Shown here one piece after another: positions 1 through 64,000 of a stretch of DNA of 64,000 nucleotides. How positions within the stretch are numbered: the first letter of the stretch is position 1; every line of letters begins with the position of its first letter. The translations under genes and the position numbers were made by a program. Location: NCBI GenBank assembly GCA_900065925.1, contig LN890280.1, positions 922,451-986,450 on the forward strand, given 5' to 3'. Source of the stretch: Nitrosotalea devaniterrae (lineage in GTDB: Archaea > Thermoproteota > Nitrososphaeria > Nitrososphaerales > Nitrosopumilaceae). Under the pieces are notes generated by a model, which saw only the letters and a list, made by a program, of their open reading frames with translations, was not told the origin of the DNA and did not search any database.

Positions 1-963
1 ACTAATAATGATCTCTGCAGATTTTTCAGCGTTAACTTTTCCTAATTCCTCAAGAACATATCCAATCGATTCATAACCAAATCCATCTCTAATTACATAT
101 TTTGCCAGAATATCTAAAATTTTTTCATATTGGTTTTTTACAAAATGAGTTAGCGCATAACATACATGTTGTCTTACATTAATGTTTGATTCCTCAGAAC
201 AGATTTCGAGAAATTTCATACTGGTAGATTCGTCGAATGGAGATCTAATCCAAATTCTATGTGCTAATGAAAATTTACATTCTAGCGAGTCTTTGGTGAG
301 AATTTCAATATTTTTTTCCGATAATTTTTTGTCAAAGCTATGTAGATCTAAGAATGCCTCAAAGCACTCTACCTTTACTTCTTTAGAACTAGATTTAGAA
401 GTGTTTTCTAATATTGAAAATATTTTTTCAATATTGTTCATCTTAGACTCTTTTGATATTACACGTAGTGTTCTGATTGCAGTTAGTTTATGATTAGGGT
501 TATCAGATTGCAATAGTTCGTCAATCAAGATATTACAATCGGAAGGTAAAACATTCACAGCACTTCCAATTAAGAAACTTGCATATGATGCAACATCATC
601 ATTTTTTAATAGTTTTCTAGCAATTTCCAGTCCCAATGTGGGATTTGACTTGCCTATGTTTAACAGTGCATCAATAATGGGTCCTTGTGCCATATCTTTT
701 TTGATTTTATTTAACAGAAAAGTAAGAAATTCAATGAATTGTTCATCCGAAGAAGCTAAGTCTTGCATTAGATTCGACACTGCATATAGCATCAAGAATA
801 GATCTCTTTCAACAATCCCTTTTGATAAATCGATTAATTCATCATTAGACAATTTAATTTGTTTTGCCGAAAGATAATCAGTTAGCTTATTACTTTTCCA
901 GTAATCCCATTTTTCTTTTTTGATCTGATCAATGATTTCATCTATTTTTTCTTGATTTGTCAT
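1..963 (-). CDS. HEAT/ARM-like helical-repeat protein, 3' end outside window
   Basis: The frame is open from an ATG at 963 to the left edge (321 codons, no stop), so the C-terminus is missing. The translation is almost entirely helical and reads as successive helix pairs of the HEAT/ARM type, for example the segments with DDVASYASFLIGSAVN, NHKLTAIRTLRVI, SSKEVKVECFEAFLDLH and NVRQHVCYALTHFV. No enzymatic motif is visible, so a protein-binding scaffold is likely. Its ATG overlaps the stop of the upstream proteasome-like gene in an ATGA arrangement, implying translational coupling and a shared job. It lies in a probable integrated element. The repeat assignment is from pattern only. Confidence 0.7.
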   Translation of the reverse strand, partial: MTNQEKIDEIIDQIKKEKWDYWKSNKLTDYLSAKQIKLSNDELIDLSKGIVERDLFLMLYAVSNLMQDLASSDEQFIEFLTFLLNKIKKDMAQGPIIDALLNIGKSNPTLGLEIARKLLKNDDVASYASFLIGSAVNVLPSDCNILIDELLQSDNPNHKLTAIRTLRVISKESKMNNIEKIFSILENTSKSSSKEVKVECFEAFLDLHSFDKKLSEKNIEILTKDSLECKFSLAHRIWIRSPFDESTSMKFLEICSEESNINVRQHVCYALTHFVKNQYEKILDILAKYVIRDGFGYESIGYVLEELGKVNAEKSAEIIIS

Positions 964-1652
964 GATGTACCAACTTCCTCACTATCAGAAAAAACTTTCT
1001 TATCAGAGTTAATATCAAATTTAATATCCAAGCTAGCGATATCAGAATCTGTAAATCTCATTCGTCGAGAAATTGTGCCAGAGTTTAAAAATCTTACAAT
1101 ATCATACCCAAGGGTTTCATCACTAATTGTCTTAATTGATTTAGATACTTCCATCATTGTTGCTACAATATACTTAGACGCATCCTCACATGCCATTTCT
1201 CTTAAATTGATGTTTTGTAGAAAATGTTTAGCAAATAGTTGTGCCTTCATATCACCAATATAAATAACAGGCACATAATCATTTTCACTAAATGTTGGTA
1301 CTTGACCAATTGCTTCGATCTCTTTTAACTTATAGACACCATCAGTTTTGACTACCAAAAAGCCATGTATGCTTGAATCTACAGCGATGTTATGAGATTC
1401 CACATTGAAATAATTATCTATGATAGACTTAATTTCTAATTCAATATTTTGTGAATTAATAGAATTTGAATTTAATCGATCTAACAATACTTTTGGCAGA
1501 TTATTAATTCCCGATAAAGCAATAAAGAAATCCCCATTACCAGACAACAAACATTTCGTGAACTCTGCGCCTAGATTCAAATCATAAGTTTGTTTCCTAT
1601 CAGATACAATTACAAACCCATCTGAACAACTAGCAAAAATAAGTAATGTCAA
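960..1652 (-). CDS. Proteasome-like Ntn-hydrolase family protein
   Basis: A 230-residue protein from a TTG start. The N-terminus TLLIFASCSDGFVIVSDRK resembles the first strands of proteasome beta/HslV-type Ntn hydrolases. After removal of Met1 the first residue would be Thr, with Asp at mature position 17 and Lys at 32, close to the canonical Thr1/Asp17/Lys33 triad; the later ALSG segment fits the next conserved region. It has no propeptide, unlike many beta subunits. It is not obviously one of the standard archaeal proteasome genes (psmA/psmB), being divergent and sitting in accessory DNA. The stop overlaps the start of the HEAT-repeat gene. A 31-codon ATG frame ends exactly over its TTG start, so the true start needs care. 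Protease activity is inference. Confidence 0.6.
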   Translation of the reverse strand: MTLLIFASCSDGFVIVSDRKQTYDLNLGAEFTKCLLSGNGDFFIALSGINNLPKVLLDRLNSNSINSQNIELEIKSIIDNYFNVESHNIAVDSSIHGFLVVKTDGVYKLKEIEAIGQVPTFSENDYVPVIYIGDMKAQLFAKHFLQNINLREMACEDASKYIVATMMEVSKSIKTISDETLGYDIVRFLNSGTISRRMRFTDSDIASLDIKFDINSDKKVFSDSEEVGTS

Positions 1653-1878
1653 TAAATTGGACAGAAAGATGTTCGATAAATAGATGATCTAATAGACATC
1701 AGAGATCCTAGATCAAACACACCTTTACTTAGATTCCTCATCATGATTATAGAATACCCCTTAATGAGCAAAATAGTTTCGCTCTAATTTTTTTAGATAT
1801 TGAAGACTTTTCGCATTACCCAAAGTTAGATGCTATAACTTTCCACAGTTTACCACCATATTTGTCCGAAATGTTAAG

Positions 1879-1902
1879 AATGTCCTACATATGTCGGACA
1901 TT
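1879..1902. repeat. 24-bp near-perfect palindrome followed by T-run
   Basis: AATGTCC and GGACATT flank a core that contains ACATATGT, so the whole element is palindromic apart from one T/C pair. On the plus strand seven T residues follow the last GGACA, as in an intrinsic terminator, but no plus-strand gene leads into it. An operator for the downstream minus-strand genes is equally possible. Confidence 0.45.
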
Positions 1903-1959
1903 TTTTTCCATCGTTATTTCTATTTCATACGCATTAATTATCAGTCTTAAGATATACTA

Positions 1960-1976
1960 TATTATATGATATAATA
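1960..1976. repeat. 17-bp AT-only palindrome
   Basis: TATTATAT and ATATAATA are perfect inverted copies around one G. It sits upstream of the proteasome-like gene and could be a regulator site or a melting site. Short AT palindromes also arise by chance in DNA this AT-rich. Confidence 0.3.
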
Positions 1977-2069
1977 CGAGGCCGTTGCGAACCATAAATC
2001 AAAAAACGTACGTTAGGATTCATCAGAGATCCGATATTCAATATGCTATTAGTATTGTCTAGTGTCTAT

Positions 2070-2636
2070 CTAGTTAGTTGTTCTTTTCACTATTAGTTTT
2101 GTACTGTTTTCATCTTTGATTATTTGGAATGGCGCTACTGCACAAGTTAGCGTAGCAAGATAATTCCTAACTGACTGCTGACTGCCATGCCCGGTTCTAC
2201 TCTTGCATAGGTATACACATGAATCAAGAGCTTCTCTATACTCGATACTTCCATCAGTTGCTACACGCTCTGTTACATACTGTTCAGTAATCTGAAAGTT
2301 AGATTGGTTGATCTTTATTTCAGTAGATGCATCGTTGGGGGTTTTATCTTCGACGTAATTTCTCTCTCTCACGAAATTGCTATCTTCGTTCTTTTTGAGC
2401 TTCTCATTGGCCTTTATCTTCATATCATAATTGTCCGGTTTTTTGTTATTACATGATCCGCATGCCAGGACTATGTTCTCAAGCCTATTGTCATTCCTAT
2501 TATCGTTTAGGTGTTCATAGATAAACGAGTAGTAGCCAAGTGGGTAGTTGCAGTAAAAACACTTGAATCCGCCGTCTCTTTTTATCAGCAACGGCAGATA
2601 TTCCATCTTTTGCTTCTCAGATAGATGTTTACTCAT
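2070..2636 (-). CDS. HNH endonuclease family protein
   Basis: 188 residues. Near residues 20-65 it has a complete HNH/McrA-like zinc nuclease module: CFYC, then EHLND with conserved His and Asn residues, then ENIVLACGSCNNKK. The two CxxC pairs hold the structural zinc, and the His/Asn residues form the beta-beta-alpha metal active site. The C-terminal half (about residues 100-188) is not recognised. HNH nucleases are common in mobile elements and phages, matching the nearby recombinase. It could act in element movement, defence or homing; nothing seen decides between them. Confidence 0.8.
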   Translation of the reverse strand: MSKHLSEKQKMEYLPLLIKRDGGFKCFYCNYPLGYYSFIYEHLNDNRNDNRLENIVLACGSCNNKKPDNYDMKIKANEKLKKNEDSNFVRERNYVEDKTPNDASTEIKINQSNFQITEQYVTERVATDGSIEYREALDSCVYLCKSRTGHGSQQSVRNYLATLTCAVAPFQIIKDENSTKLIVKRTTN

Positions 2637-2743
2637 GGCTTCAAAAGTTGCTCTGAGAGAGAAATTTTGATGGATTTTTGTAGCAAGTGATAATAGTGTT
2701 GCACGACAAATTCACCCGCTAATTAAAATTGACATATAATCGC

Positions 2744-2965
2744 TCAAGGATTCCTTCTTTTTAGATCCAGATTTTGTTCAATGATTTCTTTGGAAAGTAT
2801 TTTTTCATTAAACGGGTGTTTTGTAATGTGCTCTTCACAGACCAGTATCACATCATTGCCCATCACGCCTCCGTCATAAGTGACAAGATATTTTTTGGGG
2901 TTAGTATCACGGCACATACGTCTAGGTATCAAGGCATTAGATTTTTTATCATCCGACGCCATCAT
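2744..2965 (-). CDS. Small unrecognised protein coupled to RHH regulator
   Basis: 73 residues, with an ATG at 2965 overlapping the TGA of the upstream ribbon-helix-helix gene (ATGA), so the two are almost certainly co-translated. It contains MCRDTNPKKYLVTYDGG and VLVCEEH-like segments, with two Cys and two His residues that could hold a metal. No family was recognised. Placed after an autoregulated DNA-binding protein, it could be a second component of a regulatory or toxin-antitoxin-like pair, but no toxin motif is visible. Confidence 0.6.
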   Translation of the reverse strand: MMASDDKKSNALIPRRMCRDTNPKKYLVTYDGGVMGNDVILVCEEHITKHPFNEKILSKEIIEQNLDLKRRNP

Positions 2966-3132
2966 TTTTGATTCCGTTTTGTTCCCTTCCTTTGTACAGT
3001 AGATGAAATTTGTTCAAAATATTCTAGTATGATATCTTCTACAAATCGTGAGCGAGGCTCATGCTTGCCTTTACTGTCGTCGATTTTCTTGATGGTCTTA
3101 TCTTCAAGGCTGATTGTAACAGGTTCGCGCAT
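2962..3132 (-). CDS. Ribbon-helix-helix (CopG/MetJ-type) regulator
   Basis: A 56-residue protein starting MREPVTISLED. The beta strand PVTISLE followed by helices around KTIKKIDD and RSRFVEDIILEYFEQ is the classic RHH pattern; such proteins dimerise and insert the strand into the DNA major groove. The start (3132) is divergent from the winged-helix gene at 3185, and a perfect 11-bp inverted repeat lies between them, so this protein is the natural candidate to bind it and regulate both directions. Its TGA overlaps the next gene's ATG. Confidence 0.75.
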   Translation of the reverse strand: MREPVTISLEDKTIKKIDDSKGKHEPRSRFVEDIILEYFEQISSTVQRKGTKRNQK

Positions 3133-3158
3133 ATCATAAACCTAACAAGTTTATTATT

Positions 3159-3184
3159 TATGGTATTATCCAAATAATACCATA
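3159..3184. promoter_or_regulatory. Operator-like perfect inverted repeat
   Basis: TATGGTATTAT, four-base spacer CCAA, then ATAATACCATA: an 11-bp perfect inverted repeat. It ends at the base before the ATG at 3185 and lies 27 bases upstream of the RHH gene start, so bound protein would cover the divergent promoters. The two half sites and short spacer suit a small dimeric regulator. Confidence 0.7.
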
Positions 3185-4024
3185 ATGATACTAAAACGCC
3201 CGGATGCAAGAGGCGAAACAATAATGAAATTTCTTCAGAACAATGGAAATAGCACATTCCGTGAAATCAATATGCATCTCATAGAAAAAGGTCTAGAGTA
3301 TCAAGCAAAAGGTCTCAATAGAAAACTAAGTGACATGATAAAAGACGATCTTATAGAAAGATTAGAACAAAAACCTCGAACTTTGTATCGAATTAGGATT
3401 GATTCTCATACTATATCAAAAATTCATGGTATGTATTTCAAGGAAAGTATGAAAAGCCGTTTCCAAATTAACTTTGAAAAAATATTTAATGAAATATCCG
3501 ACACTGATAAAATGAAAAATATAACGCCTGAACAAAGTTATGTAAAAACATGTATTGAGTTTTTAGGATTGTATGTATTTGTGGCATTAATTGAGAGTAC
3601 TATTGTACCAATGAAAATACAAAAACAAACTAATGATAAAAAAGGAAATGAATTACGAAAGACTTGGCTATCCAATACACTGTCTCTTGAAGATGGAATT
3701 GTAAAAACATCGCTTACGTTTGAAAAAATGATCAAATATTTTAAAAGGTCAAAAGACGAATCAAATCCAAAAACTAGGCAAAGAATAATGTCGTCATTTA
3801 TTCAACTGTATCCACAAACTAGTGGCATTATCTTGGATTCAAAATTTATGGAAGACATTGATAATTTCTTGGACATACTAAAACAGCAAAAATATTCCAG
3901 TTTGAAGGAACTATCTCATATTTTTGGTATCATGACAGGTGAAACAAATAGAAAAACAAGAGATGACTTGATAATGAAAGCCCGTGAGAAAAAGACTAGA
4001 GAGATCTATTCAAAAAACAACTAA
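3185..4024 (+). CDS. Winged-helix N-terminal protein of unknown function
   Basis: 279 residues. Residues about 5-72 read as a winged-helix fold: three helices (RGETIMKFLQNN, STFREINMHLIEKG, KGLNRKLSDMIKDDLIERL) and a wing ending in TLYRIRI. The remaining 200 residues are helical and basic, with no recognised domain. It is expressed divergently from the RHH regulator across a palindrome ending at its start codon, and its 3' end meets the recombinase convergently with only 7 bp between. A transcription or replication regulator of the integrated element is plausible. Confidence 0.65.
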   Translation: MILKRPDARGETIMKFLQNNGNSTFREINMHLIEKGLEYQAKGLNRKLSDMIKDDLIERLEQKPRTLYRIRIDSHTISKIHGMYFKESMKSRFQINFEKIFNEISDTDKMKNITPEQSYVKTCIEFLGLYVFVALIESTIVPMKIQKQTNDKKGNELRKTWLSNTLSLEDGIVKTSLTFEKMIKYFKRSKDESNPKTRQRIMSSFIQLYPQTSGIILDSKFMEDIDNFLDILKQQKYSSLKELSHIFGIMTGETNRKTRDDLIMKAREKKTREIYSKNN

Positions 4025-4031
4025 CGTATGT

Positions 4032-5189
4032 TTATGGGTTATCTTCTTCTTTTGATTCCCTTATTCGTTTCACTTGTAATTTCAAAATCTCTACATCTTC
4101 TCTTAATCTTTCCTTATCTAGTAATGCATTTTCTAATTCGGTTTTATCTTTCTTGAGGCTCTCATTCTCTATAGTTTTCCTTTGTGAGTCATCTATAGTA
4201 AGATCAAGTATTGCTTTTTTAAATTCGGTAAAACATTCCTCTCTTGTAGGTTTGAAATAAGTACCATCAAGACCATTCTTGTGAGCCATTAATTTTTCAG
4301 CAATGTTTGAATTAATTTCATTATTGATCTTCAAAATAGTGTTGAATCTTTTCCTAAATCCATATACGACTGCCTTATCATAACGGTTACCAGTCTTACT
4401 TCTCTTGATTCCTGCATGCTGTACCAAATCGTCCATGATAGTAGCCAGATTATCATATGTCAAATGCGAGAACTTTATTTTATTTCCGTCCTTGTCAATC
4501 TTGTCATATTCGTTTACAAATATTGGTGATTCATCGGTAAGGGTTTCGCCATTGATCTTCCTTGCTGTAAAATATCGGTTTAGTGCTTTCTTTGCTTCTG
4601 GTGTCAAAAATGCCCAATATCCTTCTGGACTGTTATCATAGATCCTAATTGCTAGACAGTCATTAGACATTTCAACTAAATGACTCCTTCTAAGTATTGG
4701 GTCTATTATTGCACTTGGTCTAATCCCGGTGGATGCAATAAAATGCACTAGGGCTTTTGTTCTAAGTTTCTTGGTAGATTCCAGCATTTGTTTGATGTCT
4801 TCATTTGTAAAAGGCATCCCACCGCCTGCAATGCCATTGTCTTTTGGAATCAGTTTATGAAGTATCTTCTTGTAGACCACTATTCTATTCATATCTAGTA
4901 GTAATTCAACTGGCGAAAGTTTAGTCCTTATTGTATTACCTTTAATCTGCTTATCAGACAAGTCCATTATCCAATTTTCCAATATTTCTTGAATCTTATC
5001 ACTTTGGCATACTTGATCATAATTTGTAAAGTTGGTATATCTTAGAAATTCCTTTAATGAATAATTGTAGTTATGAAGTGTTACTTGATTAGGTACAGCT
5101 TTTTTGAATATTTTGTAAGAACGACACTCTTCTAACTCAATGGCTTTAACCTCGTTAGATACTTGTTTCAATGAACTTGCTAATGTCAT
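4032..5189 (-). CDS. Tyrosine recombinase/integrase
   Basis: 385 residues. The N-terminal ~110 residues resemble a SAM-like core-binding domain (NYSLKEFLRYT). The catalytic domain has the first active-site Arg in TGIRPSA, a second in YGFRKRF (the usual HxLRH box, with the first His replaced by Tyr), then AHKNG and a Tyr in GTYF that fits the nucleophile. The last ~45 residues are a Lys/Glu-rich coiled coil (ENESLKKDKTELENAL). It is probably the integrase of an element occupying at least 1-5189; no attachment site or tRNA is visible at the right boundary. A fixed cellular Xer-like role is less likely given the neighbours. Confidence 0.85.
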   Translation of the reverse strand: MTLASSLKQVSNEVKAIELEECRSYKIFKKAVPNQVTLHNYNYSLKEFLRYTNFTNYDQVCQSDKIQEILENWIMDLSDKQIKGNTIRTKLSPVELLLDMNRIVVYKKILHKLIPKDNGIAGGGMPFTNEDIKQMLESTKKLRTKALVHFIASTGIRPSAIIDPILRRSHLVEMSNDCLAIRIYDNSPEGYWAFLTPEAKKALNRYFTARKINGETLTDESPIFVNEYDKIDKDGNKIKFSHLTYDNLATIMDDLVQHAGIKRSKTGNRYDKAVVYGFRKRFNTILKINNEINSNIAEKLMAHKNGLDGTYFKPTREECFTEFKKAILDLTIDDSQRKTIENESLKKDKTELENALLDKERLREDVEILKLQVKRIRESKEEDNP

Positions 5190-5255
5190 ATTAATATAAA
5201 AATCCGGTATGTTCTAGCCGTAATAGTTCTTTTTTACAGAAAACTTTATGAAAGC

Positions 5256-5618
5256 ATGATGGCGAGTCCATGCATGATAAGTCAGGAAATTACCATAAAT
5301 GGCAAAAAATACCGTTTAACATTGACCGATCAGGTACTTTCTGACGTTAGAAGACTTAAGGCACTATACAATGCAGCATATGAAGATCCAGAAAGCTTTG
5401 ACGAAGTTAGCTCTGCTATATCAAATACTATCACTCAGATAGCAGCTGCAGTAGAGCCGCCAGTCTCTGACAGTGATCTGGATGGATTGATCCAAGCAGT
5501 CATGAAGGCAGTAGATGAAAAGAGCAAGGAAACAGAAGAGGCAAAGGCAAAACACTTGGAAGACAAGGCAAAGGCATCAAAAAAGCCATCTGAAAAACCC
5601 AAAAAATCAAAAAAATAA
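5256..5618 (+). CDS. Small conserved-type protein with Lys-rich tail
   Basis: 120 residues from ATG ATG; an internal ATG at 5274 gives the more natural start MISQEITINGKKYRL. The body is a short beta hairpin followed by helices (TDQVLSDVRRLKALYNAAY), and the last 35 residues are almost only Lys, Ala, Glu and Ser, ending SKKPSEKPKKSKK. Such basic tails bind nucleic acid or acidic partners. No family was recognised. It is the first gene beyond the integrase and probably belongs to the host chromosome. Confidence 0.6.
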   Translation: MMASPCMISQEITINGKKYRLTLTDQVLSDVRRLKALYNAAYEDPESFDEVSSAISNTITQIAAAVEPPVSDSDLDGLIQAVMKAVDEKSKETEEAKAKHLEDKAKASKKPSEKPKKSKK

Positions 5619-5651
5619 CTCGAATGTCACGAGAACCCTCATATTGGTTAA

Positions 5652-5789
5652 ATGCAATTAATTCTCAGAAGAAATATGCAAACTCATTGTGAATGCGGCA
5701 TTTGTGGACATGTATCAGAAGAGGAGTGCATCTCAAAAGAGTGCAAATGTTGTATCAATTTTCATATGCGCTCAGGCCCGAAAAAATAA
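5652..5789 (+). CDS. Tiny Cys-rich metal-binding protein
   Basis: 45 residues from ATG at 5652, or 37 from ATG at 5676 (MQTHCECGICGHVS). It has seven Cys residues in the pattern CxCxxC...C...CxCC plus His, enough for a zinc or iron centre. Similar tiny CxC proteins occur at 34913-35032 and 54609-54713 in this window. The function is unknown; such proteins may act as metal sensors or adaptor zinc knuckles. Confidence 0.6.
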   Translation: MQLILRRNMQTHCECGICGHVSEEECISKECKCCINFHMRSGPKK

Positions 5790-5840
5790 TTTAATTTTCA
5801 CACCGCCTCAGGTTTTGGTCTAAAATACAAATTCTTTAGA

Positions 5841-5848
5841 TTTAAATA
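5841..5848 (+). promoter_or_regulatory. TATA box of thrC
   Basis: TTTAAATA is centred about 26 bases before the ATG at 5871, the spacing expected for a leaderless archaeal transcript starting at the A of the start codon. Confidence 0.6.
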
Positions 5849-5870
5849 CGAACCAACTAAATTTTGCATA

Positions 5871-7202
5871 ATGCAGTCACAGGCATATCTAAAATGCATT
5901 GATCCAGCATGTGGTCTACAATATCCTGTAACTGATACTAGAATTGAATGTGAAAAAGGTCACTTGCTTGATGTAAGATATAGTTCAGTTCCACCTACTT
6001 CTCTAAAAGAAGTTTTTTACAAACGCAGAAATCATTCAAATAATATTTTCAATGAAAGTGGAGTATGGCGTTTTCGTGAACTGTTGAACTTTTGTCAGAT
6101 TGACACTGAGGATATAGACCAGTGCTCCAAGTATCTAGTTTCACTTGATGGTGCAGAGGGAAGACTCTCAAAACCATATCACATGTCAAGAGTTTCACAA
6201 TATGTCGGACTCCAAAATTTATGGCTTCAACCAGAGGGATACAATCCAAGCGGTTCATTCAAGGATAACGGTATGACAACTGCTGTAACGCATGCAAAAC
6301 TTGTCAAGATAAAAAAAATAATATGCGCATCAACTGGAAACACATCTGCATCTGCAGCAATGTATGCTGCAAATGAAAACATGGAATGTGATGTATACAT
6401 ACCTGCAGGCGAGGTTGCACCAGGAAAGCTTAGTCAAGCATTTCAATTTGGTGCACAGGTTGTTGAAATTAAAGGAAACTTTGATGATGCATTGTCAGCT
6501 TCACTAAAACAGGCAGGCCAAATAGGTGGCTATACTGTCAACTCTGTAAACCCGTTTAGAATAGAGGGGCAAAAGACAATTGTTTTTAGAGCCTTGGAGT
6601 TTTTGGATTGGAATCCTCCTGACTGGATAGTTTACCCAGGAGGTGCACTTGGAAACACATCAAGCTGTGGTAAAGCTCTCATGGAGTTATACGAATGGGG
6701 CTGGATTAAAAAAATTCCTCGTCTTGCTGTTGTAAATTCAGAAGGCGCAAATACATTGTACAACTTGTATAATGGAAAATTTGAAAATACCGAACTACGG
6801 TGGAACAAGGGAAAATCAGATACTGGCCTTATCAAGAGATACTATGAACATATGGATAAAAATAACATCAGGCCAAAGACCAAAGCCACTGCAATCCAGA
6901 TTGCCAAGCCTGCAAATATTGTAAAGGGTTTGAGAGCACTTGACTTTACAAACGGTGTAGTAACCCAGGTATCAGATGCAGAAATGCTTGATGGAATGGC
7001 ACTTGTTGGTCTAAATGGATTTGACTGTGAAATGGCATCAGGTGCAGTTCCAGCAGGTGTGAAAAAATTAATCGGCGAGGGCATAATCAAAAAAGATGAG
7101 ACAGTTGTAGGCATACTTACAGGACGACAGAAGGATTCTAGTATTCCTGTTGATTATCACAAAAATCCGCAAAACAAGTTTGCAATACCGCCAAGAACCT
7201 AA
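5871..7202 (+). CDS. thrC: Threonine synthase
   Basis: 443 residues. A PLP fold-type II enzyme converting O-phosphohomoserine to threonine. It starts with a zinc-ribbon-like module (YLKCIDPACGLQYP ... CEKGH), typical of archaeal threonine synthases, followed by the PLP-lysine motif NPSGSFKDNGM (Lys about 131), ASTGNTSASAA, the phosphate-binding YPGGALGNTSS and a late TGRQKDS. The length is normal and the start has a leaderless TATA box. The stop overlaps the convergent CNNM/CorC gene by 4 bp. Threonine synthase is preferred over threonine dehydratase because of the zinc ribbon and because ilvA is present at 42981. Confidence 0.92.
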   Translation: MQSQAYLKCIDPACGLQYPVTDTRIECEKGHLLDVRYSSVPPTSLKEVFYKRRNHSNNIFNESGVWRFRELLNFCQIDTEDIDQCSKYLVSLDGAEGRLSKPYHMSRVSQYVGLQNLWLQPEGYNPSGSFKDNGMTTAVTHAKLVKIKKIICASTGNTSASAAMYAANENMECDVYIPAGEVAPGKLSQAFQFGAQVVEIKGNFDDALSASLKQAGQIGGYTVNSVNPFRIEGQKTIVFRALEFLDWNPPDWIVYPGGALGNTSSCGKALMELYEWGWIKKIPRLAVVNSEGANTLYNLYNGKFENTELRWNKGKSDTGLIKRYYEHMDKNNIRPKTKATAIQIAKPANIVKGLRALDFTNGVVTQVSDAEMLDGMALVGLNGFDCEMASGAVPAGVKKLIGEGIIKKDETVVGILTGRQKDSSIPVDYHKNPQNKFAIPPRT

Positions 7203-8452
7203 CTAGACATTTTTTCTATCTTGATGCGAGTTGCTTGATTATTTGCTGCCTCTTCGACTGTCATCTTGACTGATTCTATAACAACCCTGTCACCTGCTCT
7301 TGGAATGTCTTTTAGTTTGTCATGCAATAGTCCACTCAAAGTGGAATAATCATCGCCTTGCGGAATATTTGATTTTAGAATTTCATTTACAGTATCAATT
7401 TCCACATCGCCGCTTGCAAGCATGGTATTTTTGTCAAGCATCTTAAAATTGAGCTCCTCCATATCGGTTTCATCCATTATCTCGCCTACAATCTCTTCTA
7501 GTAGGTCTTCAAGTGTAACACATCCTTCTACTCCACCAAATTCATCAACTACAATTGCCATGTGGGTCTGCCTTCCCTGCATCTCCCTTAGCAGTTTGCT
7601 TATTCGCTGTTCCTGTGATACAAAAATTGGCTTTCTCCCAAGTGATTCAAGTGTAATGATTTTTTCATCTCTTTCTAAATTTTTTAACAGGTCTCTTACG
7701 TTTAGTATGCCGACAATTTGGTCTGTCGTATCTTTGTAAAGCGGAATTCTCGAGTAACCACTTTTACTTATCAATGGCATTGCATCAAATAAAATCATCT
7801 TTGCTGGAAGCATGAACATCTTTGTTCTAGGAGTCATTACAGAACGAATGACAATATCATCAAACTTTAGTGCACCATGCACAAGCTCACGCTCATGTTT
7901 TTTCAGAGCATTATCTTCCAATCCCTGTTCAATCACATTGTAGATTTCTTGTTCAGTGATTGGTGGTGGATGGTGTGAACTTCTAAGCATCCAAAGTATT
8001 GCATGGGTAATTTTTTCAAACAGTATGATAAACGGGTAAAATATGTAACTGAAAGTCAGTGTTACACCACTTACCCACAAGGATGCCTTTACCGGATTTG
8101 CATTACAGTATGATTTGGGGGCATTTTCGCCAAAAACTAGCAGTATGAAAGTCATTATTCCAATAGATATTGCCAGTCCGCCATTGCCCCACAATTTCAG
8201 GGCAACTTCAGTGGCAAGTGCAGAAGACCCTACATTTGCCAATGCGGTTCCAAGGTTAATTGTTGCAAGCATTCGATTTGGATTTGATTTTAATTTTGAA
8301 AGCGATACTGCCCCTCTGACCTTGTCTTTTAGCAATTGGTTTACTTTTGCCTTGTTTGTTCCAATTAGGGCTACTTCGGCTCCGCTAAAAAAAGCTGATA
8401 ATGCAACAAGCAATGCAAGCAATATTATTTTAAAAATTATTTCACTATCCAT
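7199..8452 (-). CDS. CNNM/CorC (HlyC) family membrane protein with CBS domains
   Basis: 417 residues. Order: DUF21/CNNM transmembrane domain (about 1-180, with FFSGAEVALIG and several hydrophobic segments), a CBS pair (about 195-320, with SVMTPRTKMF, SGYSRIPLY and HMAIVVDEFGGVEG), then the small CorC_HlyC domain (about 335-415). Proteins of this design are linked to Mg2+/Co2+ efflux or homeostasis; the CBS pair binds adenine nucleotides. The family is often called hemolysin but no lytic role is implied. Its 3' end overlaps thrC convergently. Confidence 0.88.
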   Translation of the reverse strand: MDSEIIFKIILLALLVALSAFFSGAEVALIGTNKAKVNQLLKDKVRGAVSLSKLKSNPNRMLATINLGTALANVGSSALATEVALKLWGNGGLAISIGIMTFILLVFGENAPKSYCNANPVKASLWVSGVTLTFSYIFYPFIILFEKITHAILWMLRSSHHPPPITEQEIYNVIEQGLEDNALKKHERELVHGALKFDDIVIRSVMTPRTKMFMLPAKMILFDAMPLISKSGYSRIPLYKDTTDQIVGILNVRDLLKNLERDEKIITLESLGRKPIFVSQEQRISKLLREMQGRQTHMAIVVDEFGGVEGCVTLEDLLEEIVGEIMDETDMEELNFKMLDKNTMLASGDVEIDTVNEILKSNIPQGDDYSTLSGLLHDKLKDIPRAGDRVVIESVKMTVEEAANNQATRIKIEKMSS

Positions 8453-8627
8453 GATTAACTACCTCGACATGGAAATATTGCATTGATCTTAAATCCTGTG
8501 CTTTAATCAATAGACGTCCTGATTGAATTTCAAACAAATTGGTATGTATTGTATTTTTGAGTTGTCTCTTTTATAAGTTGACATTGGTTTTGGGCGTTTT
8601 CTAAAATATTGTTTCAAAGTTTTGTTC

Positions 8628-9677
8628 TTATTTCTTTGCAAAATGCTCTTGGAGTAGTTTTTTCTTTTCCTCCATGTGGAACAACTCTTCTGTGTGTTTG
8701 AACGCATCTTCTCGTTTTCTCTTGAATAGCATTGCCTGCATCAGAAGGTGATTCTCTGGTACTACAATGCCTGTTTGATCGTCAGAGTAGGTAAGTTTTA
8801 CAGTATCATCTTGGACTTCGGTAACATCGGCATGAATGTGAATCATGTTGGTATCTTTGAAATTGAATTTTATTGATTCTGCATAATCCCTGATATCTTT
8901 AGTTCCTTTTGCGTTGTATAATGTTGCAACACCGTATTCATTTTTGTACAAATCTATAATTTCTTGTGCACTGGGTGCTGGACCATCAAAACGAATGTCC
9001 ATGAGATGTACATGCATCTGCCTTGTTGGAACCTTGAGAGCGCGGATGAATAATGGCGTATCTGCACCCATGTAACTTTTAACATCTTCATTATGGTGAG
9101 GTTTTCTTGTCCACTCGATAGAGTCTTTTACCTGCGTCTTTGAGTCCTCAAGGTCTGCCCACCTTCTCAACAGTGTAGCATCAAATCGCTTGAGTTTTTT
9201 ACCATATTTTTCTTTAAGCGGCTGGAGTATTCGTCCCATTCCTGTTACATTGCAGCTTCCCTGCATCACATATTTTGAGTCAAATGCCTTTTCATAATTT
9301 ACGCGCGAGTTGAAGATGAGTCCTGCAACCGATTCATCGCCGCCAATTTTTTCACCGCCCTGAAAAATTGCGCTAACATTTTTTGGTTCATACAATGTCT
9401 TTTTGTTTTCATATCCTACGCCACCAGGGGATGCATCTATGACAAGATCACTTTGAGAAATCACATCTTCGATTGCGCCTGAAATTTTATAATTTTTAAA
9501 AGCATCTGTTTTTGCTTTTGGGACATAGACATGAAATCCTCGTGATATTGCATCTGCAACTTTATCATCCGGAGAATACTTGCCCACTCCAATTACTTCG
9601 ATGTCCTTGTCGTCTGCTATGAATTGAATTATTCTGCTACCGATTGACCCGTATCCGTTGACAAAAACCTTTTTCAC
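8628..9677 (-). CDS. gap: Glyceraldehyde-3-phosphate dehydrogenase, archaeal type II
   Basis: 349 residues. It converts glyceraldehyde 3-phosphate to 1,3-bisphosphoglycerate or the reverse. The Rossmann motif VNGYGSIGSR is at the N-terminus and the catalytic Cys lies in GSCNVTGMGR (about residue 141). IDASPGGVGYENK and the overall layout match the archaeal phosphorylating GAPDH rather than the bacterial enzyme. With FBP aldolase/phosphatase at 14834 it fits gluconeogenesis in an autotroph. It diverges from the exported oxidoreductase at 9759. Confidence 0.93.
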   Translation of the reverse strand: MKKVFVNGYGSIGSRIIQFIADDKDIEVIGVGKYSPDDKVADAISRGFHVYVPKAKTDAFKNYKISGAIEDVISQSDLVIDASPGGVGYENKKTLYEPKNVSAIFQGGEKIGGDESVAGLIFNSRVNYEKAFDSKYVMQGSCNVTGMGRILQPLKEKYGKKLKRFDATLLRRWADLEDSKTQVKDSIEWTRKPHHNEDVKSYMGADTPLFIRALKVPTRQMHVHLMDIRFDGPAPSAQEIIDLYKNEYGVATLYNAKGTKDIRDYAESIKFNFKDTNMIHIHADVTEVQDDTVKLTYSDDQTGIVVPENHLLMQAMLFKRKREDAFKHTEELFHMEEKKKLLQEHFAKK

Positions 9678-9758
9678 AGTTTTTGTTATGACAAATCCTA
9701 TTTATTTGGCTTGCCCCTTTAAGAAGAACTAAATAATCTTCTGGGCTTAATTCAATTC

Positions 9759-10478
9759 TTGAAAGTTCATCTCCCATCAATAGGGATTGGGATCGGTGCA
9801 GTTGTTGCTATCGTAGTTATAGTATCAATAGTGTTTGGTCAAGGATTTCACAATCCCATGACTGCAAGTACCCAAGGCGACACTGGAAAAATCTCATCAC
9901 AAAATGATACGACACCTAAAGCCGCGATGAACCTGTTAATTGACAATACTTCTCCTATACTTGGCTCTGACAATGCTCCTATTACAATGATAGAGTTTGG
10001 GGATTACCAGTGCTTTTACTGTAACCAGTTTTATCACACTACAGAGCCTGACATTGTAAAAAACTACATTGATACAGGAAAGGTGCGCATGGTCTTCAAG
10101 GATTTTGTCATAATTGGGCAGGATTCTGTGAATGCTGCACATGCAGCACACTGTGCCCAAGAGCAAGGCAAGTTCTGGGAGTATCATGATACCTTGTATA
10201 ACAACTGGAATGGTGAAAATACCGGATGGGCGTCATCTGCTAACCTGCTTTCATTTGCAAAGGATGTAGGACTAAACGCTACCCAGTTTGGGCAATGTAT
10301 GACCCAATCAAGGTACATATCTACAGTCCAGGGTAGCCTTTCAAACGCCAAGGATTTGGGCTTGACTGGAACGCCTGACTTTTTCATAATCGCACCAGAC
10401 AAGTCTGTGACAAAAATTGTGGGCGCACAGCCCTTTGAGGTCTTTGATGGTTTATTCAAATCCAAGCTAAAATCGTAA
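9759..10478 (+). CDS. Membrane-anchored DsbA-like thioredoxin-fold oxidoreductase
   Basis: 239 residues from a TTG start, supported by TAAATAA at 9730-9736, 26 bases upstream. Residues 8-30 form one hydrophobic segment (signal anchor), followed by a Ser/Thr-rich linker. The DsbA-like domain begins near residue 65: FGDYQCFYCNQF holds the redox CFYC motif, a helical insertion carries two further Cys residues (AAHCAQ, FGQCMT), and GTPDFFI holds the conserved cis-Pro. It probably forms or reshuffles disulfides in exported proteins. Several such paralogues are common in this lineage. Confidence 0.88.
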   Translation: MKVHLPSIGIGIGAVVAIVVIVSIVFGQGFHNPMTASTQGDTGKISSQNDTTPKAAMNLLIDNTSPILGSDNAPITMIEFGDYQCFYCNQFYHTTEPDIVKNYIDTGKVRMVFKDFVIIGQDSVNAAHAAHCAQEQGKFWEYHDTLYNNWNGENTGWASSANLLSFAKDVGLNATQFGQCMTQSRYISTVQGSLSNAKDLGLTGTPDFFIIAPDKSVTKIVGAQPFEVFDGLFKSKLKS

Positions 10479-10551
10479 TAGATTTCACATATTTTGCCAT
10501 AATGTAATAAAAATTATCAAACTTTGAGATCAATATTGATTCTCAAAATCC

Positions 10552-10557
10552 TTATAT
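10552..10557 (+). promoter_or_regulatory. TATA box of HMG-CoA synthase gene
   Basis: TTATAT is centred about 26 bases before a TTG at 10581. This spacing and the protein N-terminus select TTG 10581 over the longer open frame from 10524. Confidence 0.6.
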
Positions 10558-10580
10558 CTACAATTGCAAAGCTGAAGCTA

Positions 10581-11975
10581 TTGGCCGCAGGTATAGATGA
10601 CATTGCCATCTACATTCCAAAACTGTTTGTAGACGCAAGAGACTTTGCTAAAGCCCGTGGTATGGACCCGGATAAACTACAGCGAGGGCTTGGTGTATCA
10701 AAAATGGCTATCGTCGATACTAACCAGGATCCTGCATGTATGGCAGCAAATGCCTGTCTTAGAATAATGGAGAGAAACAAGATTGCTCCAAAAGATGTCG
10801 GCAGACTGTATGTTGCTACCGAATCATCACTTGATGAATCAAAGGCCATGAATTCTTACGTAATTGGCATGCTAGAGCAGGTCTATGGGAATGATTCCTT
10901 TGGACACTGTGGTGGAATTGAATGCAAGTTTGCATGTGTCAGCGGTTCTTATGCTTTGTATGATAATACAAATTGGATTAGGGCAGGCGAGGCAGAGGGC
11001 AAGTCTGCCATAGTTGTGGTGTCCGATATCGCAAAATATGATCTTGGCTCAAGTGGAGAGTATACCCAGGGCGCAGGTGCTGTTGCAATGCTATTAAATG
11101 ACAACCCAAGACTGATGACTTTTGATCCCAAGGTTACATCAACTTCAATTAAAAATGAATATGATTTCTATAGACCATTTGGAAAAGAGACTCCGATTGT
11201 AAATGGTCAGTATTCCAACTTGCTTTACATGATACAGGTCAAAAAGGCACTGATGGCATACAAGGATAAGGCACTATCAACGGGAATAATAAAACTAAAG
11301 GAGGGAGAAACGATTCTTGATTACATTGATTTTGTCAATATGCACTTACCCTACAGCAACATGGGCAAAAAAGCCCTGACATATCTACTCAGACATGAGT
11401 GGAGAAGTCTACCTCGCTGGAAAGGAATTATTGAAAAGATGGGAATGCAGGAACCTGTTCCAAAAGATCCTCGTGGTACCATTGAATCAATACTTGCAGA
11501 CGAAGAGTTTATGCAAAAAGACCACGAGTTTACTAAACGATTTACCATGACAGACGAGTTCCAAGAGGCATATGATTCAAAACTTTCAAGTTCACTTATT
11601 GCATCAAGCATGGTAGGAAACCTCTACACTGCATCACTTTACATGGGCTTTAGAAGTTGCATGGAGTTTGAATTCCAAAAAGGTGTTGACTTGGAAGGAA
11701 AGAGATTTGGATTTGGCTCGTATGGCAGTGGAAGCAGTGCAATGGTCTTCAGTGGTGTAATCATGCCAGCATACAAGGAAATTGTCAAGAACATGAACTT
11801 GGAGGCAGAAATTGGTGACAGACGAAAGGTATCACTAGAAGAATATGAGCAAATACATGAAAGCAAACTCAGCCCAACCCAGAACATATTGGAGGGCAAA
11901 AAAGAGTTTGTCCTAGTTGGTGTTGGAAGCAGTCCAGAATTGCGTGGCCAACGCAAGTATGTCTTCAAGGAATAG
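10581..11975 (+). CDS. Hydroxymethylglutaryl-CoA synthase
   Basis: 464 residues from TTG 10581. It condenses acetyl-CoA with acetoacetyl-CoA to HMG-CoA for the mevalonate pathway to archaeal isoprenoid lipids. The protein starts LAAGIDDIAIYIPKLFVD, as in the thiolase-fold HMGCS family; the catalytic acid is in ATESSLDESK and the catalytic Cys in ECKFACVSGSYAL; GFGSYGSGSSA near the C-terminus is the glycine-rich CoA/active-site loop. An upstream frame opens at 10524 but would add 19 unrelated residues and ignore the TATA box. Confidence 0.9.
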   Translation: MAAGIDDIAIYIPKLFVDARDFAKARGMDPDKLQRGLGVSKMAIVDTNQDPACMAANACLRIMERNKIAPKDVGRLYVATESSLDESKAMNSYVIGMLEQVYGNDSFGHCGGIECKFACVSGSYALYDNTNWIRAGEAEGKSAIVVVSDIAKYDLGSSGEYTQGAGAVAMLLNDNPRLMTFDPKVTSTSIKNEYDFYRPFGKETPIVNGQYSNLLYMIQVKKALMAYKDKALSTGIIKLKEGETILDYIDFVNMHLPYSNMGKKALTYLLRHEWRSLPRWKGIIEKMGMQEPVPKDPRGTIESILADEEFMQKDHEFTKRFTMTDEFQEAYDSKLSSSLIASSMVGNLYTASLYMGFRSCMEFEFQKGVDLEGKRFGFGSYGSGSSAMVFSGVIMPAYKEIVKNMNLEAEIGDRRKVSLEEYEQIHESKLSPTQNILEGKKEFVLVGVGSSPELRGQRKYVFKE

Positions 11976-12047
11976 TAATAAAATCGATCTTGACGATCAA
12001 AGCAAATCAACAAAAAGGATATAAAATCATAAAGGCTGTTGTTATTC

Positions 12048-12170
12048 ATGAAAGACCGTTCAATGCCAGTTTGTTTTACAGCTGAACAATATGCAAAAAT
12101 TGAACAGATTGCAAAGCAAAAGGGAATGATAAACGCAGGCCAGCTTCTCGAAGAAGCACTAGGCCAATAA
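12048..12170 (+). CDS. Tiny ribbon-helix-helix-like protein
   Basis: 40 residues. A strand-like start (RSMPVCFTAEQYAKIEQIA) and a second helix (NAGQLLEEAL) fit a minimal RHH DNA-binding fold. A hairpin with a T-rich tail begins 8 bases after the stop, so it is probably a monocistronic unit. Target unknown. Confidence 0.6.
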   Translation: MKDRSMPVCFTAEQYAKIEQIAKQKGMINAGQLLEEALGQ

Positions 12171-12177
12171 ACCTCTC

Positions 12178-12194
12178 GAGAACTGAGGGTTCTC
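12178..12194 (+). terminator. Hairpin terminator candidate
   Basis: GAGAAC and GTTCTC pair around a five-base loop and are followed by AACTCTTTTCCTTT. It lies just after the RHH-like gene's stop. Archaeal terminators need mainly a T-rich tail, so the hairpin is supporting only. Confidence 0.45.
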
Positions 12195-12246
12195 AACTCT
12201 TTTCCTTTATGATAACTATTTAATGGATTTAGTTTTATTTTATCTC

Positions 12247-12657
12247 ATGAATATATTTGGCAAAAAACATGTCATGTGTACTATATGTAAAAAAGAGACA
12301 AGCCACAAACACAAGCCAAAGAGCGAATGGCAGATAGAAGGACCCCTTTGTGGCGATTGTTATGTGTCCCAGATGAAAAAGTTCTATGAGCAAAGCCTGA
12401 GGCAAAAATGTGTCACATGTGGTATGGAAAAAGATGTTCCAGATTTGTGGGAACCTCGATACCAGTGGGATATGACAGGTTTATTGTGTAAAACATGTTT
12501 TGATAAAAAAGACCTTACATTCAAGGTACAAAGGGCAACATGTCAAGTATGTGGAAAAAAACTTGGCATGATAAGGTATAATCCAAAAAAACACTGGGTA
12601 CTAGACGGGCAACTGTGCAAACAATGCTGGGACTCGCACAAGGCAAAGTTGGGATAG
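12247..12657 (+). CDS. Triple CxxC zinc-binding protein
   Basis: 136 residues from ATG 12247 (an in-frame ATG at 12223 exists, but CTATTTAAT at 12216-12224 favours the later, leaderless start). Three similar units each hold two CxxC pairs about 20-25 residues apart: CTIC...CGDC, CVTC...CKTC, CQVC...CKQC. Each also has a W and G before the second pair (EWQIEGPLC, QWDMTGLLC, HWVLDGQLC), so it is an internal triplication. Probably a structural zinc protein binding nucleic acid or protein. It shares its MNIF start with the abutting zinc-finger gene, with which it forms an operon. Confidence 0.75.
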   Translation: MNIFGKKHVMCTICKKETSHKHKPKSEWQIEGPLCGDCYVSQMKKFYEQSLRQKCVTCGMEKDVPDLWEPRYQWDMTGLLCKTCFDKKDLTFKVQRATCQVCGKKLGMIRYNPKKHWVLDGQLCKQCWDSHKAKLG

Positions 12658-12858
12658 ATGAATATTTTCAAAAGATTCAAGTGTGAAATTTGTGATGCTA
12701 GATTTCGGCAGCAAGAATACTTGATGCAGCATCAACAATTGTATCACAGTAACAAGGCATATGATTGTAAAATGTGCAACCAAGAATTTCCAAGCATGGA
12801 GGCAATGCGTACTCACATGCAACGCATGCATAGTTACAACGGAAAAAGAAATTACTAG
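12658..12858 (+). CDS. Two-finger C2H2 zinc-finger protein
   Basis: 66 residues starting directly after the preceding stop. Two C2H2 fingers are clear: CEICDARFRQQEYLMQHQQ followed by LYH, and CKMCNQEFPSMEAMRTHMQ followed by RMH. C2H2 fingers are frequent in archaeal small DNA- or RNA-binding proteins. The 3' end overlaps the convergent rpo12 gene by 4 bp. Confidence 0.85.
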   Translation: MNIFKRFKCEICDARFRQQEYLMQHQQLYHSNKAYDCKMCNQEFPSMEAMRTHMQRMHSYNGKRNY

Positions 12859-13049
12859 AAAGCCTTGATTGTTTTTACTACGGGTGGTCTGACCTTGGTA
12901 AATACTCTAAAACCACAGATGCATTTTATTTCTGGCAATCTTGTTAGCTCAGACTGGGATACTTGAGTTCCACAACGCATGCATGAATAGAAAACACTAA
13001 AGCTAGTTGGTTTCTCTTCTGCTGGTATTTCTGGTGTTGGTTCAGACAT
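12855..13049 (-). CDS. rpo12: RNA polymerase subunit Rpo12 (RpoP)
   Basis: 64 residues from ATG 13049 (another ATG at 13058 would add MIK). The CMRC and CICG pairs form the zinc ribbon of subunit P/Rpo12, and the C-terminal FTKVRPPVVKTIKAF matches the conserved RP..K.. tail of the family (eukaryotic Rpb12). An acidic N-terminal extension is present. It lies downstream of rps10 and tuf and probably belongs to the same translation/transcription operon. Confidence 0.88.
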   Translation of the reverse strand: MSEPTPEIPAEEKPTSFSVFYSCMRCGTQVSQSELTRLPEIKCICGFRVFTKVRPPVVKTIKAF

Positions 13050-13061
13050 TTTTATCAAAAT

Positions 13062-13370
13062 CTATTTCAAAGTAAGTTCAATGTAAACATCATTTGGAAT
13101 TTTAATTCTCATGAGCTGTCTTATTGCTCTGTCATCTGCACCAAGATCAATTACTCGTCTGTGAATTCTCATTTCCCATTTTTCGTATGTGTTTGTACCT
13201 TGACCGCATGGTGACTTTCTTGTAACAACGTTTAGTGTTTTTACTGGTAATGGTGTTGGACCTTTTACTTTGACACCGGTTTTTTCGCCGATGCCCTTGA
13301 TTTCAGTACAGACCCCATCAAGTCGTAAAAGACTTGTGCTTGTTAATTTGATTCGGGCTGTCTGGGTCAT
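13062..13370 (-). CDS. rps10: 30S ribosomal protein uS10
   Basis: 102 residues, the normal length of archaeal uS10. The start ARIKLTSTS, the long loop TPLPVKTLNVVTRKSPCGQG and the end VIDLGADDRAIRQLMRIKIPNDVYIELTL are characteristic. It follows tuf by 8 bp, the conserved archaeal tuf-rps10 pairing. Confidence 0.96.
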   Translation of the reverse strand: MTQTARIKLTSTSLLRLDGVCTEIKGIGEKTGVKVKGPTPLPVKTLNVVTRKSPCGQGTNTYEKWEMRIHRRVIDLGADDRAIRQLMRIKIPNDVYIELTLK

Positions 13371-13378
13371 TCAGATCC

Positions 13379-14689
13379 CTATTTTGTGTATTTCTCAGTA
13401 ATGTCCTTTACAATGCCTGCTGCAATTGTTGCACCCATATCTCTGAGAGCAAATCTACCCATTTCTGGGAACTCACCGAATGTCTCGATGCACAATGGTC
13501 TTACTGGCTTGATTCTAACGATTGCAGAATCTCCCGCCTTTAAGAACTTTGGATTTTCTTCTTCAATTGCACCGGACTGTGGGTTTATTTTTGCTTCAAA
13601 TGCTACTATGGTTGCTGCAACTTGAGCGGTATGTGCATGCATTACTGGTGTGTATCCAGGTGCAATTGCTGTTGGATGATGGATAACTATTATCTGTGCT
13701 CTGAATTCTTTTGCCACGTTTGGTGGTGAATCAGTTGTTCCGATTACATCGCCTCTGTGGATATCTTTCTTTTCAATACCTCTTAGGTTGAATCCAATGT
13801 TGTCACCTGGTTCTGCAGATGGCATTTCAGTGTGGTGGGTTTCAATTGATTTAATTTCTCCCACTGCGCCTGATGGCATTACAACTATTTTCATACCTGG
13901 CTTTGCAACTCCGGTTTCTACACGTCCTACTGGAACGGTACCTACACCGGTGATTGTGTAAACGTCTTGGATTGGAATTCTAAGTGGTTTTCCTGTTGGT
14001 TTGTCTGGCATTGTAAAGTCATCAAATGCTTCGTATAGTGTTTTTCCTGTCCACCATGTCATGTTTGCTGATTTCTTTACGAGGTTGTCTCCCTTCCAAC
14101 CGGATACTGGGATGATTGCTACTTTTTCAAGTTTGTAACCTACGGATTTTAGCAATTTTTCTGCCTTTTCTTTTGCTGCCTTGAATGCTGCTTCTGAGAA
14201 ATTGCTGTCATCCATTTTATTGATTGCAACTACTAGCTGTCCTACACCTAGTGTTCTAAGTAAGAAAGCATGTTCTCTTGCTTGACCACCTGGTGCGGTT
14301 GCTGTATCTGTTTCACCTTCTTTGGCTGACAAGACTAGAACTGCACAGTCTGCCTCTGAGGCGCCTGTGATCATATTTTTGATAAAGTCTCTGTGGCCTG
14401 GTGCGTCTATTAATGTGAAGAAGTATTTTGGTGATTCGAATTTTTGGAATGCTAAATCGATTGTAATACCTCTCTCTCTTTCGTCCTTGATGTTATCCAT
14501 GACCCATGCATATTTGAAAGTGTCACCTTTTCCGGTCTTCTCGGATTCGGCTGCATGTGAGGCAATTGTTCGTTCATCTACTAGGCCAAGTTCCATTAAG
14601 AAGTGACCCATTGTTGTAGACTTGCCGTTGTCGATGTGTCCTACGACAATCATGTTCAAGTGAGGTTTTCGTGATGCTGCTGTACTCAT
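13379..14689 (-). CDS. tuf: Translation elongation factor EF-1 alpha
   Basis: 436 residues. The GTPase delivers aminoacyl-tRNA to the ribosome. P-loop GHIDNGKST, switch I TIDLAFQKFE, DAPGH, NKMD and the later SGW box are all present, followed by domains II and III. The P-loop has GHIDNGKS where most archaeal EF-1alpha proteins have GHVDHGKS. First gene of tuf-rps10-rpo12, divergent from the FBP aldolase/phosphatase gene. Confidence 0.97.
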   Translation of the reverse strand: MSTAASRKPHLNMIVVGHIDNGKSTTMGHFLMELGLVDERTIASHAAESEKTGKGDTFKYAWVMDNIKDERERGITIDLAFQKFESPKYFFTLIDAPGHRDFIKNMITGASEADCAVLVLSAKEGETDTATAPGGQAREHAFLLRTLGVGQLVVAINKMDDSNFSEAAFKAAKEKAEKLLKSVGYKLEKVAIIPVSGWKGDNLVKKSANMTWWTGKTLYEAFDDFTMPDKPTGKPLRIPIQDVYTITGVGTVPVGRVETGVAKPGMKIVVMPSGAVGEIKSIETHHTEMPSAEPGDNIGFNLRGIEKKDIHRGDVIGTTDSPPNVAKEFRAQIIVIHHPTAIAPGYTPVMHAHTAQVAATIVAFEAKINPQSGAIEEENPKFLKAGDSAIVRIKPVRPLCIETFGEFPEMGRFALRDMGATIAAGIVKDITEKYTK

Positions 14690-14802
14690 GAAGGATGTTA
14701 CTTGAGAAGGGCTTTATTAGCATTTTCATTTTTTGAATTTTTTTTGGTCAAAAATTGAATTATTTTCTGACTCGATCAACTAGATCAATTTTTTTCACAT
14801 GG

Positions 14803-14809
14803 TATAAAT
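14803..14809 (+). promoter_or_regulatory. TATA box of FBP aldolase/phosphatase gene
   Basis: TATAAAT is centred 28 bases upstream of the ATG at 14834, fitting a leaderless or nearly leaderless transcript. Confidence 0.6.
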
Positions 14810-14833
14810 CGAACTATTTGATCACAACAAATA

Positions 14834-16648
14834 ATGAAAATTACAGTAACAGTAATCAAAGCTGATGTCGGCGGAATCGGTGGACATACTAGACCAAGTG
14901 ATGGCCTACTAAATGCAGTAAGAAATCTTGTAAAGCCCCAAGTAAGAAAAGACGGTAAAGGACTCTTGATTGATTCCTATATCGGATATTGTGGTGATGA
15001 CATTCACATTGTCATGACACATACAAAGGGTGTTAACAATTCTCAAGTTCACGGACTTGCATGGCGCGCATTTGAAGCTGCCACACGAGTTGCAAAAAGC
15101 GAAGGACTCTATGGTGCAGGTCAAGACCTCTTGAAGGATTCATTTTCTGGAAACGTAAAAGGCATGGGACCTGGCGTTGCAGAAATGACCTTTGATGAAA
15201 GACCAAATGAAGCATTTACAATTTATGCAGCAGACAAGACAGAGCCTGGTGCATTCAACTATCCATTCTACAGAATGTTTGTAGATACACTATCAAACAC
15301 AGGATTGATTGTAAACCAGAACCTGTCAAAAGGTGTCAGGATATCTGTAATGGATGTAGAAAAAGGCAAGATTGCTACACTAAACATGTGGGAAGACAAG
15401 CCAACACTAGAAGCAGCCTTGATGTATCCTGGAAGATATGTTGTATCAACAGTAACCACAAAGGACAATCAACCAATATTGGCAGCATCAACTGACAGAC
15501 TGCACAACATTGCAGGAACATATGTTGGAAAAGATGATCCAATTTGTATAATTAGAACCCAGAAAGACTTTCCAGCAACAGAAGAAGCAGGTGCTGCATT
15601 TAACAATCCACACCTAGTAGCTGGAAACACTCGAGGAAGTCATCACATGCCATTGATGCCAGTAAAGCTAAACTCACCTGCAAGCATCAACTATGCAATT
15701 CCAATCGTATCAGCATTGGTGTTTTCAATGCACAATGGAATCTTGACTGGTCCTGTAGATGGATTTGAATCAGTAGACTGGGATTATGTTAGAAACATAG
15801 CAATGAGACGCGCGATGGCAATTCGAAGTCAAGGATTTGTTCATCCTGCAACACTTGTTCCAGATGAATTGGAATATGGGGTAGGATATCGTGCAAGAAT
15901 GAGCATACTCTGGAGTAGAATGAGACCAATTCCTGGTGCTAGTCCAAATGTAAAACAAGGACAAAAGCCAAATCAAAATAACAAGCCTCAACAAAAGCAA
16001 GGTCAAAAGCCACAACAAGGACAAAGACCCCCGCAACAAAATCAACAAAGACCGGGACAGAAACCACAACAAGGACAAAGACCGCCTCAACAAGGTCAGA
16101 AATCTCAACAGAATCAACAACGTCCACAACAAAAACAACAACAGGGTAACAGACCTCAGCAGGGACAAAGACCTGGTCAAAAACCAAATCAAGGAAACAG
16201 GCCACAACAAAATAACAGACCACAACAAGGTCAGCAACAAAAACAGGGACAAAGACCACAACAACAGAATCAACAAAGACCTGGACAGAAACCACAACAA
16301 GGTCAGCGTCCACCTCAACAAGGTCAGAGGCCACAAGGACAGCACCCACAACAAAAACAACAGGGCAATAGACCTCAACAGGGTCAACGACCGCAACAAC
16401 AAGGTCAGAAACCTCAACAGAATCAACAACGTCCACAAGGTCAAAGACCTCCACAGCAACAAAAGCCTCAGACACCAAAACCACAAACAGCACCTAACAC
16501 TCAAGTAAAATCTGAATCAAAAAGTACCGAAGTCAAAGTAAAAAAACCACGTGCTCCTAGAAAGAAAAAGACTGACACTGCAACAACAAAACCTGCAGAG
16601 AGCACAGTATCTACAACAAGTACTCCAAAAACAGAGACAAGTACCTAG
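14834..16648 (+). CDS. Fructose-1,6-bisphosphate aldolase/phosphatase with long Gln-rich tail
   Basis: 604 residues. Residues 1-~370 are a complete bifunctional FBP aldolase/phosphatase, the key archaeal gluconeogenic enzyme that makes fructose 6-phosphate from triose phosphates. Support: KADVGGIGGHTRPS, YCGDDIHIVMTH, GGxG/DD metal-binding regions, NPHLVAGNTRGSHHMPLMPV and GVGYRARM. The family normally ends about here. A further ~230 residues follow: first ~178 residues of Gln/Pro/Gly/Arg/Lys/Asn repeats, then a basic stretch (VKKPRAPRKKKTD) and a Ser/Thr-rich end. No frameshift separates the parts. The tail must be disordered; it may drive oligomer clustering, surface or RNA binding. Tail function is unknown. 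Confidence 0.93.
   Translation: MKITVTVIKADVGGIGGHTRPSDGLLNAVRNLVKPQVRKDGKGLLIDSYIGYCGDDIHIVMTHTKGVNNSQVHGLAWRAFEAATRVAKSEGLYGAGQDLLKDSFSGNVKGMGPGVAEMTFDERPNEAFTIYAADKTEPGAFNYPFYRMFVDTLSNTGLIVNQNLSKGVRISVMDVEKGKIATLNMWEDKPTLEAALMYPGRYVVSTVTTKDNQPILAASTDRLHNIAGTYVGKDDPICIIRTQKDFPATEEAGAAFNNPHLVAGNTRGSHHMPLMPVKLNSPASINYAIPIVSALVFSMHNGILTGPVDGFESVDWDYVRNIAMRRAMAIRSQGFVHPATLVPDELEYGVGYRARMSILWSRMRPIPGASPNVKQGQKPNQNNKPQQKQGQKPQQGQRPPQQNQQRPGQKPQQGQRPPQQGQKSQQNQQRPQQKQQQGNRPQQGQRPGQKPNQGNRPQQNNRPQQGQQQKQGQRPQQQNQQRPGQKPQQGQRPPQQGQRPQGQHPQQKQQGNRPQQGQRPQQQGQKPQQNQQRPQGQRPPQQQKPQTPKPQTAPNTQVKSESKSTEVKVKKPRAPRKKKTDTATTKPAESTVSTTSTPKTETST
15949..16480 (+). repeat. Low-complexity in-frame CAA/CCA-rich repeat tract
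   Basis: The DNA encodes irregular GQKPQQ, GQRPPQQ and NQQRPGQ units. A larger block of about 43 codons is present twice, near 16039-16171 and 16267-16393, each beginning NQQRPGQKPQQGQRPPQQGQ and containing KQQ, GNRPQQGQRP, with synonymous changes. This points to growth by duplication followed by purifying drift at the protein level. Confidence 0.85.
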
Positions 16649-16709
16649 ATTTAGGTATCTTCTCTTTTCCATTTTCTAAATACAATTTTTATTAGCTCAA
16701 CTTTCTATT

Positions 16710-17228
16710 TTGGATCAATTGCCAAAGAAAATCCAGATCTTGATAATAGGACATAATGGTAACATCACACCTGAAGTTGAAAAGATTGCATATGAGACAG
16801 GCGTAGAAGTTGCAAAGTCAGGAGCAGTTTTGATAACAGGTGGACTTGATGGAGTTATGAATGCTGCATGTCATGGTGCAAAAGATGCCGGGGGTCTCAC
16901 AGTAGGCATCATACCGCAAAGTGAGGCTTCGTTTGCAAATCAGTACTGTGATATTGTAATTCCTAGTGGCATGGGTCTTGCAAGGGATTTTCTAAATGCA
17001 TTATCAGGAGACGGTGTGATAATAATTGGTGGCGGCTCTGGAACATTATCTGAGACTTGTGCTGCATACATGCACAAAAGACCAATTGTTGCAATAAAAA
17101 ACAGTGGAGGCATTGCAGAAAAATATGCAGACCAATACCTTGATCACAGAAAAAGTATACAGATAATCGGAGTGTCATCCCCAAAAGAAGCTGTCAAGAC
17201 AATATTGGAAAAAATTAATTCTACTTGA
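16710..17228 (+). CDS. LOG/TIGR00725-like Rossmann protein
   Basis: 172 residues from a TTG start. The fold belongs to the SLOG/lysine-decarboxylase-like group: ILIIGHNG, then LITGGLDGVMNAACHGAKDAGG and IIIGGGSGTLSE, which is close to the PGGxGTxxE nucleotide-binding motif but carries GGGSGTLSE. Members hydrolyse nucleotide monophosphate-ribosides (LOG) or bind nucleotides; this short subfamily has no settled role. It ends with an 8-bp convergent overlap with the hydroxyacyl-CoA dehydrogenase gene. Confidence 0.78.
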   Translation: MDQLPKKIQILIIGHNGNITPEVEKIAYETGVEVAKSGAVLITGGLDGVMNAACHGAKDAGGLTVGIIPQSEASFANQYCDIVIPSGMGLARDFLNALSGDGVIIIGGGSGTLSETCAAYMHKRPIVAIKNSGGIAEKYADQYLDHRKSIQIIGVSSPKEAVKTILEKINST

Positions 17229-18357
17229 GCGATACAAGATATGGATCTGGCTCGTAGAATTTGTTTTCTCTTGCGAGTTTTTGCAATTCTTGTACTATAT
17301 CCTGCATGCCAAATCCTTTTGCAGTCTCAAACAATGGTTTTTTGAGGCCCATTCCGAGCAATAGTGCTTTTTCTATTTCTTGAACATCGCTTGCCTTGTT
17401 TGTAATCAGCCATGCTGCATTGTTCAAGATATTTCCAAGTAACTGGATTGGGTTGAATTTTTTTGCAAGCTCTTCTGTTAGGTTGATTCGTTCATACTGT
17501 TCTCCAGAATACTTGTAGAACCCCTCTCCACTTTTTTGTCCTAGTTTCTTTTCGTTGTATAATTTCTCAATCATAGGATGTGGGTTGATTACTTTTTTGT
17601 CACGGGAATGCATTTCTATGGTTGCCTTGTGAATTACATCCATGCCAGTAAAGTCTGCAAGCTCAAATATTCCCATTGGAAAATGCAGTGTGAATTTCAC
17701 TGCAGAGTCAATCTCTTCTTTTGTTGCACCTGTTCTATCCATTGCATATGCAGCTTCGTGCACTAGTGGAATGAATAGTCTGTTTACGATAAACCCTGGA
17801 ACGTCTCTTTTGCATACAACAGGCTCTTTTGAGACAGATTTTACGAAATTAATTGTTGTATCGACTAGATCCTTTGATGTTTTTTGTCCTGGTATGACCT
17901 CAACTAGTTTCATTAACTGTGGTGGATTAAAAAAGTGAATTCCAATAAATCTCTCGGGTCTTGATGTAGTATTTGCTATCTCTGTTATTGGCAAAGTGCT
18001 GGTGTTTGATGCAAAAACTGTTTTTTCTGGCACAACTTTGTCAACTTCGGCATAGACTTTTTTCTTGAGATCCATTATCTCTGGCACTACTTCAATCATC
18101 AAGTCACAGTCCTTTAGTGCTTCTGCCAAATCTACAATTGGTGTAATCCTTGCAAAAATTTCTTTTCCTTGCTCTTCTGTGATTTTTTGTTTTGACACTA
18201 GTTTGTCAAGTGACCACTTGATTTTTTCCATTGCCTTGTCAAGAAACTGTTTTTCAATATCTCTTAGAACTACATTGTACCCTGACATTGCAGAAACTTG
18301 GGCTATACCATGGCCCATTATTCCAGAACCTAAAACTGTAATATTTTTAATTGTCAT
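17221..18357 (-). CDS. 3-hydroxyacyl-CoA (3-hydroxybutyryl-CoA) dehydrogenase
   Basis: 378 residues. NAD(P)-binding GSGIMGHGIAQVSAMSGY at the N-terminus; catalytic His in GIHFFNPPQLMKLVEVI; DVPGFIVNRL; and the C-terminal helical domain (DFTGMDV, KSGEGFYKY). A second partial C-terminal domain follows residue ~290, making it longer than the ~290-residue bacterial Hbd. In ammonia-oxidising archaea this family oxidises 3-hydroxybutyryl-CoA in the 3HP/4HB carbon-fixation cycle; that role is inferred from the lineage. An inverted repeat lies about 100 bp upstream. Confidence 0.88.
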   Translation of the reverse strand: MTIKNITVLGSGIMGHGIAQVSAMSGYNVVLRDIEKQFLDKAMEKIKWSLDKLVSKQKITEEQGKEIFARITPIVDLAEALKDCDLMIEVVPEIMDLKKKVYAEVDKVVPEKTVFASNTSTLPITEIANTTSRPERFIGIHFFNPPQLMKLVEVIPGQKTSKDLVDTTINFVKSVSKEPVVCKRDVPGFIVNRLFIPLVHEAAYAMDRTGATKEEIDSAVKFTLHFPMGIFELADFTGMDVIHKATIEMHSRDKKVINPHPMIEKLYNEKKLGQKSGEGFYKYSGEQYERINLTEELAKKFNPIQLLGNILNNAAWLITNKASDVQEIEKALLLGMGLKKPLFETAKGFGMQDIVQELQKLARENKFYEPDPYLVSLK

Positions 18358-18457
18358 GCGTACTGGTTCTGATTACATCTATTTGTAAGTTTTCAGGATT
18401 TGGGTGTGATTTGAAAAATGATATTTTTCATTCAGACATTTAACTTGAAAAATCAAT

Positions 18458-18474
18458 TGTCCATTTTATGGACA
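18458..18474. promoter_or_regulatory. Inverted repeat upstream of hydroxyacyl-CoA dehydrogenase
   Basis: TGTCCAT, TTT, ATGGACA: a perfect 7-bp inverted repeat. A third TGTCCAT half site occurs at 18491-18497. Located between the 84-residue gene and the dehydrogenase start (18357), it may be an operator or a transcript-end hairpin. Confidence 0.45.
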
Positions 18475-18557
18475 TAGCCAGGAACGGAATTGTCCATATT
18501 TGGGGGTAATGTGGCCATGTATTTTGGAATTATAAAGTTTAAAATAAAAAAGATCCT

Positions 18558-18812
18558 CTAGAGGCTATCGATGATAGGCTTGATGTGTGGTAGAATCTCT
18601 GGGAGCTCCCCAACATGGCTGATATTATTCTGTAATGCGTCAGGGCCAATTCTTCGTACTCTTTGGGTCGCAATAAGCGTAGCAATGCCCCTATCAATGT
18701 CCTTTTGTGGTAATACTGCCTTGAGTTTTTCAAGCAAAGTGTTCTCGTCTTCATACTTTGAAATTGCATGCTGTAACAATACCAGTTTATCCTCACTTGA
18801 TAGTTCTACCAT
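18558..18812 (-). CDS. Small helical protein, function unknown
   Basis: 84 residues, all helical in appearance (SSEDKLVLLQHAISKYED, LLEKLKAVLP), with a central RGIATLIATQRVRRIG. No Cys and no signal. Not recognised. The coding frame is preferred over the 85-residue overlapping frame (18539-18796) because its composition is normal and it has an ATG start. It is divergent from the gene at 18929. Confidence 0.65.
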   Translation of the reverse strand: MVELSSEDKLVLLQHAISKYEDENTLLEKLKAVLPQKDIDRGIATLIATQRVRRIGPDALQNNISHVGELPEILPHIKPIIDSL

Positions 18813-18928
18813 GCGTATGACCTAATGTTATCTTGATAAAAAATCTTTTTAAAATTTTTCAACCCACATAAACCGCACCTGATTTAGCTATCCTCTTAAA
18901 CCCCGTGCTAGATTTAAGATAGTAGATT

Positions 18929-19588
18929 TTGGATTTAGAAAAATTCACAGAAGACGTATACACTGTGGCTGAGAAACTAACTGTTGGACAAACTCCTGAA
19001 ATAAAGTCTAGAATAAATTTTGTAAGAGAGAGATTAATCGAGATGTACAAAAAAAATCTTGTAAAGATAAATCATTCTGTACTTGAAATAATTTGTGCCT
19101 CAAATTTGATATCTCATGGATATACAGTAGACATTGAAAAACAACTTTCCAACATTCTTGTCTGTGACGTGTTTGCAACAAAAGGTGATGGTACATTTAT
19201 CATGGAAATTGAAACTGGCTTTACTCCGCCTGATCATGCATTAGATACTATTGATTACTATGTGGCAAGAATATCAAGTAAGATAGCAAGATACAGTAAA
19301 CATTGTTCCAAATTTGCACTGGCAACACCAGTTGTTGGAATTTTGCCAATTCCAAAATTATTCCTCAAGCCCCCGAGTGACAGGAAAATGGAAGAAGTTC
19401 AAAGAATAAAAAATCTGGTTGATAGATTCTACAAAAATCCACCAATTGAAATTGAGGACATCCTAAATGCTAGACTGCACTCCATTTATCTGATAAATAT
19501 AGACAAGGGATTTGCAAAGCAACTTGACCCGTACACGTATCTTGACTTGGCAGAAAAATTGCAGGATGTAAGCGAACTTGATCTGTGA
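18929..19588 (+). CDS. PD-(D/E)xK nuclease-like protein
   Basis: 219 residues from a TTG start. Helix-rich N-terminus, then SNLISHGYTVDIEKQLSN, VCDVFATKGDGTFIMEIETG: an Asp at the end of one strand and an ExE on the next are the spacing of restriction-endonuclease-like active sites, although the usual ExK lysine is replaced by Glu-Thr. A predicted DNA repair or structure-specific nuclease fold is possible; catalytic competence is doubtful without the Lys. The C-terminal part has no motif. Unit stands alone and meets the gene at 19595 convergently. Confidence 0.6.
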   Translation: MDLEKFTEDVYTVAEKLTVGQTPEIKSRINFVRERLIEMYKKNLVKINHSVLEIICASNLISHGYTVDIEKQLSNILVCDVFATKGDGTFIMEIETGFTPPDHALDTIDYYVARISSKIARYSKHCSKFALATPVVGILPIPKLFLKPPSDRKMEEVQRIKNLVDRFYKNPPIEIEDILNARLHSIYLINIDKGFAKQLDPYTYLDLAEKLQDVSELDL

Positions 19589-19594
19589 TACATC

Positions 19595-19855
19595 TCAGAG
19601 ATAGTCTTTCTTTGAAATTATCTTGTTGACCTGGCGCACTATTCTTCGAAAAAATACATCAGCATCATTTCCTTCAACTGCAAGTGTGCCATCCTTGTAA
19701 TAATATACTGCAACTTTTCCTTCAAGCAATACAATTTCAAACGAATCATACATGGATTCATGAAATGATGGATATTGTGACAAGACATGATCCTTTTGCA
19801 GCCCTTTTTTCACCCTGATGTAAGAGTCAGGTGGAACAGCATTGTAACGAACCAA
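19595..19855 (-). CDS. Small protein of unknown function
   Basis: 86 residues from TTG 19855. Beta-rich middle (FEIVLLEGKVAVYYYKDGTLAVEG) followed by a helix (ADVFFRRIVRQVNKIIS). No family recognised. It follows the gene ending at 19858 by 2 bp, so it is the last gene of a three-gene minus-strand operon (20398 to 19595). Confidence 0.6.
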   Translation of the reverse strand: MVRYNAVPPDSYIRVKKGLQKDHVLSQYPSFHESMYDSFEIVLLEGKVAVYYYKDGTLAVEGNDADVFFRRIVRQVNKIISKKDYL

Positions 19856-19857
19856 AT

Positions 19858-20013
19858 CTATGTTGTGTTATTTTCACTGGATTTTTTTGCTTCTTGTGAT
19901 CTTCTTCGCTCTTCTGTACAGAATTTCAGCTGTTCTTTGTCATGCGCTTTTACAGGCCTAGAACACATGGCACAAGTTGGAACAATTTCTATTGGTTTTC
20001 GCTCAAACTTCAT
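19858..20013 (-). CDS. Short Cys-containing protein
   Basis: 51 residues from ATG 20013, chosen over a longer frame from 20079 because that would lie inside the upstream gene; the short form overlaps it by 11 bp. It contains CAMC and a later Cys in LKFC, a possible metal site, and ends in a polar helix (ERRRSQEAKKSSENN). Not recognised. Confidence 0.55.
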   Translation of the reverse strand: MKFERKPIEIVPTCAMCSRPVKAHDKEQLKFCTEERRRSQEAKKSSENNTT

Positions 20014-20398
20014 AAAATTCCACGTCTTGATCATCGGATTGTAACACCAATAAATTATTTTTGTCCATAGACTGGTCAAGCTGCATGACAGACCTCAATA
20101 TGAGCCCTGAAATGCCAATATGTGATGTAAGAAATGTTGCTGCCTCTTCTATTGCATTTACACCGCGATATCCTTCATCATATGTCATCTCAACTAGTCC
20201 CTTGTCTGTCTCTACAAGTACAGTAATCAATGAAAACGGTCCGAGTTTCTCATCCTTTTTTTGGATGTAAAGATTCAGGCTGACGTTTTTTACAACATGA
20301 CCTTGTTCCAAAAAATTTCCTCCAGACATTAATACAATTGTCTTATCAGGTACCCGGTTGATTCTTTCCGGGTCTACAACCTCGATTACTTTTCCCAT
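20003..20398 (-). CDS. Protein of unknown function (131 aa)
   Basis: 131 residues starting MGKVIEVVDPERINRVPDK. Mixed alpha/beta; no recognised motif. The segment GGNFLEQGHVVKNVSLNLYIQK suggests a beta sandwich, followed by a helix (GVNAIEEAATFLTSHIG). First gene of the operon with 20013 and 19855. Role unknown. Confidence 0.6.
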   Translation of the reverse strand: MGKVIEVVDPERINRVPDKTIVLMSGGNFLEQGHVVKNVSLNLYIQKKDEKLGPFSLITVLVETDKGLVEMTYDEGYRGVNAIEEAATFLTSHIGISGLILRSVMQLDQSMDKNNLLVLQSDDQDVEFYEV

Positions 20399-20476
20399 GT
20401 ACTAATTACGTGACCAATATAGATAATCTTGATGTTCAGGTATGATATTTGCAAAAATCAGGAAATGTGTAAAATC

Positions 20477-20731
20477 TTACTTTTCGTCATCTATGGTTCC
20501 GCCTTGACCATACAAGACAGGTATTGAAACTGTGCTTGTAATGTGCGGAACGCCTCTTAACTTGCCTATTGTAAAGTCAACCTTCATCACTTCATCTGCC
20601 TGGATCTTGACAAATATGTCATATTTTCCCATAATTCCATTTACTTCTACTATGTTTGGAAGTTCCTTGATTTTTTGTATTACTTCTTTTTCATTTCCAG
20701 GAATGCATGTGGCAAGAATGTATGTAATCAT
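20477..20731 (-). CDS. Stand-alone Lrp/AsnC ligand-binding (RAM) domain
   Basis: 84 residues covering only the alpha-beta sandwich of Lrp/AsnC regulators: YILATCIPGNEKEVIQKIKELP, VNGIMGKYDIFVKIQAD, ITSTVSIPVLYG. There is no helix-turn-helix. Such single domains bind amino acids and can associate with full-length Lrp proteins. Two more lie in tandem at 47890-48365. Confidence 0.82.
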   Translation of the reverse strand: MITYILATCIPGNEKEVIQKIKELPNIVEVNGIMGKYDIFVKIQADEVMKVDFTIGKLRGVPHITSTVSIPVLYGQGGTIDDEK

Positions 20732-20877
20732 ACACCAATTGATGTCTGTGAAGATGTTAAATATCTTGTGAAAAATACAATACCATCATAAAGTTGTATT
20801 TCATCAAATAAATTTTTGAACAAAATAACGAACAATATTACATTAAATCTAAATATTACAAAACACATTGGGGTTTA

Positions 20878-21630
20878 ATGACTAGAACAATACATGCAGT
20901 GGTGCTAGCTAGTGTATTGATATTATCAGTTTTAGCATTTAGCGAAACTGTGGGAACAAGCTATGCATCAAATGCATTTTCTGACAGGGATGTAAAACCA
21001 AAACAACTCAAATTTGACCATGATGAATCCCATGAAAAGAAAAACGTCTGTCCAAGTCAAAGCTTTTTGGCAGAACCTCATTCAAAAGGTGCCAAACAAA
21101 TCTTGGATATCTCATACATTGCACAAAATGATGAAGACTCTGGCATAGGAGGTTATTGGGCACTTGATCATTTCAAAGAACATCTAAAGGTATGGCAACT
21201 TGCAAATGGTACATTTTATGCACTAAAAAGTTATGATGGCATATTTGTAACACCCGCAGGCGGTTTAGACCCGGGAACTGGAACACATTTACAAAATGAA
21301 TCATCCTTTGGTGAAATAACTGGAGGCTATGTATCTACAATGGTTGGAACATTCACACCAGGTGCAAATCCGACAAATGGAAACATTGGCACATTCAACT
21401 ATGGAGGTACCATGACTGACATACTTCACAATACCTATGGCAGTCAGACAGGTGCACCAGATGCATACGATTGGACATCGGCGTACTTTAGCAACACAGG
21501 CAACTTTAATGAAATTCACTGGGGTTGGTCGTACAAACTAGATCCTGAATTCCAATCAAGCACATCTGCCAATCAGTGGTGCAATTACAACGTTGCAGAC
21601 GGCGGAAATTCTGGAAACATTAGGTCATAG
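20878..21630 (+). CDS. Secreted protein of unknown function
   Basis: 250 residues. A clear Sec signal peptide (MTRTIHAVVLASVLILSVLAFSE, probable cleavage near SYAS, residue 31). The mature part is Gly/Asn/Thr-rich and beta-strand-like, with several aromatic segments (YDWTSAYFS, NEIHWGWSYKLDP) and two Cys far apart. It has no C-terminal anchor or PEFG signal, so it may be released. TTAAATCTAAATAT around 20844-20857 is a suitable promoter. No family recognised. Confidence 0.7.
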   Translation: MTRTIHAVVLASVLILSVLAFSETVGTSYASNAFSDRDVKPKQLKFDHDESHEKKNVCPSQSFLAEPHSKGAKQILDISYIAQNDEDSGIGGYWALDHFKEHLKVWQLANGTFYALKSYDGIFVTPAGGLDPGTGTHLQNESSFGEITGGYVSTMVGTFTPGANPTNGNIGTFNYGGTMTDILHNTYGSQTGAPDAYDWTSAYFSNTGNFNEIHWGWSYKLDPEFQSSTSANQWCNYNVADGGNSGNIRS

Positions 21631-21734
21631 AGCATCCGAACTTTTCTTTTATTTTTCATCATATCATACTACCAAGTCTCTAAACCAATTTGTTACATTA
21701 TTTGAACACCGTATAGTATCACATAACATGTGAA

Positions 21735-22205
21735 ATGCAAGCCATGAAACTCAAGGAAGATACTACTGACAAGTTGATAAAAATGTCAGAGAGTGTACGA
21801 GACGAAATTACACGAGACGTTTTAGATACATTTGGGATTGATTTATCCAGTAAGGAACTTGTTCACCATGACAAGACAAAGCCAGTGTGGACTCAACAGA
21901 TTCGTGATAACAAGTCCCTAAAACAGGAATTAGATTCGTTTTTGAGTCTAGTCAAAAACAATGTGGGAAGATTGCCTGAAATGATACAATTTGAGAAAGA
22001 ACACCCTGGAACCATGGCAGAATGCTATTCTCATGATTCAATATCGTATGATTTGGAATTTTTGTGGATATGTGAATCTCATGTCAAAAAATTTGAAAGT
22101 GAAAAATATCTATCTCAAAAAGAGATTTTGAAATATTCTACAAAAATTCAAGAACTAAAAGATGTGATACGAGATATTACAGTAGATCAAAGTCTGCAAA
22201 ACTAG
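21735..22205 (+). CDS. Cytosolic helical protein, function unknown
   Basis: 156 residues, strongly charged and helical (KLKEDTTDKLIKMSESVRDE, KKFESEKYLSQKEILKYSTK), with a central aromatic/Cys section (ECYSHDSISYDLEFLWICE). No motif recognised. It stands between a secreted protein gene and a PEFG protein gene transcribed toward it. Confidence 0.6.
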   Translation: MQAMKLKEDTTDKLIKMSESVRDEITRDVLDTFGIDLSSKELVHHDKTKPVWTQQIRDNKSLKQELDSFLSLVKNNVGRLPEMIQFEKEHPGTMAECYSHDSISYDLEFLWICESHVKKFESEKYLSQKEILKYSTKIQELKDVIRDITVDQSLQN

Positions 22206-22218
22206 TTTTACAAAAAAC

Positions 22219-23007
22219 CTAAAAATGAATCTTGGAGGTTCGTGACAATATTACTACTGTAATTGCCGATATTGATATTGCAAGACCTGCCAGGGGGCCA
22301 AACTCTGGAATAACTACAGTACCGAGAAGTTCAAGACTAGTAGAGTTTGCAGGAATGCTACAATCAAGTATTCTCATTGTATCAGTCTCGCTTTGTGCAC
22401 ATAGAATTTGGCTTCCGTCAACTTTCAACAGTATATTTCCACCAGGGGCATCAATGATTGTTTTTGGAATCTGATATTGTTGGTTTGTAGAACTACCTTG
22501 TATCTTTGATGTGTCCATTGAAATTTTAATTGTTTTATCAACTGTAGATACAGAGACATCACCATATTTTATCAGATTTGTACCGTTTGTTCTAACTTTT
22601 ATCACATGATTAGGCGCACTATCAAATACTTGGATTGTACTTAATGCACCAGAGTTCAACATGAAATGCAATTGCGTTGATGCTGTTCCATATTTTATGT
22701 TGACATCATACATTCCACCAAGGGAATCATCATTTAATACAAAATCATGGACAAACAAATTGTTCAACAAGTTTACCTGACCAACATCATAGACATTTCC
22801 CATGGGGTTTCGCACAATTATTGTAACTGGATTGCTGTTGACAATGTTTTCAACAGATCCGCTGATTATCACCTTGTCTCCTGGCTGATACGAGTCCTTG
22901 TTTGCAGCAGCAGAAATGCCAGAAGAATCTGCATAAATTGGAAACATGATTGATGGAATAACAAGAAGTGGTACTAGAAACATCATATTTCTGAAAGCAT
23001 TCATCAA
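22219..23007 (-). CDS. Secreted protein with PEFG-CTERM sorting signal
   Basis: 262 residues. N-terminal signal peptide (FRNMMFLVPLLVIPSIMFP), a beta-rich exported domain starting SYQPGDKVIISGSVENI, of the Ig-like kind seen in archaeal surface proteins, and a C-terminal tail IPEFGPLAGLAISISAITVV followed by basic RTSKIH. PEFG plus a transmembrane helix plus basic residues is the archaeosortase-processed signal typical of Thaumarchaeota. Its N-terminal domain resembles the one in the protein at 54036. Probably cell-surface. Confidence 0.82.
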   Translation of the reverse strand: MMNAFRNMMFLVPLLVIPSIMFPIYADSSGISAAANKDSYQPGDKVIISGSVENIVNSNPVTIIVRNPMGNVYDVGQVNLLNNLFVHDFVLNDDSLGGMYDVNIKYGTASTQLHFMLNSGALSTIQVFDSAPNHVIKVRTNGTNLIKYGDVSVSTVDKTIKISMDTSKIQGSSTNQQYQIPKTIIDAPGGNILLKVDGSQILCAQSETDTMRILDCSIPANSTSLELLGTVVIPEFGPLAGLAISISAITVVILSRTSKIHF

Positions 23008-23075
23008 AAGTGTGTGGCATTTCTATGATATTTAACTGTGATTTTACTTGGATGTGGAAAATGAGCGCGCGGGGG

Positions 23076-24584
23076 TTAGAAAAATGAATCTAGTCCAGCC
23101 TTTGCCTTTGGTGTTTCTTGTTGTTCCAAGAACTTGTTCATCTTTTCTCCCATGCCTTTTGCAGCTGTAACTTTGCGTTTTCCTATCCAATAATACGTTT
23201 CATCAGTTGTATCTTTTGCAATCAAGACAACCAGTTTTCCAAAATCTTTTCTTCCAGTACGGCCCTTTCTTTGTACATAACGAATTGAGCTTGGTACATT
23301 ATCAAAAAATACCACTAGATTAACTTCAGAAATATCTAGGCCTTCTTCTCCAACTCTAGTTGCAATAAGCACCTTGTATTCTCCATCTCTGAATTTTTGT
23401 ATTGTCTCAATCTGTTTTTTTTGCTTGAGTCCTGTTTCACCAGCCTTTCCGATTAAAAATCCGGCAGGAATTCCAATCTCGTTTAGTTTTTGATGTATTA
23501 CATCAACTGAATCCCTATAGCTTGTAAAGACAAGTGCTTTTCCAGAAATTCCTTGCAAAACTTCTCGTAACTTGTCTATCTTTGAATGTTCAATTCCTTT
23601 TGACTGGGCTTGTTTTGCAAGTCTTACTGCTTTGCCAAAGTTCAAGTCGTTTTCAAACAAATCTCTGATGCCAACGCCTTTCTTTTCTTGTGTTCTTTCG
23701 CAGAATCTAAGAAAAGATGTAACTCCATGGGATTCAAATACATTTAGTGCATGTATCAGCCGTATTGCAGTAAACAAAGGCTTGGCTGCACGTCGGTTTT
23801 GTCGCAAGACAAATTCTCGTACACGCAAAAGTTCAGACATTGACCTACTACCAGAAAGATTCAATCCTAGTTTTTTGAGTTCCAAGTATCTTGAATCAAT
23901 GGTATCTTTGATCAATGCTTGAATCTCTTTCATCTCAGGTGAAAGTTCTACTGTAATCCACTGAGTTTCAGTCTGTTGTACATATGGGCTTACATCAGGA
24001 CTTTCTTCAGTTCTTTGTGCAATGCTTGCAATTTTTAGTATCTTTATCATCTCTTCTGCCTTTTGTTTCTCACTTGGCAATGTGGCAGTCATGCCAATTA
24101 TTCTCACATCCATATTTGAAAAACGCTCTGCAATTCCAGAATATGCATAATCACCAACTGTTCTGTGAGCTTCATCAAATATTACTAGAGAAAACTGACC
24201 GGGCGATACAATTTGTCTATCAAGATCATTTTTTACAATTTCAGGTGTTGCGCAAATTACGCTGTTTATCCATAATTTTTTTCTTTTTGCAAGAAGATCT
24301 TCACCAGTAACTAGTGCAACATCATCTATTAGCAAATTATTTTTTAAAAATTCATAATGTTGGTGAGCCAAGACTCGAGTTGGGGCTAAAAACAACACCC
24401 CTCCTTTTCCACGTGACAAAAATTCTGCAATAACATGCAATGCAACCGTAGTTTTCCCAAGTCCTGTTGGAAGTACAATTAAACAATTCTCAGACATGGC
24501 CTGTTTTGCCAAGTTGTTTTGATAATCCCTATGCTCTATGCTTGATTTTTTGATGTACTTGTGTTCTACGAAATTGCCACTCAA
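23076..24584 (-). CDS. Hef/FANCM-type superfamily 2 helicase (no nuclease domain)
   Basis: 502 residues. Q-motif region, Walker A PTGLGKT, APTRVLAHQH, DEAH in VIFDEAHR, MTATLP, and the C-terminal helicase domain with LVFTSYRD, VGEEGLDISEVNLV and QRKGRTGR. The helical insert between the domains fits archaeal Hef, which restarts stalled forks. Euryarchaeal Hef carries an XPF nuclease domain; here it is absent, as in thaumarchaeal and crenarchaeal forms. The last eight residues, KAGLDSFF, look like a PCNA-interacting (PIP) motif with Lys in place of Gln. Confidence 0.88.
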   Translation of the reverse strand: MSGNFVEHKYIKKSSIEHRDYQNNLAKQAMSENCLIVLPTGLGKTTVALHVIAEFLSRGKGGVLFLAPTRVLAHQHYEFLKNNLLIDDVALVTGEDLLAKRKKLWINSVICATPEIVKNDLDRQIVSPGQFSLVIFDEAHRTVGDYAYSGIAERFSNMDVRIIGMTATLPSEKQKAEEMIKILKIASIAQRTEESPDVSPYVQQTETQWITVELSPEMKEIQALIKDTIDSRYLELKKLGLNLSGSRSMSELLRVREFVLRQNRRAAKPLFTAIRLIHALNVFESHGVTSFLRFCERTQEKKGVGIRDLFENDLNFGKAVRLAKQAQSKGIEHSKIDKLREVLQGISGKALVFTSYRDSVDVIHQKLNEIGIPAGFLIGKAGETGLKQKKQIETIQKFRDGEYKVLIATRVGEEGLDISEVNLVVFFDNVPSSIRYVQRKGRTGRKDFGKLVVLIAKDTTDETYYWIGKRKVTAAKGMGEKMNKFLEQQETPKAKAGLDSFF

Positions 24585-24678
24585 TAATCCATGTTTGGCA
24601 ATATCGAGGTAAAAAGCTTGTTTGGAACAAAGAGTTGAGCTCTACTTTCTTTCCTTTTCACTTTGAAAATTTGTAATC

Positions 24679-24685
24679 TTATATT
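24679..24685 (+). promoter_or_regulatory. TATA box of dCMP deaminase gene
   Basis: TTATATT is centred 26 bases before GTG 24708, which gives a start MSKSFDRPTWDEYF that aligns with the deaminase family. Confidence 0.55.
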
Positions 24686-24707
24686 GAAGCGCGATACAGT
24701 TTCTGAT

Positions 24708-25244
24708 GTGAGCAAGTCATTTGACCGTCCTACTTGGGATGAATATTTCATGCTCCAGGCGGAGCTTGCAAAGTTACGATCTAATTGTATTACAAGGCAG
24801 GTCGGGGCAGTAATTGTACGAGACAATAGGCAGATTGCTACAGGGTATAACGGAACTCCGCCCGGAGTCAAAAATTGCTTTGAGGGAGGCTGTAAAAGAT
24901 GTCAGCTTAGAATGGAAGGCAAAGTTGCCTCAGGGGAAGGCTTGGATAGATGCCTGTGTAACCATGCCGAAGCAAATGCCATAATGCATTGTGCTATACT
25001 AGGGGTAGGGTCTGGCACAAAAGACGCTACAATGTATACTACATTTATCACATGTCTAGAATGTAGCAAGATGGCAATAACAATAGGAATCAAAAGAATC
25101 GTATGTCTTGGGAGCTATCCTGAGACAGATTATGAATTGTTGCACGAAGCCGGACTGCAAGTAGTGGTTCTTGACAGAAATAGAATAAACTATTGGATAA
25201 AGGTACTTTTAGAAGAACCGCATGCAAATCTCATACCAAAGTGA
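24708..25244 (+). CDS. dCMP/cytidine deaminase
   Basis: 178 residues from GTG 24708. Zinc-dependent deaminase making dUMP for dTTP synthesis. RPTWDEYFMLQAELAKLRS is the usual deoxycytidylate deaminase start; the zinc site is NHAEANAI (His, catalytic Glu) and TCLEC (two Cys); extra Cys residues in GGCKRCQ and RCLC suggest a second zinc, as in T4 dCMP deaminase. It precedes polB by 8 bp, linking nucleotide supply to replication. Confidence 0.88.
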   Translation: MSKSFDRPTWDEYFMLQAELAKLRSNCITRQVGAVIVRDNRQIATGYNGTPPGVKNCFEGGCKRCQLRMEGKVASGEGLDRCLCNHAEANAIMHCAILGVGSGTKDATMYTTFITCLECSKMAITIGIKRIVCLGSYPETDYELLHEAGLQVVVLDRNRINYWIKVLLEEPHANLIPK

Positions 25245-25252
25245 TGATGTAA

Positions 25253-27805
25253 ATGTCAAATGCAGTAGAAGAAGTAACAACCACTATGCCACCTGCACTA
25301 TTGGTGTCGGCAGCATATGATGGTCTGAAAAAATGTGCGATGCTAAAGTTTTATGAACCACAATCTAAAACGCTCAAACTTTGGTATGACAACACTGGAC
25401 ACAAACCATACTGTTACTCAAAACTAGATCCTGAAGAATTAAAATTTTTGTCAAGCAGAACTGACATTTTAAAACTTGAAAGTGTCAAGCTACAAGATTT
25501 GATAAAAGACCGCTTGATTGACGTGACAAAAATTACTGTAACAGACCCTCTTGCAATTGGTGGAACGATGACTGACAAGAGCATAAGAAACATCATGGAG
25601 ACATGGGAATCTGATATAAAATATTATGAAAATTATCTTTATGATAATCAGCTAATTGTTGGAAGATATTACACATTAGATGACGGCAAGCTCAAGGAAT
25701 ATTCATACCAAATACCAGATGAGGTCCAGCTTGCACTCAAAGGCCTGTTGTATGACAAAGTAACAAACATTGGCATGATTGATACAAAAGAATTTCAGAA
25801 TCACATCACAGAATGGGCAAATCTTCTCAACCAGCCAGTGCCAAACATACGACGAATTACGTTTGATATTGAGGTAGAGTCTGAGACAGGAAGAATTCCC
25901 GATGCAAAAGTTGCTGATAAAAAAATTACAGCCATAGGATTTTGTGCAAGTGATGACTTCAAAGCAGTCTTTGTACTAAAAAGAGCAGGAATGCCCCTGG
26001 GAACTGATGAGCTTCCAAAGGATGTCAAAATAAGTTTCTATGAAGAAGACAAAGAAGCAGATATGCTTCGAGACGCATTCAAGATTTTAGAAAATTATCC
26101 ATTTGTGTTGACATTTAACGGCGATGAATTTGACATGCCTTTCATGTATAACAGGGCAGAAAGGTTAGGTGTTCCACTAAAAGAAATTCCATTGATAATG
26201 ATGCGCGACTCTGCCACGCTCAAAAGAGGCGTGCACATTGATTTGTACAGGACATTTTCAAATCGTTCATTTCAAATCTATGCGTTTTCGCACAAGTACA
26301 ATGATTTTTCACTGAACAGCATCTGTGAAGGACTGATTGATGAATCAAAGACAGAATATGAAGGAGAACTAGAAGATCTTTCACTATACGAGCTTGCAAA
26401 CTATTGCTTTAACGATGCAAGAATTACGCAAAAACTTACAAGTTTTAACAATGATTTGCTGATGAACCTGCTTGTTGTCATTACAAGAATTGGCCGCATG
26501 CCAATTGATGACATATCAAGAATGGGTGTATCACAATGGATTCGAAGTCTGTTTTATTATGAACACAGAAAGTACAACTATTTGATTCCAAGACGTGATG
26601 AGCTTGATCTAAAATCTGGAGCGGCATCAACAGAAGCTGTAATAAAAGACAAGAAATATCGCGGCGGTCTTGTGGTAGAGCCAACAGAAGGAATTCACTT
26701 TAACGTATCTGTCATGGACTTTGCAAGCCTGTACCCAAGCATAATCAAGGTAAGAAATCTATCCTATGAGACAGTACGATGTATTCATGACGAATGCAAG
26801 ACAAACATGATACCGGGTACGACCCACTGGGTTTGCACCAAGAAAAATGGTCTTACTGCCACATTGATTGGCTCGCTAAGGGATTTACGTGTAAACTATT
26901 ACAAGAGTTTGTCCAAAAACCCTAGTCTTTCTGCAGATCAAAAACAATTGTATACTGTAGTAAGCCAGGCGCTCAAGGTCATTTTGAATGCAAGTTATGG
27001 TGTTATGGGCGCTGAAATATTTCCGTTATACTGTTTACCTGTTGCTGAAGCCACCACTGCAGTTGGAAGATACACCATCTTGGAGACAATTGAAAAATGC
27101 AAGTCAGTTGGAATCCAAGTGTTATACGGAGACACTGATTCATTATTTTTGAAAGCACCGTCGCAAGAACAAGTACACGGTGTAGTCGAATGGGCAAAAA
27201 CAGAATTTGGTGTAGACCTTGACTTGGACAAAGAATATCGTTATGTTGTATTTAGTACAAGAAAGAAAAATTATCTCGGTGTGCAAAAAGATGGAAAGGT
27301 AGATGTCAAGGGATTGACAGGGAAGAAATCTCACACGCCGCCATTTATCAGACATCTCTTTTATGAAATATTAGAAATCTTGTCCCATGTACAAAACGAG
27401 CAAGAGTTTACCCAGTCAAAGACAAAGATTGGTGAAATGATATCCGGATATGCCAAGAGATTAAAGGCAAGACAAATCCCTCTTGCAGAACTTGCATTCC
27501 ACGTAATGATAAGCAAGGCGCCTTCTGAATATGTCAAGACAATACCACAGCACATCCGTGCTGCCAAGCTGTTAGAACCAATACGCGAGATAAAAAAAGG
27601 AGATATCATAGATTATGTGAAGATCATCAACAAACCAGGGGTAAAACCAGTAGAGCTTGCAAGACCTGATGAAGTGGATACTCCAAAATACATGGAATTC
27701 ATGGAAAGTACGTTTGACCAGATCTTGTCTTCGATGGACCTTGATTTTGCAAGTCTGATTGGAGAGCCAAAACAGACTGGATTAGACCAGTTCTTTTGGA
27801 AGTAG
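25253..27805 (+). CDS. polB: Replicative DNA polymerase B
   Basis: 850 residues. 3'-5' exonuclease motifs: FDIEVES (Exo I), TFNGDEFDMPF (Exo II), and a later YCFNDA (Exo III). Polymerase motifs: DFASLYPSII (A), ILNASYGVMG (B) and YGDTDSL (C). The C-terminus KQTGLDQFFW is a textbook PIP box (QxxLxxFF) for binding PCNA. Length is normal for an archaeal PolB; no intein. It is co-transcribed with the dCMP deaminase gene. Confidence 0.96.
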   Translation: MSNAVEEVTTTMPPALLVSAAYDGLKKCAMLKFYEPQSKTLKLWYDNTGHKPYCYSKLDPEELKFLSSRTDILKLESVKLQDLIKDRLIDVTKITVTDPLAIGGTMTDKSIRNIMETWESDIKYYENYLYDNQLIVGRYYTLDDGKLKEYSYQIPDEVQLALKGLLYDKVTNIGMIDTKEFQNHITEWANLLNQPVPNIRRITFDIEVESETGRIPDAKVADKKITAIGFCASDDFKAVFVLKRAGMPLGTDELPKDVKISFYEEDKEADMLRDAFKILENYPFVLTFNGDEFDMPFMYNRAERLGVPLKEIPLIMMRDSATLKRGVHIDLYRTFSNRSFQIYAFSHKYNDFSLNSICEGLIDESKTEYEGELEDLSLYELANYCFNDARITQKLTSFNNDLLMNLLVVITRIGRMPIDDISRMGVSQWIRSLFYYEHRKYNYLIPRRDELDLKSGAASTEAVIKDKKYRGGLVVEPTEGIHFNVSVMDFASLYPSIIKVRNLSYETVRCIHDECKTNMIPGTTHWVCTKKNGLTATLIGSLRDLRVNYYKSLSKNPSLSADQKQLYTVVSQALKVILNASYGVMGAEIFPLYCLPVAEATTAVGRYTILETIEKCKSVGIQVLYGDTDSLFLKAPSQEQVHGVVEWAKTEFGVDLDLDKEYRYVVFSTRKKNYLGVQKDGKVDVKGLTGKKSHTPPFIRHLFYEILEILSHVQNEQEFTQSKTKIGEMISGYAKRLKARQIPLAELAFHVMISKAPSEYVKTIPQHIRAAKLLEPIREIKKGDIIDYVKIINKPGVKPVELARPDEVDTPKYMEFMESTFDQILSSMDLDFASLIGEPKQTGLDQFFWK

Positions 27806-27919
27806 GCCATTCTTACATTTTGATCGATTTTTGACAGAAGATGTGACTTGGCTTGTGCCTAAAAACCTAAAAATTGGTCAAATGTTTACACTTGGGTGTC
27901 AAGACTCACATCACTATAA

Positions 27920-27926
27920 TTTATAT
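27920..27926 (+). promoter_or_regulatory. TATA box of small Cys-rich gene
   Basis: TTTATAT is centred 27 bases before the ATG at 27950, supporting the small gene as real and leaderless. Confidence 0.55.
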
Positions 27927-27949
27927 GCAAAGTTGTAGAAATTACAACT

Positions 27950-28117
27950 ATGCGAAAAGATTCATGTAGAAACTGCGGTGTAACCATGCAGGAATTTCAA
28001 CGCTGCACTATATGCAGCGTAGTAAACCAGTTTGTATGCACCCACTGCAGAAGACCAAGTGATGAACAAATACACATGGAATGTAGTCCGATCGCAAGAC
28101 AAGTCATATACAATTAG
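27950..28117 (+). CDS. Small double zinc-knuckle protein
   Basis: 55 residues. Three CxxC pairs (CRNC, CTIC, CTHC), a further single Cys and a His in IHMEC fit two zinc sites. A well-placed TATA box supports expression. Function unknown; likely a binding module. Confidence 0.7.
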   Translation: MRKDSCRNCGVTMQEFQRCTICSVVNQFVCTHCRRPSDEQIHMECSPIARQVIYN

Positions 28118-28302
28118 CTCTGTTTTCAAGACAAAAAAACTCTAGTTCAAAGATTTTCCTTGCGGTATGGATACATTACAATTCCAGGCCCAAAAAAAGA
28201 GGTTTTTTTGAGAACCGATAATTTTTACCAATCTCTGAAAAATTCTAATTTTTTTAATTTACAATATCGTCAAGATTTGAAATATTATTATACCAGCACA
28301 AA

Positions 28303-29193
28303 ATGATGAGCCTTACCCAAATGAGTTTTCTTGATCTATACATGAATCGAAATCCGTTGATAACAAGTCCAAGTGAAGACGGGGAAGTATCTGCAATAGT
28401 TTATGGAATACCATTTGATTCAACACATTCCTTTAGACCCGGAACAAGATTTGGCCCAGATGCAGTACGACAAGCCTTTAACAATATAGAAATATTTTCA
28501 ACAAGATTTAACGTAGATTTGGAAAGTGTAAACATCGAGGACCTTGGAAACACATACCACACAGTAGTTGCAACAGAAGTACTTGACATGATTGGAAAAA
28601 TAACTACAGAACTTGCAGAAAGAAACAAGCAGATGATAATTCTCGGAGGAGAGCACTTGATTACATATGGAACATACATGGCATTTCCAAAAGAGACTGG
28701 CTATATCGTATTTGATGCACATTATGATTTAAGAGATGAATATGCAGACATCAAACTAAGTCATGCGGCATATCTTCGAAGAATAATAGAAAAACGAGGT
28801 GCAGAAAATATTGTTCACGTTGGTGCAAGATCATTTATAAAAGAAGAACTTGCATTCAAGACAGAACACAAGGTAAATGTAGTTACAGACAAGGACATCA
28901 GGGAAGGAAGAGGTCCAAAGATGGTAAAAGATTTCATGTCAACTTTTGATAAAATCTATGTAAGCATTGATCTTGATGTACTAGACCCAGCATTTGCACC
29001 CGGAGTTGGCAACCCAGAAGCGATGGGAATCACCTCACGAGAACTATTTGACATGATATACGCACTAGAAGATAACACAATACGATGCATGGATATAGTA
29101 GAACTGTGTCCTTCATATGATAACGGTGCAACAGCATCGGTTGCAGCAAAGCTAATGTCCGAAGTCATTGCAATGAATCTGTCCCGCAAGTAA
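28303..29193 (+). CDS. Agmatinase/arginase (ureohydrolase) family enzyme
   Basis: 296 residues. Two-Mn2+ ureohydrolase signatures: GGEHLIT, DAHYDLRDE and SIDLDVLDPAFAPGVG. The length and the start (FGIPFDS-like VYGIPFDSTHSFRPGTRFGP) fit agmatinase, which makes putrescine and urea; arginase or guanidinobutyrase cannot be excluded from sequence alone. Followed after 27 bp by a TPR gene in the same direction. Confidence 0.87.
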   Translation: MMSLTQMSFLDLYMNRNPLITSPSEDGEVSAIVYGIPFDSTHSFRPGTRFGPDAVRQAFNNIEIFSTRFNVDLESVNIEDLGNTYHTVVATEVLDMIGKITTELAERNKQMIILGGEHLITYGTYMAFPKETGYIVFDAHYDLRDEYADIKLSHAAYLRRIIEKRGAENIVHVGARSFIKEELAFKTEHKVNVVTDKDIREGRGPKMVKDFMSTFDKIYVSIDLDVLDPAFAPGVGNPEAMGITSRELFDMIYALEDNTIRCMDIVELCPSYDNGATASVAAKLMSEVIAMNLSRK

Positions 29194-29220
29194 CTTAAGG
29201 CAGAAGCGCAATACAAAATT

Positions 29221-29451
29221 GTGGAAGAAAATATTTTAGATCTTGTAAAAAAAGGAAGTCAGTTCATACTAGATGGAGATTTTGAAAAAGCCTTGAGTTA
29301 TTTTGAACAAGCAATCATTATAACGCCAAATGATCCTAACTTGCTCAACAAAAAAGGCGTTGCACTGCGAGGTCTTGGAAGATATGACGAAGCCTTGGAA
29401 TGTTTCAACAAATCATTGCAACTTGACCCAAGAGATTTGGACTCGTCTTGA
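29221..29451 (+). CDS. Small TPR-repeat protein
   Basis: 76 residues from GTG. Two tetratricopeptide repeats: LDGDFEKALSYFEQAIIITP and LGRYDEALECFNKSLQLDP. A protein-protein adaptor. It abuts the stop codon of the convergent thrS gene exactly (29451/29452). Confidence 0.82.
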   Translation: MEENILDLVKKGSQFILDGDFEKALSYFEQAIIITPNDPNLLNKKGVALRGLGRYDEALECFNKSLQLDPRDLDSS

Positions 29452-31302
29452 TTATACCATTATCTGTGGTCTTTTTGCCACACTACGGCCCATGTTTATT
29501 CTCATAAACGGTTTTTCTTTGGTCTCTTCTCGTATACTTGCAATAAATTCATCAACTGAAAGATTTTGAGGATCTTTTGATTTTCTGTCTCGAATTGACA
29601 GTATTTGTGAATTTGCCTCTTTTTCGCCTATTACGATGATATATCGTATCCATTCTGTTTCTGCATCCCTGATGCTTTTTCCTACACTTTCATTTCTGTC
29701 ATCTACATCTACACGGATGTTGTTTTCTGTGAGTTTGTCTGCAAGTTTTTCACAATGATCCAAAAATTCTGGTTTTACTGGAATTAGTCTTACTTGGGTG
29801 GGGGCAAGCCATAGTGGAAACATTGGTTTTCTTCCTTCCCTTTGGTCTTTTGCTGCCTTTTCTAATAATGTGTATATCACCCTCTCAATTGCTCCACTGG
29901 GAGAATTGTGCAATATGATTGGGTTTTGAGACTTGTTTTCAGAATCGGTAAAATCAATGTTATACCTATGTCCATTTTCTACATCAATTTGGTCAGTTGA
30001 GAGGGCTGATGCTTTTCCAAGATTATCTACATAGTTAAATTCCCATTTTAGTACGAAATAGAAGAATCGTTCCTTCCACATCTCGACAAGTACAGGCTTG
30101 CCAAGTTTGGCTACAATTTCTTCAATTAATGACTTGTTTTCATTGTAAAACTCTTCTGTAAATCTAATTGCCATCTCATAATCTGTTTCATCAATGCCCA
30201 GTCCTTTTATGACATCGCGTGACAAGTCAAATCTTTTTCTGAATTCTTCTTTTGCTTGATTCATGTCAGCACACATTGCATGACAATCAGGCATTGTAAA
30301 AGCGCGTAGTCTTCGAAGACCTACTAGTTCTCCAGACTGTTCTCTTCTGAAACTATATCTTGTAAGCTCGTATAATTTTAGTGGTAAGTTTTTGTATGAT
30401 AACTGGAAATCTTTTGCCATCAAGAACTGTCCAAAACATGCTGCAAATCTCAAAAAGAGATGTTTTCCTTCAGAATCTATGCTGTATTGACGTGCAGGAA
30501 ATCGGTGGAAGTAACTTTCCATGCTAGGATGATGTGAGTCATACATGATTGGAGTTTCAACTTCAAATCCTCCATACTCCATCACTTTGTCTGTGACATA
30601 TCTTTCGATTAGTGATTTCATTAGTCTGCCGTTTGGATAAAATCGCATGTTGCCTGCATCTGATGCTGGCTCGTAATCTGCAATGGCTAATTTTTTCATC
30701 AGTTTTACATGTGGCGGAGGCTCATCTACTGCCCTTTTTTTAGCTGCCTCATATTTTGCAAGCACCTCAAGATTTTGATATTTTGCAAAATTGAATTTGT
30801 CAATGTCATGTAATTTTCCATCCGGAGTAAGTATGTGCCAGAAAGACTGGATCTTGGATTCTGCCTTTAATGCGTTGGATGAAGATTCTTTTTCTTCTCC
30901 TGCCGTAATTGTTTTAGAATTTTCAGCAAGTGGGTGTCCTTTTACTTGGAGTTTGTATGATTTTGTCCATCCAAATGGGGCTCTTGACACCTCAAGGCCT
31001 AGGGCATTTTTTTCCATGTCTTGTAATAGCAAAAGTGCCGTAGTAGGTGATGCAAGTTTTGAGCTCAGATGAGCATATGGGTATAGTAATAATTTGGCAC
31101 ACCCTATTTTTTTCATTGATTCTGAAATTTCAGTAATTGCCCTTTTTGCAACATCTGCATTATCTGACTCTTCTACTGCAACAAATGCAACAACAATCTC
31201 TTCGAATCTTTTTGATTGAGGATCAAGATCTTCGGCAGATTTTATTTCCTTTTTTACTGGAGTATATTCGATATAATCACAATGTAACTGCAATATTCGC
31301 AT
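29452..31302 (-). CDS. thrS: Threonyl-tRNA synthetase, archaeal type
   Basis: 616 residues. The N-terminal ~140 residues (MRILQLHCDYIEYTPV) are the archaeal editing domain related to D-aminoacyl-tRNA deacylase, which removes Ser from tRNA-Thr. The class II core has motif 2 around RYSFRREQSGELVGLRRLRA, zinc ligands in AACFGQF and PDCHAMC, and motif 3 with IERVIYTLLE; the anticodon-binding domain follows (WLAPTQVRLIPV). Complete length. Confidence 0.96.
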   Translation of the reverse strand: MRILQLHCDYIEYTPVKKEIKSAEDLDPQSKRFEEIVVAFVAVEESDNADVAKRAITEISESMKKIGCAKLLLYPYAHLSSKLASPTTALLLLQDMEKNALGLEVSRAPFGWTKSYKLQVKGHPLAENSKTITAGEEKESSSNALKAESKIQSFWHILTPDGKLHDIDKFNFAKYQNLEVLAKYEAAKKRAVDEPPPHVKLMKKLAIADYEPASDAGNMRFYPNGRLMKSLIERYVTDKVMEYGGFEVETPIMYDSHHPSMESYFHRFPARQYSIDSEGKHLFLRFAACFGQFLMAKDFQLSYKNLPLKLYELTRYSFRREQSGELVGLRRLRAFTMPDCHAMCADMNQAKEEFRKRFDLSRDVIKGLGIDETDYEMAIRFTEEFYNENKSLIEEIVAKLGKPVLVEMWKERFFYFVLKWEFNYVDNLGKASALSTDQIDVENGHRYNIDFTDSENKSQNPIILHNSPSGAIERVIYTLLEKAAKDQREGRKPMFPLWLAPTQVRLIPVKPEFLDHCEKLADKLTENNIRVDVDDRNESVGKSIRDAETEWIRYIIVIGEKEANSQILSIRDRKSKDPQNLSVDEFIASIREETKEKPFMRINMGRSVAKRPQIMV

Positions 31303-31406
31303 GTTTTGCTTTTGTTTGAATTGTTGAATTAAACTTTATGCCGCAAAGAACCCGGATTGATGATATACAATATTTAAAAACTTAGAACAGGTTTGCTAAA
31401 ACCATT

Positions 31407-31538
31407 CTATCTGCGCTTCATTTTCTCAAGCTTTGTAGTTATTCGAACTATTTTTTCAATCACTTCATCATTGCTTCCTTTTCCAGCCAAGAACTTGACT
31501 AGCCAATCAATCTCTTCATTGTTAAGTAGGTTTTCCAT
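31407..31538 (-). CDS. Tiny helical protein
   Basis: 43 residues: MENLLNNEEIDWLVKFLAGK, then a Lys-rich helix ending EKMKRR. Consistent with two amphipathic helices. It ends 104 bases beyond thrS upstream side and is convincing mainly by codon usage and clean ATG-to-stop frame. Function unknown. Confidence 0.5.
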   Translation of the reverse strand: MENLLNNEEIDWLVKFLAGKGSNDEVIEKIVRITTKLEKMKRR

Positions 31539-31580
31539 GAGGGATGTGATTATCAGGCATCCATAAGTATTTTCATGATG

Positions 31581-31847
31581 TTATACTGATTTTATTGTGA
31601 CATCGTCACGGTTGTAGAGTATCTTTTCAGATGTTATTGTGACAGTACAGTTTTGCTTGAATTTCATCTCTTTTTTGTTTCCTACTGAATCCTTGAAAAC
31701 TATGCTAGGCTCCTTGGTCAGATCTATTGAATACTGTGTTCCTTGCTTGAGTTTTTTTAATTCTTGGCAGCCTTTTAGGTCAATTAGCAAAGAGCATGCA
31801 ATTGAATTTGATTCTGAGACTGACATACAAGATTTTGTAATTGGCAA
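31581..31847 (-). CDS. Small beta-rich protein of unknown function
   Basis: 88 residues from TTG, or 81 from ATG 31826. Sequence appears beta-sheet rich (TQYSIDLTKEPSIVFKD, CTVTITSEKILY), with Cys residues in IACSLL and KGCQE. No recognised family. It precedes the tiny helical gene by 42 bases in the same direction. Confidence 0.5.
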   Translation of the reverse strand: MPITKSCMSVSESNSIACSLLIDLKGCQELKKLKQGTQYSIDLTKEPSIVFKDSVGNKKEMKFKQNCTVTITSEKILYNRDDVTIKSV

Positions 31848-31927
31848 TTATAAAAATGGTACTTCTTAAAAATAAATGCATGTCAGGAATGCAAACGTGA
31901 CACTTTTCCACTAAATGTGGTATGACA

Positions 31928-32749
31928 TTATCTGAATCTCGCATTATAGAACACAATTACAGATGCAATACCAATCAACATGACAGGAATTGCAAGAGGA
32001 AATTCTGGAATTGTATTGATAGTAATGTTTGATGTTTCCAGGGCATTTAGTTGTTTTATAGATGAGTTACCTTCTACAATCACTTGGCCCATCATCCATG
32101 GGTGAATGGTACAAAAGTAATTGTAATTTCCAGTGTTTAAGAATGTAAACTCGAATGTATTTGTTGACGGTATCACGCCACTATCAAATATTGAACCTAC
32201 ATCACATCCTGATACTTGAACTCCTTTTTGCACAGAGTATGTGCTGTGTCCTACTCCTTCTGATACCACAACTTCAAATGATTTTGAAGATGGTGAGACA
32301 TATGCCTCATAGACTAGCCTTCTAACATCTGCGTTTACGTTTTCTTCGGCATAGGGTTGGTTTTGTGCAAGCTTGGCATATGTTACACCTGTAAGTGAAG
32401 TGCGAACCATTACAGTAGGATCAACACTCTTGATATCCGTTGCAACTTGGATTGTCATGTGCGGTCCATTGCACAAACTGTTTACACTTGTAACGGTATG
32501 ACCAGTATAATCCGAGTTCTTCCAGGTTACGGTTGTTCCAGGTGCAACATGTAAGGGATTTGGAGAAAAACAGTTTGAGTTTGAAACACATGTGGCATTC
32601 TCACTAGAATTTGAACCCGCCTGAATGTCAACTTCTGACCTGACCTGAGCATATGCAGAAGATATGACAAGAATTCCAAATGTCATAAACATGAAAAGCA
32701 CTCCGCAAAATACCATGGGCAAATAACTCAATTTCATAATTTGTTCCAT
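31928..32749 (-). CDS. Exported cupredoxin (plastocyanin-like) protein with PEF-CTERM
   Basis: 273 residues from ATG 32749 (ATG 32737 gives MKLSYLPMV, also good; the upstream frame to 32824 is unlikely). Signal peptide then a blue-copper domain: VAPGTTVTWKNSDYTGHTVTS supplies the first His; FCTIHPWMMGQVIVEG supplies Cys, His and Met. A ~80-residue insertion lies between them. The C-terminus has IPEFPLAIPVMLIGIASVIV and basic residues, a PEF-type archaeosortase/anchor signal. Such membrane-held copper proteins probably carry electrons in thaumarchaeal ammonia-oxidation chains. Confidence 0.85.
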   Translation of the reverse strand: MEQIMKLSYLPMVFCGVLFMFMTFGILVISSAYAQVRSEVDIQAGSNSSENATCVSNSNCFSPNPLHVAPGTTVTWKNSDYTGHTVTSVNSLCNGPHMTIQVATDIKSVDPTVMVRTSLTGVTYAKLAQNQPYAEENVNADVRRLVYEAYVSPSSKSFEVVVSEGVGHSTYSVQKGVQVSGCDVGSIFDSGVIPSTNTFEFTFLNTGNYNYFCTIHPWMMGQVIVEGNSSIKQLNALETSNITINTIPEFPLAIPVMLIGIASVIVFYNARFR

Positions 32750-32824
32750 ACTGCGATATATCGTTTTATTGGTTTGCAGATTGTTATAGGAAAAATATAG
32801 AGACCGTGGTTGCAGATTAACCAC

Positions 32825-33181
32825 TCTACATGGTTTTGTTTTATTCCACGGTTTCTACTTGCAGTTTTTGCGTATTAGGTGAATATATCAATCAGTGTGT
32901 TTGGTTCAAACATACGTTACATTGGAAATTAGATTTATTTTATAATAAACAAACACATTCTTTTCTATCTATATCGATAATTACTATTGCAGATTCTCTA
33001 CAAGCGGAAGTTCTCAGGGTAAATTCCCTAAGAACAACCGCACTTGAATCTGATATTTTTTTATAAATACAATTTCTGTCTTTTTCTAGAATTTTATTTT
33101 AAAAGTTTTCAAGAATATAGCTTGTCCGGACTGTACAACTTTATGCTATTATTACAGGTGTCAAACATCATTATAGTTACA
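32825..33181. other. 357-bp intergenic region with strong hairpin
   Basis: Divergent spacer between the cupredoxin and the response regulator. Small plus-strand frames here have no promoter support. It contains a 38-nt hairpin (listed separately) followed by TTTTTTTATAAATAC, which could be a promoter. Confidence 0.5.
33004..33041. repeat. Structured hairpin element
   Basis: GCGG-AA-GTTCT-C-AGGG, loop TAAATT, CCCT-A-AGAAC-AA-CCGC: 13 base pairs broken symmetrically by one mismatch and one AA/AA internal loop. A run of T follows about 14 bases later. It may be a terminator, a leader RNA structure or an operator. Confidence 0.5.
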
Positions 33182-33607
33182 ATGATGACAAATAGCAAGA
33201 CTGATCTTGTGCGCAGGACAAATGTCTTGATAATAGATGATGATAAAGACGTGCGAGATGCCTTTGTGGGTTTGCTCCAGATTCATGACATCAATGTAAT
33301 TGGGACTGGTTCCAATGGAAAAGAGGCATACGAGTTGTATCAAAAACTACGACCCGATTTTGTATTAATTGATGCTGCAATGCCGTTCTATGATGGATTA
33401 TATGGAATAGAAAAAATACGACAGTTTGACCCCGATGCCAAAGTAATACTTGTTACTGGCTCTGCATTGAAAAATTATGATATCAGTTATTTGCATCCCA
33501 CCAAAATAGTTGAAAAGCCAATTGATATCACTGAAGTACTCAGTGTCATATCACAGATGGACAAGTTCAGTGTGGCAGAGATTGCAAATCAAATAATTTT
33601 GTTTTGA
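33182..33607 (+). CDS. Single-domain response regulator (CheY-like receiver)
   Basis: 141 residues from ATG 33182; the longer frame from 33044 adds a low-complexity stretch. Receiver domain: acidic pair in VLIIDDDKD, phospho-acceptor Asp in FVLIDAAMP, Thr in VILVTGSA and Lys in VEKPI. No output domain. The closest design is an archaeal CheY-like adaptor. No histidine kinase is in the window. It meets the acetolactate decarboxylase gene convergently with 7 bp between. Confidence 0.85.
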   Translation: MMTNSKTDLVRRTNVLIIDDDKDVRDAFVGLLQIHDINVIGTGSNGKEAYELYQKLRPDFVLIDAAMPFYDGLYGIEKIRQFDPDAKVILVTGSALKNYDISYLHPTKIVEKPIDITEVLSVISQMDKFSVAEIANQIILF

Positions 33608-33614
33608 AATAATC

Positions 33615-34346
33615 TTATGGAATAATATTGACTTCATTGATTTTTGATACATATGCAGTTCCATTTATCATGTTAAAACCTAATGCGTGTCCTCCAAATT
33701 CCTTGTCTGCAGTAAGGAAATGAAAGTGATATTTTGCTACATTGATCTCTTTCATGTAATCTGGAACGTAAAAGCCAACAAGTGTACCTCGTACGTTAGA
33801 CAAGTGTGATACTGTTTGGTTTGCAACAACTTCAGATAACGGTACATACAGCCTGTCTTGTTTGTGCACAGTACGAGTAGTGATGTCACTAAAGAAACCG
33901 TCTATTTTTATGGCAAATATGTCATTTTTTGTTACAAGTTTGCCATCTAGGTATTTTTGCAGTCCCGTAAAGTTTTGTGGTTTTAAAATGTCTGATGTTT
34001 TGTCTGGCTTGAAAAAAACTATACTTGCAAATGCAATTTTAGATTGGGGGGATAATTCATGCGCCATGCCGTCAGTAGTTACCCTATAACATTTAGCATC
34101 AAGACACACCAATTCCCCATCCATGTATTCAACTGCACCCAATCCAAAATTACCATGATTGAGAAGTTCATGTGAGGTAATTTTTCCAGTATAAGATCCG
34201 TTTACAAGAGCATTTAGTGAAGACGCTTGAAATAAAACATCGTCATTTTGTGGTGCTATTTGTTGGAAAAATGTTACAAAAACAGCCAGAGTGAGAATAA
34301 CTATTGATGTTACAATAAGTAATGGGGTCAGTAATTTTGTATTCAT
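33615..34346 (-). CDS. Exported/membrane-anchored alpha-acetolactate decarboxylase
   Basis: 243 residues. Residues 5-27 are one hydrophobic helix (signal anchor), then a full acetolactate decarboxylase domain: NHGNFGLGAVEYMDGELV, FASIVFFKPD and the zinc-binding YHFHFLTADKEFGGHALGF. The enzyme converts acetolactate to acetoin. In bacteria it is usually cytosolic (BudA/AlsD) but secreted forms are known; here the anchor puts it outside the cell, where acetolactate would not be expected, so its substrate deserves attention. Confidence 0.85.
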   Translation of the reverse strand: MNTKLLTPLLIVTSIVILTLAVFVTFFQQIAPQNDDVLFQASSLNALVNGSYTGKITSHELLNHGNFGLGAVEYMDGELVCLDAKCYRVTTDGMAHELSPQSKIAFASIVFFKPDKTSDILKPQNFTGLQKYLDGKLVTKNDIFAIKIDGFFSDITTRTVHKQDRLYVPLSEVVANQTVSHLSNVRGTLVGFYVPDYMKEINVAKYHFHFLTADKEFGGHALGFNMINGTAYVSKINEVNIIP

Positions 34347-34522
34347 CTAAAACTCTATTCTACTTGCTAGGAGTTACAATATTAAAAGTTGCAGAGATTT
34401 CATTTTTGATGCGGGTAGGACAAATGCATAAATTTTTCTTCATAAATTTTAACTGCTTTACGTCATACGTTATCTTACATTGAGTACATACTCATTATAT
34501 TTTTGAATGAAGTAATGAGATC

Positions 34523-34663
34523 ATGAACACATCAGACAAAGAACACACAAACGGAAAAAATCTACGGCCATTGCTTGCATGGGTAATCATCTTTGCAGTA
34601 ATAGGTGTAATGATGACAGCTGTCTGGCCGGTTTGGAAACCTGATTCCACAATACGTCACTGA
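34523..34663 (+). CDS. Small single-helix membrane protein
   Basis: 46 residues: a polar start, then one membrane helix (AWVIIFAVIGVMMTAVWPVW). The 3' end overlaps the start of the phaC remnant, so it may itself be a by-product of decay. Function unknown. Confidence 0.45.
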   Translation: MNTSDKEHTNGKNLRPLLAWVIIFAVIGVMMTAVWPVWKPDSTIRH

Positions 34664-34847
34664 ACATAGTAGGCACAAAAGATGATCTTATTCCTCCATC
34701 TTCAAGCAAAACCATATGGATGCAATAGGCAGTTCTGATAAAAAAACTGATAGAGTTTCCAACTGGGCATGTTGGACTCGCATTAGTCGGGCAGATCATG
34801 AGAAGTTATGGCCGGAGGTTGGCAAGTGACTTGCTCAAAGGTCATGA
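34645..34847 (+). pseudogene. phaC: Remnant of PHA synthase (phaC), C-terminal part
   Basis: Three reading frames together spell the C-terminus of a class III poly(hydroxyalkanoate) synthase: SLNIVGTKDDLIPPSSSK (frame from 34657), then MDAIGSSDKKLIEFPTGHVG, then HEKLWPEVGK, a stop where Trp is expected, and LAQRS. The order, FPTGHVGL and LWPEV motifs match PhaC, whose catalytic His lies in the GHVGL motif. Two frameshifts and one in-frame stop show it is dead; the N-terminal and catalytic-Cys parts are gone. Intact PhaC occurs in related archaea. Confidence 0.72.
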
Positions 34848-34912
34848 TGATTTTAAACGGAGTTTGTAGAAATGAAAAATATTAAGAACCATCATACCGG
34901 TATACTGTCAGA

Positions 34913-35032
34913 ATGACTATGAAGTGTCAATGCAGTGAATGCCACTGCAATTCCATCATTATGACACCCGAAAAGGATGGAAAATACATTTGTTCAATTT
35001 GTAGGTTGGGTAAACATCAGCACAAAGACTAG
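34913..35032 (+). CDS. Tiny Cys-rich protein (CxCxxCxC family)
   Basis: 39 residues: KCQCSECHC then, after about 15 residues, ICSICRLGKHQH. It clearly resembles the protein at 54609-54713 (CACKCGC ... CIFCKLGSH). Six Cys plus His would bind zinc. Function unknown. Confidence 0.65.
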   Translation: MTMKCQCSECHCNSIIMTPEKDGKYICSICRLGKHQHKD

Positions 35033-35147
35033 ACATATTGTTAATTATGTCATCCTATATCGAAGATAGTTGTCACAAACTACTTATTCCATTATGGGTG
35101 TACTACTTTTTCAGTACTTGAGAGTTCGTTTCATAAGAATAGGTAAC

Positions 35148-37667
35148 TTATACTCGTACTTTTTTGTAGAAATATTTTTTCATAATTTCAGCGGACATGA
35201 CATAAGCCACAATTATAGCTGCGATTATTCCAAGAAACCACATTGGGGGTAACACAAATTCAAATATGTTGCGAAATATAGTCAAAGGAAGTAACAATGT
35301 TACTGATATAACTACAATTGTGGAAATCAGAAGATGTTTGCCCGGCCTGCTTTTGAAAAATGGTTGCCTAGTACGAACAACTAATACAATAAGACAGGCA
35401 GAAACTACGGATTCTAAAAACCATGCAGTTCTAAACTCATCTACAGTTGCACCTATTGCCAACAGCGTCCCAAAAGTAAGAAAATCAAAAAAGGAACTCA
35501 AAATCCCGAACATCATCATGAATTTTCTGATAAATTTTATGTTCCAGCGATGTGGCTTGCTTACTAACTCTGAATCTACATTGTCTGTTGCGATTGTTGT
35601 TTCAGGTAGATCAGTGAGTAGGTTGGTGAGCAGAATTTGTTTTGGCAACAAAGGAAGAAATGAAAGAAAGAGTGACACACCTGCCATGCTGAACATATTT
35701 CCAAAATTTGCACTGGTGGCCATGAATACATATTTGAGAGTATTTGCAAATGTCCTTCGACCCTCTTTTACTCCTTCAACAAGTACATCCAGATTTCTTT
35801 CTAACAAAACAATGTCTGCAGATTCTTTGGCAACATCAACAGCACTGTCTACGGAAATGCCAACATCTGCAGCATGAAGTGAGGGAGAATCATTTATTCC
35901 ATCACCAATGAAACCGACAACATTGCCTGAAATTTTTAACGCCATCACTATGCGTTCTTTCTGATTTGGTTCTACCTCTGCAAAAATGTCTACATTGTTT
36001 ACCTGTTGATACAATGCATCATCACTTAGGTGTGCAAGTTCTATACCTGTGAGAATCTTTGAATTTGAAAGACCGATTTGGCTACCAAGACTTGATGCAA
36101 CCAATCTGTTATCACCCGTTATAACTTTCAAGGAAATGCCCAGATCTTTTAGACTCTTTATCGTATTTACTATCCCGTCTTTTAATGGGTCGTGTAATAC
36201 TAGAAAACCCAAAAAAGTCATACATGTCTCGTCAATTTTTTTTATGACGACCGAATCGATTTCTTTGTAGGAAATTCCTAAAACACGAAGGCCTTGTTGA
36301 CTGAGTTCTTCAAATTGTTGAATTATCGATTCTTTTACTTGACCTATCTCAATAATCCCCTGTAGAGTCTCTGCAGATGAACAAGTAGGAAGAATATTCA
36401 GTAATGCACCCTTGCTAATCATCACATGTTTATTTTCTTTAGAAACCAATACAGTTATTCTTTTGCGATTAAAGTCATATGGAACTTCGTCAAGCTTTGA
36501 GCAATTGCTAAGATCAAACTTTTTATGGATTCTAATAGCCTCGTCTATTGGATTTGTAAAACCTGTTTCATAAACTGCATTAAGATAAGCATAAAACAGC
36601 ACTTTTTCATTTTCTACACCTCTTGTATCAAGAAATGATCTAATCTTCACTATTCCTTCTGTCAAAGTACCGGTCTTATCTGAGCAGAGAATGTTCATGC
36701 TACCAAAGTTTTCAATTGAAGAAAGTCTCTTTACAATCACCTTTTGAGTAGCCATGCGTCTTGCACCATGTGATAAGTTAACGCTAATTATGGCTGGCAG
36801 TAATTGAGGGGTAAGCCCCACTGCAAGTGCCAAAGCAAAAAGAAGTGATTCTAAAACAGGTCTTGAAAAATAAACATTAATTGCAAATATTGCAATTACT
36901 AGGACTAATGTTACTTGCATGAGAAAATAACCGAATTGTTTTATGCCTCGCTCAAATTCTGTCTCTGGAACACGAAGTCGTAACCTATCTGAGATATTCC
37001 CAAATTCTGTCTGCTGTCCAGTCTTGACTACTAATGCTTTTCCACTACCACTTACTACTGATGTTCCCATGAAAAGGGAATTGATTCTTTTTGAGATGGG
37101 GGCATCAGGGGAAACTGTTCCAATTACCTTTTCAACTGGATATGTCTCTCCTGTCAATACTGCTTCGTTGACAAAGAGATCTTTTGATTCCAAGATTGCA
37201 CAGTCTGCAGGGATTTTACTACCGGCGGAAAGAAGGATGATGTCTCCCGGTACAATATTCTCAGATGGAATTTCTTTTTGTATACGATCTCTGATTATTG
37301 GTACCGTGACACGAATCATTGCAAGTAGTTTTTTGACCGAGTTTGAAGCTTGACGTTCTTGCCAAAAACCTAACAAACTACTCAAAAATATAATTACAAA
37401 TATTATCAAAGCATCAGTTGAATCGAACAAAAACAATGAGAGGACGGCTGCACCAAGAAGAATAAGAGTAATTGGACTTTTGAACTGTGTAATGAAAAGA
37501 ACAAACCCTCCAGATCTTTTCTGTTTTTTCAACGAGTTGAAGCCATAATGTTGAAGTCTTGTTTCTGCCTCTTTGTCAGTAAGACCGTCAAAAGACGTAT
37601 TGAGTTTTTGAACTAGATCTGACGATGAGATATGCCAAAATGCTTCTTCAGTTTTTTCTAGCGACAT
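35148..37667 (-). CDS. mgtA: Magnesium-transporting P-type ATPase (P3B)
   Basis: 839 residues. N-terminal domain ending ETRLQHYGFN, A-domain LSAGSKIPADC and LTGETYPVEK, phosphorylation motif CSDKTGTLTEG, nucleotide domain, and GDGINDSPSL; about ten membrane helices. TGFTNPIDEAI after the DKTGT region and TTIATDNVDSELVSKPHRW are specific to MgtA/MgtB rather than Ca2+ pumps. Imports Mg2+ when scarce. Preceded by UspA on the same strand with 42 bp between. No Mg-sensing leader recognised. Confidence 0.92.
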   Translation of the reverse strand: MSLEKTEEAFWHISSSDLVQKLNTSFDGLTDKEAETRLQHYGFNSLKKQKRSGGFVLFITQFKSPITLILLGAAVLSLFLFDSTDALIIFVIIFLSSLLGFWQERQASNSVKKLLAMIRVTVPIIRDRIQKEIPSENIVPGDIILLSAGSKIPADCAILESKDLFVNEAVLTGETYPVEKVIGTVSPDAPISKRINSLFMGTSVVSGSGKALVVKTGQQTEFGNISDRLRLRVPETEFERGIKQFGYFLMQVTLVLVIAIFAINVYFSRPVLESLLFALALAVGLTPQLLPAIISVNLSHGARRMATQKVIVKRLSSIENFGSMNILCSDKTGTLTEGIVKIRSFLDTRGVENEKVLFYAYLNAVYETGFTNPIDEAIRIHKKFDLSNCSKLDEVPYDFNRKRITVLVSKENKHVMISKGALLNILPTCSSAETLQGIIEIGQVKESIIQQFEELSQQGLRVLGISYKEIDSVVIKKIDETCMTFLGFLVLHDPLKDGIVNTIKSLKDLGISLKVITGDNRLVASSLGSQIGLSNSKILTGIELAHLSDDALYQQVNNVDIFAEVEPNQKERIVMALKISGNVVGFIGDGINDSPSLHAADVGISVDSAVDVAKESADIVLLERNLDVLVEGVKEGRRTFANTLKYVFMATSANFGNMFSMAGVSLFLSFLPLLPKQILLTNLLTDLPETTIATDNVDSELVSKPHRWNIKFIRKFMMMFGILSSFFDFLTFGTLLAIGATVDEFRTAWFLESVVSACLIVLVVRTRQPFFKSRPGKHLLISTIVVISVTLLLPLTIFRNIFEFVLPPMWFLGIIAAIIVAYVMSAEIMKKYFYKKVRV

Positions 37668-37709
37668 TGTTTCTTAACTATATGCGATTCAAAGTCAAAA
37701 CGTTTCAAA

Positions 37710-38129
37710 TTATTTTATCAACATTACTGCCATCTTGGACTTGTGCATCACATAACTTGAAACACTTCCAAGAAATATCTTCTTAAGAGCACTCAAACCT
37801 CTGGCACCTATTACAATAACATCGATGTTGTGTGTATTGGAATACTCTACTATTGAATACCCAGGATCTCCTGCAAGTATTCGGCTAAAAAATGGAACTG
37901 CATTTTTGACCGCGAGATTTTTTGCATAAAGTATGAATTCTGGTGGAATGTCCTCTTCTAGTTTCTTTTGTTTTAGTTCTTTTTTGTGTGATGCGTGTAC
38001 TACGTGAACGACGGTAAGTGATGCTTCATGTTCTTTTGCAAGATGAACTCCAGTCTTTAAACCCCGTATGGAATTTTTTGAACCATCTAATGGTACCAAA
38101 ATCTTTTTGATTTTTTGTCTTTCAGACAT
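37710..38129 (-). CDS. Universal stress protein (UspA family)
   Basis: 139 residues, one USP domain. ILVPLDGSKNS at the start, DVIVIGARGLSALKKIFLGS near the end: G-x-RG-x9-G-S/T is the ATP-binding signature. Upstream on the same strand is the Mg2+ ATPase gene's neighbour; the 5' region carries a hairpin repeat shared with the region after the cyclase gene. Confidence 0.9.
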   Translation of the reverse strand: MSERQKIKKILVPLDGSKNSIRGLKTGVHLAKEHEASLTVVHVVHASHKKELKQKKLEEDIPPEFILYAKNLAVKNAVPFFSRILAGDPGYSIVEYSNTHNIDVIVIGARGLSALKKIFLGSVSSYVMHKSKMAVMLIK

Positions 38130-38193
38130 TACCTGTCTGATGTAGTAGAAGTATTACTGGTTTGCTATTGTTTTGAAGTGGTGGATCGAGCCG

Positions 38194-38219
38194 AAAATGC
38201 TCTCTGTACAATGCATTTT
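38194..38219. repeat. Dispersed hairpin repeat, copy A
   Basis: AAAATGC and GCATTTT form a 7-bp stem with a 12-base loop containing TGTACA. The surrounding ~43 bases match copy B at 39395-39419, including TACA, CATTTTTG and the following TCCA and TTTG. Confidence 0.5.
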
Positions 38220-38278
38220 TGCGTTCCAATTTGTACCAGTTTAACTTTATTTTGTATTCTGGGCATGAAATAAAATAA

Positions 38279-39256
38279 TTATTTTCTAGTAACTAGAAAT
38301 ACTGAATAAATTGATTGATCTCCAACTGTAGCATTCATGTTTCTAAATTGGTAATCATCAAAGTTTTTTACCTTTTCATAAAAATCACTTCCAATAATTA
38401 CTCCATTAGGTAAGGCAAATCGATTTATCTTAGAGCATCTGTTTACAGTCACGCCAAAAATATCATCAACTGATGATGTAGCTACCTTTGCAATACTAAT
38501 TGTTCCATAAGATACGCTAGTTCGATAAGAGATTTCAGGAAGGCCTACTTTAGTCATTTTTTTATTTAATTCTGAATTTGAATCGCTTATTGTTAGACAA
38601 CACTCTATTACATTTTTGAAATAAGCATTATCATCAGAATCAGTTTTTATAAAATAAAATAATAATGAATCTCCGATATTTTTTACCACCATACCATTGA
38701 ATTTTTTTACAATCTCAGCTATAGAATTAATGAAAATTCCATAAAAATTTTTGATTTGTTCATTTGACAAACTAGCAGTAAGCAGTGTAGATTGTACAAT
38801 GTCAATTATACATACACAACTGTCTTCATTTTTCTGAGAAAAACGTAAAAGAATATCTTCTTGTTCTTTTATGATTTCCTCTCTTAGATTTATTGCAATC
38901 ATGGATTCTTGAAGCTTTTGTGCCATAGAATCAAATGATGCTGAAAGTTGTCCAATCTCATCATGTGCTTTTATATCGGTTCTAACATCAAAATTTCCCT
39001 TTGCTATTTTATCTGCGGCCTCCCGAAGTCTTGTTAACGGCTCAGAAAGACGCTTTGATAGAAAAACTGTGATGAGACTTATTGCAATCATTAATGCCAA
39101 GCCAATCCCAATAATATTTTGTTTTAATTGAAATAATGGTATATTATTAAAATTTAAAAATAAAATCGTAGTCGTCATTATAGAAATTAACGATACTGTC
39201 AAAACTAATACTAACAACTTTTTTTTCAAACTGAAAAACCTCAAATTGAACAACAT
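38279..39256 (-). CDS. Membrane HAMP-domain class III nucleotidyl cyclase
   Basis: 325 residues. Two membrane helices (about 12-32 and 45-65) with a very short external loop, then HAMP (SKRLSEPLTRLREAADKIA ... HDEIGQLSASFDSMA, about 66-120), a coiled-coil linker, and a class III cyclase domain. The metal Asp residues lie in CVCIIDIVQST and IGDSLLFYF, and the Asn/Arg pair in VTVNRCSKINRF. Should form cAMP or cGMP; substrate specificity is not certain. A hairpin repeat stands on each side. A second, soluble cyclase is at 45555. Confidence 0.82.
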   Translation of the reverse strand: MLFNLRFFSLKKKLLVLVLTVSLISIMTTTILFLNFNNIPLFQLKQNIIGIGLALMIAISLITVFLSKRLSEPLTRLREAADKIAKGNFDVRTDIKAHDEIGQLSASFDSMAQKLQESMIAINLREEIIKEQEDILLRFSQKNEDSCVCIIDIVQSTLLTASLSNEQIKNFYGIFINSIAEIVKKFNGMVVKNIGDSLLFYFIKTDSDDNAYFKNVIECCLTISDSNSELNKKMTKVGLPEISYRTSVSYGTISIAKVATSSVDDIFGVTVNRCSKINRFALPNGVIIGSDFYEKVKNFDDYQFRNMNATVGDQSIYSVFLVTRK

Positions 39257-39394
39257 CAGAGTTTCTTCGATCCTTAATTTAAAGTAGTTTCGAATTTAAT
39301 GAATTAAGAATTTAGGTTCTAATACAAGTAGATTTGTATCTCAAAAACATAGTAATAAGATCAATTGTTCGGGATATGGTAGATTGGTGCGCCT

Positions 39395-39419
39395 AAAATG
39401 CTACTTTACAGTTCATTTT
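39395..39419. repeat. Dispersed hairpin repeat, copy B
   Basis: AAAATG and CATTTT form a 6-bp stem; flanking bases match copy A at 38194-38219 at most positions over about 40 nt. It lies between the cyclase gene and the carbonic anhydrase gene. Confidence 0.5.
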
Positions 39420-39487
39420 TGTGCTCCATTTGCAATTAAATTTTTCAAAGTAAAATTGTTATATAATTAATCATTGATAGATAAGCA

Positions 39488-40333
39488 GTGAATAAATATT
39501 TTCTAGTTTCAATTATCATAGCAATCGCAATTTCAGCATTTGTAATTGGTCAAAATGTTGGCATGTCAATGGCTTCTCCATCCAATGCAATTTCAAGTAC
39601 CATACAATGGCCAAATATTCACCAAAATGTAGCAACAGATTTCAATCCACAAATAAAATCGCCGGAAATTAAAGATGGTTCATTCATAAGCCCTTTTGCT
39701 GTTGTTATTGGAGATTGCTATATTGGAAAAATGGTATTCATGGCTCCAACGGCTGTTTGTAGAGCCGATGAAGGTACTCCGATTCATATCTCTGATTATT
39801 CCAATATTCAAGAGGGCGTAGTGTTACATGCACTAGAAACTACACTAGATGGAAATAACATGGATGGAAGAAGATTCTCTCAAGATGGAGACAGATTACT
39901 TGCAAATGATTCTAGATTTGATCAAGGATATGCCGTATTTATCGGTAGTAGTGTGAGTCTTGCACATGATTCAATGGTGCATGGACCTGCATGGATTGGA
40001 AATAATACTTTCATCGGCATGAAGAGTCTTGTCTTTAATGCCAAAGTTGGAAATAATGTGGCAATTGGTGTTTTCAGCCTTGTAACAAATGGAGTGGTGA
40101 TACCAGACAACAAATTTGTCCCTCCAGGAAGTCAAATTCTTACCCAAGCAGAAGCTGATGCTTTACCTTCCCGCATAGGAAGTGGAGCATATGAAAATAT
40201 CAACAAAGGTGTTCTACATGTCAACAAGGATCTTGCAGATGCCTATAACAGCAACGACCTTGGAAAAATAAAATATTACAGAGAAGCATTGATGGAAGAG
40301 GAAGGCATGGCTGCCACACAACCCATGCCATAA
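39488..40333 (+). CDS. Exported gamma-class carbonic anhydrase
   Basis: 281 residues from GTG. Signal peptide (YFLVSIIIAIAISAFVIG), then a left-handed beta-helix with repeated hexapeptides (ISPFAVVIGDCYIGKMVFM). Zinc His ligands are in VLHALE and LAHDSMVHGP, as in Cam from Methanosarcina; Arg and Glu residues in CRADEG match the active site. The C-terminal helix (KIKYYREALMEEEG) is typical. Outside the cell it would interconvert CO2 and bicarbonate for autotrophic carbon fixation. Confidence 0.9.
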   Translation: MNKYFLVSIIIAIAISAFVIGQNVGMSMASPSNAISSTIQWPNIHQNVATDFNPQIKSPEIKDGSFISPFAVVIGDCYIGKMVFMAPTAVCRADEGTPIHISDYSNIQEGVVLHALETTLDGNNMDGRRFSQDGDRLLANDSRFDQGYAVFIGSSVSLAHDSMVHGPAWIGNNTFIGMKSLVFNAKVGNNVAIGVFSLVTNGVVIPDNKFVPPGSQILTQAEADALPSRIGSGAYENINKGVLHVNKDLADAYNSNDLGKIKYYREALMEEEGMAATQPMP

Positions 40334-40357
40334 GTTTTCATTTATTTTAAAAATAGA

Positions 40358-40432
40358 TGGATCGGGCCGGATTTGAACCAGCGACCCCCGCAGTGTGAGT
40401 GCGATATCCTAACCAGGCTAGACTACCGATCC
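40358..40432 (-). tRNA. trnV: tRNA-Val (anticodon CAC)
   Basis: The minus strand folds as a full cloverleaf: acceptor GGATCGG/CCGATCC with discriminator A, D-arm containing AGCCTGGTTA, anticodon stem TCGCA/TGCGG around CTCACAC, and T-arm GCTGG/CCGGC around TTCAAAT. The anticodon CAC reads GUG. No intron and no encoded CCA. A TATA-like ATTATTTAG at 40454-40462 (minus CTAAATAAT) is about 25 bases upstream. Confidence 0.95.
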
Positions 40433-40490
40433 AGATTTATTTTTCAAAGTAGGATTATTTAGTTCTTGAATTTTACAAAAATTAATCAGT

Positions 40491-40955
40491 TCACATCTTA
40501 TTGCCACAAGTTGTACAAAACTTTGCCACATTTGATACAGTCTTGCCACATGATGTGCATTTCTTTCCATTTTCTGACATCGTACTCATGAGTTCATCTC
40601 GTCCAGGTAGTATTTTTGCTGAAATAAACGACGCAACAGAGTTTTGAGGCCCAGGCGGGGATTTTCCAGATGCCACTCCAGGAGCAGATGGAGATGTTGA
40701 TGAAGCATTATTCATACGGTTTAGTGCTTTTTTTATCTCAAACATGGCCTTTAGTCCAAGAAACTCTAGTGCAGAATATTTCAGAGCCGCATCAGTCATA
40801 CCATAATAGTAATCCCTTTCTGCAAGCTTGCCCTGTTTGTAGAGTCCTTGCATTTCAGTAAAGGCCTGAATGTATTGATCATAGCCACGAAAGATATACT
40901 GTAATTTGTCAAACATTAAAGCAAGTGTATCAACATCATCGCCGCCAAACTCCAT
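40491..40955 (-). CDS. Helical protein with C-terminal zinc ribbon
   Basis: 154 residues from ATG 40955 (MEFGGDDVDT; an upstream frame to 40979 adds eight residues). A helical N-terminal domain (~1-85), a Pro/Ser-rich linker (SSTSPSAPGVASGKSPPGPQ) and a C-terminal zinc ribbon CTSCGKTVSNVAKFCTTCG. Zinc-ribbon ends like this are common on archaeal adaptor proteins. Function unknown. Confidence 0.68.
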   Translation of the reverse strand: MEFGGDDVDTLALMFDKLQYIFRGYDQYIQAFTEMQGLYKQGKLAERDYYYGMTDAALKYSALEFLGLKAMFEIKKALNRMNNASSTSPSAPGVASGKSPPGPQNSVASFISAKILPGRDELMSTMSENGKKCTSCGKTVSNVAKFCTTCGNKM

Positions 40956-40994
40956 TATGATACATTGGCCCAAGACCACTACTTATTTTTTGAT

Positions 40995-41111
40995 TTAATG
41001 GCTGTGTTGTTTAAAACAGGTACCACAGAATTCCTGACTACATTTTGGACATTGTATCAGTTCACCAGGCCTATACCCTACAAAGCATTTAGAGCATGCA
41101 AACGGATTCAT
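40995..41111 (-). CDS. Tiny zinc-finger-like protein
   Basis: 38 residues: CSKCF, then CPKCSQEFCGTCFKQHSH. The pattern of three CxxC-type pairs and terminal His fits two zinc sites (AN1/RING-like knuckle). It is next to the phosphoribosyltransferase gene on the same strand. Confidence 0.6.
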   Translation of the reverse strand: MNPFACSKCFVGYRPGELIQCPKCSQEFCGTCFKQHSH

Positions 41112-41142
41112 GTTTTTTCAAAGATATCGTAATACTTAATCT

Positions 41143-41577
41143 TTAATGAGATTTTGGTTCTCTTTTAAATTCCAACTTGTCCCATGGGAATACAACGTAT
41201 TCAGAACCTAGTGTTTTTTTGGCATAGACTAGCTGTTTTGGATATTTTTCCCCCCTTCGTGCCACCATAGTAGCATACAAGAAACTCTTGGGTTTTTCCA
41301 CAATAGACAATACCTTGTTGAATGTATCGCCTGAATCATAAATGTCATCTACAAACAAAGTCTTTTTAGGAATTTTTTTCTTGTCTACTAGTATTTTTTT
41401 TATATCAAAATTATCTGCGACAAGTCGTGCTGGAACCAATCCTCCCCTAGATATGGTTGCAATTGTATCAAACTCAAAGCCTGACTTTATTATCTTGGCA
41501 CAAAGAACCTTTACCTGAGAATCAATGTCAGACCATGTCAGAAAAGATTTTCCTTTCCAGTTATTTTTTGAGACCAA
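41143..41577 (-). CDS. Purine-type phosphoribosyltransferase
   Basis: 144 residues. PRPP-binding loop LFVDDIYDSGDTF, PPi loop region TISRGGLVPARLVAD and VVFPWDKLE near the end, which resembles xanthine/guanine phosphoribosyltransferases. It would salvage hypoxanthine, guanine or xanthine; the base cannot be set from sequence. Divergent from the NRAMP gene. Confidence 0.8.
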   Translation of the reverse strand: MVSKNNWKGKSFLTWSDIDSQVKVLCAKIIKSGFEFDTIATISRGGLVPARLVADNFDIKKILVDKKKIPKKTLFVDDIYDSGDTFNKVLSIVEKPKSFLYATMVARRGEKYPKQLVYAKKTLGSEYVVFPWDKLEFKREPKSH

Positions 41578-41669
41578 CTTTATCTCGTTTATTTTGTTGT
41601 CTATTAATGATTTTGTACGTTTTTCAAAGTTAGATCGTACTAAATAATTTAGCCTTAGCTAACTTTTAT

Positions 41670-42956
41670 ATGAAGATGAGAATACCTCGAAAACATAGTA
41701 TGATGCCACCTGATTCCAAAATATCGCGTTTTACAAGTTTTCTTAGGAGATTTATCACATATTCTGGCCCTGCGCTAATTGTCAGCATAGGGTACATGGA
41801 CCCTGGGAACTATGGAACTGATCTGCAAGGTGGTGCAGCGTTTGGCTATTCACTGCTTTGGGTAGTGTGGCTTTCATGTGCCATTGCAATGCTGATGCAG
41901 TACCTGTCAGGAAAACTCGGTATTGCAACAGAGAAGAGCCTGGCTGAAATTTTGCGAGAAAAATTAGGTAGGAAATTGTTTGTCATACCATACTGGATAA
42001 GCTCAGAAGTTGCAGCTGCTGCAACAGACCTTGCAGAATATCTTGGTACAGTCATTGCGTTGAATCTATTATTTGGAGTGCCAATGATTTATGCTGCAAT
42101 ATTTGGAGCTGCTGATGTCATAATCATCTTGGCTCTGACTTCACGAAAGTTCCGTTTGATGGAACAGTTGTTTTTAATTTTCGTTTCAGTCATAAGCTTT
42201 GGTTATGCATATGAGATGATAATTGCACCGCCAAGTATTCATGGCATATTATCAGGTTCCTTTTCTCCACACTTTGTAAATTCTAGTGCGCTGTTTGTTG
42301 CAGTTGGTATAATCGGGGCAACGGTTATGCCACATGTGGTATTTTTGCATTCTTTTCTTACAAAAGAAAAAGCAATCGGCAAGACATTAGATGAGAGAAA
42401 AAGAATGAGGAAACTTCATCTTGCAGAGACGGTATTTTTGCTTACAATCGCTGCTCTTGTAAATGCAGCAATTTTGCTGATGGCAGCAGTTGCATTTTAT
42501 CCAAACAACTCTGAGATTTCATCAATTGCCGAAGCCTACAAGACACTTGTGCCATTGTTTGGCGTATCTGCCGGAATAATATTTCTGGTTACACTATTGT
42601 CATCAGGTATTGCATCATCTGCGGCAGGAACATTGGCAGGTCAGATAATCATGGAGGGGTTTTTAGGAAAAAAGGTCAACGTGTGGATGCGAAGAATAAT
42701 TACAAGATTTGTAAATGTAATCCCAACAACTATTGCAGTGGTGTTAGGGTTTGATCCCTTACACATATTGGTATACAGTCAGTTCGTCCTAAGTTTGTTG
42801 ATACCAATTGCAGTAATACCTGTGGTAATACTTACAATGAATAAAAAATTAATGGGAGAATTTGTAAACAGAAAGATAACAACTATCATTGCATGCATTT
42901 TTGTCGGCATAGTTTTGGCATTCAATATTTTCTCACTAGTCAGCCAAACAGTATAA
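41670..42956 (+). CDS. mntH: NRAMP-family Mn2+/Fe2+ transporter
   Basis: 428 residues, about 11 membrane helices. Metal-site motifs DPGNYGTD in helix 1 and MPHVVFLHS in helix 6 (the Met-Pro-His metal ligands) are intact. Imports Mn2+ or Fe2+ with protons. Membrane-embedded; no regulator beside it. Confidence 0.9.
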   Translation: MKMRIPRKHSMMPPDSKISRFTSFLRRFITYSGPALIVSIGYMDPGNYGTDLQGGAAFGYSLLWVVWLSCAIAMLMQYLSGKLGIATEKSLAEILREKLGRKLFVIPYWISSEVAAAATDLAEYLGTVIALNLLFGVPMIYAAIFGAADVIIILALTSRKFRLMEQLFLIFVSVISFGYAYEMIIAPPSIHGILSGSFSPHFVNSSALFVAVGIIGATVMPHVVFLHSFLTKEKAIGKTLDERKRMRKLHLAETVFLLTIAALVNAAILLMAAVAFYPNNSEISSIAEAYKTLVPLFGVSAGIIFLVTLLSSGIASSAAGTLAGQIIMEGFLGKKVNVWMRRIITRFVNVIPTTIAVVLGFDPLHILVYSQFVLSLLIPIAVIPVVILTMNKKLMGEFVNRKITTIIACIFVGIVLAFNIFSLVSQTV

Positions 42957-42980
42957 AATAATTTTGAAGAAAATTATATC

Positions 42981-44207
42981 CTAGGTAACTACTTTGAACT
43001 GGACATTTTTCTTTTTCAGGAATCTGATTAGTTGTTCTGCATGGTCCGAGTCCTGAGTCTCAAGACTCAATGTTACTCCAGCAGTGCCTGCAGGTATGCT
43101 TGAGCTTAGCCTATCATGAATCACGTCTACGATATTTACGCTCAATGAGGATATCTGGTCAATTACCTCTTTGAGAGCACCTGGTTTGTCAGTCAAAAGA
43201 ATAAAGATCTTGACCATTCGTCCCATTTCTGTGAGTCCTTTTGCCACAATTTGTCCCAATAGATACATGTCTACGTTTCCACCCGATAAAATTGAGACAA
43301 CCTTTTTGCCCTTGGCAGGTTTTTTGTCAAGCAAGTATGCCAAGCCTACTGCACCTGCCGGCTCGACTACAGTCTTTGATCTTTCCATGAGAAGAAACAT
43401 TGCCTTTACGATAGACGAATCATCAACAAGGACGATATCGTCAATCAGCTCGTTTATGATTTTAAATGTAGAGTGTCCCGGAGTTTTTACAGATATTCCA
43501 TCTGCAATTGTCCTGTGACCTGAAACTGATTGTAACTTGCCAAGATCAAATGATTTTTTCATCGCAGGAAATCCTGATGATTGTACCCCGATTACCTTGA
43601 CCTTTGGTTTTTTTGTCTTGACTGCTTTTAGTATTCCAGCTGCAAGTCCTCCCCCACCTATCGGTACATAAATTTCGTCAACATCTGGCAAATCCTCCAT
43701 TATCTCAAGTCCTATTACTCCTTGTGCAGCAATTACTGTTTCATCATCAAAAGCATGAACCATGGTAGCACCAGTTTTTTGTGCAATGTCTGCAGCTCTT
43801 GCAGAAGATTCATCATAGATTGCACCTTCCAAAATTACATTTGCGCCATATGATCTAGTGGCAGAAACTTTGGCAGGGGATGCAGTGACAGGCATTACAA
43901 TTGTACATGGAATTTTTTCAAGCGATGATGCATATGCTACACCTTGTGCATGGTTTCCCGCAGAAGCTGCAATGACTCCTTTTTTCTTTTCAGCTTTTGA
44001 AAGACTTGCAATCTTTGCATATGCTCCGCGAAACTTGAACGAGCCTGTCTTTTGGAGACATTCAGATTTTAGGTACACCTTGGAACCCGTCATTACACTA
44101 AACGAATGTGAACTTTCAAGAGGGGTTCTCCTGATCACATTGCGCTGGATTTTTTGTGATTTTACGATATCATCAAAAGTGACATTCAACAGAGTTTTCA
44201 GCCCCAT
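42981..44207 (-). CDS. ilvA: Threonine dehydratase (biosynthetic, ACT domain)
   Basis: 408 residues. PLP-lysine motif SFKFRGAYAK, ASAGNHAQGVAYA, the phosphate loop PIGGGGLAAG, and a C-terminal ACT-like domain (about 325-405, starting VKIFILLTDKPGALKEVID). Makes 2-oxobutanoate for isoleucine. The ACT domain suggests feedback control. Upstream lies the structured RNA candidate. Confidence 0.92.
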   Translation of the reverse strand: MGLKTLLNVTFDDIVKSQKIQRNVIRRTPLESSHSFSVMTGSKVYLKSECLQKTGSFKFRGAYAKIASLSKAEKKKGVIAASAGNHAQGVAYASSLEKIPCTIVMPVTASPAKVSATRSYGANVILEGAIYDESSARAADIAQKTGATMVHAFDDETVIAAQGVIGLEIMEDLPDVDEIYVPIGGGGLAAGILKAVKTKKPKVKVIGVQSSGFPAMKKSFDLGKLQSVSGHRTIADGISVKTPGHSTFKIINELIDDIVLVDDSSIVKAMFLLMERSKTVVEPAGAVGLAYLLDKKPAKGKKVVSILSGGNVDMYLLGQIVAKGLTEMGRMVKIFILLTDKPGALKEVIDQISSLSVNIVDVIHDRLSSSIPAGTAGVTLSLETQDSDHAEQLIRFLKKKNVQFKVVT

Positions 44208-44340
44208 CTTGGTATATTTGGTTTATTGAGCCCCGGATGCCCAAAAACTGATGTGTATTATCAATTTTATTGATGGATTTTAAGTAAAAAACATACAATT
44301 GTGTCGTAAATTAACAAAATTTTCGAAGATCAAAAAGGGC

Positions 44341-44347
44341 TAAATAA
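44341..44347 (+). promoter_or_regulatory. TATA box upstream of RNA candidate
   Basis: CTAAATAAT (core 44341-44347) is centred about 26-28 bases before 44372, where the hairpin begins. The same sequence type precedes tRNA-Val and the gene at 9759. Confidence 0.55.
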
Positions 44348-44371
44348 TATTCTGTGAAGATGACAGATCTA

Positions 44372-44450
44372 AGTCAAGGGGTCATGTGGCGTCACATGGT
44401 GTCTACTCCCCAAACTGTGGCACCATGTAATGGTACCTGATCCCTTGACT
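44372..44450 (+). ncRNA. Candidate 79-nt structured RNA
   Basis: A long hairpin with no protein frame. Outer stem AGTCAAGGGGTCA (44372-44384) pairs fully with TGATCCCTTGACT (44438-44450), with one G-U pair. Inner stem ACATGGTG (44394-44401) pairs with CACCATGT (44421-44428), around a loop containing CTACTCCCCAAACTG. The two 9-base sides between the stems can form six more pairs. GC content is well above the surroundings, and a TATA box lies at the right distance. An ACA trinucleotide occurs 8 bases after the stem, but the spacing is not that of an H/ACA guide. Class unknown. Confidence 0.6.
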
Positions 44451-44493
44451 AAATGTAACATGCTTTTCAAAATGCTTTGATATAAACAATTTT

Positions 44494-45330
44494 TTAGTTT
44501 TTTAGAATTTTTATGATACTATCAAGCAGTACGAGCAGATTTGTCTTTGTCTGTGCAGAAATTCTTGTCAGGTTGATGTTTCCTTGACGGGTATTTTTCT
44601 TTAGATATTCCAAATTAAAATTGCAAAGACAGCCTTCTTCTGCTGCGATCATTTTATTTTCATCAATCAATACGGGTGTTGTATGGTATACTTCTATGAG
44701 CATGTTGTCAAGCTCGCCAAACAATCTGTCCCTGTTTGCAACAAGTTTTGTGTGCTCTGCATGTGAAACCTCGATTGACTTTACGATATCTTGAGTGATA
44801 TCTTCACGATTAAACAATACTTCAAACAGTTTCTGTTCATCCATGCCTTGGTAGCCTTCTTTTTGGAGTTTTTCCTGAATTATCTTGTCATTTTCTGGCC
44901 CAACTTGAACCTGAAGTTTTGTAATCATGTCTGAAATGTCAGCGAGTTCTTTTTGGATCTCAATTACACGATGGTCAAGTTTGTAAAACAATAATGCATG
45001 ATACTGTAATGACATGTGTGCAGAAAGCAGATAGTTTCCTTCCTTTATCTCAAATTTTATAAAACTTCTTCGCAGGTCTTTTTCTGCAGTTGCAGTGACT
45101 CCTTGGTTTTCCCATTCAGGGGTCTTTTTTAGAAGGTCATCAAAAAATTGCCTTACTCTAGCAGGGTCAAACGATTCCTGGTCTGTTACAGTTCCATCCC
45201 CAAGCATTACTTTCAGAGGTACCTTATTTGTCAGAGTTGTAATATGTTCCAAGAATAATGACCTGATACTTTCTGCCTTGTCACTCATTGATTTTATGAA
45301 AGGATCTGGATTACTAGTCGGTATCTGCAT
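44494..45330 (-). CDS. Coiled-coil protein of unknown function
   Basis: 278 residues, largely helical. The centre (RVIEIQKELADISDMITKLQ and LVANRDRLFGELDNMLIEVY) is coiled coil; a Cys pair in EEGCLCNFNL and the end TNLLVLLDSIIKILKN follow. No membrane segment. Downstream of the RNA candidate and divergent from a zinc-ribbon gene. No family recognised. Confidence 0.65.
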   Translation of the reverse strand: MQIPTSNPDPFIKSMSDKAESIRSLFLEHITTLTNKVPLKVMLGDGTVTDQESFDPARVRQFFDDLLKKTPEWENQGVTATAEKDLRRSFIKFEIKEGNYLLSAHMSLQYHALLFYKLDHRVIEIQKELADISDMITKLQVQVGPENDKIIQEKLQKEGYQGMDEQKLFEVLFNREDITQDIVKSIEVSHAEHTKLVANRDRLFGELDNMLIEVYHTTPVLIDENKMIAAEEGCLCNFNLEYLKKNTRQGNINLTRISAQTKTNLLVLLDSIIKILKN

Positions 45331-45371
45331 GGAATCATTTTCGATATCGGCCCCATAAAATCGGTATGTAC

Positions 45372-45379
45372 TTTAAATA
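45372..45379 (+). promoter_or_regulatory. TATA box of zinc-ribbon/cyclase operon
   Basis: TTTAAATA is centred about 26 bases before ATG 45402. Confidence 0.55.
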
Positions 45380-45401
45380 CTTAATAAAACCATTTTTTGC
45401 C

Positions 45402-45548
45402 ATGGTGCGTGAAAAGGAAACAAAGGCCTCTTTTAAGAAGATAGTATGCTGGAACTGTAACGTGGAGATAATACAATACTTTGATATAAAATACAAGGGA
45501 GAAAGAGGCGTATGTCCCGTATGTGGAGCCAATTTTCCCCTGGAATGA
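45402..45548 (+). CDS. Small zinc-ribbon protein
   Basis: 48 residues from ATG 45402, chosen by the TATA box; a longer frame from 45366 adds a hydrophobic leader. CWNC and CPVCG, 25 residues apart, form one zinc ribbon. It precedes the soluble cyclase by 6 bp and may be a partner of it. Confidence 0.65.
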   Translation: MVREKETKASFKKIVCWNCNVEIIQYFDIKYKGERGVCPVCGANFPLE

Positions 45549-45554
45549 GCAAAA

Positions 45555-46349
45555 ATGAGTGAAGAGTCAGAAAACCATCCTGAAGAAAGTAAGAGTACCA
45601 ACAGTATCATAGACATGATGTTAGGAGGCGGCAAGTCAGGTACGTTAGATAGTGAAAGTCTGATCAAGGAGACTCAGAAAAGGGTGTGGAGTTCACTCAA
45701 GAAAGGATATGAATATGATTATTCAGTTGACGAGTCAGATACTTTTCTAAGAAAACATGTTGCACAGAAACTACACATGCTTGTAATGTTTGTAGATTTG
45801 GTGGGCTCTACTGACATGGCATTACTTCTTCCCCCAGAAAAACTCGGGATAATAATTAGTTCGTTTTCACAAGAGATGCGTTCTGTAATACGTCATCATG
45901 GAGGCTATGTCCTAAAGTATGTTGGAGATGCAGTCATTGGATATTTTATTGCAGAGGAGAGTCCCCTTGTTGTATCAGATAGTGCTGTCAACTGTGCAAG
46001 AACAATGATAGATGTCATTGAACGTGGAATAAACCCAATACTTAGTGAATATGATTACCCAGAACTGCGTGTAAAGATAGGAATGGACTTTGGTGAAAAT
46101 GTAATTGTACGATATGGTTCAGACCAAGTTCGCTCACATGTAGATATTTTGGGTCCTGCAGTAAGTATTGCAGCAAAGATTACTGCACTTGCCAAGCCAA
46201 ACCAAATTTTGGTTGGTGAAGATGTTTATGAAAAATTGCACCCATCACTGAAGAGCCTCTTTGAGAAAATTGTATGGGAGAACAACCAATGGACCTACCA
46301 AGACAAGAAGACTGGAAAGACCTACAGTGTTTATGCGATGCACACCTAG
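45555..46349 (+). CDS. Soluble class III nucleotidyl cyclase
   Basis: 264 residues. A charged N-terminal ~65 residues, then a class III cyclase domain: metal Asp residues in VMFVDLVGSTDMA and YVGDAVIGYF, transition-state region DILGPAVSIAAKIT, where the usual Asn/Arg pair is replaced by SIAAKI, so activity may be weak. The C-terminal part fits a normal cyclase domain. No membrane or sensory domain. Second cyclase of the window. Confidence 0.75.
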   Translation: MSEESENHPEESKSTNSIIDMMLGGGKSGTLDSESLIKETQKRVWSSLKKGYEYDYSVDESDTFLRKHVAQKLHMLVMFVDLVGSTDMALLLPPEKLGIIISSFSQEMRSVIRHHGGYVLKYVGDAVIGYFIAEESPLVVSDSAVNCARTMIDVIERGINPILSEYDYPELRVKIGMDFGENVIVRYGSDQVRSHVDILGPAVSIAAKITALAKPNQILVGEDVYEKLHPSLKSLFEKIVWENNQWTYQDKKTGKTYSVYAMHT

Positions 46350-46502
46350 ACGGTGAATTTGTCTGGGCATTCTACATGTTCATAGTGATGATCTGTAAAC
46401 TTTTGATCAACAATATACATTACAATTTTGTATAAATCTGTAGAACCAATACTTTTTTTACATTTTATGCAGTTCATTGATATTGTTTTTGACATCAAAA
46501 TT

Positions 46503-46652
46503 ATGTCGATCAGGCCATTCTATAAGGATCGGCGATCGACAGAATTTGATAAAAAACGACTAGCACTTGACACTTTTCTATATCTAACGCGTGATTTCGT
46601 GAGTAAACATGAAATAGAGGCAAGCAGAAATTTCACTCATGTGGCCTTATGA
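46503..46652 (+). CDS. Possible small protein
   Basis: 49 residues from ATG 46503 (MSIRPFYKDRRSTEFDKKR). Plausible helical charged composition, but no promoter or conserved motif, and it overlaps the following gene by 14 bp. Low certainty. Confidence 0.3.
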   Translation: MSIRPFYKDRRSTEFDKKRLALDTFLYLTRDFVSKHEIEASRNFTHVAL

Positions 46653-47007
46653 CGTACGAAAAATGATGGAAGCTTTTGGCCATCCAATGGATATGCTAAA
46701 TTCACCATTTGCATTTCCAAGACTACCACCACGTGCAAATCCACCACAGGGAATAGCAAGTGCTGGAATGGTTAAGGACCGCATAATCCAAGATGCCGAC
46801 ATGATGATGAGTAAACTTTCTAGTCACCACACAATGTTTCAAAGATATGCAGCAGGCTTGTTTAACATGACACCAAATGGATTCATGCCAGGCCACCCAA
46901 TGCATGCAACAATGAATCCAGTGGATTCACTAACTGAAGAAAATGAAAGATTGCGAAAAGAAAACTTGGCCTTGAAATCTGATCTTGGCAAAGAAAAGAA
47001 AAAGTAG
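46639..47007 (+). CDS. Met/Pro-rich protein with C-terminal coiled coil
   Basis: 122 residues. Met-, His- and Pro-rich body (FAFPRLPPRANPPQ, NMTPNGFMPGHPMHATMNP) and a leucine-zipper-like C-terminus (LTEENERLRKENLALKSDLG). Could be a self-associating or granule-linked protein; the Met and His could also bind copper. No family recognised. Confidence 0.55.
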   Translation: MWPYDVRKMMEAFGHPMDMLNSPFAFPRLPPRANPPQGIASAGMVKDRIIQDADMMMSKLSSHHTMFQRYAAGLFNMTPNGFMPGHPMHATMNPVDSLTEENERLRKENLALKSDLGKEKKK

Positions 47008-47046
47008 TTTCCAACTTTTATAAAGCCTGAACTATCTACCATAATT

Positions 47047-47439
47047 GTGCAAAAGACACCCAGTCAAAAATGGACTGAACAGATAACACAACATAGAAAA
47101 AAATGTCAAAGCATTTTGGAACTGTCAAAATCAATTAGATATGTTGGATTGGTAAATGAATATGGGCGAACCTTGACTGGAGTATTCAGGCCAGGGCTCG
47201 CCACACTATTATCAGATGAGCCTGCAAGAAATGAATTCTTTTTGGTTTCAACAATGCTTGCAATGCGAAACAAGGCAAGTTCTGCACTCGGAAACATGGA
47301 CAGTGCCATAATCAATCACAATAAAGTGACTCTTATCATATTCCAAAGAAAAGAAGGAATCTACTATATCTCAGTTAACAAGTCTGCAACACCAAATGTC
47401 ATAAATCAAATAATTGCAAAAATTAAAAAAATTATTTAG
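47047..47439 (+). CDS. Small conserved-type protein, paralogue of 48793-49149
   Basis: 130 residues from GTG. It shares with the protein at 48793-49149 the order C..IL.L...IR..G, a central R.G...LL and a late KV.L..F....I..S pattern, so they are paralogues. The fold resembles Roadblock/profilin-like sensory domains, but this is by eye. Ends with a 4-bp convergent overlap with the glyoxalase-like gene. Confidence 0.62.
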   Translation: MQKTPSQKWTEQITQHRKKCQSILELSKSIRYVGLVNEYGRTLTGVFRPGLATLLSDEPARNEFFLVSTMLAMRNKASSALGNMDSAIINHNKVTLIIFQRKEGIYYISVNKSATPNVINQIIAKIKKII

Positions 47440-47846
47440 AGTGGAGCAAATCCGTGGAAACCACGAGCTTGTTTTGCACCATCATCATACAGAGGCTCAA
47501 ATAATGACACCATGTACTTGTCAGGGTCCAGCACAATACAGTTTTTGCCTGCCTTGTGAGACACAACGTCTCGGTATACTGTGACATTTTTTGATTTGAG
47601 TTCTTTTACTGCAGACTCGATATCTCCTACAACCAATCCTACAACTATGCCGTTTTCAATTGAGGTTCCGGTGTTGATTGGTTTGCTCGCAGGGTGCAGT
47701 ATGACAGTGGCGCCTTCTTTTGCCAACTCTACCCAGTTTTCTCTGCTATTTTTGATTGGCAATCCAATCACTTCATGGTAAAACTTTAGAGATTTCTCCA
47801 GGTCAGAGACTGCAAGAATGACGCTTCCAAGGTGTCTGATATTCAT
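47436..47846 (-). CDS. Glyoxalase/VOC superfamily protein
   Basis: 136 residues, two beta-alpha-beta-beta-beta modules. Start HLGSVILAVSDLEKSLKFYHE, NWVELAKEGATVILHP, VGLVVGDIESAVKEL and DPDKYMVSLFEP. Conserved His near the N-terminus and Glu near the C-terminus can bind a metal. Possible dioxygenase, isomerase or resistance-type enzyme; substrate unknown. Confidence 0.85.
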   Translation of the reverse strand: MNIRHLGSVILAVSDLEKSLKFYHEVIGLPIKNSRENWVELAKEGATVILHPASKPINTGTSIENGIVVGLVVGDIESAVKELKSKNVTVYRDVVSHKAGKNCIVLDPDKYMVSLFEPLYDDGAKQARGFHGFAPL

Positions 47847-47889
47847 GCATACAGTAGAGCGTTCGCAGTGTTAAAAGATTATGGTAAGA

Positions 47890-48108
47890 CTAGACTACTT
47901 GAACTAGTGTCTCAGTTCGCTCGACGCCTTTTATGTTTTGAATTTCTGTTGTAACGTCTTTGATTGATGATAACTCCTTGACATCTATGAGTGCGACTGC
48001 ATCAAACTGGCCGCTTACAGCAAATGAATCATAGACGGACTTTACCATACGCAGTCGTGCAGCGATAAGTTTTTTTGGAGATTTGACTAGTACTACGGCT
48101 TTGACCAA
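47890..48108 (-). CDS. Stand-alone Lrp/AsnC ligand-binding domain (second of tandem pair)
   Basis: 72 residues. VKAVVLVKSPKKLIAARLRM, SGQFDAVALIDVKEL and VERTETLVQVV give the RAM fold with no DNA-binding domain. Its start overlaps the end of the upstream RAM gene by 16 bp, so the two are translated together and may form a hetero-oligomer. Confidence 0.72.
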   Translation of the reverse strand: MVKAVVLVKSPKKLIAARLRMVKSVYDSFAVSGQFDAVALIDVKELSSIKDVTTEIQNIKGVERTETLVQVV

Positions 48109-48365
48109 CCCATATCTACCTCCACTTCAATCAGAGTCTCTGTCGAAACAATTTCTTTTATCTTTTTGAAATCAATCACGATATTATTGATTTCATCGAT
48201 TGTACCCTGTAAAACAACTGCAATGTCTGCCCTTCCTGTTACAACCATTATTTCTTTGATTATTTTTCTTGCTTTCTTCAGAGAAGCAATCACAGGATCA
48301 ACTTTGCCAGGTTTTACAGTAATCAGACAGAGAGATCTCATTACACCTACAAAGAGCATAATCAC
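48093..48365 (-). CDS. Stand-alone Lrp/AsnC ligand-binding domain (first of tandem pair)
   Basis: 90 residues at most; ATG 48341 gives MRSLCLITVKPGKVDPVIAS, the more natural start. TGRADIAVVLQGTIDEIN and STETLIEVEV fit the RAM fold. No helix-turn-helix. Overlaps the next RAM gene. The pair probably senses an amino acid and regulates through a full-length Lrp elsewhere. Confidence 0.72.
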   Translation of the reverse strand: MIMLFVGVMRSLCLITVKPGKVDPVIASLKKARKIIKEIMVVTGRADIAVVLQGTIDEINNIVIDFKKIKEIVSTETLIEVEVDMGWSKP

Positions 48366-48404
48366 GGATAAGTCTTTTCGATCAAGAAGGAAAACGGTAG
48401 AAAT

Positions 48405-48668
48405 CTAATCGTCACTTGCTTCTTGGGAACGTGCTTCTTCCAAGTATGCTTTTCTTGCCTCTAACTCTGCTTCCTTGTCAAGACCTGTATCATCTTCGAC
48501 AACGATTATTCCGTCATCTTCTTGGACGATATCCTCTTTGAGTTTGGTTTTCTCTTTTGGTTTGGCCTTTGGTGCTTCCTTTTTTATCACTTCTTTTTTA
48601 GAAGTTTCCTTTTTTGGAGCCACTTTCTTTGCAGGCTTTTTGGCTTCTTTTTTCTTGTCCTTTGTCAT
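48405..48668 (-). CDS. Lys/Glu-rich low-complexity protein
   Basis: 87 residues from ATG 48668 (MTKDKKKEAKKP). A Lys/Ala/Pro-rich N-terminal half (KKPAKKVAPKKETSKKEVIK) then an acidic half (EDDGIIVVEDDTGLDKEAEL). Likely disordered, chromatin- or RNA-associated in character; function unknown. Long open frames on the opposite strand are a composition effect. Confidence 0.55.
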   Translation of the reverse strand: MTKDKKKEAKKPAKKVAPKKETSKKEVIKKEAPKAKPKEKTKLKEDIVQEDDGIIVVEDDTGLDKEAELEARKAYLEEARSQEASDD

Positions 48669-48792
48669 AAGACGATTATCCAACAAGTAGTATCGTCCTT
48701 TTAAACTTGTCTTATTATTCTACTAGTAAATAATTTCGCCTCAATTTCAATACAAAAAAGCGATCTTCGCATATGCCGTTAAAAACGACAGC

Positions 48793-49149
48793 CTACTTGA
48801 GATTCTTTATTTTTTCAATTATGGAATGATGATCAGATGTAGGTTCGGTAGATAAGATGAGTATCCCGTCTTTTTGGAATATTGTCAATAGTTTGACCTT
48901 GCCTTTTGATTCTACTATCCAATCGGTATTTCCAAGCTTGTCAGTGAACATTTTATCCATCATTGCCTTGACAGATACCTGATGGTGAGCCAATGCGGCA
49001 AGATCTTTATCAAGCAACGGTATTACACCGTCTTTTCTTGCAGTAGACACCAGTTCTTCATCTACAATCTTGCCTGCAAATCTAATCTTTGGATCAAGTG
49101 CTAGTATTTTTTTGCAATAATTTGATACACCATTAGATTCTGAGCTCAT
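48793..49149 (-). CDS. Small conserved-type protein, paralogue of 47047-47439
   Basis: 118 residues. NYCKKILALDPKIRFAGKIV at the start and KVKLLTIFQKDGILILSTEP late mirror the layout of 47047-47439. Both copies lie within 2 kb, with the RAM pair and VOC gene between them. Function unknown; a signalling or binding role is possible. Confidence 0.62.
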   Translation of the reverse strand: MSSESNGVSNYCKKILALDPKIRFAGKIVDEELVSTARKDGVIPLLDKDLAALAHHQVSVKAMMDKMFTDKLGNTDWIVESKGKVKLLTIFQKDGILILSTEPTSDHHSIIEKIKNLK

Positions 49150-49253
49150 TTTGTGTCTAAAACATCTTTGAAAAATACCCTATTTAAGACATGTTTTGAA
49201 TTTCTACTAAAATAATTAATTTTATTAATTGTCACATAGAATCTGAAACCAAA

Positions 49254-49616
49254 TTGAGAAACCCGGGAAGATATCTAGTTTCAGTTCTTGTATCAATTTG
49301 CATAGTAGGTGCTTTTGGAATCCCGTTGGGAGATCCAAAATTTTTCGTACAAGCCATTGCACTAGAATCATCATTTATAGCGCTGGCAATAATTTCATTA
49401 AAAAATTTCAGGTATGCATACATTCCAAATTTCATTATTGCTAGCATGGTAATTGGGGGTAATACCATATCTCCAAAACATTTGGAAATCATGTCTACAT
49501 TACACCCATTTTATAATGCAATTGTACTAATTGTGGGAGGCTATGTTTTGCAAGCATTACTACTCGTAACAAATGCAATTACATTGAAACAATACAGAAA
49601 AAATAAAGTGAAATAA
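49254..49616 (+). CDS. Small integral membrane protein
   Basis: 120 residues from TTG. Four hydrophobic segments (VSVLVSICIVGAFGIPLG, QAIALESSFIALAII, NFIIASMVIGG, AIVLIVGGYVLQALLLV) and a basic C-terminus (KQYRKNKVK) on the inside. No family recognised. Confidence 0.62.
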   Translation: MRNPGRYLVSVLVSICIVGAFGIPLGDPKFFVQAIALESSFIALAIISLKNFRYAYIPNFIIASMVIGGNTISPKHLEIMSTLHPFYNAIVLIVGGYVLQALLLVTNAITLKQYRKNKVK

Positions 49617-49687
49617 TTCAGAGATTTTCAGGCACAAAATATCAAAAATAATGTCTCAATTATATCAAAATTATCATAACTAGAAGG

Positions 49688-49761
49688 TGCCGCCGGCAAG
49701 ACTTGAACATGCGACAGCTCGGTCTTCAGCCGAGTGCTCTCCCGGGCTGAGCTACGGCGGC
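49688..49761 (-). tRNA. trnF: tRNA-Phe (anticodon GAA)
   Basis: Minus-strand cloverleaf: acceptor GCCGCCG/CGGCGGC with discriminator A, D-arm GCTC/GAGC around AGCCCGGGA, anticodon stem CTCGG/CCGAG around CTGAAGA, and T-arm GCATG/CTTGC around TTCAAGT. The T stem has one T-T mismatch. No intron and no encoded CCA. A TATA-like TTTAATT lies about 29 bases upstream. Confidence 0.94.
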
Positions 49762-49804
49762 ACATTTCATTATCCAATTCCCGGGGAATTAAAGTGTGTC
49801 TCTC

Positions 49805-50341
49805 TTACTTTTTCCAAGCGACATCAGAAATTTTTTTTCTTTTGTTTATTGTACGTGCTAGAACAAAAAGAAGATCAGATAACCGATTCATGTAGATTAA
49901 ACACAGATTATTAATTTTATCAACCTCAGACAGGTTTACCATATTTGTTTCAGCCCTTCTACATATTGCCCGTGCCAAGTGAATCTGCGAGGCAACCAAG
50001 TCTCCCCCTGGTAAAATAAAATATGTTATTGGAGACAGTTTTTCCTCCAAACGGTCTATCTCTTTTTCCAAATAAGTTATCATCTCAGATGTAACTCGAT
50101 TTGATTTGCTTTTCATATTTGGGTTTGCAAGGTCTGCACCGACTACAAAAAGATCATTTTGTATCTTTGTTAGTAAATTGGTGATATCTTTTCCTAATTT
50201 TGACGATAAAATTATGCCAATAGCAGCATTTAGTTCATCAACCATTCCATAGGATGCAATTCGTGGACTGGATTTTTTTACACGTTTGTTACCGATAAGA
50301 CCGGTAGTTCCATCATCACCAGTTTTGGTATAGATTTTCAA
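49805..50341 (-). CDS. Cob(I)alamin adenosyltransferase (PduO type)
   Basis: 178 residues. N-terminal TKTGDDGTTGL is the PduO ATP-binding motif; SYGMVDELNAAIGI and the helical bundle with RAICRRAETNMV, the second signature (RRAE), follow. Makes adenosylcobalamin, used by methylmalonyl-CoA mutase in the 3HP/4HB cycle (pathway link inferred). Located just after tRNA-Phe. Confidence 0.92.
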   Translation of the reverse strand: MKIYTKTGDDGTTGLIGNKRVKKSSPRIASYGMVDELNAAIGIILSSKLGKDITNLLTKIQNDLFVVGADLANPNMKSKSNRVTSEMITYLEKEIDRLEEKLSPITYFILPGGDLVASQIHLARAICRRAETNMVNLSEVDKINNLCLIYMNRLSDLLFVLARTINKRKKISDVAWKK

Positions 50342-50447
50342 AGTTGCTTATTTGTAGTATTGTTACAATTTTAATCTTGTTTGAAGATGTACTAGAATCT
50401 TAGACATACTCAAAGATTAAAACAGGCGTGTAAGATAAAACCCACAA

Positions 50448-50978
50448 ATGCTGTTTGACTTTTTTTATCTAGTATCAGAGCTAAAAAGAGTTCCACGTAA
50501 GGGATGGAAAAGTAAAGTTGGCATAGAACACCCTGAATCCGTGGCAGACCATTCATACGGAACTGCAATCATGGCAATGGTCTTCTCAGATTTGCGCAGT
50601 CTAGATACGGAAAAAATTCTCAAGATGGCTCTTTTGCATGATCTGGCAGAATCAGTTACAGGGGATTTCATGCCCGGGGAGATATCAAAGGAGAACAAAA
50701 TGTCAGCAGAAAATGAAGCCATGAAAGAAATTCTTGCAAAACTACCAGAAAACATTGCAGAAAAATATCAAAACATATGGGATGAGTACACCATGGCAGA
50801 CACAAAGGAATCCATCTTGCTACATGAAATCGACAAATTAGAGATGGCAATTCAAGCTGCAAAATATTCCTCAGAGGGATTTTCAAATGAAAAACTTGGC
50901 GTGTTTATTGATTCAGCAAAAAAAGAGATCAAGTCAAAAGAATTGTTAGACATACTTGATACACTATTGTATAAATAA
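50448..50978 (+). CDS. HD-domain phosphohydrolase (5'-deoxynucleotidase-like)
   Basis: 176 residues. Metal motif residues: H in ESVADHSYG, HD in ALLHDLAES, and D in LLHEIDKLEMA. Layout and start (LVSELKRVPRKGW) match the YfbR/HDDC2 5'-nucleotidase group, which removes phosphate from dNMPs. Divergent from the cobalamin gene; followed by a small conserved-type gene. Confidence 0.86.
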   Translation: MLFDFFYLVSELKRVPRKGWKSKVGIEHPESVADHSYGTAIMAMVFSDLRSLDTEKILKMALLHDLAESVTGDFMPGEISKENKMSAENEAMKEILAKLPENIAEKYQNIWDEYTMADTKESILLHEIDKLEMAIQAAKYSSEGFSNEKLGVFIDSAKKEIKSKELLDILDTLLYK

Positions 50979-50998
50979 CAAGAATCAGTTTTTCAATC

Positions 50999-51346
50999 AT
51001 GCAATATTTTGTTGCACTCAAGATGGGTGAGAAACGAGTCAAAGAGGCACGTGAATATCTCAATACATTATGCAATGATCAGGCAATGCCTGCTCTAGCT
51101 CTTCGAGACAACAAAACAAATGTGTGGGAGCCAGTAGGCCAAGAAAATCTATATGCAGTCCTGAGTGATGTCGGCGGATATGTTTTGACCGATACCACTG
51201 GATATATGGTAGTAATTTGTGACAAAAATGGAATCTCAAAAGCTCTTGTCAGGGGCCTTGATGCAGAACGCAAGAATGCAATAGTTGACAGATTAAAGTC
51301 AGACAACATTGCAGAGCACGCAGGTGACGTAGTCCTTCCAGTGTGA
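50999..51346 (+). CDS. Small protein of unknown function (115 aa)
   Basis: 115 residues: mixed alpha/beta, starting MQYFVALKMGEKRVKEAREYL and with VGGYVLTDTTGYMVVICDKNG as a beta hairpin. No recognised family. It lies between the HD phosphohydrolase and the cyclodeaminase-type gene, all on the plus strand, probably one operon. Confidence 0.6.
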   Translation: MQYFVALKMGEKRVKEAREYLNTLCNDQAMPALALRDNKTNVWEPVGQENLYAVLSDVGGYVLTDTTGYMVVICDKNGISKALVRGLDAERKNAIVDRLKSDNIAEHAGDVVLPV

Positions 51347-51414
51347 TAATATCATAACAGTTACCAACCAAATAACATCAAGATTAAATTAGTACAACCC
51401 ACTCATTTTAGGAA

Positions 51415-52647
51415 ATGGCAAAAAAGTTTTCCCATGACATAGAGGTAAAAGGACACCTCATTGATTCCATGATACTTACCAAAATTTTTGATGTCATAAT
51501 GGATCTAAAGGGAGAATTTCAAGTCCAAGAATTCAAGGTGGGAAAACACAAAAAAGATGAGAGCCATGCAAAACTTTCAATTCAAGGCCATTCGCAAGAA
51601 CACCTCGACAAGATACTAGAGGCAGTATACCGCGAAGGCGCAACATCGAAGATCCAGCAAACAATTTCGTTAAAACAAGCACAAAAAGACATGGTAATGC
51701 CAGATGATTTTTACAGTACAACTAACAATCATACAGAAATTTTCCACATGGGAAAATGGATCAAAGTAGAAAATATGATGATGGACAAGTGCATCATAGT
51801 AAAGGGGAACCGTGCCGTTTGTACCCCAATCCGAGACATAAAAAAAGGAGACAAGATAATTGTCGGAGAAAAAGGCATACGAGTAACACCACCTGAGAGA
51901 CCAAGAGAAGGAGTCAACCTGTTTCAATTCATGAGCAGTGGAAGTTCAAGTGAACGACCCACACAACACATTGCAAGAAAAGTTGCAGAAGATATCTACA
52001 AGATAAAAAAACAAGGAGGAAAGATTGTCCTGGTTGGAGGCCCTGCAATTGTACATACAGGTGCATCTGATTCGATTGCATCATTGATAAGATCTGGATT
52101 TATCAATGCAGTTCTTGCCGGAAATGCTCTAGCTGTTCACGATATAGAATATTCAACTCTTGGCACATCACTTGGAATGAATGTTCAAGACGGCACACTT
52201 GCAGTAAGAGGTCACAGAAACCACATGCAGGCAATAAATTCAGTCTTCAAAGCTGGATCAATCCACAAAATGGTGGAAAAGAAAGTTTTGACAAAAGGTA
52301 TCATGTACGAGTGTGTGAAAAATAAAATTCCGTTTGTACTTGCAGGCTCGTTAAGAGATGATGGTCCACTACCTGATGTCATAACAGACATGACAGTTGC
52401 CCAGCGCAAATACAAAGAGATTGTCAAGGATGCAAAACTTGTCATCATGGTTTCAACAATGTTACATTCAATTGCCACAGGAAACATGTTACCAGCAGAT
52501 GTCAAAGTAATTGTTGTAGACATTAGCCAGCCAACAGTGACAAAACTCATGGATAGGGGCACATGGCAGGCATTGGGCATAGTAACTGATGTAGGGGCCT
52601 TTTTGCCTCTAGTTACACAAGAAATTCAAAAACTGTCAAAAAAATAG
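51415..52647 (+). CDS. Archaeal ornithine cyclodeaminase-type (LOR/SDH domain) protein
   Basis: 410 residues. The N-terminal LOR/SDH domain (about 1-100; EVKGHLIDSMILTKIFDVI and GEFQVQEFKVGKHK) and a C-terminal Rossmann-like domain (KIVLVGGPAIVHTGA, VLAGNALAVHDIEYS, IVVDISQPTVTK) match the TIGR00300 family. A methanococcal member is known to convert ornithine to proline and ammonia, so a proline route is likely here. The lineage lacks the classic proline route in many genomes. The alternative deoxyhypusine-synthase-like label is less likely. Confidence 0.82.
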   Translation: MAKKFSHDIEVKGHLIDSMILTKIFDVIMDLKGEFQVQEFKVGKHKKDESHAKLSIQGHSQEHLDKILEAVYREGATSKIQQTISLKQAQKDMVMPDDFYSTTNNHTEIFHMGKWIKVENMMMDKCIIVKGNRAVCTPIRDIKKGDKIIVGEKGIRVTPPERPREGVNLFQFMSSGSSSERPTQHIARKVAEDIYKIKKQGGKIVLVGGPAIVHTGASDSIASLIRSGFINAVLAGNALAVHDIEYSTLGTSLGMNVQDGTLAVRGHRNHMQAINSVFKAGSIHKMVEKKVLTKGIMYECVKNKIPFVLAGSLRDDGPLPDVITDMTVAQRKYKEIVKDAKLVIMVSTMLHSIATGNMLPADVKVIVVDISQPTVTKLMDRGTWQALGIVTDVGAFLPLVTQEIQKLSKK

Positions 52648-52703
52648 ACTAGTATATGAAAATCATGCCTATTATTCATATAGCATAATCACCATTACTC
52701 CAT

Positions 52704-53471
52704 GTGCGACTAAAGGACAAGATTGCAATTGTTACAGGTGCTTCAAGTGACATTGGACTTGAGATATCCAAAAAATTTGTAGGAGAAGGAGCCAAAGTAA
52801 TTCTGCTTGGAAGGCACATGGACAAACTAGAGCAAGTAAGAAAATCAATTACAGATTATGATTCAAAAACAGTTGCAATGGTATGCGACCTTACAAACGA
52901 AGCCCAAGTAATTCAAACAATAAATCAGGTAATAGACCACTATGGAAGAATAGACATTCTAGTGAACAATGCTGGAACAATTACAGATCCAATACATTTC
53001 CATGAGATGCAAGACAAGGACTGGAATTCTCTAGTTGACACAAACTTGTTTGGCACATTTAGAATAACAAAATCAGTTCTGATCAAGATGCTTGAAAACA
53101 AAAATGGTGGAAATATAATAAACATTGGTTCAATTTCAGCAGAACGAGCAATACCAAAGGTGCACCTTACAGTATATTGTACAACAAAAGCTGCAATCAA
53201 CATGTTCACCAAGGGATTGGCAGTAGAATATGCAAGGAAAAACATTCGCTGCAACTGCATCAATCCTGGAATAGTTAATGCGGGAATGATAAAATCATAT
53301 CTTGATTATCCAGAAGCAAGAAAAGTTCTAGAGGACAAACAACCGATAAACAAGATAGGTCAACCAGAAGATGTGGCAAATGCAGCCGTATATCTTGCAT
53401 CAGATGAGGCAAAATGGATTTCGGGGGCCATCCTTAACGTAGACGGCGGAAAATCTGCGTCAGAGGGATAA
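52704..53471 (+). CDS. Short-chain dehydrogenase/reductase
   Basis: 255 residues from GTG. Cofactor motif VTGASSDIGLEIS, NNAGT, catalytic Ser in NIGSISAERAIP, YCTTK (Tyr-x-x-x-Lys), NPGIVNAG and the C-terminal SGAILNVDGG typical of FabG-type SDRs. The acceptor is unknown. The preference for GTG 52704 is set by the SDR N-terminus (an ATG two bases before is out of frame). Confidence 0.9.
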   Translation: MRLKDKIAIVTGASSDIGLEISKKFVGEGAKVILLGRHMDKLEQVRKSITDYDSKTVAMVCDLTNEAQVIQTINQVIDHYGRIDILVNNAGTITDPIHFHEMQDKDWNSLVDTNLFGTFRITKSVLIKMLENKNGGNIINIGSISAERAIPKVHLTVYCTTKAAINMFTKGLAVEYARKNIRCNCINPGIVNAGMIKSYLDYPEARKVLEDKQPINKIGQPEDVANAAVYLASDEAKWISGAILNVDGGKSASEG

Positions 53472-53510
53472 CCTCAACGTTTTAAAAAATTTCAAGATTA
53501 ATTTTTAGAG

Positions 53511-53867
53511 TTATTCGATTCTCTTGTAAATTGCCTTAAAGTCTTCTGCAATTCTATATGCAATGTTTTCAAGATGTGTAACTTCAGTCATGTTAGATTT
53601 TCCAAGACCAATCTGTCTCATCATGGTATTGCACTTGTGCACCTGCATGTGATCAGCATCAATATCCTTACTTGACCATGCCTTGAAGCAATCGCTAAAA
53701 TCAAGACAGAAATTCAATATTATAAATTCCCAGTCCTTGTTTGATGTAGGATAGCCTATGCCGTGTGCCAGTTCTCGAAATTCATTACTCTTGTCTGCGA
53801 ATAGCATTTTTAGTGATTTTTCTGCTTTTTTGGAATCATAGTTATCAAGTGCGTTTGAACCCTGCAT
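53511..53867 (-). CDS. Helical protein of unknown function
   Basis: 118 residues from ATG 53867 (MQGSNALDNYDSKK; the ATG at 53885 would add six residues). All-helical, with a Trp/Cys/His-rich central part (WEFIILNFCLDFSDCF, HMQVHKCNTMM) which could bind metal or heme-like ligand. Not recognised. A hairpin lies upstream. Confidence 0.6.
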   Translation of the reverse strand: MQGSNALDNYDSKKAEKSLKMLFADKSNEFRELAHGIGYPTSNKDWEFIILNFCLDFSDCFKAWSSKDIDADHMQVHKCNTMMRQIGLGKSNMTEVTHLENIAYRIAEDFKAIYKRIE

Positions 53868-53954
53868 GAGTAATCTCCCACACAATATTCTATTTTAATA
53901 TGACTCTTGTACCCGAGTTTGAAAAATGTAGAATTTCAGGATCAACAGGACATG

Positions 53955-53975
53955 TTTTACTGTCAACCAGTAAAA
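53955..53975. promoter_or_regulatory. Perfect 8-bp inverted repeat in divergent promoter
   Basis: TTTTACTG, loop TCAAC, CAGTAAAA. It stands 70-90 bp from the starts of the divergent genes at 53867 and 54036, suiting an operator for either. Confidence 0.45.
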
Positions 53976-54035
53976 GATCTCAAGACTGGTCCCATGGTAG
54001 ACTAGTATGAAAAAGAATGAAATCTTAAATATCAA

Positions 54036-54566
54036 ATGATGAAGGTTAACGTGTTGACAATGAATTCAAAGATACACCTTGTAGCAATTGCATTTTTGAC
54101 AGTTTCATTTTTAGCTGTATCAGCACAAACTCCAATCACAGTATCAACTGATAAAACATCTTATGCAGATGGCAATACAATTTCCATATCTGGCACAGTG
54201 GCAGACCAACTTAACGTCCCAATATCAATAGTAATCAGAGACAGTTCACACAATATGGTGTACATTGCACAGACAAATCCTGGTTCAGACGGGACATATT
54301 CAACCCAAGCAATTGCAGGAGGAAGCACGTGGAAAACAGCTGGAACATATGAGATTGATGTGACATATGGAGGGGCAGACAAGACAGCCAAGACCACATT
54401 TGAATACACACAAGGTGTCTCCTCACAGCCTTCAAACACTGAAAATCAAACCAATACTACAGCACCTGCAATTCCAGAATTTGGCCCATTGTCTGTTGCA
54501 GTATTTGCAATATCATTTGCAGTCATAATCATGTACGCAAAGATGAGACCAACTTTCAAAATATAG
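54036..54566 (+). CDS. Secreted Ig-like protein with PEFG-CTERM
   Basis: 176 residues from the first ATG; CTTAAATAT at 54023-54031 would place a leaderless start at GTG 54051 or TTG 54054. Signal peptide (NSKIHLVAIAFLTVSFLAVS), then a single beta-rich domain (SYADGNTISISGTVADQ, as in the 22219 protein), a Gln/Thr/Asn linker and AIPEFGPLSVAVFAISFAVI with basic end: the PEFG-CTERM archaeosortase signal. Cell-surface or anchored extracellular protein. Confidence 0.82.
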   Translation: MMKVNVLTMNSKIHLVAIAFLTVSFLAVSAQTPITVSTDKTSYADGNTISISGTVADQLNVPISIVIRDSSHNMVYIAQTNPGSDGTYSTQAIAGGSTWKTAGTYEIDVTYGGADKTAKTTFEYTQGVSSQPSNTENQTNTTAPAIPEFGPLSVAVFAISFAVIIMYAKMRPTFKI

Positions 54567-54608
54567 ATACCTGATAAAACAAATACAATAGAAAAAACAA
54601 TAGTTTTG

Positions 54609-54713
54609 TTATTGCTTATGACTACCTAACTTGCAGAATATGCACATGTCATAATATGCACTAGAAATATTTCTTGTACATCCACATTTACAAGCACAGT
54701 CTCTTTTCTTCAA
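54609..54713 (-). CDS. Tiny Cys-rich protein (CxCxxCxC family)
   Basis: 34 residues from TTG. CACKCGC then, after about 10 residues, MCIFCKLGSH. Paralogous in pattern to 34913-35032 (CQCSECHC ... ICSICRLGKH). Likely zinc knuckle. TTG start makes it less certain. Confidence 0.55.
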   Translation of the reverse strand: MKKRDCACKCGCTRNISSAYYDMCIFCKLGSHKQ

Positions 54714-54738
54714 TTCAGATTTTCACTACTAACCATAA

Positions 54739-54837
54739 CTAGATGTCATTTCTAAGAGTATCTCTCCCGTATTTTTTATCCAGATACCACCATGCAAGTA
54801 AGATGGCAATACCAGAATACATGAAAAATAATGACAT
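54739..54837 (-). CDS. 32-residue single-helix membrane peptide
   Basis: MSLFFMYSGIAILLAWWYLD is one membrane helix, followed by a basic tail (KKYGRDTLRNDI). Clean ATG frame just downstream of glnK on the same strand. It may be a small membrane regulator but could be chance. Confidence 0.4.
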   Translation of the reverse strand: MSLFFMYSGIAILLAWWYLDKKYGRDTLRNDI

Positions 54838-54859
54838 GTGAATTTAGCAAAATTTGTTT

Positions 54860-55198
54860 CTAGATTGCTTTTTCATTTTCTGCACCAGTAGCAATATCTA
54901 CTGCACGCGAAAGTTTGTACATGAATATTTTACCAACTTTAGTGTGATTACGTACAATGTTTACCACTTCATTCTCATCTTTTTCATCCACAATTACAGT
55001 CAAGATGTACTTGTCTGAAAATTCAGGAATAAATGTCTCTGTGCCTTTGGCTGCATGAAGTGCAGGTCCTGCGTGTTTACCCCTTCCCCGTACTTTCATA
55101 ATTGTGATTCCACCAACATCAATTTTCTTTAATGCTTCACTTATGGCACGAATATCATTTTGCGGAACAATCGCATCAATACGGATCATGTAAACCAT
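54860..55198 (-). CDS. glnK: PII signal-transduction protein, copy 1
   Basis: 112 residues. Ferredoxin-like PII fold: IRIDAIVPQNDIRAISEALK, VGGITIMKVRGRGK, T-loop, GKIFMYKLSRAVDIATG (ATP-binding B and C loops). The T-loop lacks the uridylylated Tyr, reading HAGPALHAAKGTETFIPEF, so the control must be by ligand binding or another modification. It lies downstream of a second glnK and the divergent amt, the usual regulator-transporter set. Confidence 0.93.
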   Translation of the reverse strand: MVYMIRIDAIVPQNDIRAISEALKKIDVGGITIMKVRGRGKHAGPALHAAKGTETFIPEFSDKYILTVIVDEKDENEVVNIVRNHTKVGKIFMYKLSRAVDIATGAENEKAI

Positions 55199-55237
55199 GA
55201 CAGAAAGAGTTCTAAATAATATTTTCTAAAGACATTC

Positions 55238-55567
55238 TTAGATGGCTTGTTCATCTTTTTTAGGAGTTTGAATGTCATATGCTTCAGAAATTGGTATGAC
55301 AAATATTTTTCCAAATTTGGAAGAACTTCGAATGGCTGCAATTACCTCATTTTTCTTTTCGTCGGCAACTACTATTTCCACGATGAATCTATCCCCAAAT
55401 TCAGGTGTAAAGACCTCGGTTCCCTTGGAAGCATGAATTTCACGGGCAATTGTTTTACCTCTGCCCCATCCTTTGTATGCAGTGATTCCACCTACTGATA
55501 ATTTTTTTAGTGCGTCACTAATTGATTTTATTTCATTTTCTGGGAGTATTACTTCAATCTTTAGCAA
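55238..55567 (-). CDS. glnK: PII signal-transduction protein, copy 2
   Basis: 109 residues. Same fold as copy 1 (IEVILPENEIKSISDALKKL, VGGITAYKGWGRGK, GKIFVIPISEAYDIQT). T-loop TIAREIHASKGTEVFTPEF, also without Tyr. The two copies differ enough to have separate roles; only 39 bp separates them. It diverges from amt with 100 bp between. Confidence 0.93.
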   Translation of the reverse strand: MLKIEVILPENEIKSISDALKKLSVGGITAYKGWGRGKTIAREIHASKGTEVFTPEFGDRFIVEIVVADEKKNEVIAAIRSSSKFGKIFVIPISEAYDIQTPKKDEQAI

Positions 55568-55667
55568 GATGTAGGAAAATAAAAATACACATTAAAAAAT
55601 CTTATGGAATAATTTGAGATCCACCAGAATCCAGTAAAAACAAATTTTTTTATACTTCATCTTTTCA

Positions 55668-56930
55668 TTGAAAGAAATCTTGCCAATTGACACAGGAGAC
55701 ACAGCATGGATGCTCATAGCTTCCAGTCTGGTACTGTTAATGATTCCAGCTTTAGGATTATTTGAAGCTGGATTACTACGACGAAAAAATACGGTTTCGA
55801 TTTTTATGCAGATTTTCTTTGGATTAGCAATTCTCAGTGTCATGTGGTTTACATTTGGATTTAGTTTATCATTTGGACCTGACACTGGAATGGGCCTTAC
55901 CGGAAACATGGATTGGACATTTTTGAAAAATGTACCATATGATTCTGGTTTACATTATGCACCTACAATCCCTGGAGTTTTATTTGCAAAATTCCAGATG
56001 ATGTTTGCAGTTATCACACCCCTATTGTTGACAGGCGCAATAGCAGAGAGGATGAAGTTTAGCGCATATGTTATTTTCATCGTAGCATGGAGTGGGTTGA
56101 TCTATTATCCACTAGTTCATTGGATATGGGGCGGCGGCTGGCTTGGTCAAATGGGAGTAGTAGATTTTGCAGGAGGAATTGTCATACATACCAGTGCGGG
56201 CATGGGAGCACTAGCAGCTGCTCTAGTCCTTGGAAGAAGACTCAACTATGGTCCATCCATCATGATTCCACACAGTATCCCAATTGCAGTTTTAGGTTCT
56301 TCATTATTATGGCTAGGATGGTTTGGATTTAATGCAGGTAGTGCACTAGCATCTGGAAGCTTGGCAGGAAATACAATCATCAACACCCACATTGCATCAT
56401 CAATATCTGCATTAATTTGGGTAGGATTATCATGGATGCGCACGGGCAAGCCAAGTGTAATTGCTGCAATCAACGGTGCGATTGCAGGACTTGCAGGCAT
56501 TACACCAGCTTCAGGATACATTAGTGTCGAACATGCGTTTGTCCTAGGAATGGCAATTGGAATAGGATCATATCTTGCAGTCTTGTTCTTCAAAGAGCAC
56601 CTAAAGATAGATGATGCACTAGATGTTAGCTCAGTCCACGGTGTTGCTGGAATAATTGGGTCACTAGGAATTGGAATATTTGCAAGTACATTGGTAAACC
56701 CAAGCGGTCCAAATGGACTCTTGTTTGGCCACCCACAACAATTACTCATTCAGGCAATGGGTGTAGGAGTTGCAGGAGTAATGGGATTCTTTGGAACATT
56801 TGCAATCATGAAGGTTATAGACAAACTAATTGGCGTCAGAGTGTCAGCCAAAGTCGAAGAGGCAGGTCTTGACATAGAAGAACATGCAGAGCGAGCATAC
56901 TCTGATGAAGATGAGTTTGGCAAGATGTAA
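55668..56930 (+). CDS. amt: Ammonium transporter (Amt family)
   Basis: 420 residues, eleven membrane helices. The twin-His pore residues are in LVHWIWGGGWL and SSVHGVAGIIGS; the start IDTGDTAWMLIASSLVLLMI and RRKN fit Amt. TTG 55668 is the frame start, but TTTATAC near 55648-55654 favours TTG 55680. With two divergent glnK genes it forms the nitrogen cluster: GlnK trimers block the pore when nitrogen is plentiful. Ends in an acidic cytosolic tail (EEHAERAYSDEDEFG). Confidence 0.94.
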   Translation: MKEILPIDTGDTAWMLIASSLVLLMIPALGLFEAGLLRRKNTVSIFMQIFFGLAILSVMWFTFGFSLSFGPDTGMGLTGNMDWTFLKNVPYDSGLHYAPTIPGVLFAKFQMMFAVITPLLLTGAIAERMKFSAYVIFIVAWSGLIYYPLVHWIWGGGWLGQMGVVDFAGGIVIHTSAGMGALAAALVLGRRLNYGPSIMIPHSIPIAVLGSSLLWLGWFGFNAGSALASGSLAGNTIINTHIASSISALIWVGLSWMRTGKPSVIAAINGAIAGLAGITPASGYISVEHAFVLGMAIGIGSYLAVLFFKEHLKIDDALDVSSVHGVAGIIGSLGIGIFASTLVNPSGPNGLLFGHPQQLLIQAMGVGVAGVMGFFGTFAIMKVIDKLIGVRVSAKVEEAGLDIEEHAERAYSDEDEFGKM

Positions 56931-56983
56931 AACAATCAATATTGTAAAAACATCACCGTTTTAAATATCGTAAAAATTTGTTT

Positions 56984-58390
56984 CTAAGAAGAGAGCTTTT
57001 TTCTCAAAATATCAAGAGTTGTTGCAGGGTCTGCCTTGCCTTTTGTTTTTCTCATGACTTTGCCAACTAGATAGTTAATTGTATCAGGATTCTGTTTTGC
57101 TTCTGCTACTGCTTTTTCTTCTTCTTTGAATACTTCATCAATTATTTTTTCAATAGAACCTGCATCACTTACATGCCCCAAGTCAAGGCTTGATATCACA
57201 TCAACTAGTGCCTTTCCAGTTTTTACCATCTCTTGTAGTGCCAGTTTTCCCGAATTTCTTGTGAGTTTGTTTGCAAGTATGGAATCTGCAAGATCAGAGA
57301 TATGTTTTGGTGTAATTTTTAATTCAAGTTTCTTTTCTCTTGTGTCAGCAAAACCCATCAAGTCAGTTGTAATAATATTTGATACTTCCTTGGCATTTTT
57401 CTCATTGTGTGACTTGTCAAACAGATCAGAGTAGAACTTGTCAGAAGACAAAACAGTAGCAACCTGAGCAGGCATGCCATATTTTGTGATATATCGTTCT
57501 TTTCTTGCAACTATACTTTCAGGCATTTGTGTTTTTATCTGTTCAATTGATTGGTTTCCAATCAAGACAATTGGAATATCTGCTTCTGGCAGGTATCGAT
57601 AGTCTTGTTCTTCTTCTTTTGACCTGGATGATACGGTTATTCTTCTTGCCTCATCCCAATGTCTTGTTTCTGCAAGTACCGTGATTCCTCTTTCTACTAG
57701 GCTTTGCTGTCTTGTAATTTCAAAATGAAGTGCTTTTTCGACATCACTAAAAGATCCTACGTTTTTTATCTCAACTCGATTTCCGTCTCCTTCTGAAATG
57801 TTTCCGTCCACTCTCATTGCACCCTCAAGATATGGGTCAGACACCCCAATGTTTTCAACCAAATCTGCAAGCACATTCAAGAATACGCGAACTTGTTTTG
57901 GAGTCTCAAAGTCTGGCTCTGTTACAATCTCAACAAGAGGTGTACCTGCTCGATTATAATCAACCAAGGTAATCATTGTCTTCTCAGAAGTACCCTCATA
58001 GACTAGCCTTCCAGGATCTTCTTCTAGCTGAATACGTCTGATTCGAATTTCCTTTCCTTCAATCTCCATTTTCCCATCAGAGCCAATGCTTGTGGGACCA
58101 TACGCGTTATACTGTGTAATTTGAAAGTTTTTTGGCAAGTCAGGATAGAAATAATTTTTCCTAAAAAAGCCAATTTTTTCTGGGATTTTACAGCCAAGTG
58201 CAAGAGATATCATTGCAGCTTTTTCTACTGCTTTTTTGTTTAACATTGGAAGTGATCCTGGAAGACCAGCACAGACTGGACATATGTTGGAATTTGGTTC
58301 AAGGTTTCGATATTCTGCCTTGCATGAGCAAAATAACTTGCTTGCAAGTTTTGTAAGTTGACAGTGAATCTCTAGACCTATTCTTGTCAT
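56984..58390 (-). CDS. gatB: Asp/Glu-tRNA amidotransferase subunit B
   Basis: 468 residues. Start IGLEIHCQLTKLASKLFCSC (first Cys of the zinc site); NICPVCAGLPGSLPMLNKKA; RIQLEEDPGRLVYEG; and the C-terminal YqeY/GatB helical domain with MRKTKGKADP. Kinase step converts Asp-tRNA(Asn)/Glu-tRNA(Gln) for amidation. Overlaps gatA by 4 bp and ends the aspS-gatC-gatA-gatB operon. Confidence 0.96.
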   Translation of the reverse strand: MTRIGLEIHCQLTKLASKLFCSCKAEYRNLEPNSNICPVCAGLPGSLPMLNKKAVEKAAMISLALGCKIPEKIGFFRKNYFYPDLPKNFQITQYNAYGPTSIGSDGKMEIEGKEIRIRRIQLEEDPGRLVYEGTSEKTMITLVDYNRAGTPLVEIVTEPDFETPKQVRVFLNVLADLVENIGVSDPYLEGAMRVDGNISEGDGNRVEIKNVGSFSDVEKALHFEITRQQSLVERGITVLAETRHWDEARRITVSSRSKEEEQDYRYLPEADIPIVLIGNQSIEQIKTQMPESIVARKERYITKYGMPAQVATVLSSDKFYSDLFDKSHNEKNAKEVSNIITTDLMGFADTREKKLELKITPKHISDLADSILANKLTRNSGKLALQEMVKTGKALVDVISSLDLGHVSDAGSIEKIIDEVFKEEEKAVAEAKQNPDTINYLVGKVMRKTKGKADPATTLDILRKKLSS

Positions 58391-59838
58391 TGTGACATCT
58401 CCGGGAGCGTGGTTGTTTCTTGCAATGCATGAGCTGCCTGGAGCAATTCTTTTTCTTTAAATGAATTTGCAAACAGTTGAATTCCAATTGGTAGTCCTGA
58501 ACTTGACATTGAAAATGGAACAGAGATTGCAGGTATTCCAGATAGGTTTGCAGTCACAGTATTGATATCTGTAAGATAGAGTTTTAGAGGATCGTCAATT
58601 TTTTCACCAATCTTAAATGGCAAAATTGGCATTGTTGGAGATATTAGATAATCTACTTTCTTAAACGCCTCGTCAAGCTGTGCCTTTATCATTGTCCTGA
58701 CTTTTTGGGCCTTGAGATAATACTTGCCATAATATCCTGCAGACAAGACAAACGCCCCAAGCAACATTCTTCTTGTCACTTCTGGCCCAAAATGGCTTCG
58801 TGCCTTTGAGACAAATGCCTTGAACTCGTATCCTTCAGTGCTAAAATCAAATCCATATCTTAGGTTGTCATATCTTGAGAGATTGCTACTTGCCTCAGCA
58901 GAGGCAATAGTATAGTATGCTGCAACCGAATGTTCTACTGCGTCAAGAGATATTGGAATGCATTCAGCCCCAAGATCCTGTAGTTTTGATACGGCACTAG
59001 TTGTAGCAGATGCCACGTCCTTGTCTATTCCATCACCAATCATTTGTGATATGATGCCAATCTTTTTCCCAGATATTCCAGATTTTAGATCCTTGGTATA
59101 ATCAACATGTGCGTTGTTTGCAGTAGTGTTATCGTGTGTGTCATGACCAGATATGATATTTAGTAAAAATGCAACATCTTCTACAGTCTTTGCTACTGGA
59201 CCTACCTGTTCTATGCTGTTTGCATAAGAAACAAGGCCATACCTGCTTATCAGACCATAAGTTGGTTTGAGTCCAACCACAGAACAAAAACTTGCAGGGC
59301 TTCGAACAGAACCTCCAGTATCAGAGCCCAAAGATGCAAGACATTCAAGTGCTGCCACTGATGCACCGCTTCCACCGGACGATCCGCCTGGCACATATTC
59401 TGCATTCCATGGGTTTTTTGTTGCACCAAAATAACTAAATTCGGTTGTAGAACCCATTGCAAATTCATCAAGGTTTACTTTGCCAACTATTATGGCGTCT
59501 TCTGATTTTAACCTGGCAGTAACGGTTGCATCATAGGGCGCAACAAAATTCTCAAGCATTTTGGAAGCGCATGTTGTCTTTAGTCCTGCAGTACAAATGT
59601 TATCTTTGATTGATATTGGCATGCCAAAACAGATGCCAGTTTTTTCTTTTGATTTTATTTTTTTGTCAATTGCCTTTGCTTTTTCAAGAGCATTTTGCGA
59701 GTCAACTGTGATAAACGCATGTATTTTTTCATCTGTTTTTTTTATCCTCTCCAATGTCTGTGCGACAAACTCTTCTACAGATATGGCTCCTTCTTTTGCC
59801 TGTGAGACAAATTCAGTAGCCGAGATTCCAAGATTCAT
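58387..59838 (-). CDS. gatA: Asp/Glu-tRNA amidotransferase subunit A
   Basis: 483 residues. Amidase signature with the Ser-cisSer-Lys triad: Lys in PISIKDNICTAG, GGSSGGSGASVAA and GSDTGGSVRSPASFC. It frees ammonia from glutamine and channels it to GatB. ATG at 59838 directly follows the gatC stop. Confidence 0.97.
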   Translation of the reverse strand: MNLGISATEFVSQAKEGAISVEEFVAQTLERIKKTDEKIHAFITVDSQNALEKAKAIDKKIKSKEKTGICFGMPISIKDNICTAGLKTTCASKMLENFVAPYDATVTARLKSEDAIIVGKVNLDEFAMGSTTEFSYFGATKNPWNAEYVPGGSSGGSGASVAALECLASLGSDTGGSVRSPASFCSVVGLKPTYGLISRYGLVSYANSIEQVGPVAKTVEDVAFLLNIISGHDTHDNTTANNAHVDYTKDLKSGISGKKIGIISQMIGDGIDKDVASATTSAVSKLQDLGAECIPISLDAVEHSVAAYYTIASAEASSNLSRYDNLRYGFDFSTEGYEFKAFVSKARSHFGPEVTRRMLLGAFVLSAGYYGKYYLKAQKVRTMIKAQLDEAFKKVDYLISPTMPILPFKIGEKIDDPLKLYLTDINTVTANLSGIPAISVPFSMSSSGLPIGIQLFANSFKEKELLQAAHALQETTTLPEMSQ

Positions 59839-60105
59839 TTAAACCATTTTTGGAGCGCGGATGAAGTTATTTTGATCTTTTTTGAGATGTTCAATCAACG
59901 AGTCCTCATATGGTTCATGAGTATCGTCCCTGAGATTTTCAGCTGCAATTTCGGTTCTTAGGATATCATCAGAGTGAAAGTCTACCTTGTCAAGTCTATC
60001 AAAATAATTTAGAATTTGTTCTACCTGCTTGATGTATTTTTCTGGTTCCTTGAGTTCAACTTTGACCAAATCTCCAAGGTGTTCAATCTCTTTTTTTTCT
60101 ACCAT
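59839..60105 (-). CDS. gatC: Asp/Glu-tRNA amidotransferase subunit C
   Basis: 88 residues. Typical GatC: EIEHLGDLVKVELKEPEKYI, QVEQILNYFDRLDKVD, late LRDDTHEPY. The subunit stabilises GatA. Between aspS (10 bp) and gatA (0 bp). Confidence 0.93.
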   Translation of the reverse strand: MVEKKEIEHLGDLVKVELKEPEKYIKQVEQILNYFDRLDKVDFHSDDILRTEIAAENLRDDTHEPYEDSLIEHLKKDQNNFIRAPKMV

Positions 60106-60115
60106 GTTACTTCAT

Positions 60116-61426
60116 CTACGGCGTAAGCCTATCAACATCACGTGGATAAAATGTAGCATCCCTAACGTTTTCAGTACCTGTAAGGGCCATCATTAGTCTT
60201 TCAAGACCTATACCGCATCCTGCGTGTGGAGGAACTCCATAATCAAACACACGCAAGTGATAATCAAACGCGTCAAGTTTAAAGCCCTTATTTTTCATCC
60301 TCTCTTCTAATTCCATCCTTTTTTCAATTCTCGTACTACCGGAAGACAGTTCAAGATCTCCGAACATCAAGTCAAAGGATTCTGATATTTTTTGATCATC
60401 ACCTTTTGCCTTGACATAGAATGGCTTTGGTGCAAGTGGCCAGTCCTTGATGAAATAAAATCCACTTAGGTTTATTTTCTTTAATTGTGATGGATACAAG
60501 TCATCTCCCCATTTTGTTGTGGCCCCAGCTTTTTGCATACGGTCTACCAACTCAGTATACGTATACTGTGGGATTTTTTCAGGAATTTCCGGAATTATAT
60601 AATCAGTAGTTTTTGTCGACTCGCAGTAATCTTTTACTGTTTTAATGGATTTTTTTATTATATTTTCTACATGAGACATGACATCGTTGTAATCAGAGAA
60701 AGCCTCCTCAAGGTCTATTGAAATTGCTTCTGAGAGGTGTCTGTTAGTCCTTGATGCCTCGGCCCTAAATATTGGAGCGATTTCAAAAATTTTCTCAAAG
60801 CTTAGGGTTAGCTGTTCCTTGTAAAGCTGAGGACTCTGTGCAAGAAATGCTTCCTTGTTATAGTAAAATATTGGAAACAGTGCAGCACCTCCCTCTGTTG
60901 CAGTGGCAATCATCTTGGGGGTATTTACTTCAAGAAATTCTTTTTCATATAGATAATCACGAATTGATTTTAGAACTAGGCTTCTCATCTTGAATATATG
61001 TTGCAAGATATTTCTACGAAGATCAATTGCCCGCAATTCTAATCTTGTATCAATATTTGGAACAGTTTTTGTCTGCCATTGGAATGGGGCAATTTTTTCA
61101 ACAATTGAAAATACACGCAATTCACTTGGAGATATCTCAACTCCCCTTGGCGCCTTTGCAGATGGTTTTACAACACCCTTGACTGCAATGGTTGATTGCT
61201 CCTTTAGTTTTACCAAACTCTCTTTGATCTCATCTGGACACACTCCAGCTTTTGCAGTAATCTGCATCTGTCCTTCTTTATCATTTAACAAAACAAACAC
61301 TAAATTTCCATGATCCCTTACACTTGAAATCCATCCCATTACAACAACTTCTTTTCCATCCATCGATGGATCAAGTTGGTTAGAATAGATGGTTCTTCGC
61401 CAGTCTCCAAGCTCTGTACCTATCAT
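60116..61426 (-). CDS. aspS: Aspartyl-tRNA(Asx) synthetase, archaeal type
   Basis: 436 residues. OB-fold anticodon domain (VVVMGWISSVRDHGNLVFVLL), motif 1/2 with IFRAEASRTNRHLSEAISID, and motif 3 GCGIGLERLMMALTG. Clustered with gatCAB and with no asnS nearby, so it is probably the non-discriminating form that charges tRNA-Asn with Asp for amidation; this needs whole-genome confirmation. Confidence 0.95.
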   Translation of the reverse strand: MIGTELGDWRRTIYSNQLDPSMDGKEVVVMGWISSVRDHGNLVFVLLNDKEGQMQITAKAGVCPDEIKESLVKLKEQSTIAVKGVVKPSAKAPRGVEISPSELRVFSIVEKIAPFQWQTKTVPNIDTRLELRAIDLRRNILQHIFKMRSLVLKSIRDYLYEKEFLEVNTPKMIATATEGGAALFPIFYYNKEAFLAQSPQLYKEQLTLSFEKIFEIAPIFRAEASRTNRHLSEAISIDLEEAFSDYNDVMSHVENIIKKSIKTVKDYCESTKTTDYIIPEIPEKIPQYTYTELVDRMQKAGATTKWGDDLYPSQLKKINLSGFYFIKDWPLAPKPFYVKAKGDDQKISESFDLMFGDLELSSGSTRIEKRMELEERMKNKGFKLDAFDYHLRVFDYGVPPHAGCGIGLERLMMALTGTENVRDATFYPRDVDRLTP

Positions 61427-61528
61427 GTTTTCATCAAATGTCTTTTTGTTAGTGTTAATTTATGTTACTACTAGCTCACCCAGATGGTATAACCGATCCC
61501 ATGGTACTTTTTGAGAATGTTTACGTAG

Positions 61529-62956
<1,428 letters not shown>

Positions 62957-63042
62957 ATTAGCACATTTTAGATTTTCAAAATAAGATCAGAGGTTACTAC
63001 ACTCATGAATAATGATAAATATTTGATAATGAAAATACAATC

Positions 63043-63207
63043 ATGGGATTTTTAGACAAAGTTAAGGACATGGCCCAGAAAGGTGCAGAAAAAGGTGTTG
63101 ACCTTGGAAAAAAAGGCATTGAAAAAGGTACAGAGTTAGGAGTCAAGGGATATCAAGGTGCCAAGGAATCTGCAAAAAAGGGGTACGACAAAGCAAAGAA
63201 AGAATAA
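63043..63207 (+). CDS. 54-residue glycine/lysine repeat protein
   Basis: MGFLDKVKDMAQ, then an 11-residue-like periodic motif (KGAEKGVDLGKKG, IEKGTELGVKG) ending AKKGYDKAKKE. An amphipathic helix with repeats, similar in style to LEA or apolipoprotein-like proteins; could lie on membranes or protect against stress. Function unknown. Clean ATG frame. Confidence 0.6.
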   Translation: MGFLDKVKDMAQKGAEKGVDLGKKGIEKGTELGVKGYQGAKESAKKGYDKAKKE

Positions 63208-63246
63208 TTTTTCATTTGAAAAATACACTAGGCTTGCCACTACAAA

Positions 63247-64000
63247 GTGAGCGTAAATATTCTAAAAACTGCAGAAGAGTCATATTTTCATGAAAGTATA
63301 ACTAGAGAATATCCAAAGATGATTGACCTTTATCGAGTTTTGCCAGAGGAGATGGATGATCTTGTAGTCAAGATTGGTCAGCCACGATATAGAGCAGAGC
63401 AGCTTCTCCGTGCACTATATCATGAATCGCCAAAGCAAATGTCAGATTTACACCAGATTCCATCAGCTATGCGAGATGCACTTGTTGCTGCAGGATATAC
63501 AATAGGTTCTGAAGATGAAGTCCACCGAGTGGTCAGTGAAGACGGTCGTACCACAAAATTACTTCTCAAATTTGATGATCAAACCCTTATCGAAACAGTC
63601 CTCATGCAGTATAATCCATCCCAGGATAAAACACATCCGCGGTCAACAGTTTGTGTTTCCACCCAAGTTGGTTGTCCAATGGGTTGTGTATTTTGTGCCA
63701 CCGGTCAGATGGGTTTTGAAAAAAATCTAAAAGCTGAAGAAATTATTTCCCAAGTACTACACTTTGCACGACTTTTGCGCCAGAGAGGAGAGCATGTTAC
63801 AAACTTGGTGTTCATGGGCATGGGAGAACCTCTTGCAAATTATGATGAAATGGTAAGAGCTGTAAGATTGTTAACACATCCTCGTGCATTTGGACTTGGG
63901 CAGCGAAGTATTACAATTTCAACAGTTGGAGTAATTGCAGGAATAGACCGTCTTGCAGACGAAGATCTTCAAGTCAAGCTTGCAATCTCACTTCATGCAC
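63247..64000 (+). CDS. rlmN: Dual-specificity RNA methyltransferase RlmN (partial)
   Basis: Open to the right edge; C-terminus missing. GTG 63247 fits the AAATAC box about 25 bases upstream (ATG 63319 is the alternative, giving MIDLYRVLPEE). Radical SAM Cys motif CPMGCVFC in STQVGCPMGCVFCATGQMG, then FMGMGEPLANYDE and ITISTVGVI. RlmN methylates C2 of A2503 in 23S rRNA and A37 of some tRNAs; archaeal presence is limited. Confidence 0.92.
   Translation, partial: MSVNILKTAEESYFHESITREYPKMIDLYRVLPEEMDDLVVKIGQPRYRAEQLLRALYHESPKQMSDLHQIPSAMRDALVAAGYTIGSEDEVHRVVSEDGRTTKLLLKFDDQTLIETVLMQYNPSQDKTHPRSTVCVSTQVGCPMGCVFCATGQMGFEKNLKAEEIISQVLHFARLLRQRGEHVTNLVFMGMGEPLANYDEMVRAVRLLTHPRAFGLGQRSITISTVGVIAGIDRLADEDLQVKLAISLHA

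Follow-up and report, generated by a model that had tools for sequence, protein, structure and literature searches.

A proteasome-superfamily threonine hydrolase and a HEAT-repeat protein form a coupled, possibly antiviral gene pair on an integrated thaumarchaeal element

The window, that is the whole 64,000-nucleotide stretch of DNA analysed here, begins with two adjoining genes on the reverse strand, one encoding a 230-residue Ntn (Thr) hydrolase of the proteasome superfamily (positions 960 to 1652, TTG start, no propeptide) and the other a HEAT-repeat protein (positions 1 to 963), of whose 749 residues the window holds the N-terminal 321. The hydrolase ORF opens with TTG-ACA, encoding Met-Thr, and the residues that an initial annotation had placed close to the proteasome triad were confirmed in this frame, namely Thr2 (codon at 1647 to 1649), the nucleophile and residue 1 of the mature protein, Asp18 (1599 to 1601), corresponding to Asp17 in proteasome numbering, and Lys33 (1554 to 1556), corresponding to proteasome Lys33 with a spacing one residue shorter, all on the reverse strand. 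In addition, Gly48 (1509 to 1511, same strand) corresponds to Gly47, which forms the oxyanion hole in the proteasome (PMC8665760). An alignment of five sequences, in which the other members share 21-28% identity with the window protein, has just 11 invariant columns out of 223; all four catalytic positions are among these, with a chance probability of about 3e-6 (hypergeometric).

The start codon lies immediately 5′ of the Thr codon in six of six homologues (TTG, GTG, GTG, ATG, ATG and ATG) and five of these contain no alternative in-frame start upstream, making the start codon placement well supported, and the hydrolase has no propeptide, as originally annotated; the G058 reading frame is closed just two codons before the start. 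Given the known specificity of methionine aminopeptidase, by which the initiator Met is removed before Thr, methionine removal would expose the hydrolase Thr. Judged by its sequence, gene 1 encodes an intact proteasome-superfamily protein that has no propeptide and retains the nucleophilic Thr along with the Asp, the Lys and the oxyanion Gly.

Searches with the hydrolase against Pfam, NCBIfam and PADLOC returned no match, and the gathering score of PF00227 was not reached, the best hydrolase relative giving an E-value of 0.019 and 15 versus 22.4 bits. The top 16 matches of the hydrolase profile in the PDB were all proteasome subunits, at weak E-values of 0.06-0.36, and an hhalign comparison with a canonical archaeal beta subunit gave 92%. 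An AlphaFold2 model built from three input sequences (pTM 0.72, pLDDT 67) displays the strand and helix order of a proteasome subunit, including the core strands and helices H1-H4, and in the structure search suggested with the initial annotation, the best 50 Foldseek matches were exclusively 20S subunits and Anbu (best E 3e-8; 5nyj with TM 0.64/0.63 and E 7e-7). Phage proteins annotated as proteasome subunits or HslV are among its best viral matches. The hydrolase is therefore predicted to adopt the four-layer Ntn fold of the proteasome-like family. It lacks the propeptide, the alpha partner and the strong PF00227 score of a 20S beta subunit, and the source genome also encodes separate canonical proteasome subunits. 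Based on the catalytic residues and the predicted fold, and with the PF00227 score below the cut-off, we place it as a divergent proteasome relative rather than as a Pfam member.

Relatives of the hydrolase were found in five genomes (G048, G057, G058, G183 and G273) besides the source genome (G000), and scans of genome contigs yielded only the G058 and G183 loci. None was found in viral contigs or plasmids and only one weak, 44% partial match in phages. Among the weak profile matches, the two tested at phylum level and four at class level were canonical beta subunits, and most others at these levels were separate stand-alone proteasome-like proteins lacking a HEAT gene. Several Nitrososphaeria genomes carry varied stand-alone proteins of this kind (loci L024-L037, about 240-330 residues), which probably represent other proteasome-homologue families; both of the two tested exceed the PF00227 cut-off, and several adjoin transposase-like genes.

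Three of the relatives depart from the simple gene. In G273 (L059:7581-10379) and G057 (L014:7315-10107), the hydrolase domain forms the N-terminus of proteins of 931-933 residues, which keep all catalytic residues, continue into an S-layer-like middle region and a C-terminal cupredoxin (plastocyanin-like) domain and contain no HEAT repeats, thereby joining an enzyme from a cytosolic family to domains that are typically extracellular. In the fragmented G048 genome, the hydrolase gene (L012:1685-2368) is broken by an in-frame TGA, reflecting either a nonsense mutation or an assembly error.

The stop codon of the hydrolase gene and the start codon of the HEAT gene overlap in an ATGA (960 to 963, reverse strand), with the HEAT ORF starting at 963 within the junction sequence GGTACATCATGACAAAT, so the overlap initially reported is real; the corresponding overlap reads TTGA in G183 and ATGAATGA in G048. 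The HEAT gene is cut by the window edge and continues to about window position -1286, the complete 749-residue gene being available from the genome and ending in a domain with a conserved E-D-E arrangement. HEAT repeats occupy residues 1 to about 450, which supports the all-helical HEAT-like partner previously recognised from the N-terminal 321 residues; the match to HEAT_2 (PF13646), at about 1e-4, lies below the curated cut-off. The PADLOC HEAT-ARM and OloA models both match the protein, the latter at residues 34-330 with an E-value of 5e-14 over only positions 56-331 of its 596, and OloA also matches the HEAT relatives P0004, P0008, L041 and L055. Across 300 genomes of the class, the HEAT-nuclease-like family and a single HEAT-containing aminopeptidase-like protein (1e-5) were the only ones to reach OloA matches of more than 1e-5 strength, so the match is better than a generic HEAT similarity. 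The solenoid also contains a DMAQGP motif (residues 90-95; positions 679 to 696, reverse strand), which the four paired copies share in the form DMAxGP; a specific role in docking the hydrolase was rejected, since its D, A and G are also kept in hydrolase-free haloarchaeal relatives. No HEAT relatives were found in viral contigs.

Residues from about 546 to 749 of the HEAT protein form a conserved domain common to its archaeal relatives, including haloarchaeal plasmid proteins. Glu556 and Glu594 (E11 and E49 of the domain) are invariant in nine HEAT relatives and Asp581 is nearly so. Most of these nine, the window protein among them, have no Lys at the position where PD-(D/E)xK enzymes carry it; the relative at L056 possesses the full E..D..EVK. 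In hhalign, the domain scored 70% against one protein with a canonical PD..EVK and nothing against a second such protein. Its AlphaFold2 model is poor (pLDDT 54), with the predicted helix-strand-strand-strand-helix-strand order fitting a PD-(D/E)xK fold; the domain had no Pfam match, and Foldseek with this model returned nothing usable. We therefore regard the domain, with moderate confidence, as PD-(D/E)xK-like, and it may have lost nuclease activity or may lack it altogether, given the missing Lys, the poor model and the silent structure search.

Both genes lie on an integrated element of 13.0 kb. A tyrosine integrase gene (4032 to 5189, reverse strand; Pfam Phage_integrase, 1.4e-7) marks its right end, followed by the right attachment repeat GTAATAGTTCTTTTT (5220 to 5234), which is matched at 14 of 15 bp by a left copy, GTAATTGTTCTTTTT, at a distance of 13.0 kb and beyond the window. 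In six congeners (G001, G003, G004, G006, G011 and G015), the left and right flanks are joined directly and the site is empty, the joint falling inside the 15-bp repeat. The mobile element proposed at the outset is thus confirmed as an integrated thaumarchaeal element by its integrase, its flanking direct repeats and the empty site in relatives. Within the window, it additionally encodes an HNH-endonuclease-domain protein (2070 to 2636, reverse strand; Pfam HNH, 1.8e-4) and a small ribbon-helix-helix-like protein (2962 to 3132, reverse strand; weak RHH_1, E 0.038). Outside the window, the same element carries (L006:4864-8727) two different HEPN_AbiV genes (5e-23 and 5e-14) and an AAA_14-DUF4143 ATPase gene matching PADLOC PDC-S01 (6e-34). 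The pair sits on an island in the 1.8-Mb genome of an ammonia-oxidising-type archaeon.

At all four loci with a stand-alone hydrolase gene (G000, G048, G058 and G183; 23-33% identity), the HEAT gene follows directly, so that the pairing is conserved. The two genes overlap in three of the four pairs (G000, G048 and G183) and are separate in G058. These are the only four stand-alone pairs found, the G048 pair, with its in-frame stop, lying on a 3.4-kb contig and being cut by the contig end, and the G183 pair lying in an 85%-complete genome. Their flanks differ from locus to locus, placing the pairs in unrelated contexts: AbiV, PDC-S01 and an integrase in G000, an integrase with AbiEi/AbiEii in G183, and a transposase-like gene in G058.

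HEAT-nuclease-like genes also occur without a hydrolase, namely in G256, in G195 (two copies), in G042, as a second copy in G058 and on three haloarchaeal plasmids. The G256 gene has HsdM a few kb away, one of the G195 copies has a type I restriction-type helicase gene nearby, and the G042 gene is frameshifted and lies near a helicase gene; the region of the L055 copy, which belongs to G195, contains no defence genes. Most genomes with the HEAT family have no hydrolase beside it, so the enzyme may be an optional partner. On a Halorubrum megaplasmid (L041:4540-6618), a lone HEAT-nuclease-like gene has a BREX-5 pglZ a few kb off, and we regard its product as a candidate one-gene haloarchaeal defence protein.

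Gene 2 encodes a HEAT solenoid joined to a C-terminal domain that is conserved, and the coupled pair resides on an integrase element with known defence genes. A putative physical interaction between the Ntn hydrolase and the HEAT protein is likely. With confidence that falls a little short of an even balance, we favour the reading that the pair is a rare archaeal module against mobile elements whose Thr peptidase either controls the output of the HEAT-nuclease-like protein or carries it out. In this scheme, methionine removal would expose Thr1 of the hydrolase, the HEAT solenoid would recognise an invader or a damage signal and hold the hydrolase, the C-terminal PD-(D/E)xK-like domain would bind or cut nucleic acid, and the hydrolase, as a peptidase, would either activate the HEAT-nuclease protein or, on its signal, cleave a host or viral target. 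An anti-mobile-element, that is antiviral, role is suggested over that of a proteasome activator by the C-terminal domain, the missing HbYX tail, the length of 749 residues, the mostly hydrolase-free family and the defence genes nearby. For the hydrolase itself, activation or execution appears the most likely role, restraint of the HEAT-nuclease protein comes next and PA200-like activation is unlikely.

In the restraint reading, which we judge unlikely overall, the hydrolase would degrade or trim the HEAT-nuclease protein in healthy cells, like an antitoxin, until infection stops the hydrolase. The gene order would suit this arrangement, the hydrolase gene coming first and overlapping the next as in many toxin-antitoxin operons. 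The unpaired G058 HEAT copy (L057:6326-9010), which is 78% identical to the paired copy, has lost Glu556 and four DMAxGP residues, as if an unrestrained copy needed to be inactive. However, this copy has lost other conserved residues too, which fits plain decay, and the haloarchaeal and other HEAT-only relatives retain the E-D-E residues without any hydrolase.

It appears rather improbable that the pair serves the element itself, through stability, replication or plasmid competition, and not host defence. The pair does ride on an integrase element and the haloarchaeal HEAT relatives are found on plasmids, but the element also bears two AbiV genes and PDC-S01, and defence genes surround several of the relatives, although such genes also travel on elements of this kind for the benefit of the element.

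PA200 and Blm10, eukaryotic HEAT-repeat activators of about 1,800-2,100 residues, provided the precedent for the proposal in the initial annotation of a minimal protease/activator pair on a mobile element. An activator of this kind would cap oligomeric hydrolase, or else the 20S proteasome of the host, and open it. The conserved, coupled pair and its mobility stand, and the HEAT repeats, the co-conservation of the genes, the association with a proteasome-type enzyme and the canonical subunits available as possible targets all fit; the activator role is not supported. None of nine HEAT family members ends in HbYX (the C-termini being ISD, RAV, SIK and others), the 749-residue protein is less than half as long as PA200/Blm10, it carries the additional conserved E-D-E domain, which lies outside the window, the operon contains no alpha-type partner and most family members have no adjoining hydrolase gene. 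Its length, its C-terminal tail and its domains thus led us to reject an activator resembling PA200, and we consider a pair of this type very doubtful.

Least probable is a hydrolase that acts as a specific transferase, ligase or amidase and modifies the HEAT protein or some other partner. Connectase, a proteasome homologue working as a transferase/ligase, sets a precedent (PMC8665760), and this reading would suit the rare and narrow occurrence that specialised homologues typically show, but the hydrolase model retains both helix pairs H1-H4, whereas connectase lacks H1/H2.

Returning to the favoured reading of a defence module, many prokaryotic proteasome homologues have no assigned function, and the pair supplies one such orphan with genomic context in the form of a constant partner to which it is translationally coupled and of neighbouring defence genes, so that its function becomes testable through the hydrolase/HEAT pair. 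Searches of the open PMC literature turned up no proteasome homologue described as part of a defence system. If the pair does act in defence, threonine hydrolases would join the protease types already known from prokaryotic immunity. We tentatively propose, with the balance tilted somewhat against it, that this archaeal antiviral module would be the first immune system with an enzyme of the proteasome superfamily at its core. Its Thr hydrolase, free of a propeptide, would work with an OloA-like HEAT-nuclease-like protein, the first conserved genomic partner through which the function of an orphan homologue of this kind becomes testable.

The proteasome-like family comprises 20S beta, HslV, Anbu, BPH, WPH, ACC, PHI and connectase (Fuchs, Alva and Lupas 2021, PMC8665760), and the hydrolase shares with this family (PF00227 clan) the Thr1/Asp17/Lys33/Gly47 set and the predicted fold. 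Its lack of a propeptide is the rule for all proteasome homologues except 20S beta and HslV (PMC8665760). By contrast, it differs from the family in falling below the Pfam cut-off and in having a conserved partner gene that is not an AAA+ gene. The 2021 survey described 22 new proteasome-homologue families and reported that no genomic context hinted at a specific function (PMC8665760), and the hydrolase may belong to one of these families. The enzyme superfamily is a known one, and what appears new is its occurrence in a conserved pair associated with defence.

The C-terminal domain of the HEAT protein resembles the PD-(D/E)xK superfamily in its Glu, Asp, Glu order and in its predicted helix, three strands, helix and strand, and differs from it in the motif Lys missing from most sequences and in having no Pfam or Foldseek match. 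The element, with its tyrosine integrase, short direct repeats and 13-kb length, resembles the cryptic integrated elements of thaumarchaea, the majority of which are under 20 kb (PMC6563490, 2019), and differs from them in a cargo that includes the hydrolase/HEAT pair, that paper naming neither proteasome nor Abi. The HEAT protein shows a likeness to the Olokun defence system (OloA/OloB; PADLOC PDLC03925/PDLC03926), through the OloA match of its N-terminal about 300 residues. The hydrolase was rejected as an OloB, no OloB match being present in the source genome at E 10. The pair differs from Olokun in that the C-terminal half of OloA is unmatched and the hydrolase stands in the place of OloB.

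Follow-up and report, generated by a model that had tools for sequence, protein, structure and literature searches.

A probable new family of structured RNA genes carrying an exposed C-rich motif in ammonia-oxidising archaea

A hairpin in an intergenic spacer of the Nitrosotalea devaniterrae genome raises the question of whether it belongs to an RNA gene of its own and what such an RNA might do. The window is the whole stretch of DNA analysed, 64,000 nucleotides of contig LN890280.1. The spacer (44208-44493, 286 nt) separates two open reading frames that both lie on the - strand and are transcribed the opposite way, as a sequence-only reading of the locus had described. The first is ilvA (42981..44207), which codes for threonine ammonia-lyase (TIGR01127, 488.8 bits against a cut-off of 378.75) and is divergent from the RNA, and the second is a 278-aa gene (44494..45330), which is convergent with it. 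Both serve here as context only. The 278-aa open reading frame is near-universal in the archaeal family (221 of the 250 genomes), yet it has no match in Pfam or NCBIfam.

The sequence-only reading had proposed a 79-nt hairpin of about 29 base pairs. The hairpin itself stands, with a corrected size: positions 44371-44452 fold into one imperfect hairpin with 31 base pairs in the MFE structure (-46.2 kcal/mol; z -8.24; 0 of 200 shuffles equally stable), and the stem proper occupies 44373-44449. Its GC content of 53%, against 30% upstream and 20% downstream, bears out the description of a GC-rich element in an AT-rich spacer. The 110-nt span covered by that reading folds at -50.1 kcal/mol on the + strand (z -6.57) and at -37.1 on the - strand (z -3.82), and the 110-nt segment with the hairpin ranks first in stability among 3196 overlapping segments from both strands of the window. 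The genome, a single contig of 1.81 Mb, contains one copy (E 2.3e-46), the next match being 14 nt long. Within the structured core (77 nt, 44373..44449, + strand), which rests on folds and on two covariance models described below (R1, 92.0 bits; R2, 80.3 bits), an outer stem P1 (5' strand 44373..44384, 3' strand 44438..44449) surrounds an inner stem P2 (5' strand 44398..44403, 3' strand 44418..44424), and P2 encloses an unpaired C-rich motif, ACTCCCC, at 44405..44411, all on the + strand. A side feature of the window's subclade (44385-44397; L003-L021) is an extension of the 5' arm that pairs with a 3' single strand, AGUUCCAU, and this 3' segment stays unpaired in other Nitrosotalea-type copies.

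We searched for relatives of the hairpin at increasing distance. BLAST against 61 genomes (its own, 36 of the same genus and 24 of the same order) recovered the own copy and 29 others at E<1e-3, all 29 within the own genus. Once put on one strand, all 30 loci had the hairpin and CTCCCC, and 29 of them shared the setting between ilvA and the 278-aa gene, L016 among them, although at a contig end with one flank only. A pattern made from the start and loop found 29 stretches in named contigs, mostly of Candidatus Nitrosotalea or Thaumarchaeota (e.g. N. bavarica SBT1), and had no match in IMG/VR that would point to a viral origin. One pattern match, L084, was dropped because it falls within a bacterial bin, in what is predicted to be coding sequence. 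Covariance model R1 matched 32 of the 37 genus genomes at E<=1, several of them with 2-4 copies, and in an even draw of 300 order genomes its strong matches were confined to the own genus and genus g25. Covariance model R2, built from 43 rows, matched 47 of 250 family genomes at E<=0.1, and 42 of these were accepted: 34 of the 37 in the own genus, five in g25, and G291, G318 and G327 in three further genera. The five weak genomes (E 0.007-0.07) were not accepted. Judged by sequence and fold, the weak covariance-model matches L067-L070, L127, L136, L137, L139 and L140 are chance.

The three distant R2 matches (L124-L126) all lie between ilvA and the 278-aa gene, flanks to which the model is blind. 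Because the 278-aa gene is widespread, we surveyed the spacers beyond its 3' end. Among 59 spacers (19 + 40), 37 contained a clear RNA, one a diverged copy (L230) and one a decayed copy (L186, genome G031), and no RNA was found in the other 20, which comprise 7 of 7 in g24, 4 of 4 in g32, 2 of 2 in g66, 2 of 3 in g23, 3 of 22 in g27, 1 of 2 in g40 and G030 of the own genus. The RNA is therefore dispensable. The decayed copy in G031 (L138/L186) is of the ilvA-linked type I described below and sits at the right locus. Decayed or lost copies at the ilvA spacer (L186, 449-535; L174) were seen in genomes G031 and G416, which shows that some lineages can do without it. A third covariance model, R3, was built from an alignment of the RNAs in the outer genera (A4) and found 82 places in 81 of the 250 family genomes at E<=5.1e-7 (55 in g27, 15 in g22, 4 in g36, 2 each in g26 and g30, and 1 each in g23, g29 and g40); each of the 37 A4 rows was taken from a different one of the same 250 genomes, whose matches are thus by construction. 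Among 400 order genomes, R3 gave nothing convincing outside the family, with two weak matches in f8 (E 0.001-0.006). Together, R2 and R3 cover 122 of the 250 family genomes and 12 of the 22 genera, and because searches over 40 genomes used stricter filters, the absences are upper bounds. The two flanking genes were present at all three distant covariance-model matches and at all 30 R3 loci fetched, and for the most part the RNA has this place, directed away from ilvA. The family thus occurs in at least 12 genera and has paralogs, which goes beyond what the sequence-only reading had proposed.

That reading had named a covariance search of related genomes as a check, and the search brought out strong compensatory changes in both stems. 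We examined four alignments. A1 and A4 are plain MAFFT alignments, the stem of A4 having been assigned by hand from the folds of its rows, and A2 and A3 were fitted to the model structure and lean towards it. A1 yielded a consensus hairpin with double changes in 6 of 17 predicted pairs, and A2 had a covariation score of 0.330, compared with 0.053-0.099 for slid partners. In A3, the Nitrosotalea-type set (58 rows, including the probable chance match L127), 95.5% of cells were paired, double changes occurred in 12 of 16 pairs (7 of 11 in P1 and all 5 modelled pairs in P2), and the covariation score was 0.406 against 0.037-0.101 for slid partners, a value reached in 0 of 500 shuffles. A4, an independent set, holds 37 of the 38 outer RNAs, the diverged spacer copy L230 having been left out. 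It gave a similar result, with 95.4% of cells paired, double changes in 12 of 13 pairs, all of P1, and a score of 0.531 against 0.070-0.184, again with 0 of 500 shuffles as high.

The same alignments indicate which strand is structured. G-U cells outnumbered A-C cells by 82 to 10 in A3 without L127, which had been kept in the covariation count, and by 74 to 3 in A4, both being counts of sequences and not of events. RNA pairing allows G-U but not A-C, and we therefore take the + strand to be the structured strand. This asymmetry makes it less likely that selection has acted on an ilvA leader element or on a DNA cruciform. The motif ACTCCCC is the other constant feature: of 56 distinct sequences, 54-56 agree on the base in each of its seven columns, and the CCCC core is retained in the outer genera. 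In the predicted folds this near-invariant motif is unpaired or nearly so, and a C-rich seed would accordingly appear accessible, as it is in trans-acting C-rich-loop sRNAs. A small-peptide reading of the locus was rejected on stem length, since stems modulo 3 are spread over all classes (23, 14 and 20 of 57 copies) and thus out of frame; among the same 57 copies, L122 included, no long open reading frame was common to the RNA copies.

The helix around the motif takes two forms. In the outer genera, an outer stem encloses an unpaired CUCCCCU on its 5' side followed by a separate hairpin, so that the inner stem follows the motif, whereas in the Nitrosotalea type the inner stem encloses it. The motif is consequently set in an apical loop in the window's type and on the 5' side of an internal loop elsewhere, and it is the best-kept stretch although the surrounding helix was rebuilt. 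R3 matched no Nitrosotalea genome at E<=0.01, and the case for treating the two sets as one family therefore draws on other features: both share the orthologous position, a BRE/TATA promoter, a similar outer stem (of the UCAAGG / CCUUGA type) and an unpaired UCCCC core. Further, G318 and G291 were matched by both R2 and R3 at the same place. L124 has an inner stem around the motif plus CCTCGCCTCA, which resembles that of the outer-genus hairpins, and it looks transitional.

We also found that the promoter travels with the RNA. A BRE and TATA box (AAAGGG CTAAATAAT) lie at 44334..44348 on the + strand. The string AAAGGGCTAAATA at 44334-44346 is the sole match in the window at one mismatch or fewer, where 1.07 are expected by chance; taken alone it is thus within chance, and it is meaningful because it is conserved in relatives. 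The proposed likeness to the tRNA-Val promoter held, as CTAAATAAT also stands 29 nt before the 5' end of tRNA-Val. In all 37 outer-genus loci, a TATA-like box with a purine-rich BRE precedes the stem by 29-33 nt. The TATA-to-stem spacing is 29-34 nt in 51 of the 56 Nitrosotalea-type loci scanned, a count that skips L122; four are outliers (27, 36, 36 and 61), and the scan found no promoter box for L079. Between promoter and stem is a conserved leader, AGATCTAA (44365..44372, + strand), the GATC of which is kept in most rows of A1-A3. GATC also recurs around the promoter and start, at 44328-44331 and 44366-44369 in the window and upstream of L063, L062 and L077, with repeats 6-8 nt apart in many copies; these repeats are perhaps a regulator site.

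Judged by its spacing from the TATA box, transcription would start at about 44367-44372, and it likely ends in a T-run at 44490..44495 on the + strand, which overlaps the end of the convergent gene, for a putative transcript of about 120-130 nt. The 3' tail of this presumed transcript (44450..44478, + strand) is poorly conserved in its first half. After the tail, most copies, including paralogs elsewhere, have a GATATAAACA element (44479..44488 in the window) at a near-fixed distance from the stem, about 33 nt in several genera and paralogs. It reads TTTATATC on the - strand and could serve as a 3' signal for the RNA or as a TATA box of the - strand. T-runs follow most type I copies just past GATATAAACA and are weak in types II and III.

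These types are the paralogs within Nitrosotalea. Copies at ilvA form type I. In type II (L077, L078, L080, L081, L128-L130 and L132-L134), the RNA comes after a gene for 3-dehydroquinate synthase II (Pfam DHQS), beyond which is a gene that its sequence suggests to be methyltransferase-like. Type III copies (L062, L071, L073, L076 and L131) sit by T2SSE-type and/or VirB4-like ATPase genes, with neighbours that also read as pilin-like, and L032 and L079 are in other contexts. Genes of the ATPase and pilin-like kinds were seen together at the type III loci L062/L089, L071/L098, L073/L087, L076/L109 and L101/L131, possibly as a DNA-transfer or pilus system, and G019 has two T2SSE/VirB4-type gene sets, each with its own RNA copy. 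In G030 and G024 a type II copy alone was found. The paralogs keep the same motif beside unrelated genes.

Taken together, covariation, orthology across genera and a promoter conserved in both position and sequence support what the sequence-only reading had suggested, an unannotated structured RNA with its own promoter. On this comparative evidence, we consider it nearly certain that the + strand carries a small non-coding RNA gene of its own at 44334-44495, and the copies very probably represent a genuine, new, clade-wide family of structured RNA genes of ammonia-oxidising archaea, those of the Nitrosopumilus/Nitrosotalea kind. Its ancestral place would be between ilvA and the 278-aa gene, with paralogs arising in Nitrosotalea.

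What might the RNA do? The long hairpin's job may be to display the unpaired C-rich patch, which is ACUCCCC here and at least UCCCC in most of the distant relatives. By analogy with bacterial C-rich-loop sRNAs, the patch could act in trans by pairing with several mRNAs at G-rich stretches, which perhaps lie close to ribosome-binding sites. As a whole explanation, an RNA gene with a patch acting in trans by mRNA base pairing has our preference, at slightly better than even terms; base pairing as the mechanism is the more tentative part, and we would place it somewhat below even. We favour it for two reasons: the C-rich motif is short and exposed, and the siblings retain it among unrelated genes. 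The search did not turn up one conserved antisense target: the 11-nt complement GGGGAGTTGAC had no conserved perfect target in 37 genomes, occurring outside the RNA genes at scattered places only and at none in the own genome. The invariant part is 5-7 nt, a short seed, which counts against the pairing model.

Binding of a protein would suit the motif about equally well. The RNA would then be the scaffold of a small RNP, with the C-rich patch as the binding site of a protein (e.g. of KH, S1 or Sm type), and would work either within that particle or by sponging up the protein. In line with such a scaffold, the constant part is a short unpaired stretch that stays whatever helix surrounds it, and no conserved long complement was found. 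However, no partner protein is encoded beside all copies, and the neighbours differ between types. We regard the scaffold as the chief alternative, though a rather unlikely one. Pairing with mRNAs, our preferred reading, also has a bolder version, in which the RNA is an ancient sRNA and a global post-transcriptional regulator whose C-rich seed resembles the anti-Shine-Dalgarno end of 16S rRNA. This bolder version is improbable. If it were true, translation of many mRNAs would be tuned, the siblings would have expanded in acid-soil Nitrosotalea, and the helix around the seed would have been rebuilt there with the seed kept.

A pure trans model leaves the lasting link with ilvA unexplained. The link could mean that the RNA acts in cis, with divergent transcription or RNA structure tuning ilvA expression. 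It stays beside ilvA across genera, and both ilvA and the dehydroquinate synthase gene of type II are amino-acid biosynthesis genes. However, plain gene-order conservation can explain the synteny because the 278-aa gene stays too, paralogs exist without ilvA, and several genera have ilvA with no RNA found. The structured strand, as the G-U excess indicates, is antisense to the ilvA direction, and the same wobble asymmetry led us to reject an ilvA leader riboswitch on the - strand. Action on ilvA is therefore, in our judgement, quite unlikely. A sense/antisense pair, in which GATATAAACA is the - strand TATA box of convergent transcription and the antisense RNA controls the sense RNA, is more doubtful again. 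In favour of such a pair, many type I copies have the element, as TTTATATC on the - strand, some 33 nt away from the stem, and paralogs elsewhere have it too, but it is missing in some copies (e.g. L028 and L131), it may equally be a 3'-end signal, the convergent gene in g27 ends almost directly at the RNA, and selection is visible on the + strand structure only. Finally, it is hardly credible that the hairpin acts as DNA, whether as a MITE or other mobile inverted repeat, a cruciform, or a site of replication or attachment: the palindrome is strong, if imperfect, and some genomes have 2-4 copies, but the own genome has one, the position is orthologous across genera, the promoter is conserved and the compensatory changes favour G-U far over A-C, unlike DNA pairing. 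Copy number and synteny led us to reject a MITE with short target-site repeats, and when we looked for the many-copy inverted repeat without covariation that the sequence-only reading had considered, we found a single copy in the genome and strong covariation.

Ammonia oxidisers rank with the most abundant archaea on Earth, and the RNA family proposed for them here is compact and alignable, comes with a fixed genomic address, and conserves both its promoter and a candidate binding patch. Existing RNA-seq of cultured strains can already be searched for it, and annotation pipelines could include it. That a single unpaired motif changed from an internal-loop to an apical-loop setting, within covarying helices, makes a natural experiment on what is conserved in an RNA family.

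We compared the element with known RNAs. At gathering score, Rfam 15 found no family in the window except two tRNAs and none at nine Nitrosotalea-type loci; ten outer-genus loci had no match at E<=1, and in a relaxed search of 44300-44520 the best score was 18.8 bits against that family's cut-off of 80. ARAGORN detected only tRNA-Val and tRNA-Phe in the window, confirming that the element is no tRNA, and neither is it the genome's RNase P RNA, which is at C1:625418-625694. The hairpin is archaeal and similar in size to an archaeal H/ACA guide RNA, but it matches no Rfam family and has neither a conserved ACA at its stem base nor a pocket formed by two guide strands. Relatives do not share the ACA found at 44458-44460, the sequence after their stem being variable, and the window fold is without a large internal loop; a standard H/ACA guide can be set aside, as the sequence-only reading had held. 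C/D box sRNAs are also short archaeal RNAs and have little stem of their own, whereas this element has a long covarying stem, and C (RUGAUGA) and D (CUGA) columns, read by eye, are not conserved in A1, A2 and A4. Guiding on rRNA is unlikely because complements of the unpaired parts in the own rRNA operon reach 7-9 nt only, and helix 27 of 16S rRNA was rejected as a target since the own 16S lacks the needed GGGGAGUA.

The kind of RNA proposed, an intergenic regulatory RNA, is known, and the family is new as far as the literature was searched. That search, with most subscription journals outside its scope, returned no paper on Nitrosopumilus or Nitrosotalea small RNAs that is evidently on this RNA and no description of a regulatory RNA of ammonia-oxidising archaea. 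Bacteria have trans-acting C-rich-loop sRNAs of the RsaE type, with a UCCC motif. Like these, the element is a small stand-alone RNA with an unpaired C-rich motif in a hairpin context and with sibling copies; unlike them, it has an archaeal promoter, its ACUCCCC complements a GGAGG-type ribosome-binding site only in part, and the likeness is proposed as a functional analogy. Tan1, an abundant ncRNA of marine group II Euryarchaeota, differs from the element in its length of 229 nt, its phylum and its structure, which is described as complex (PMC5069720), and the two are alike in being unassigned archaeal structured ncRNAs from outside the model organisms.
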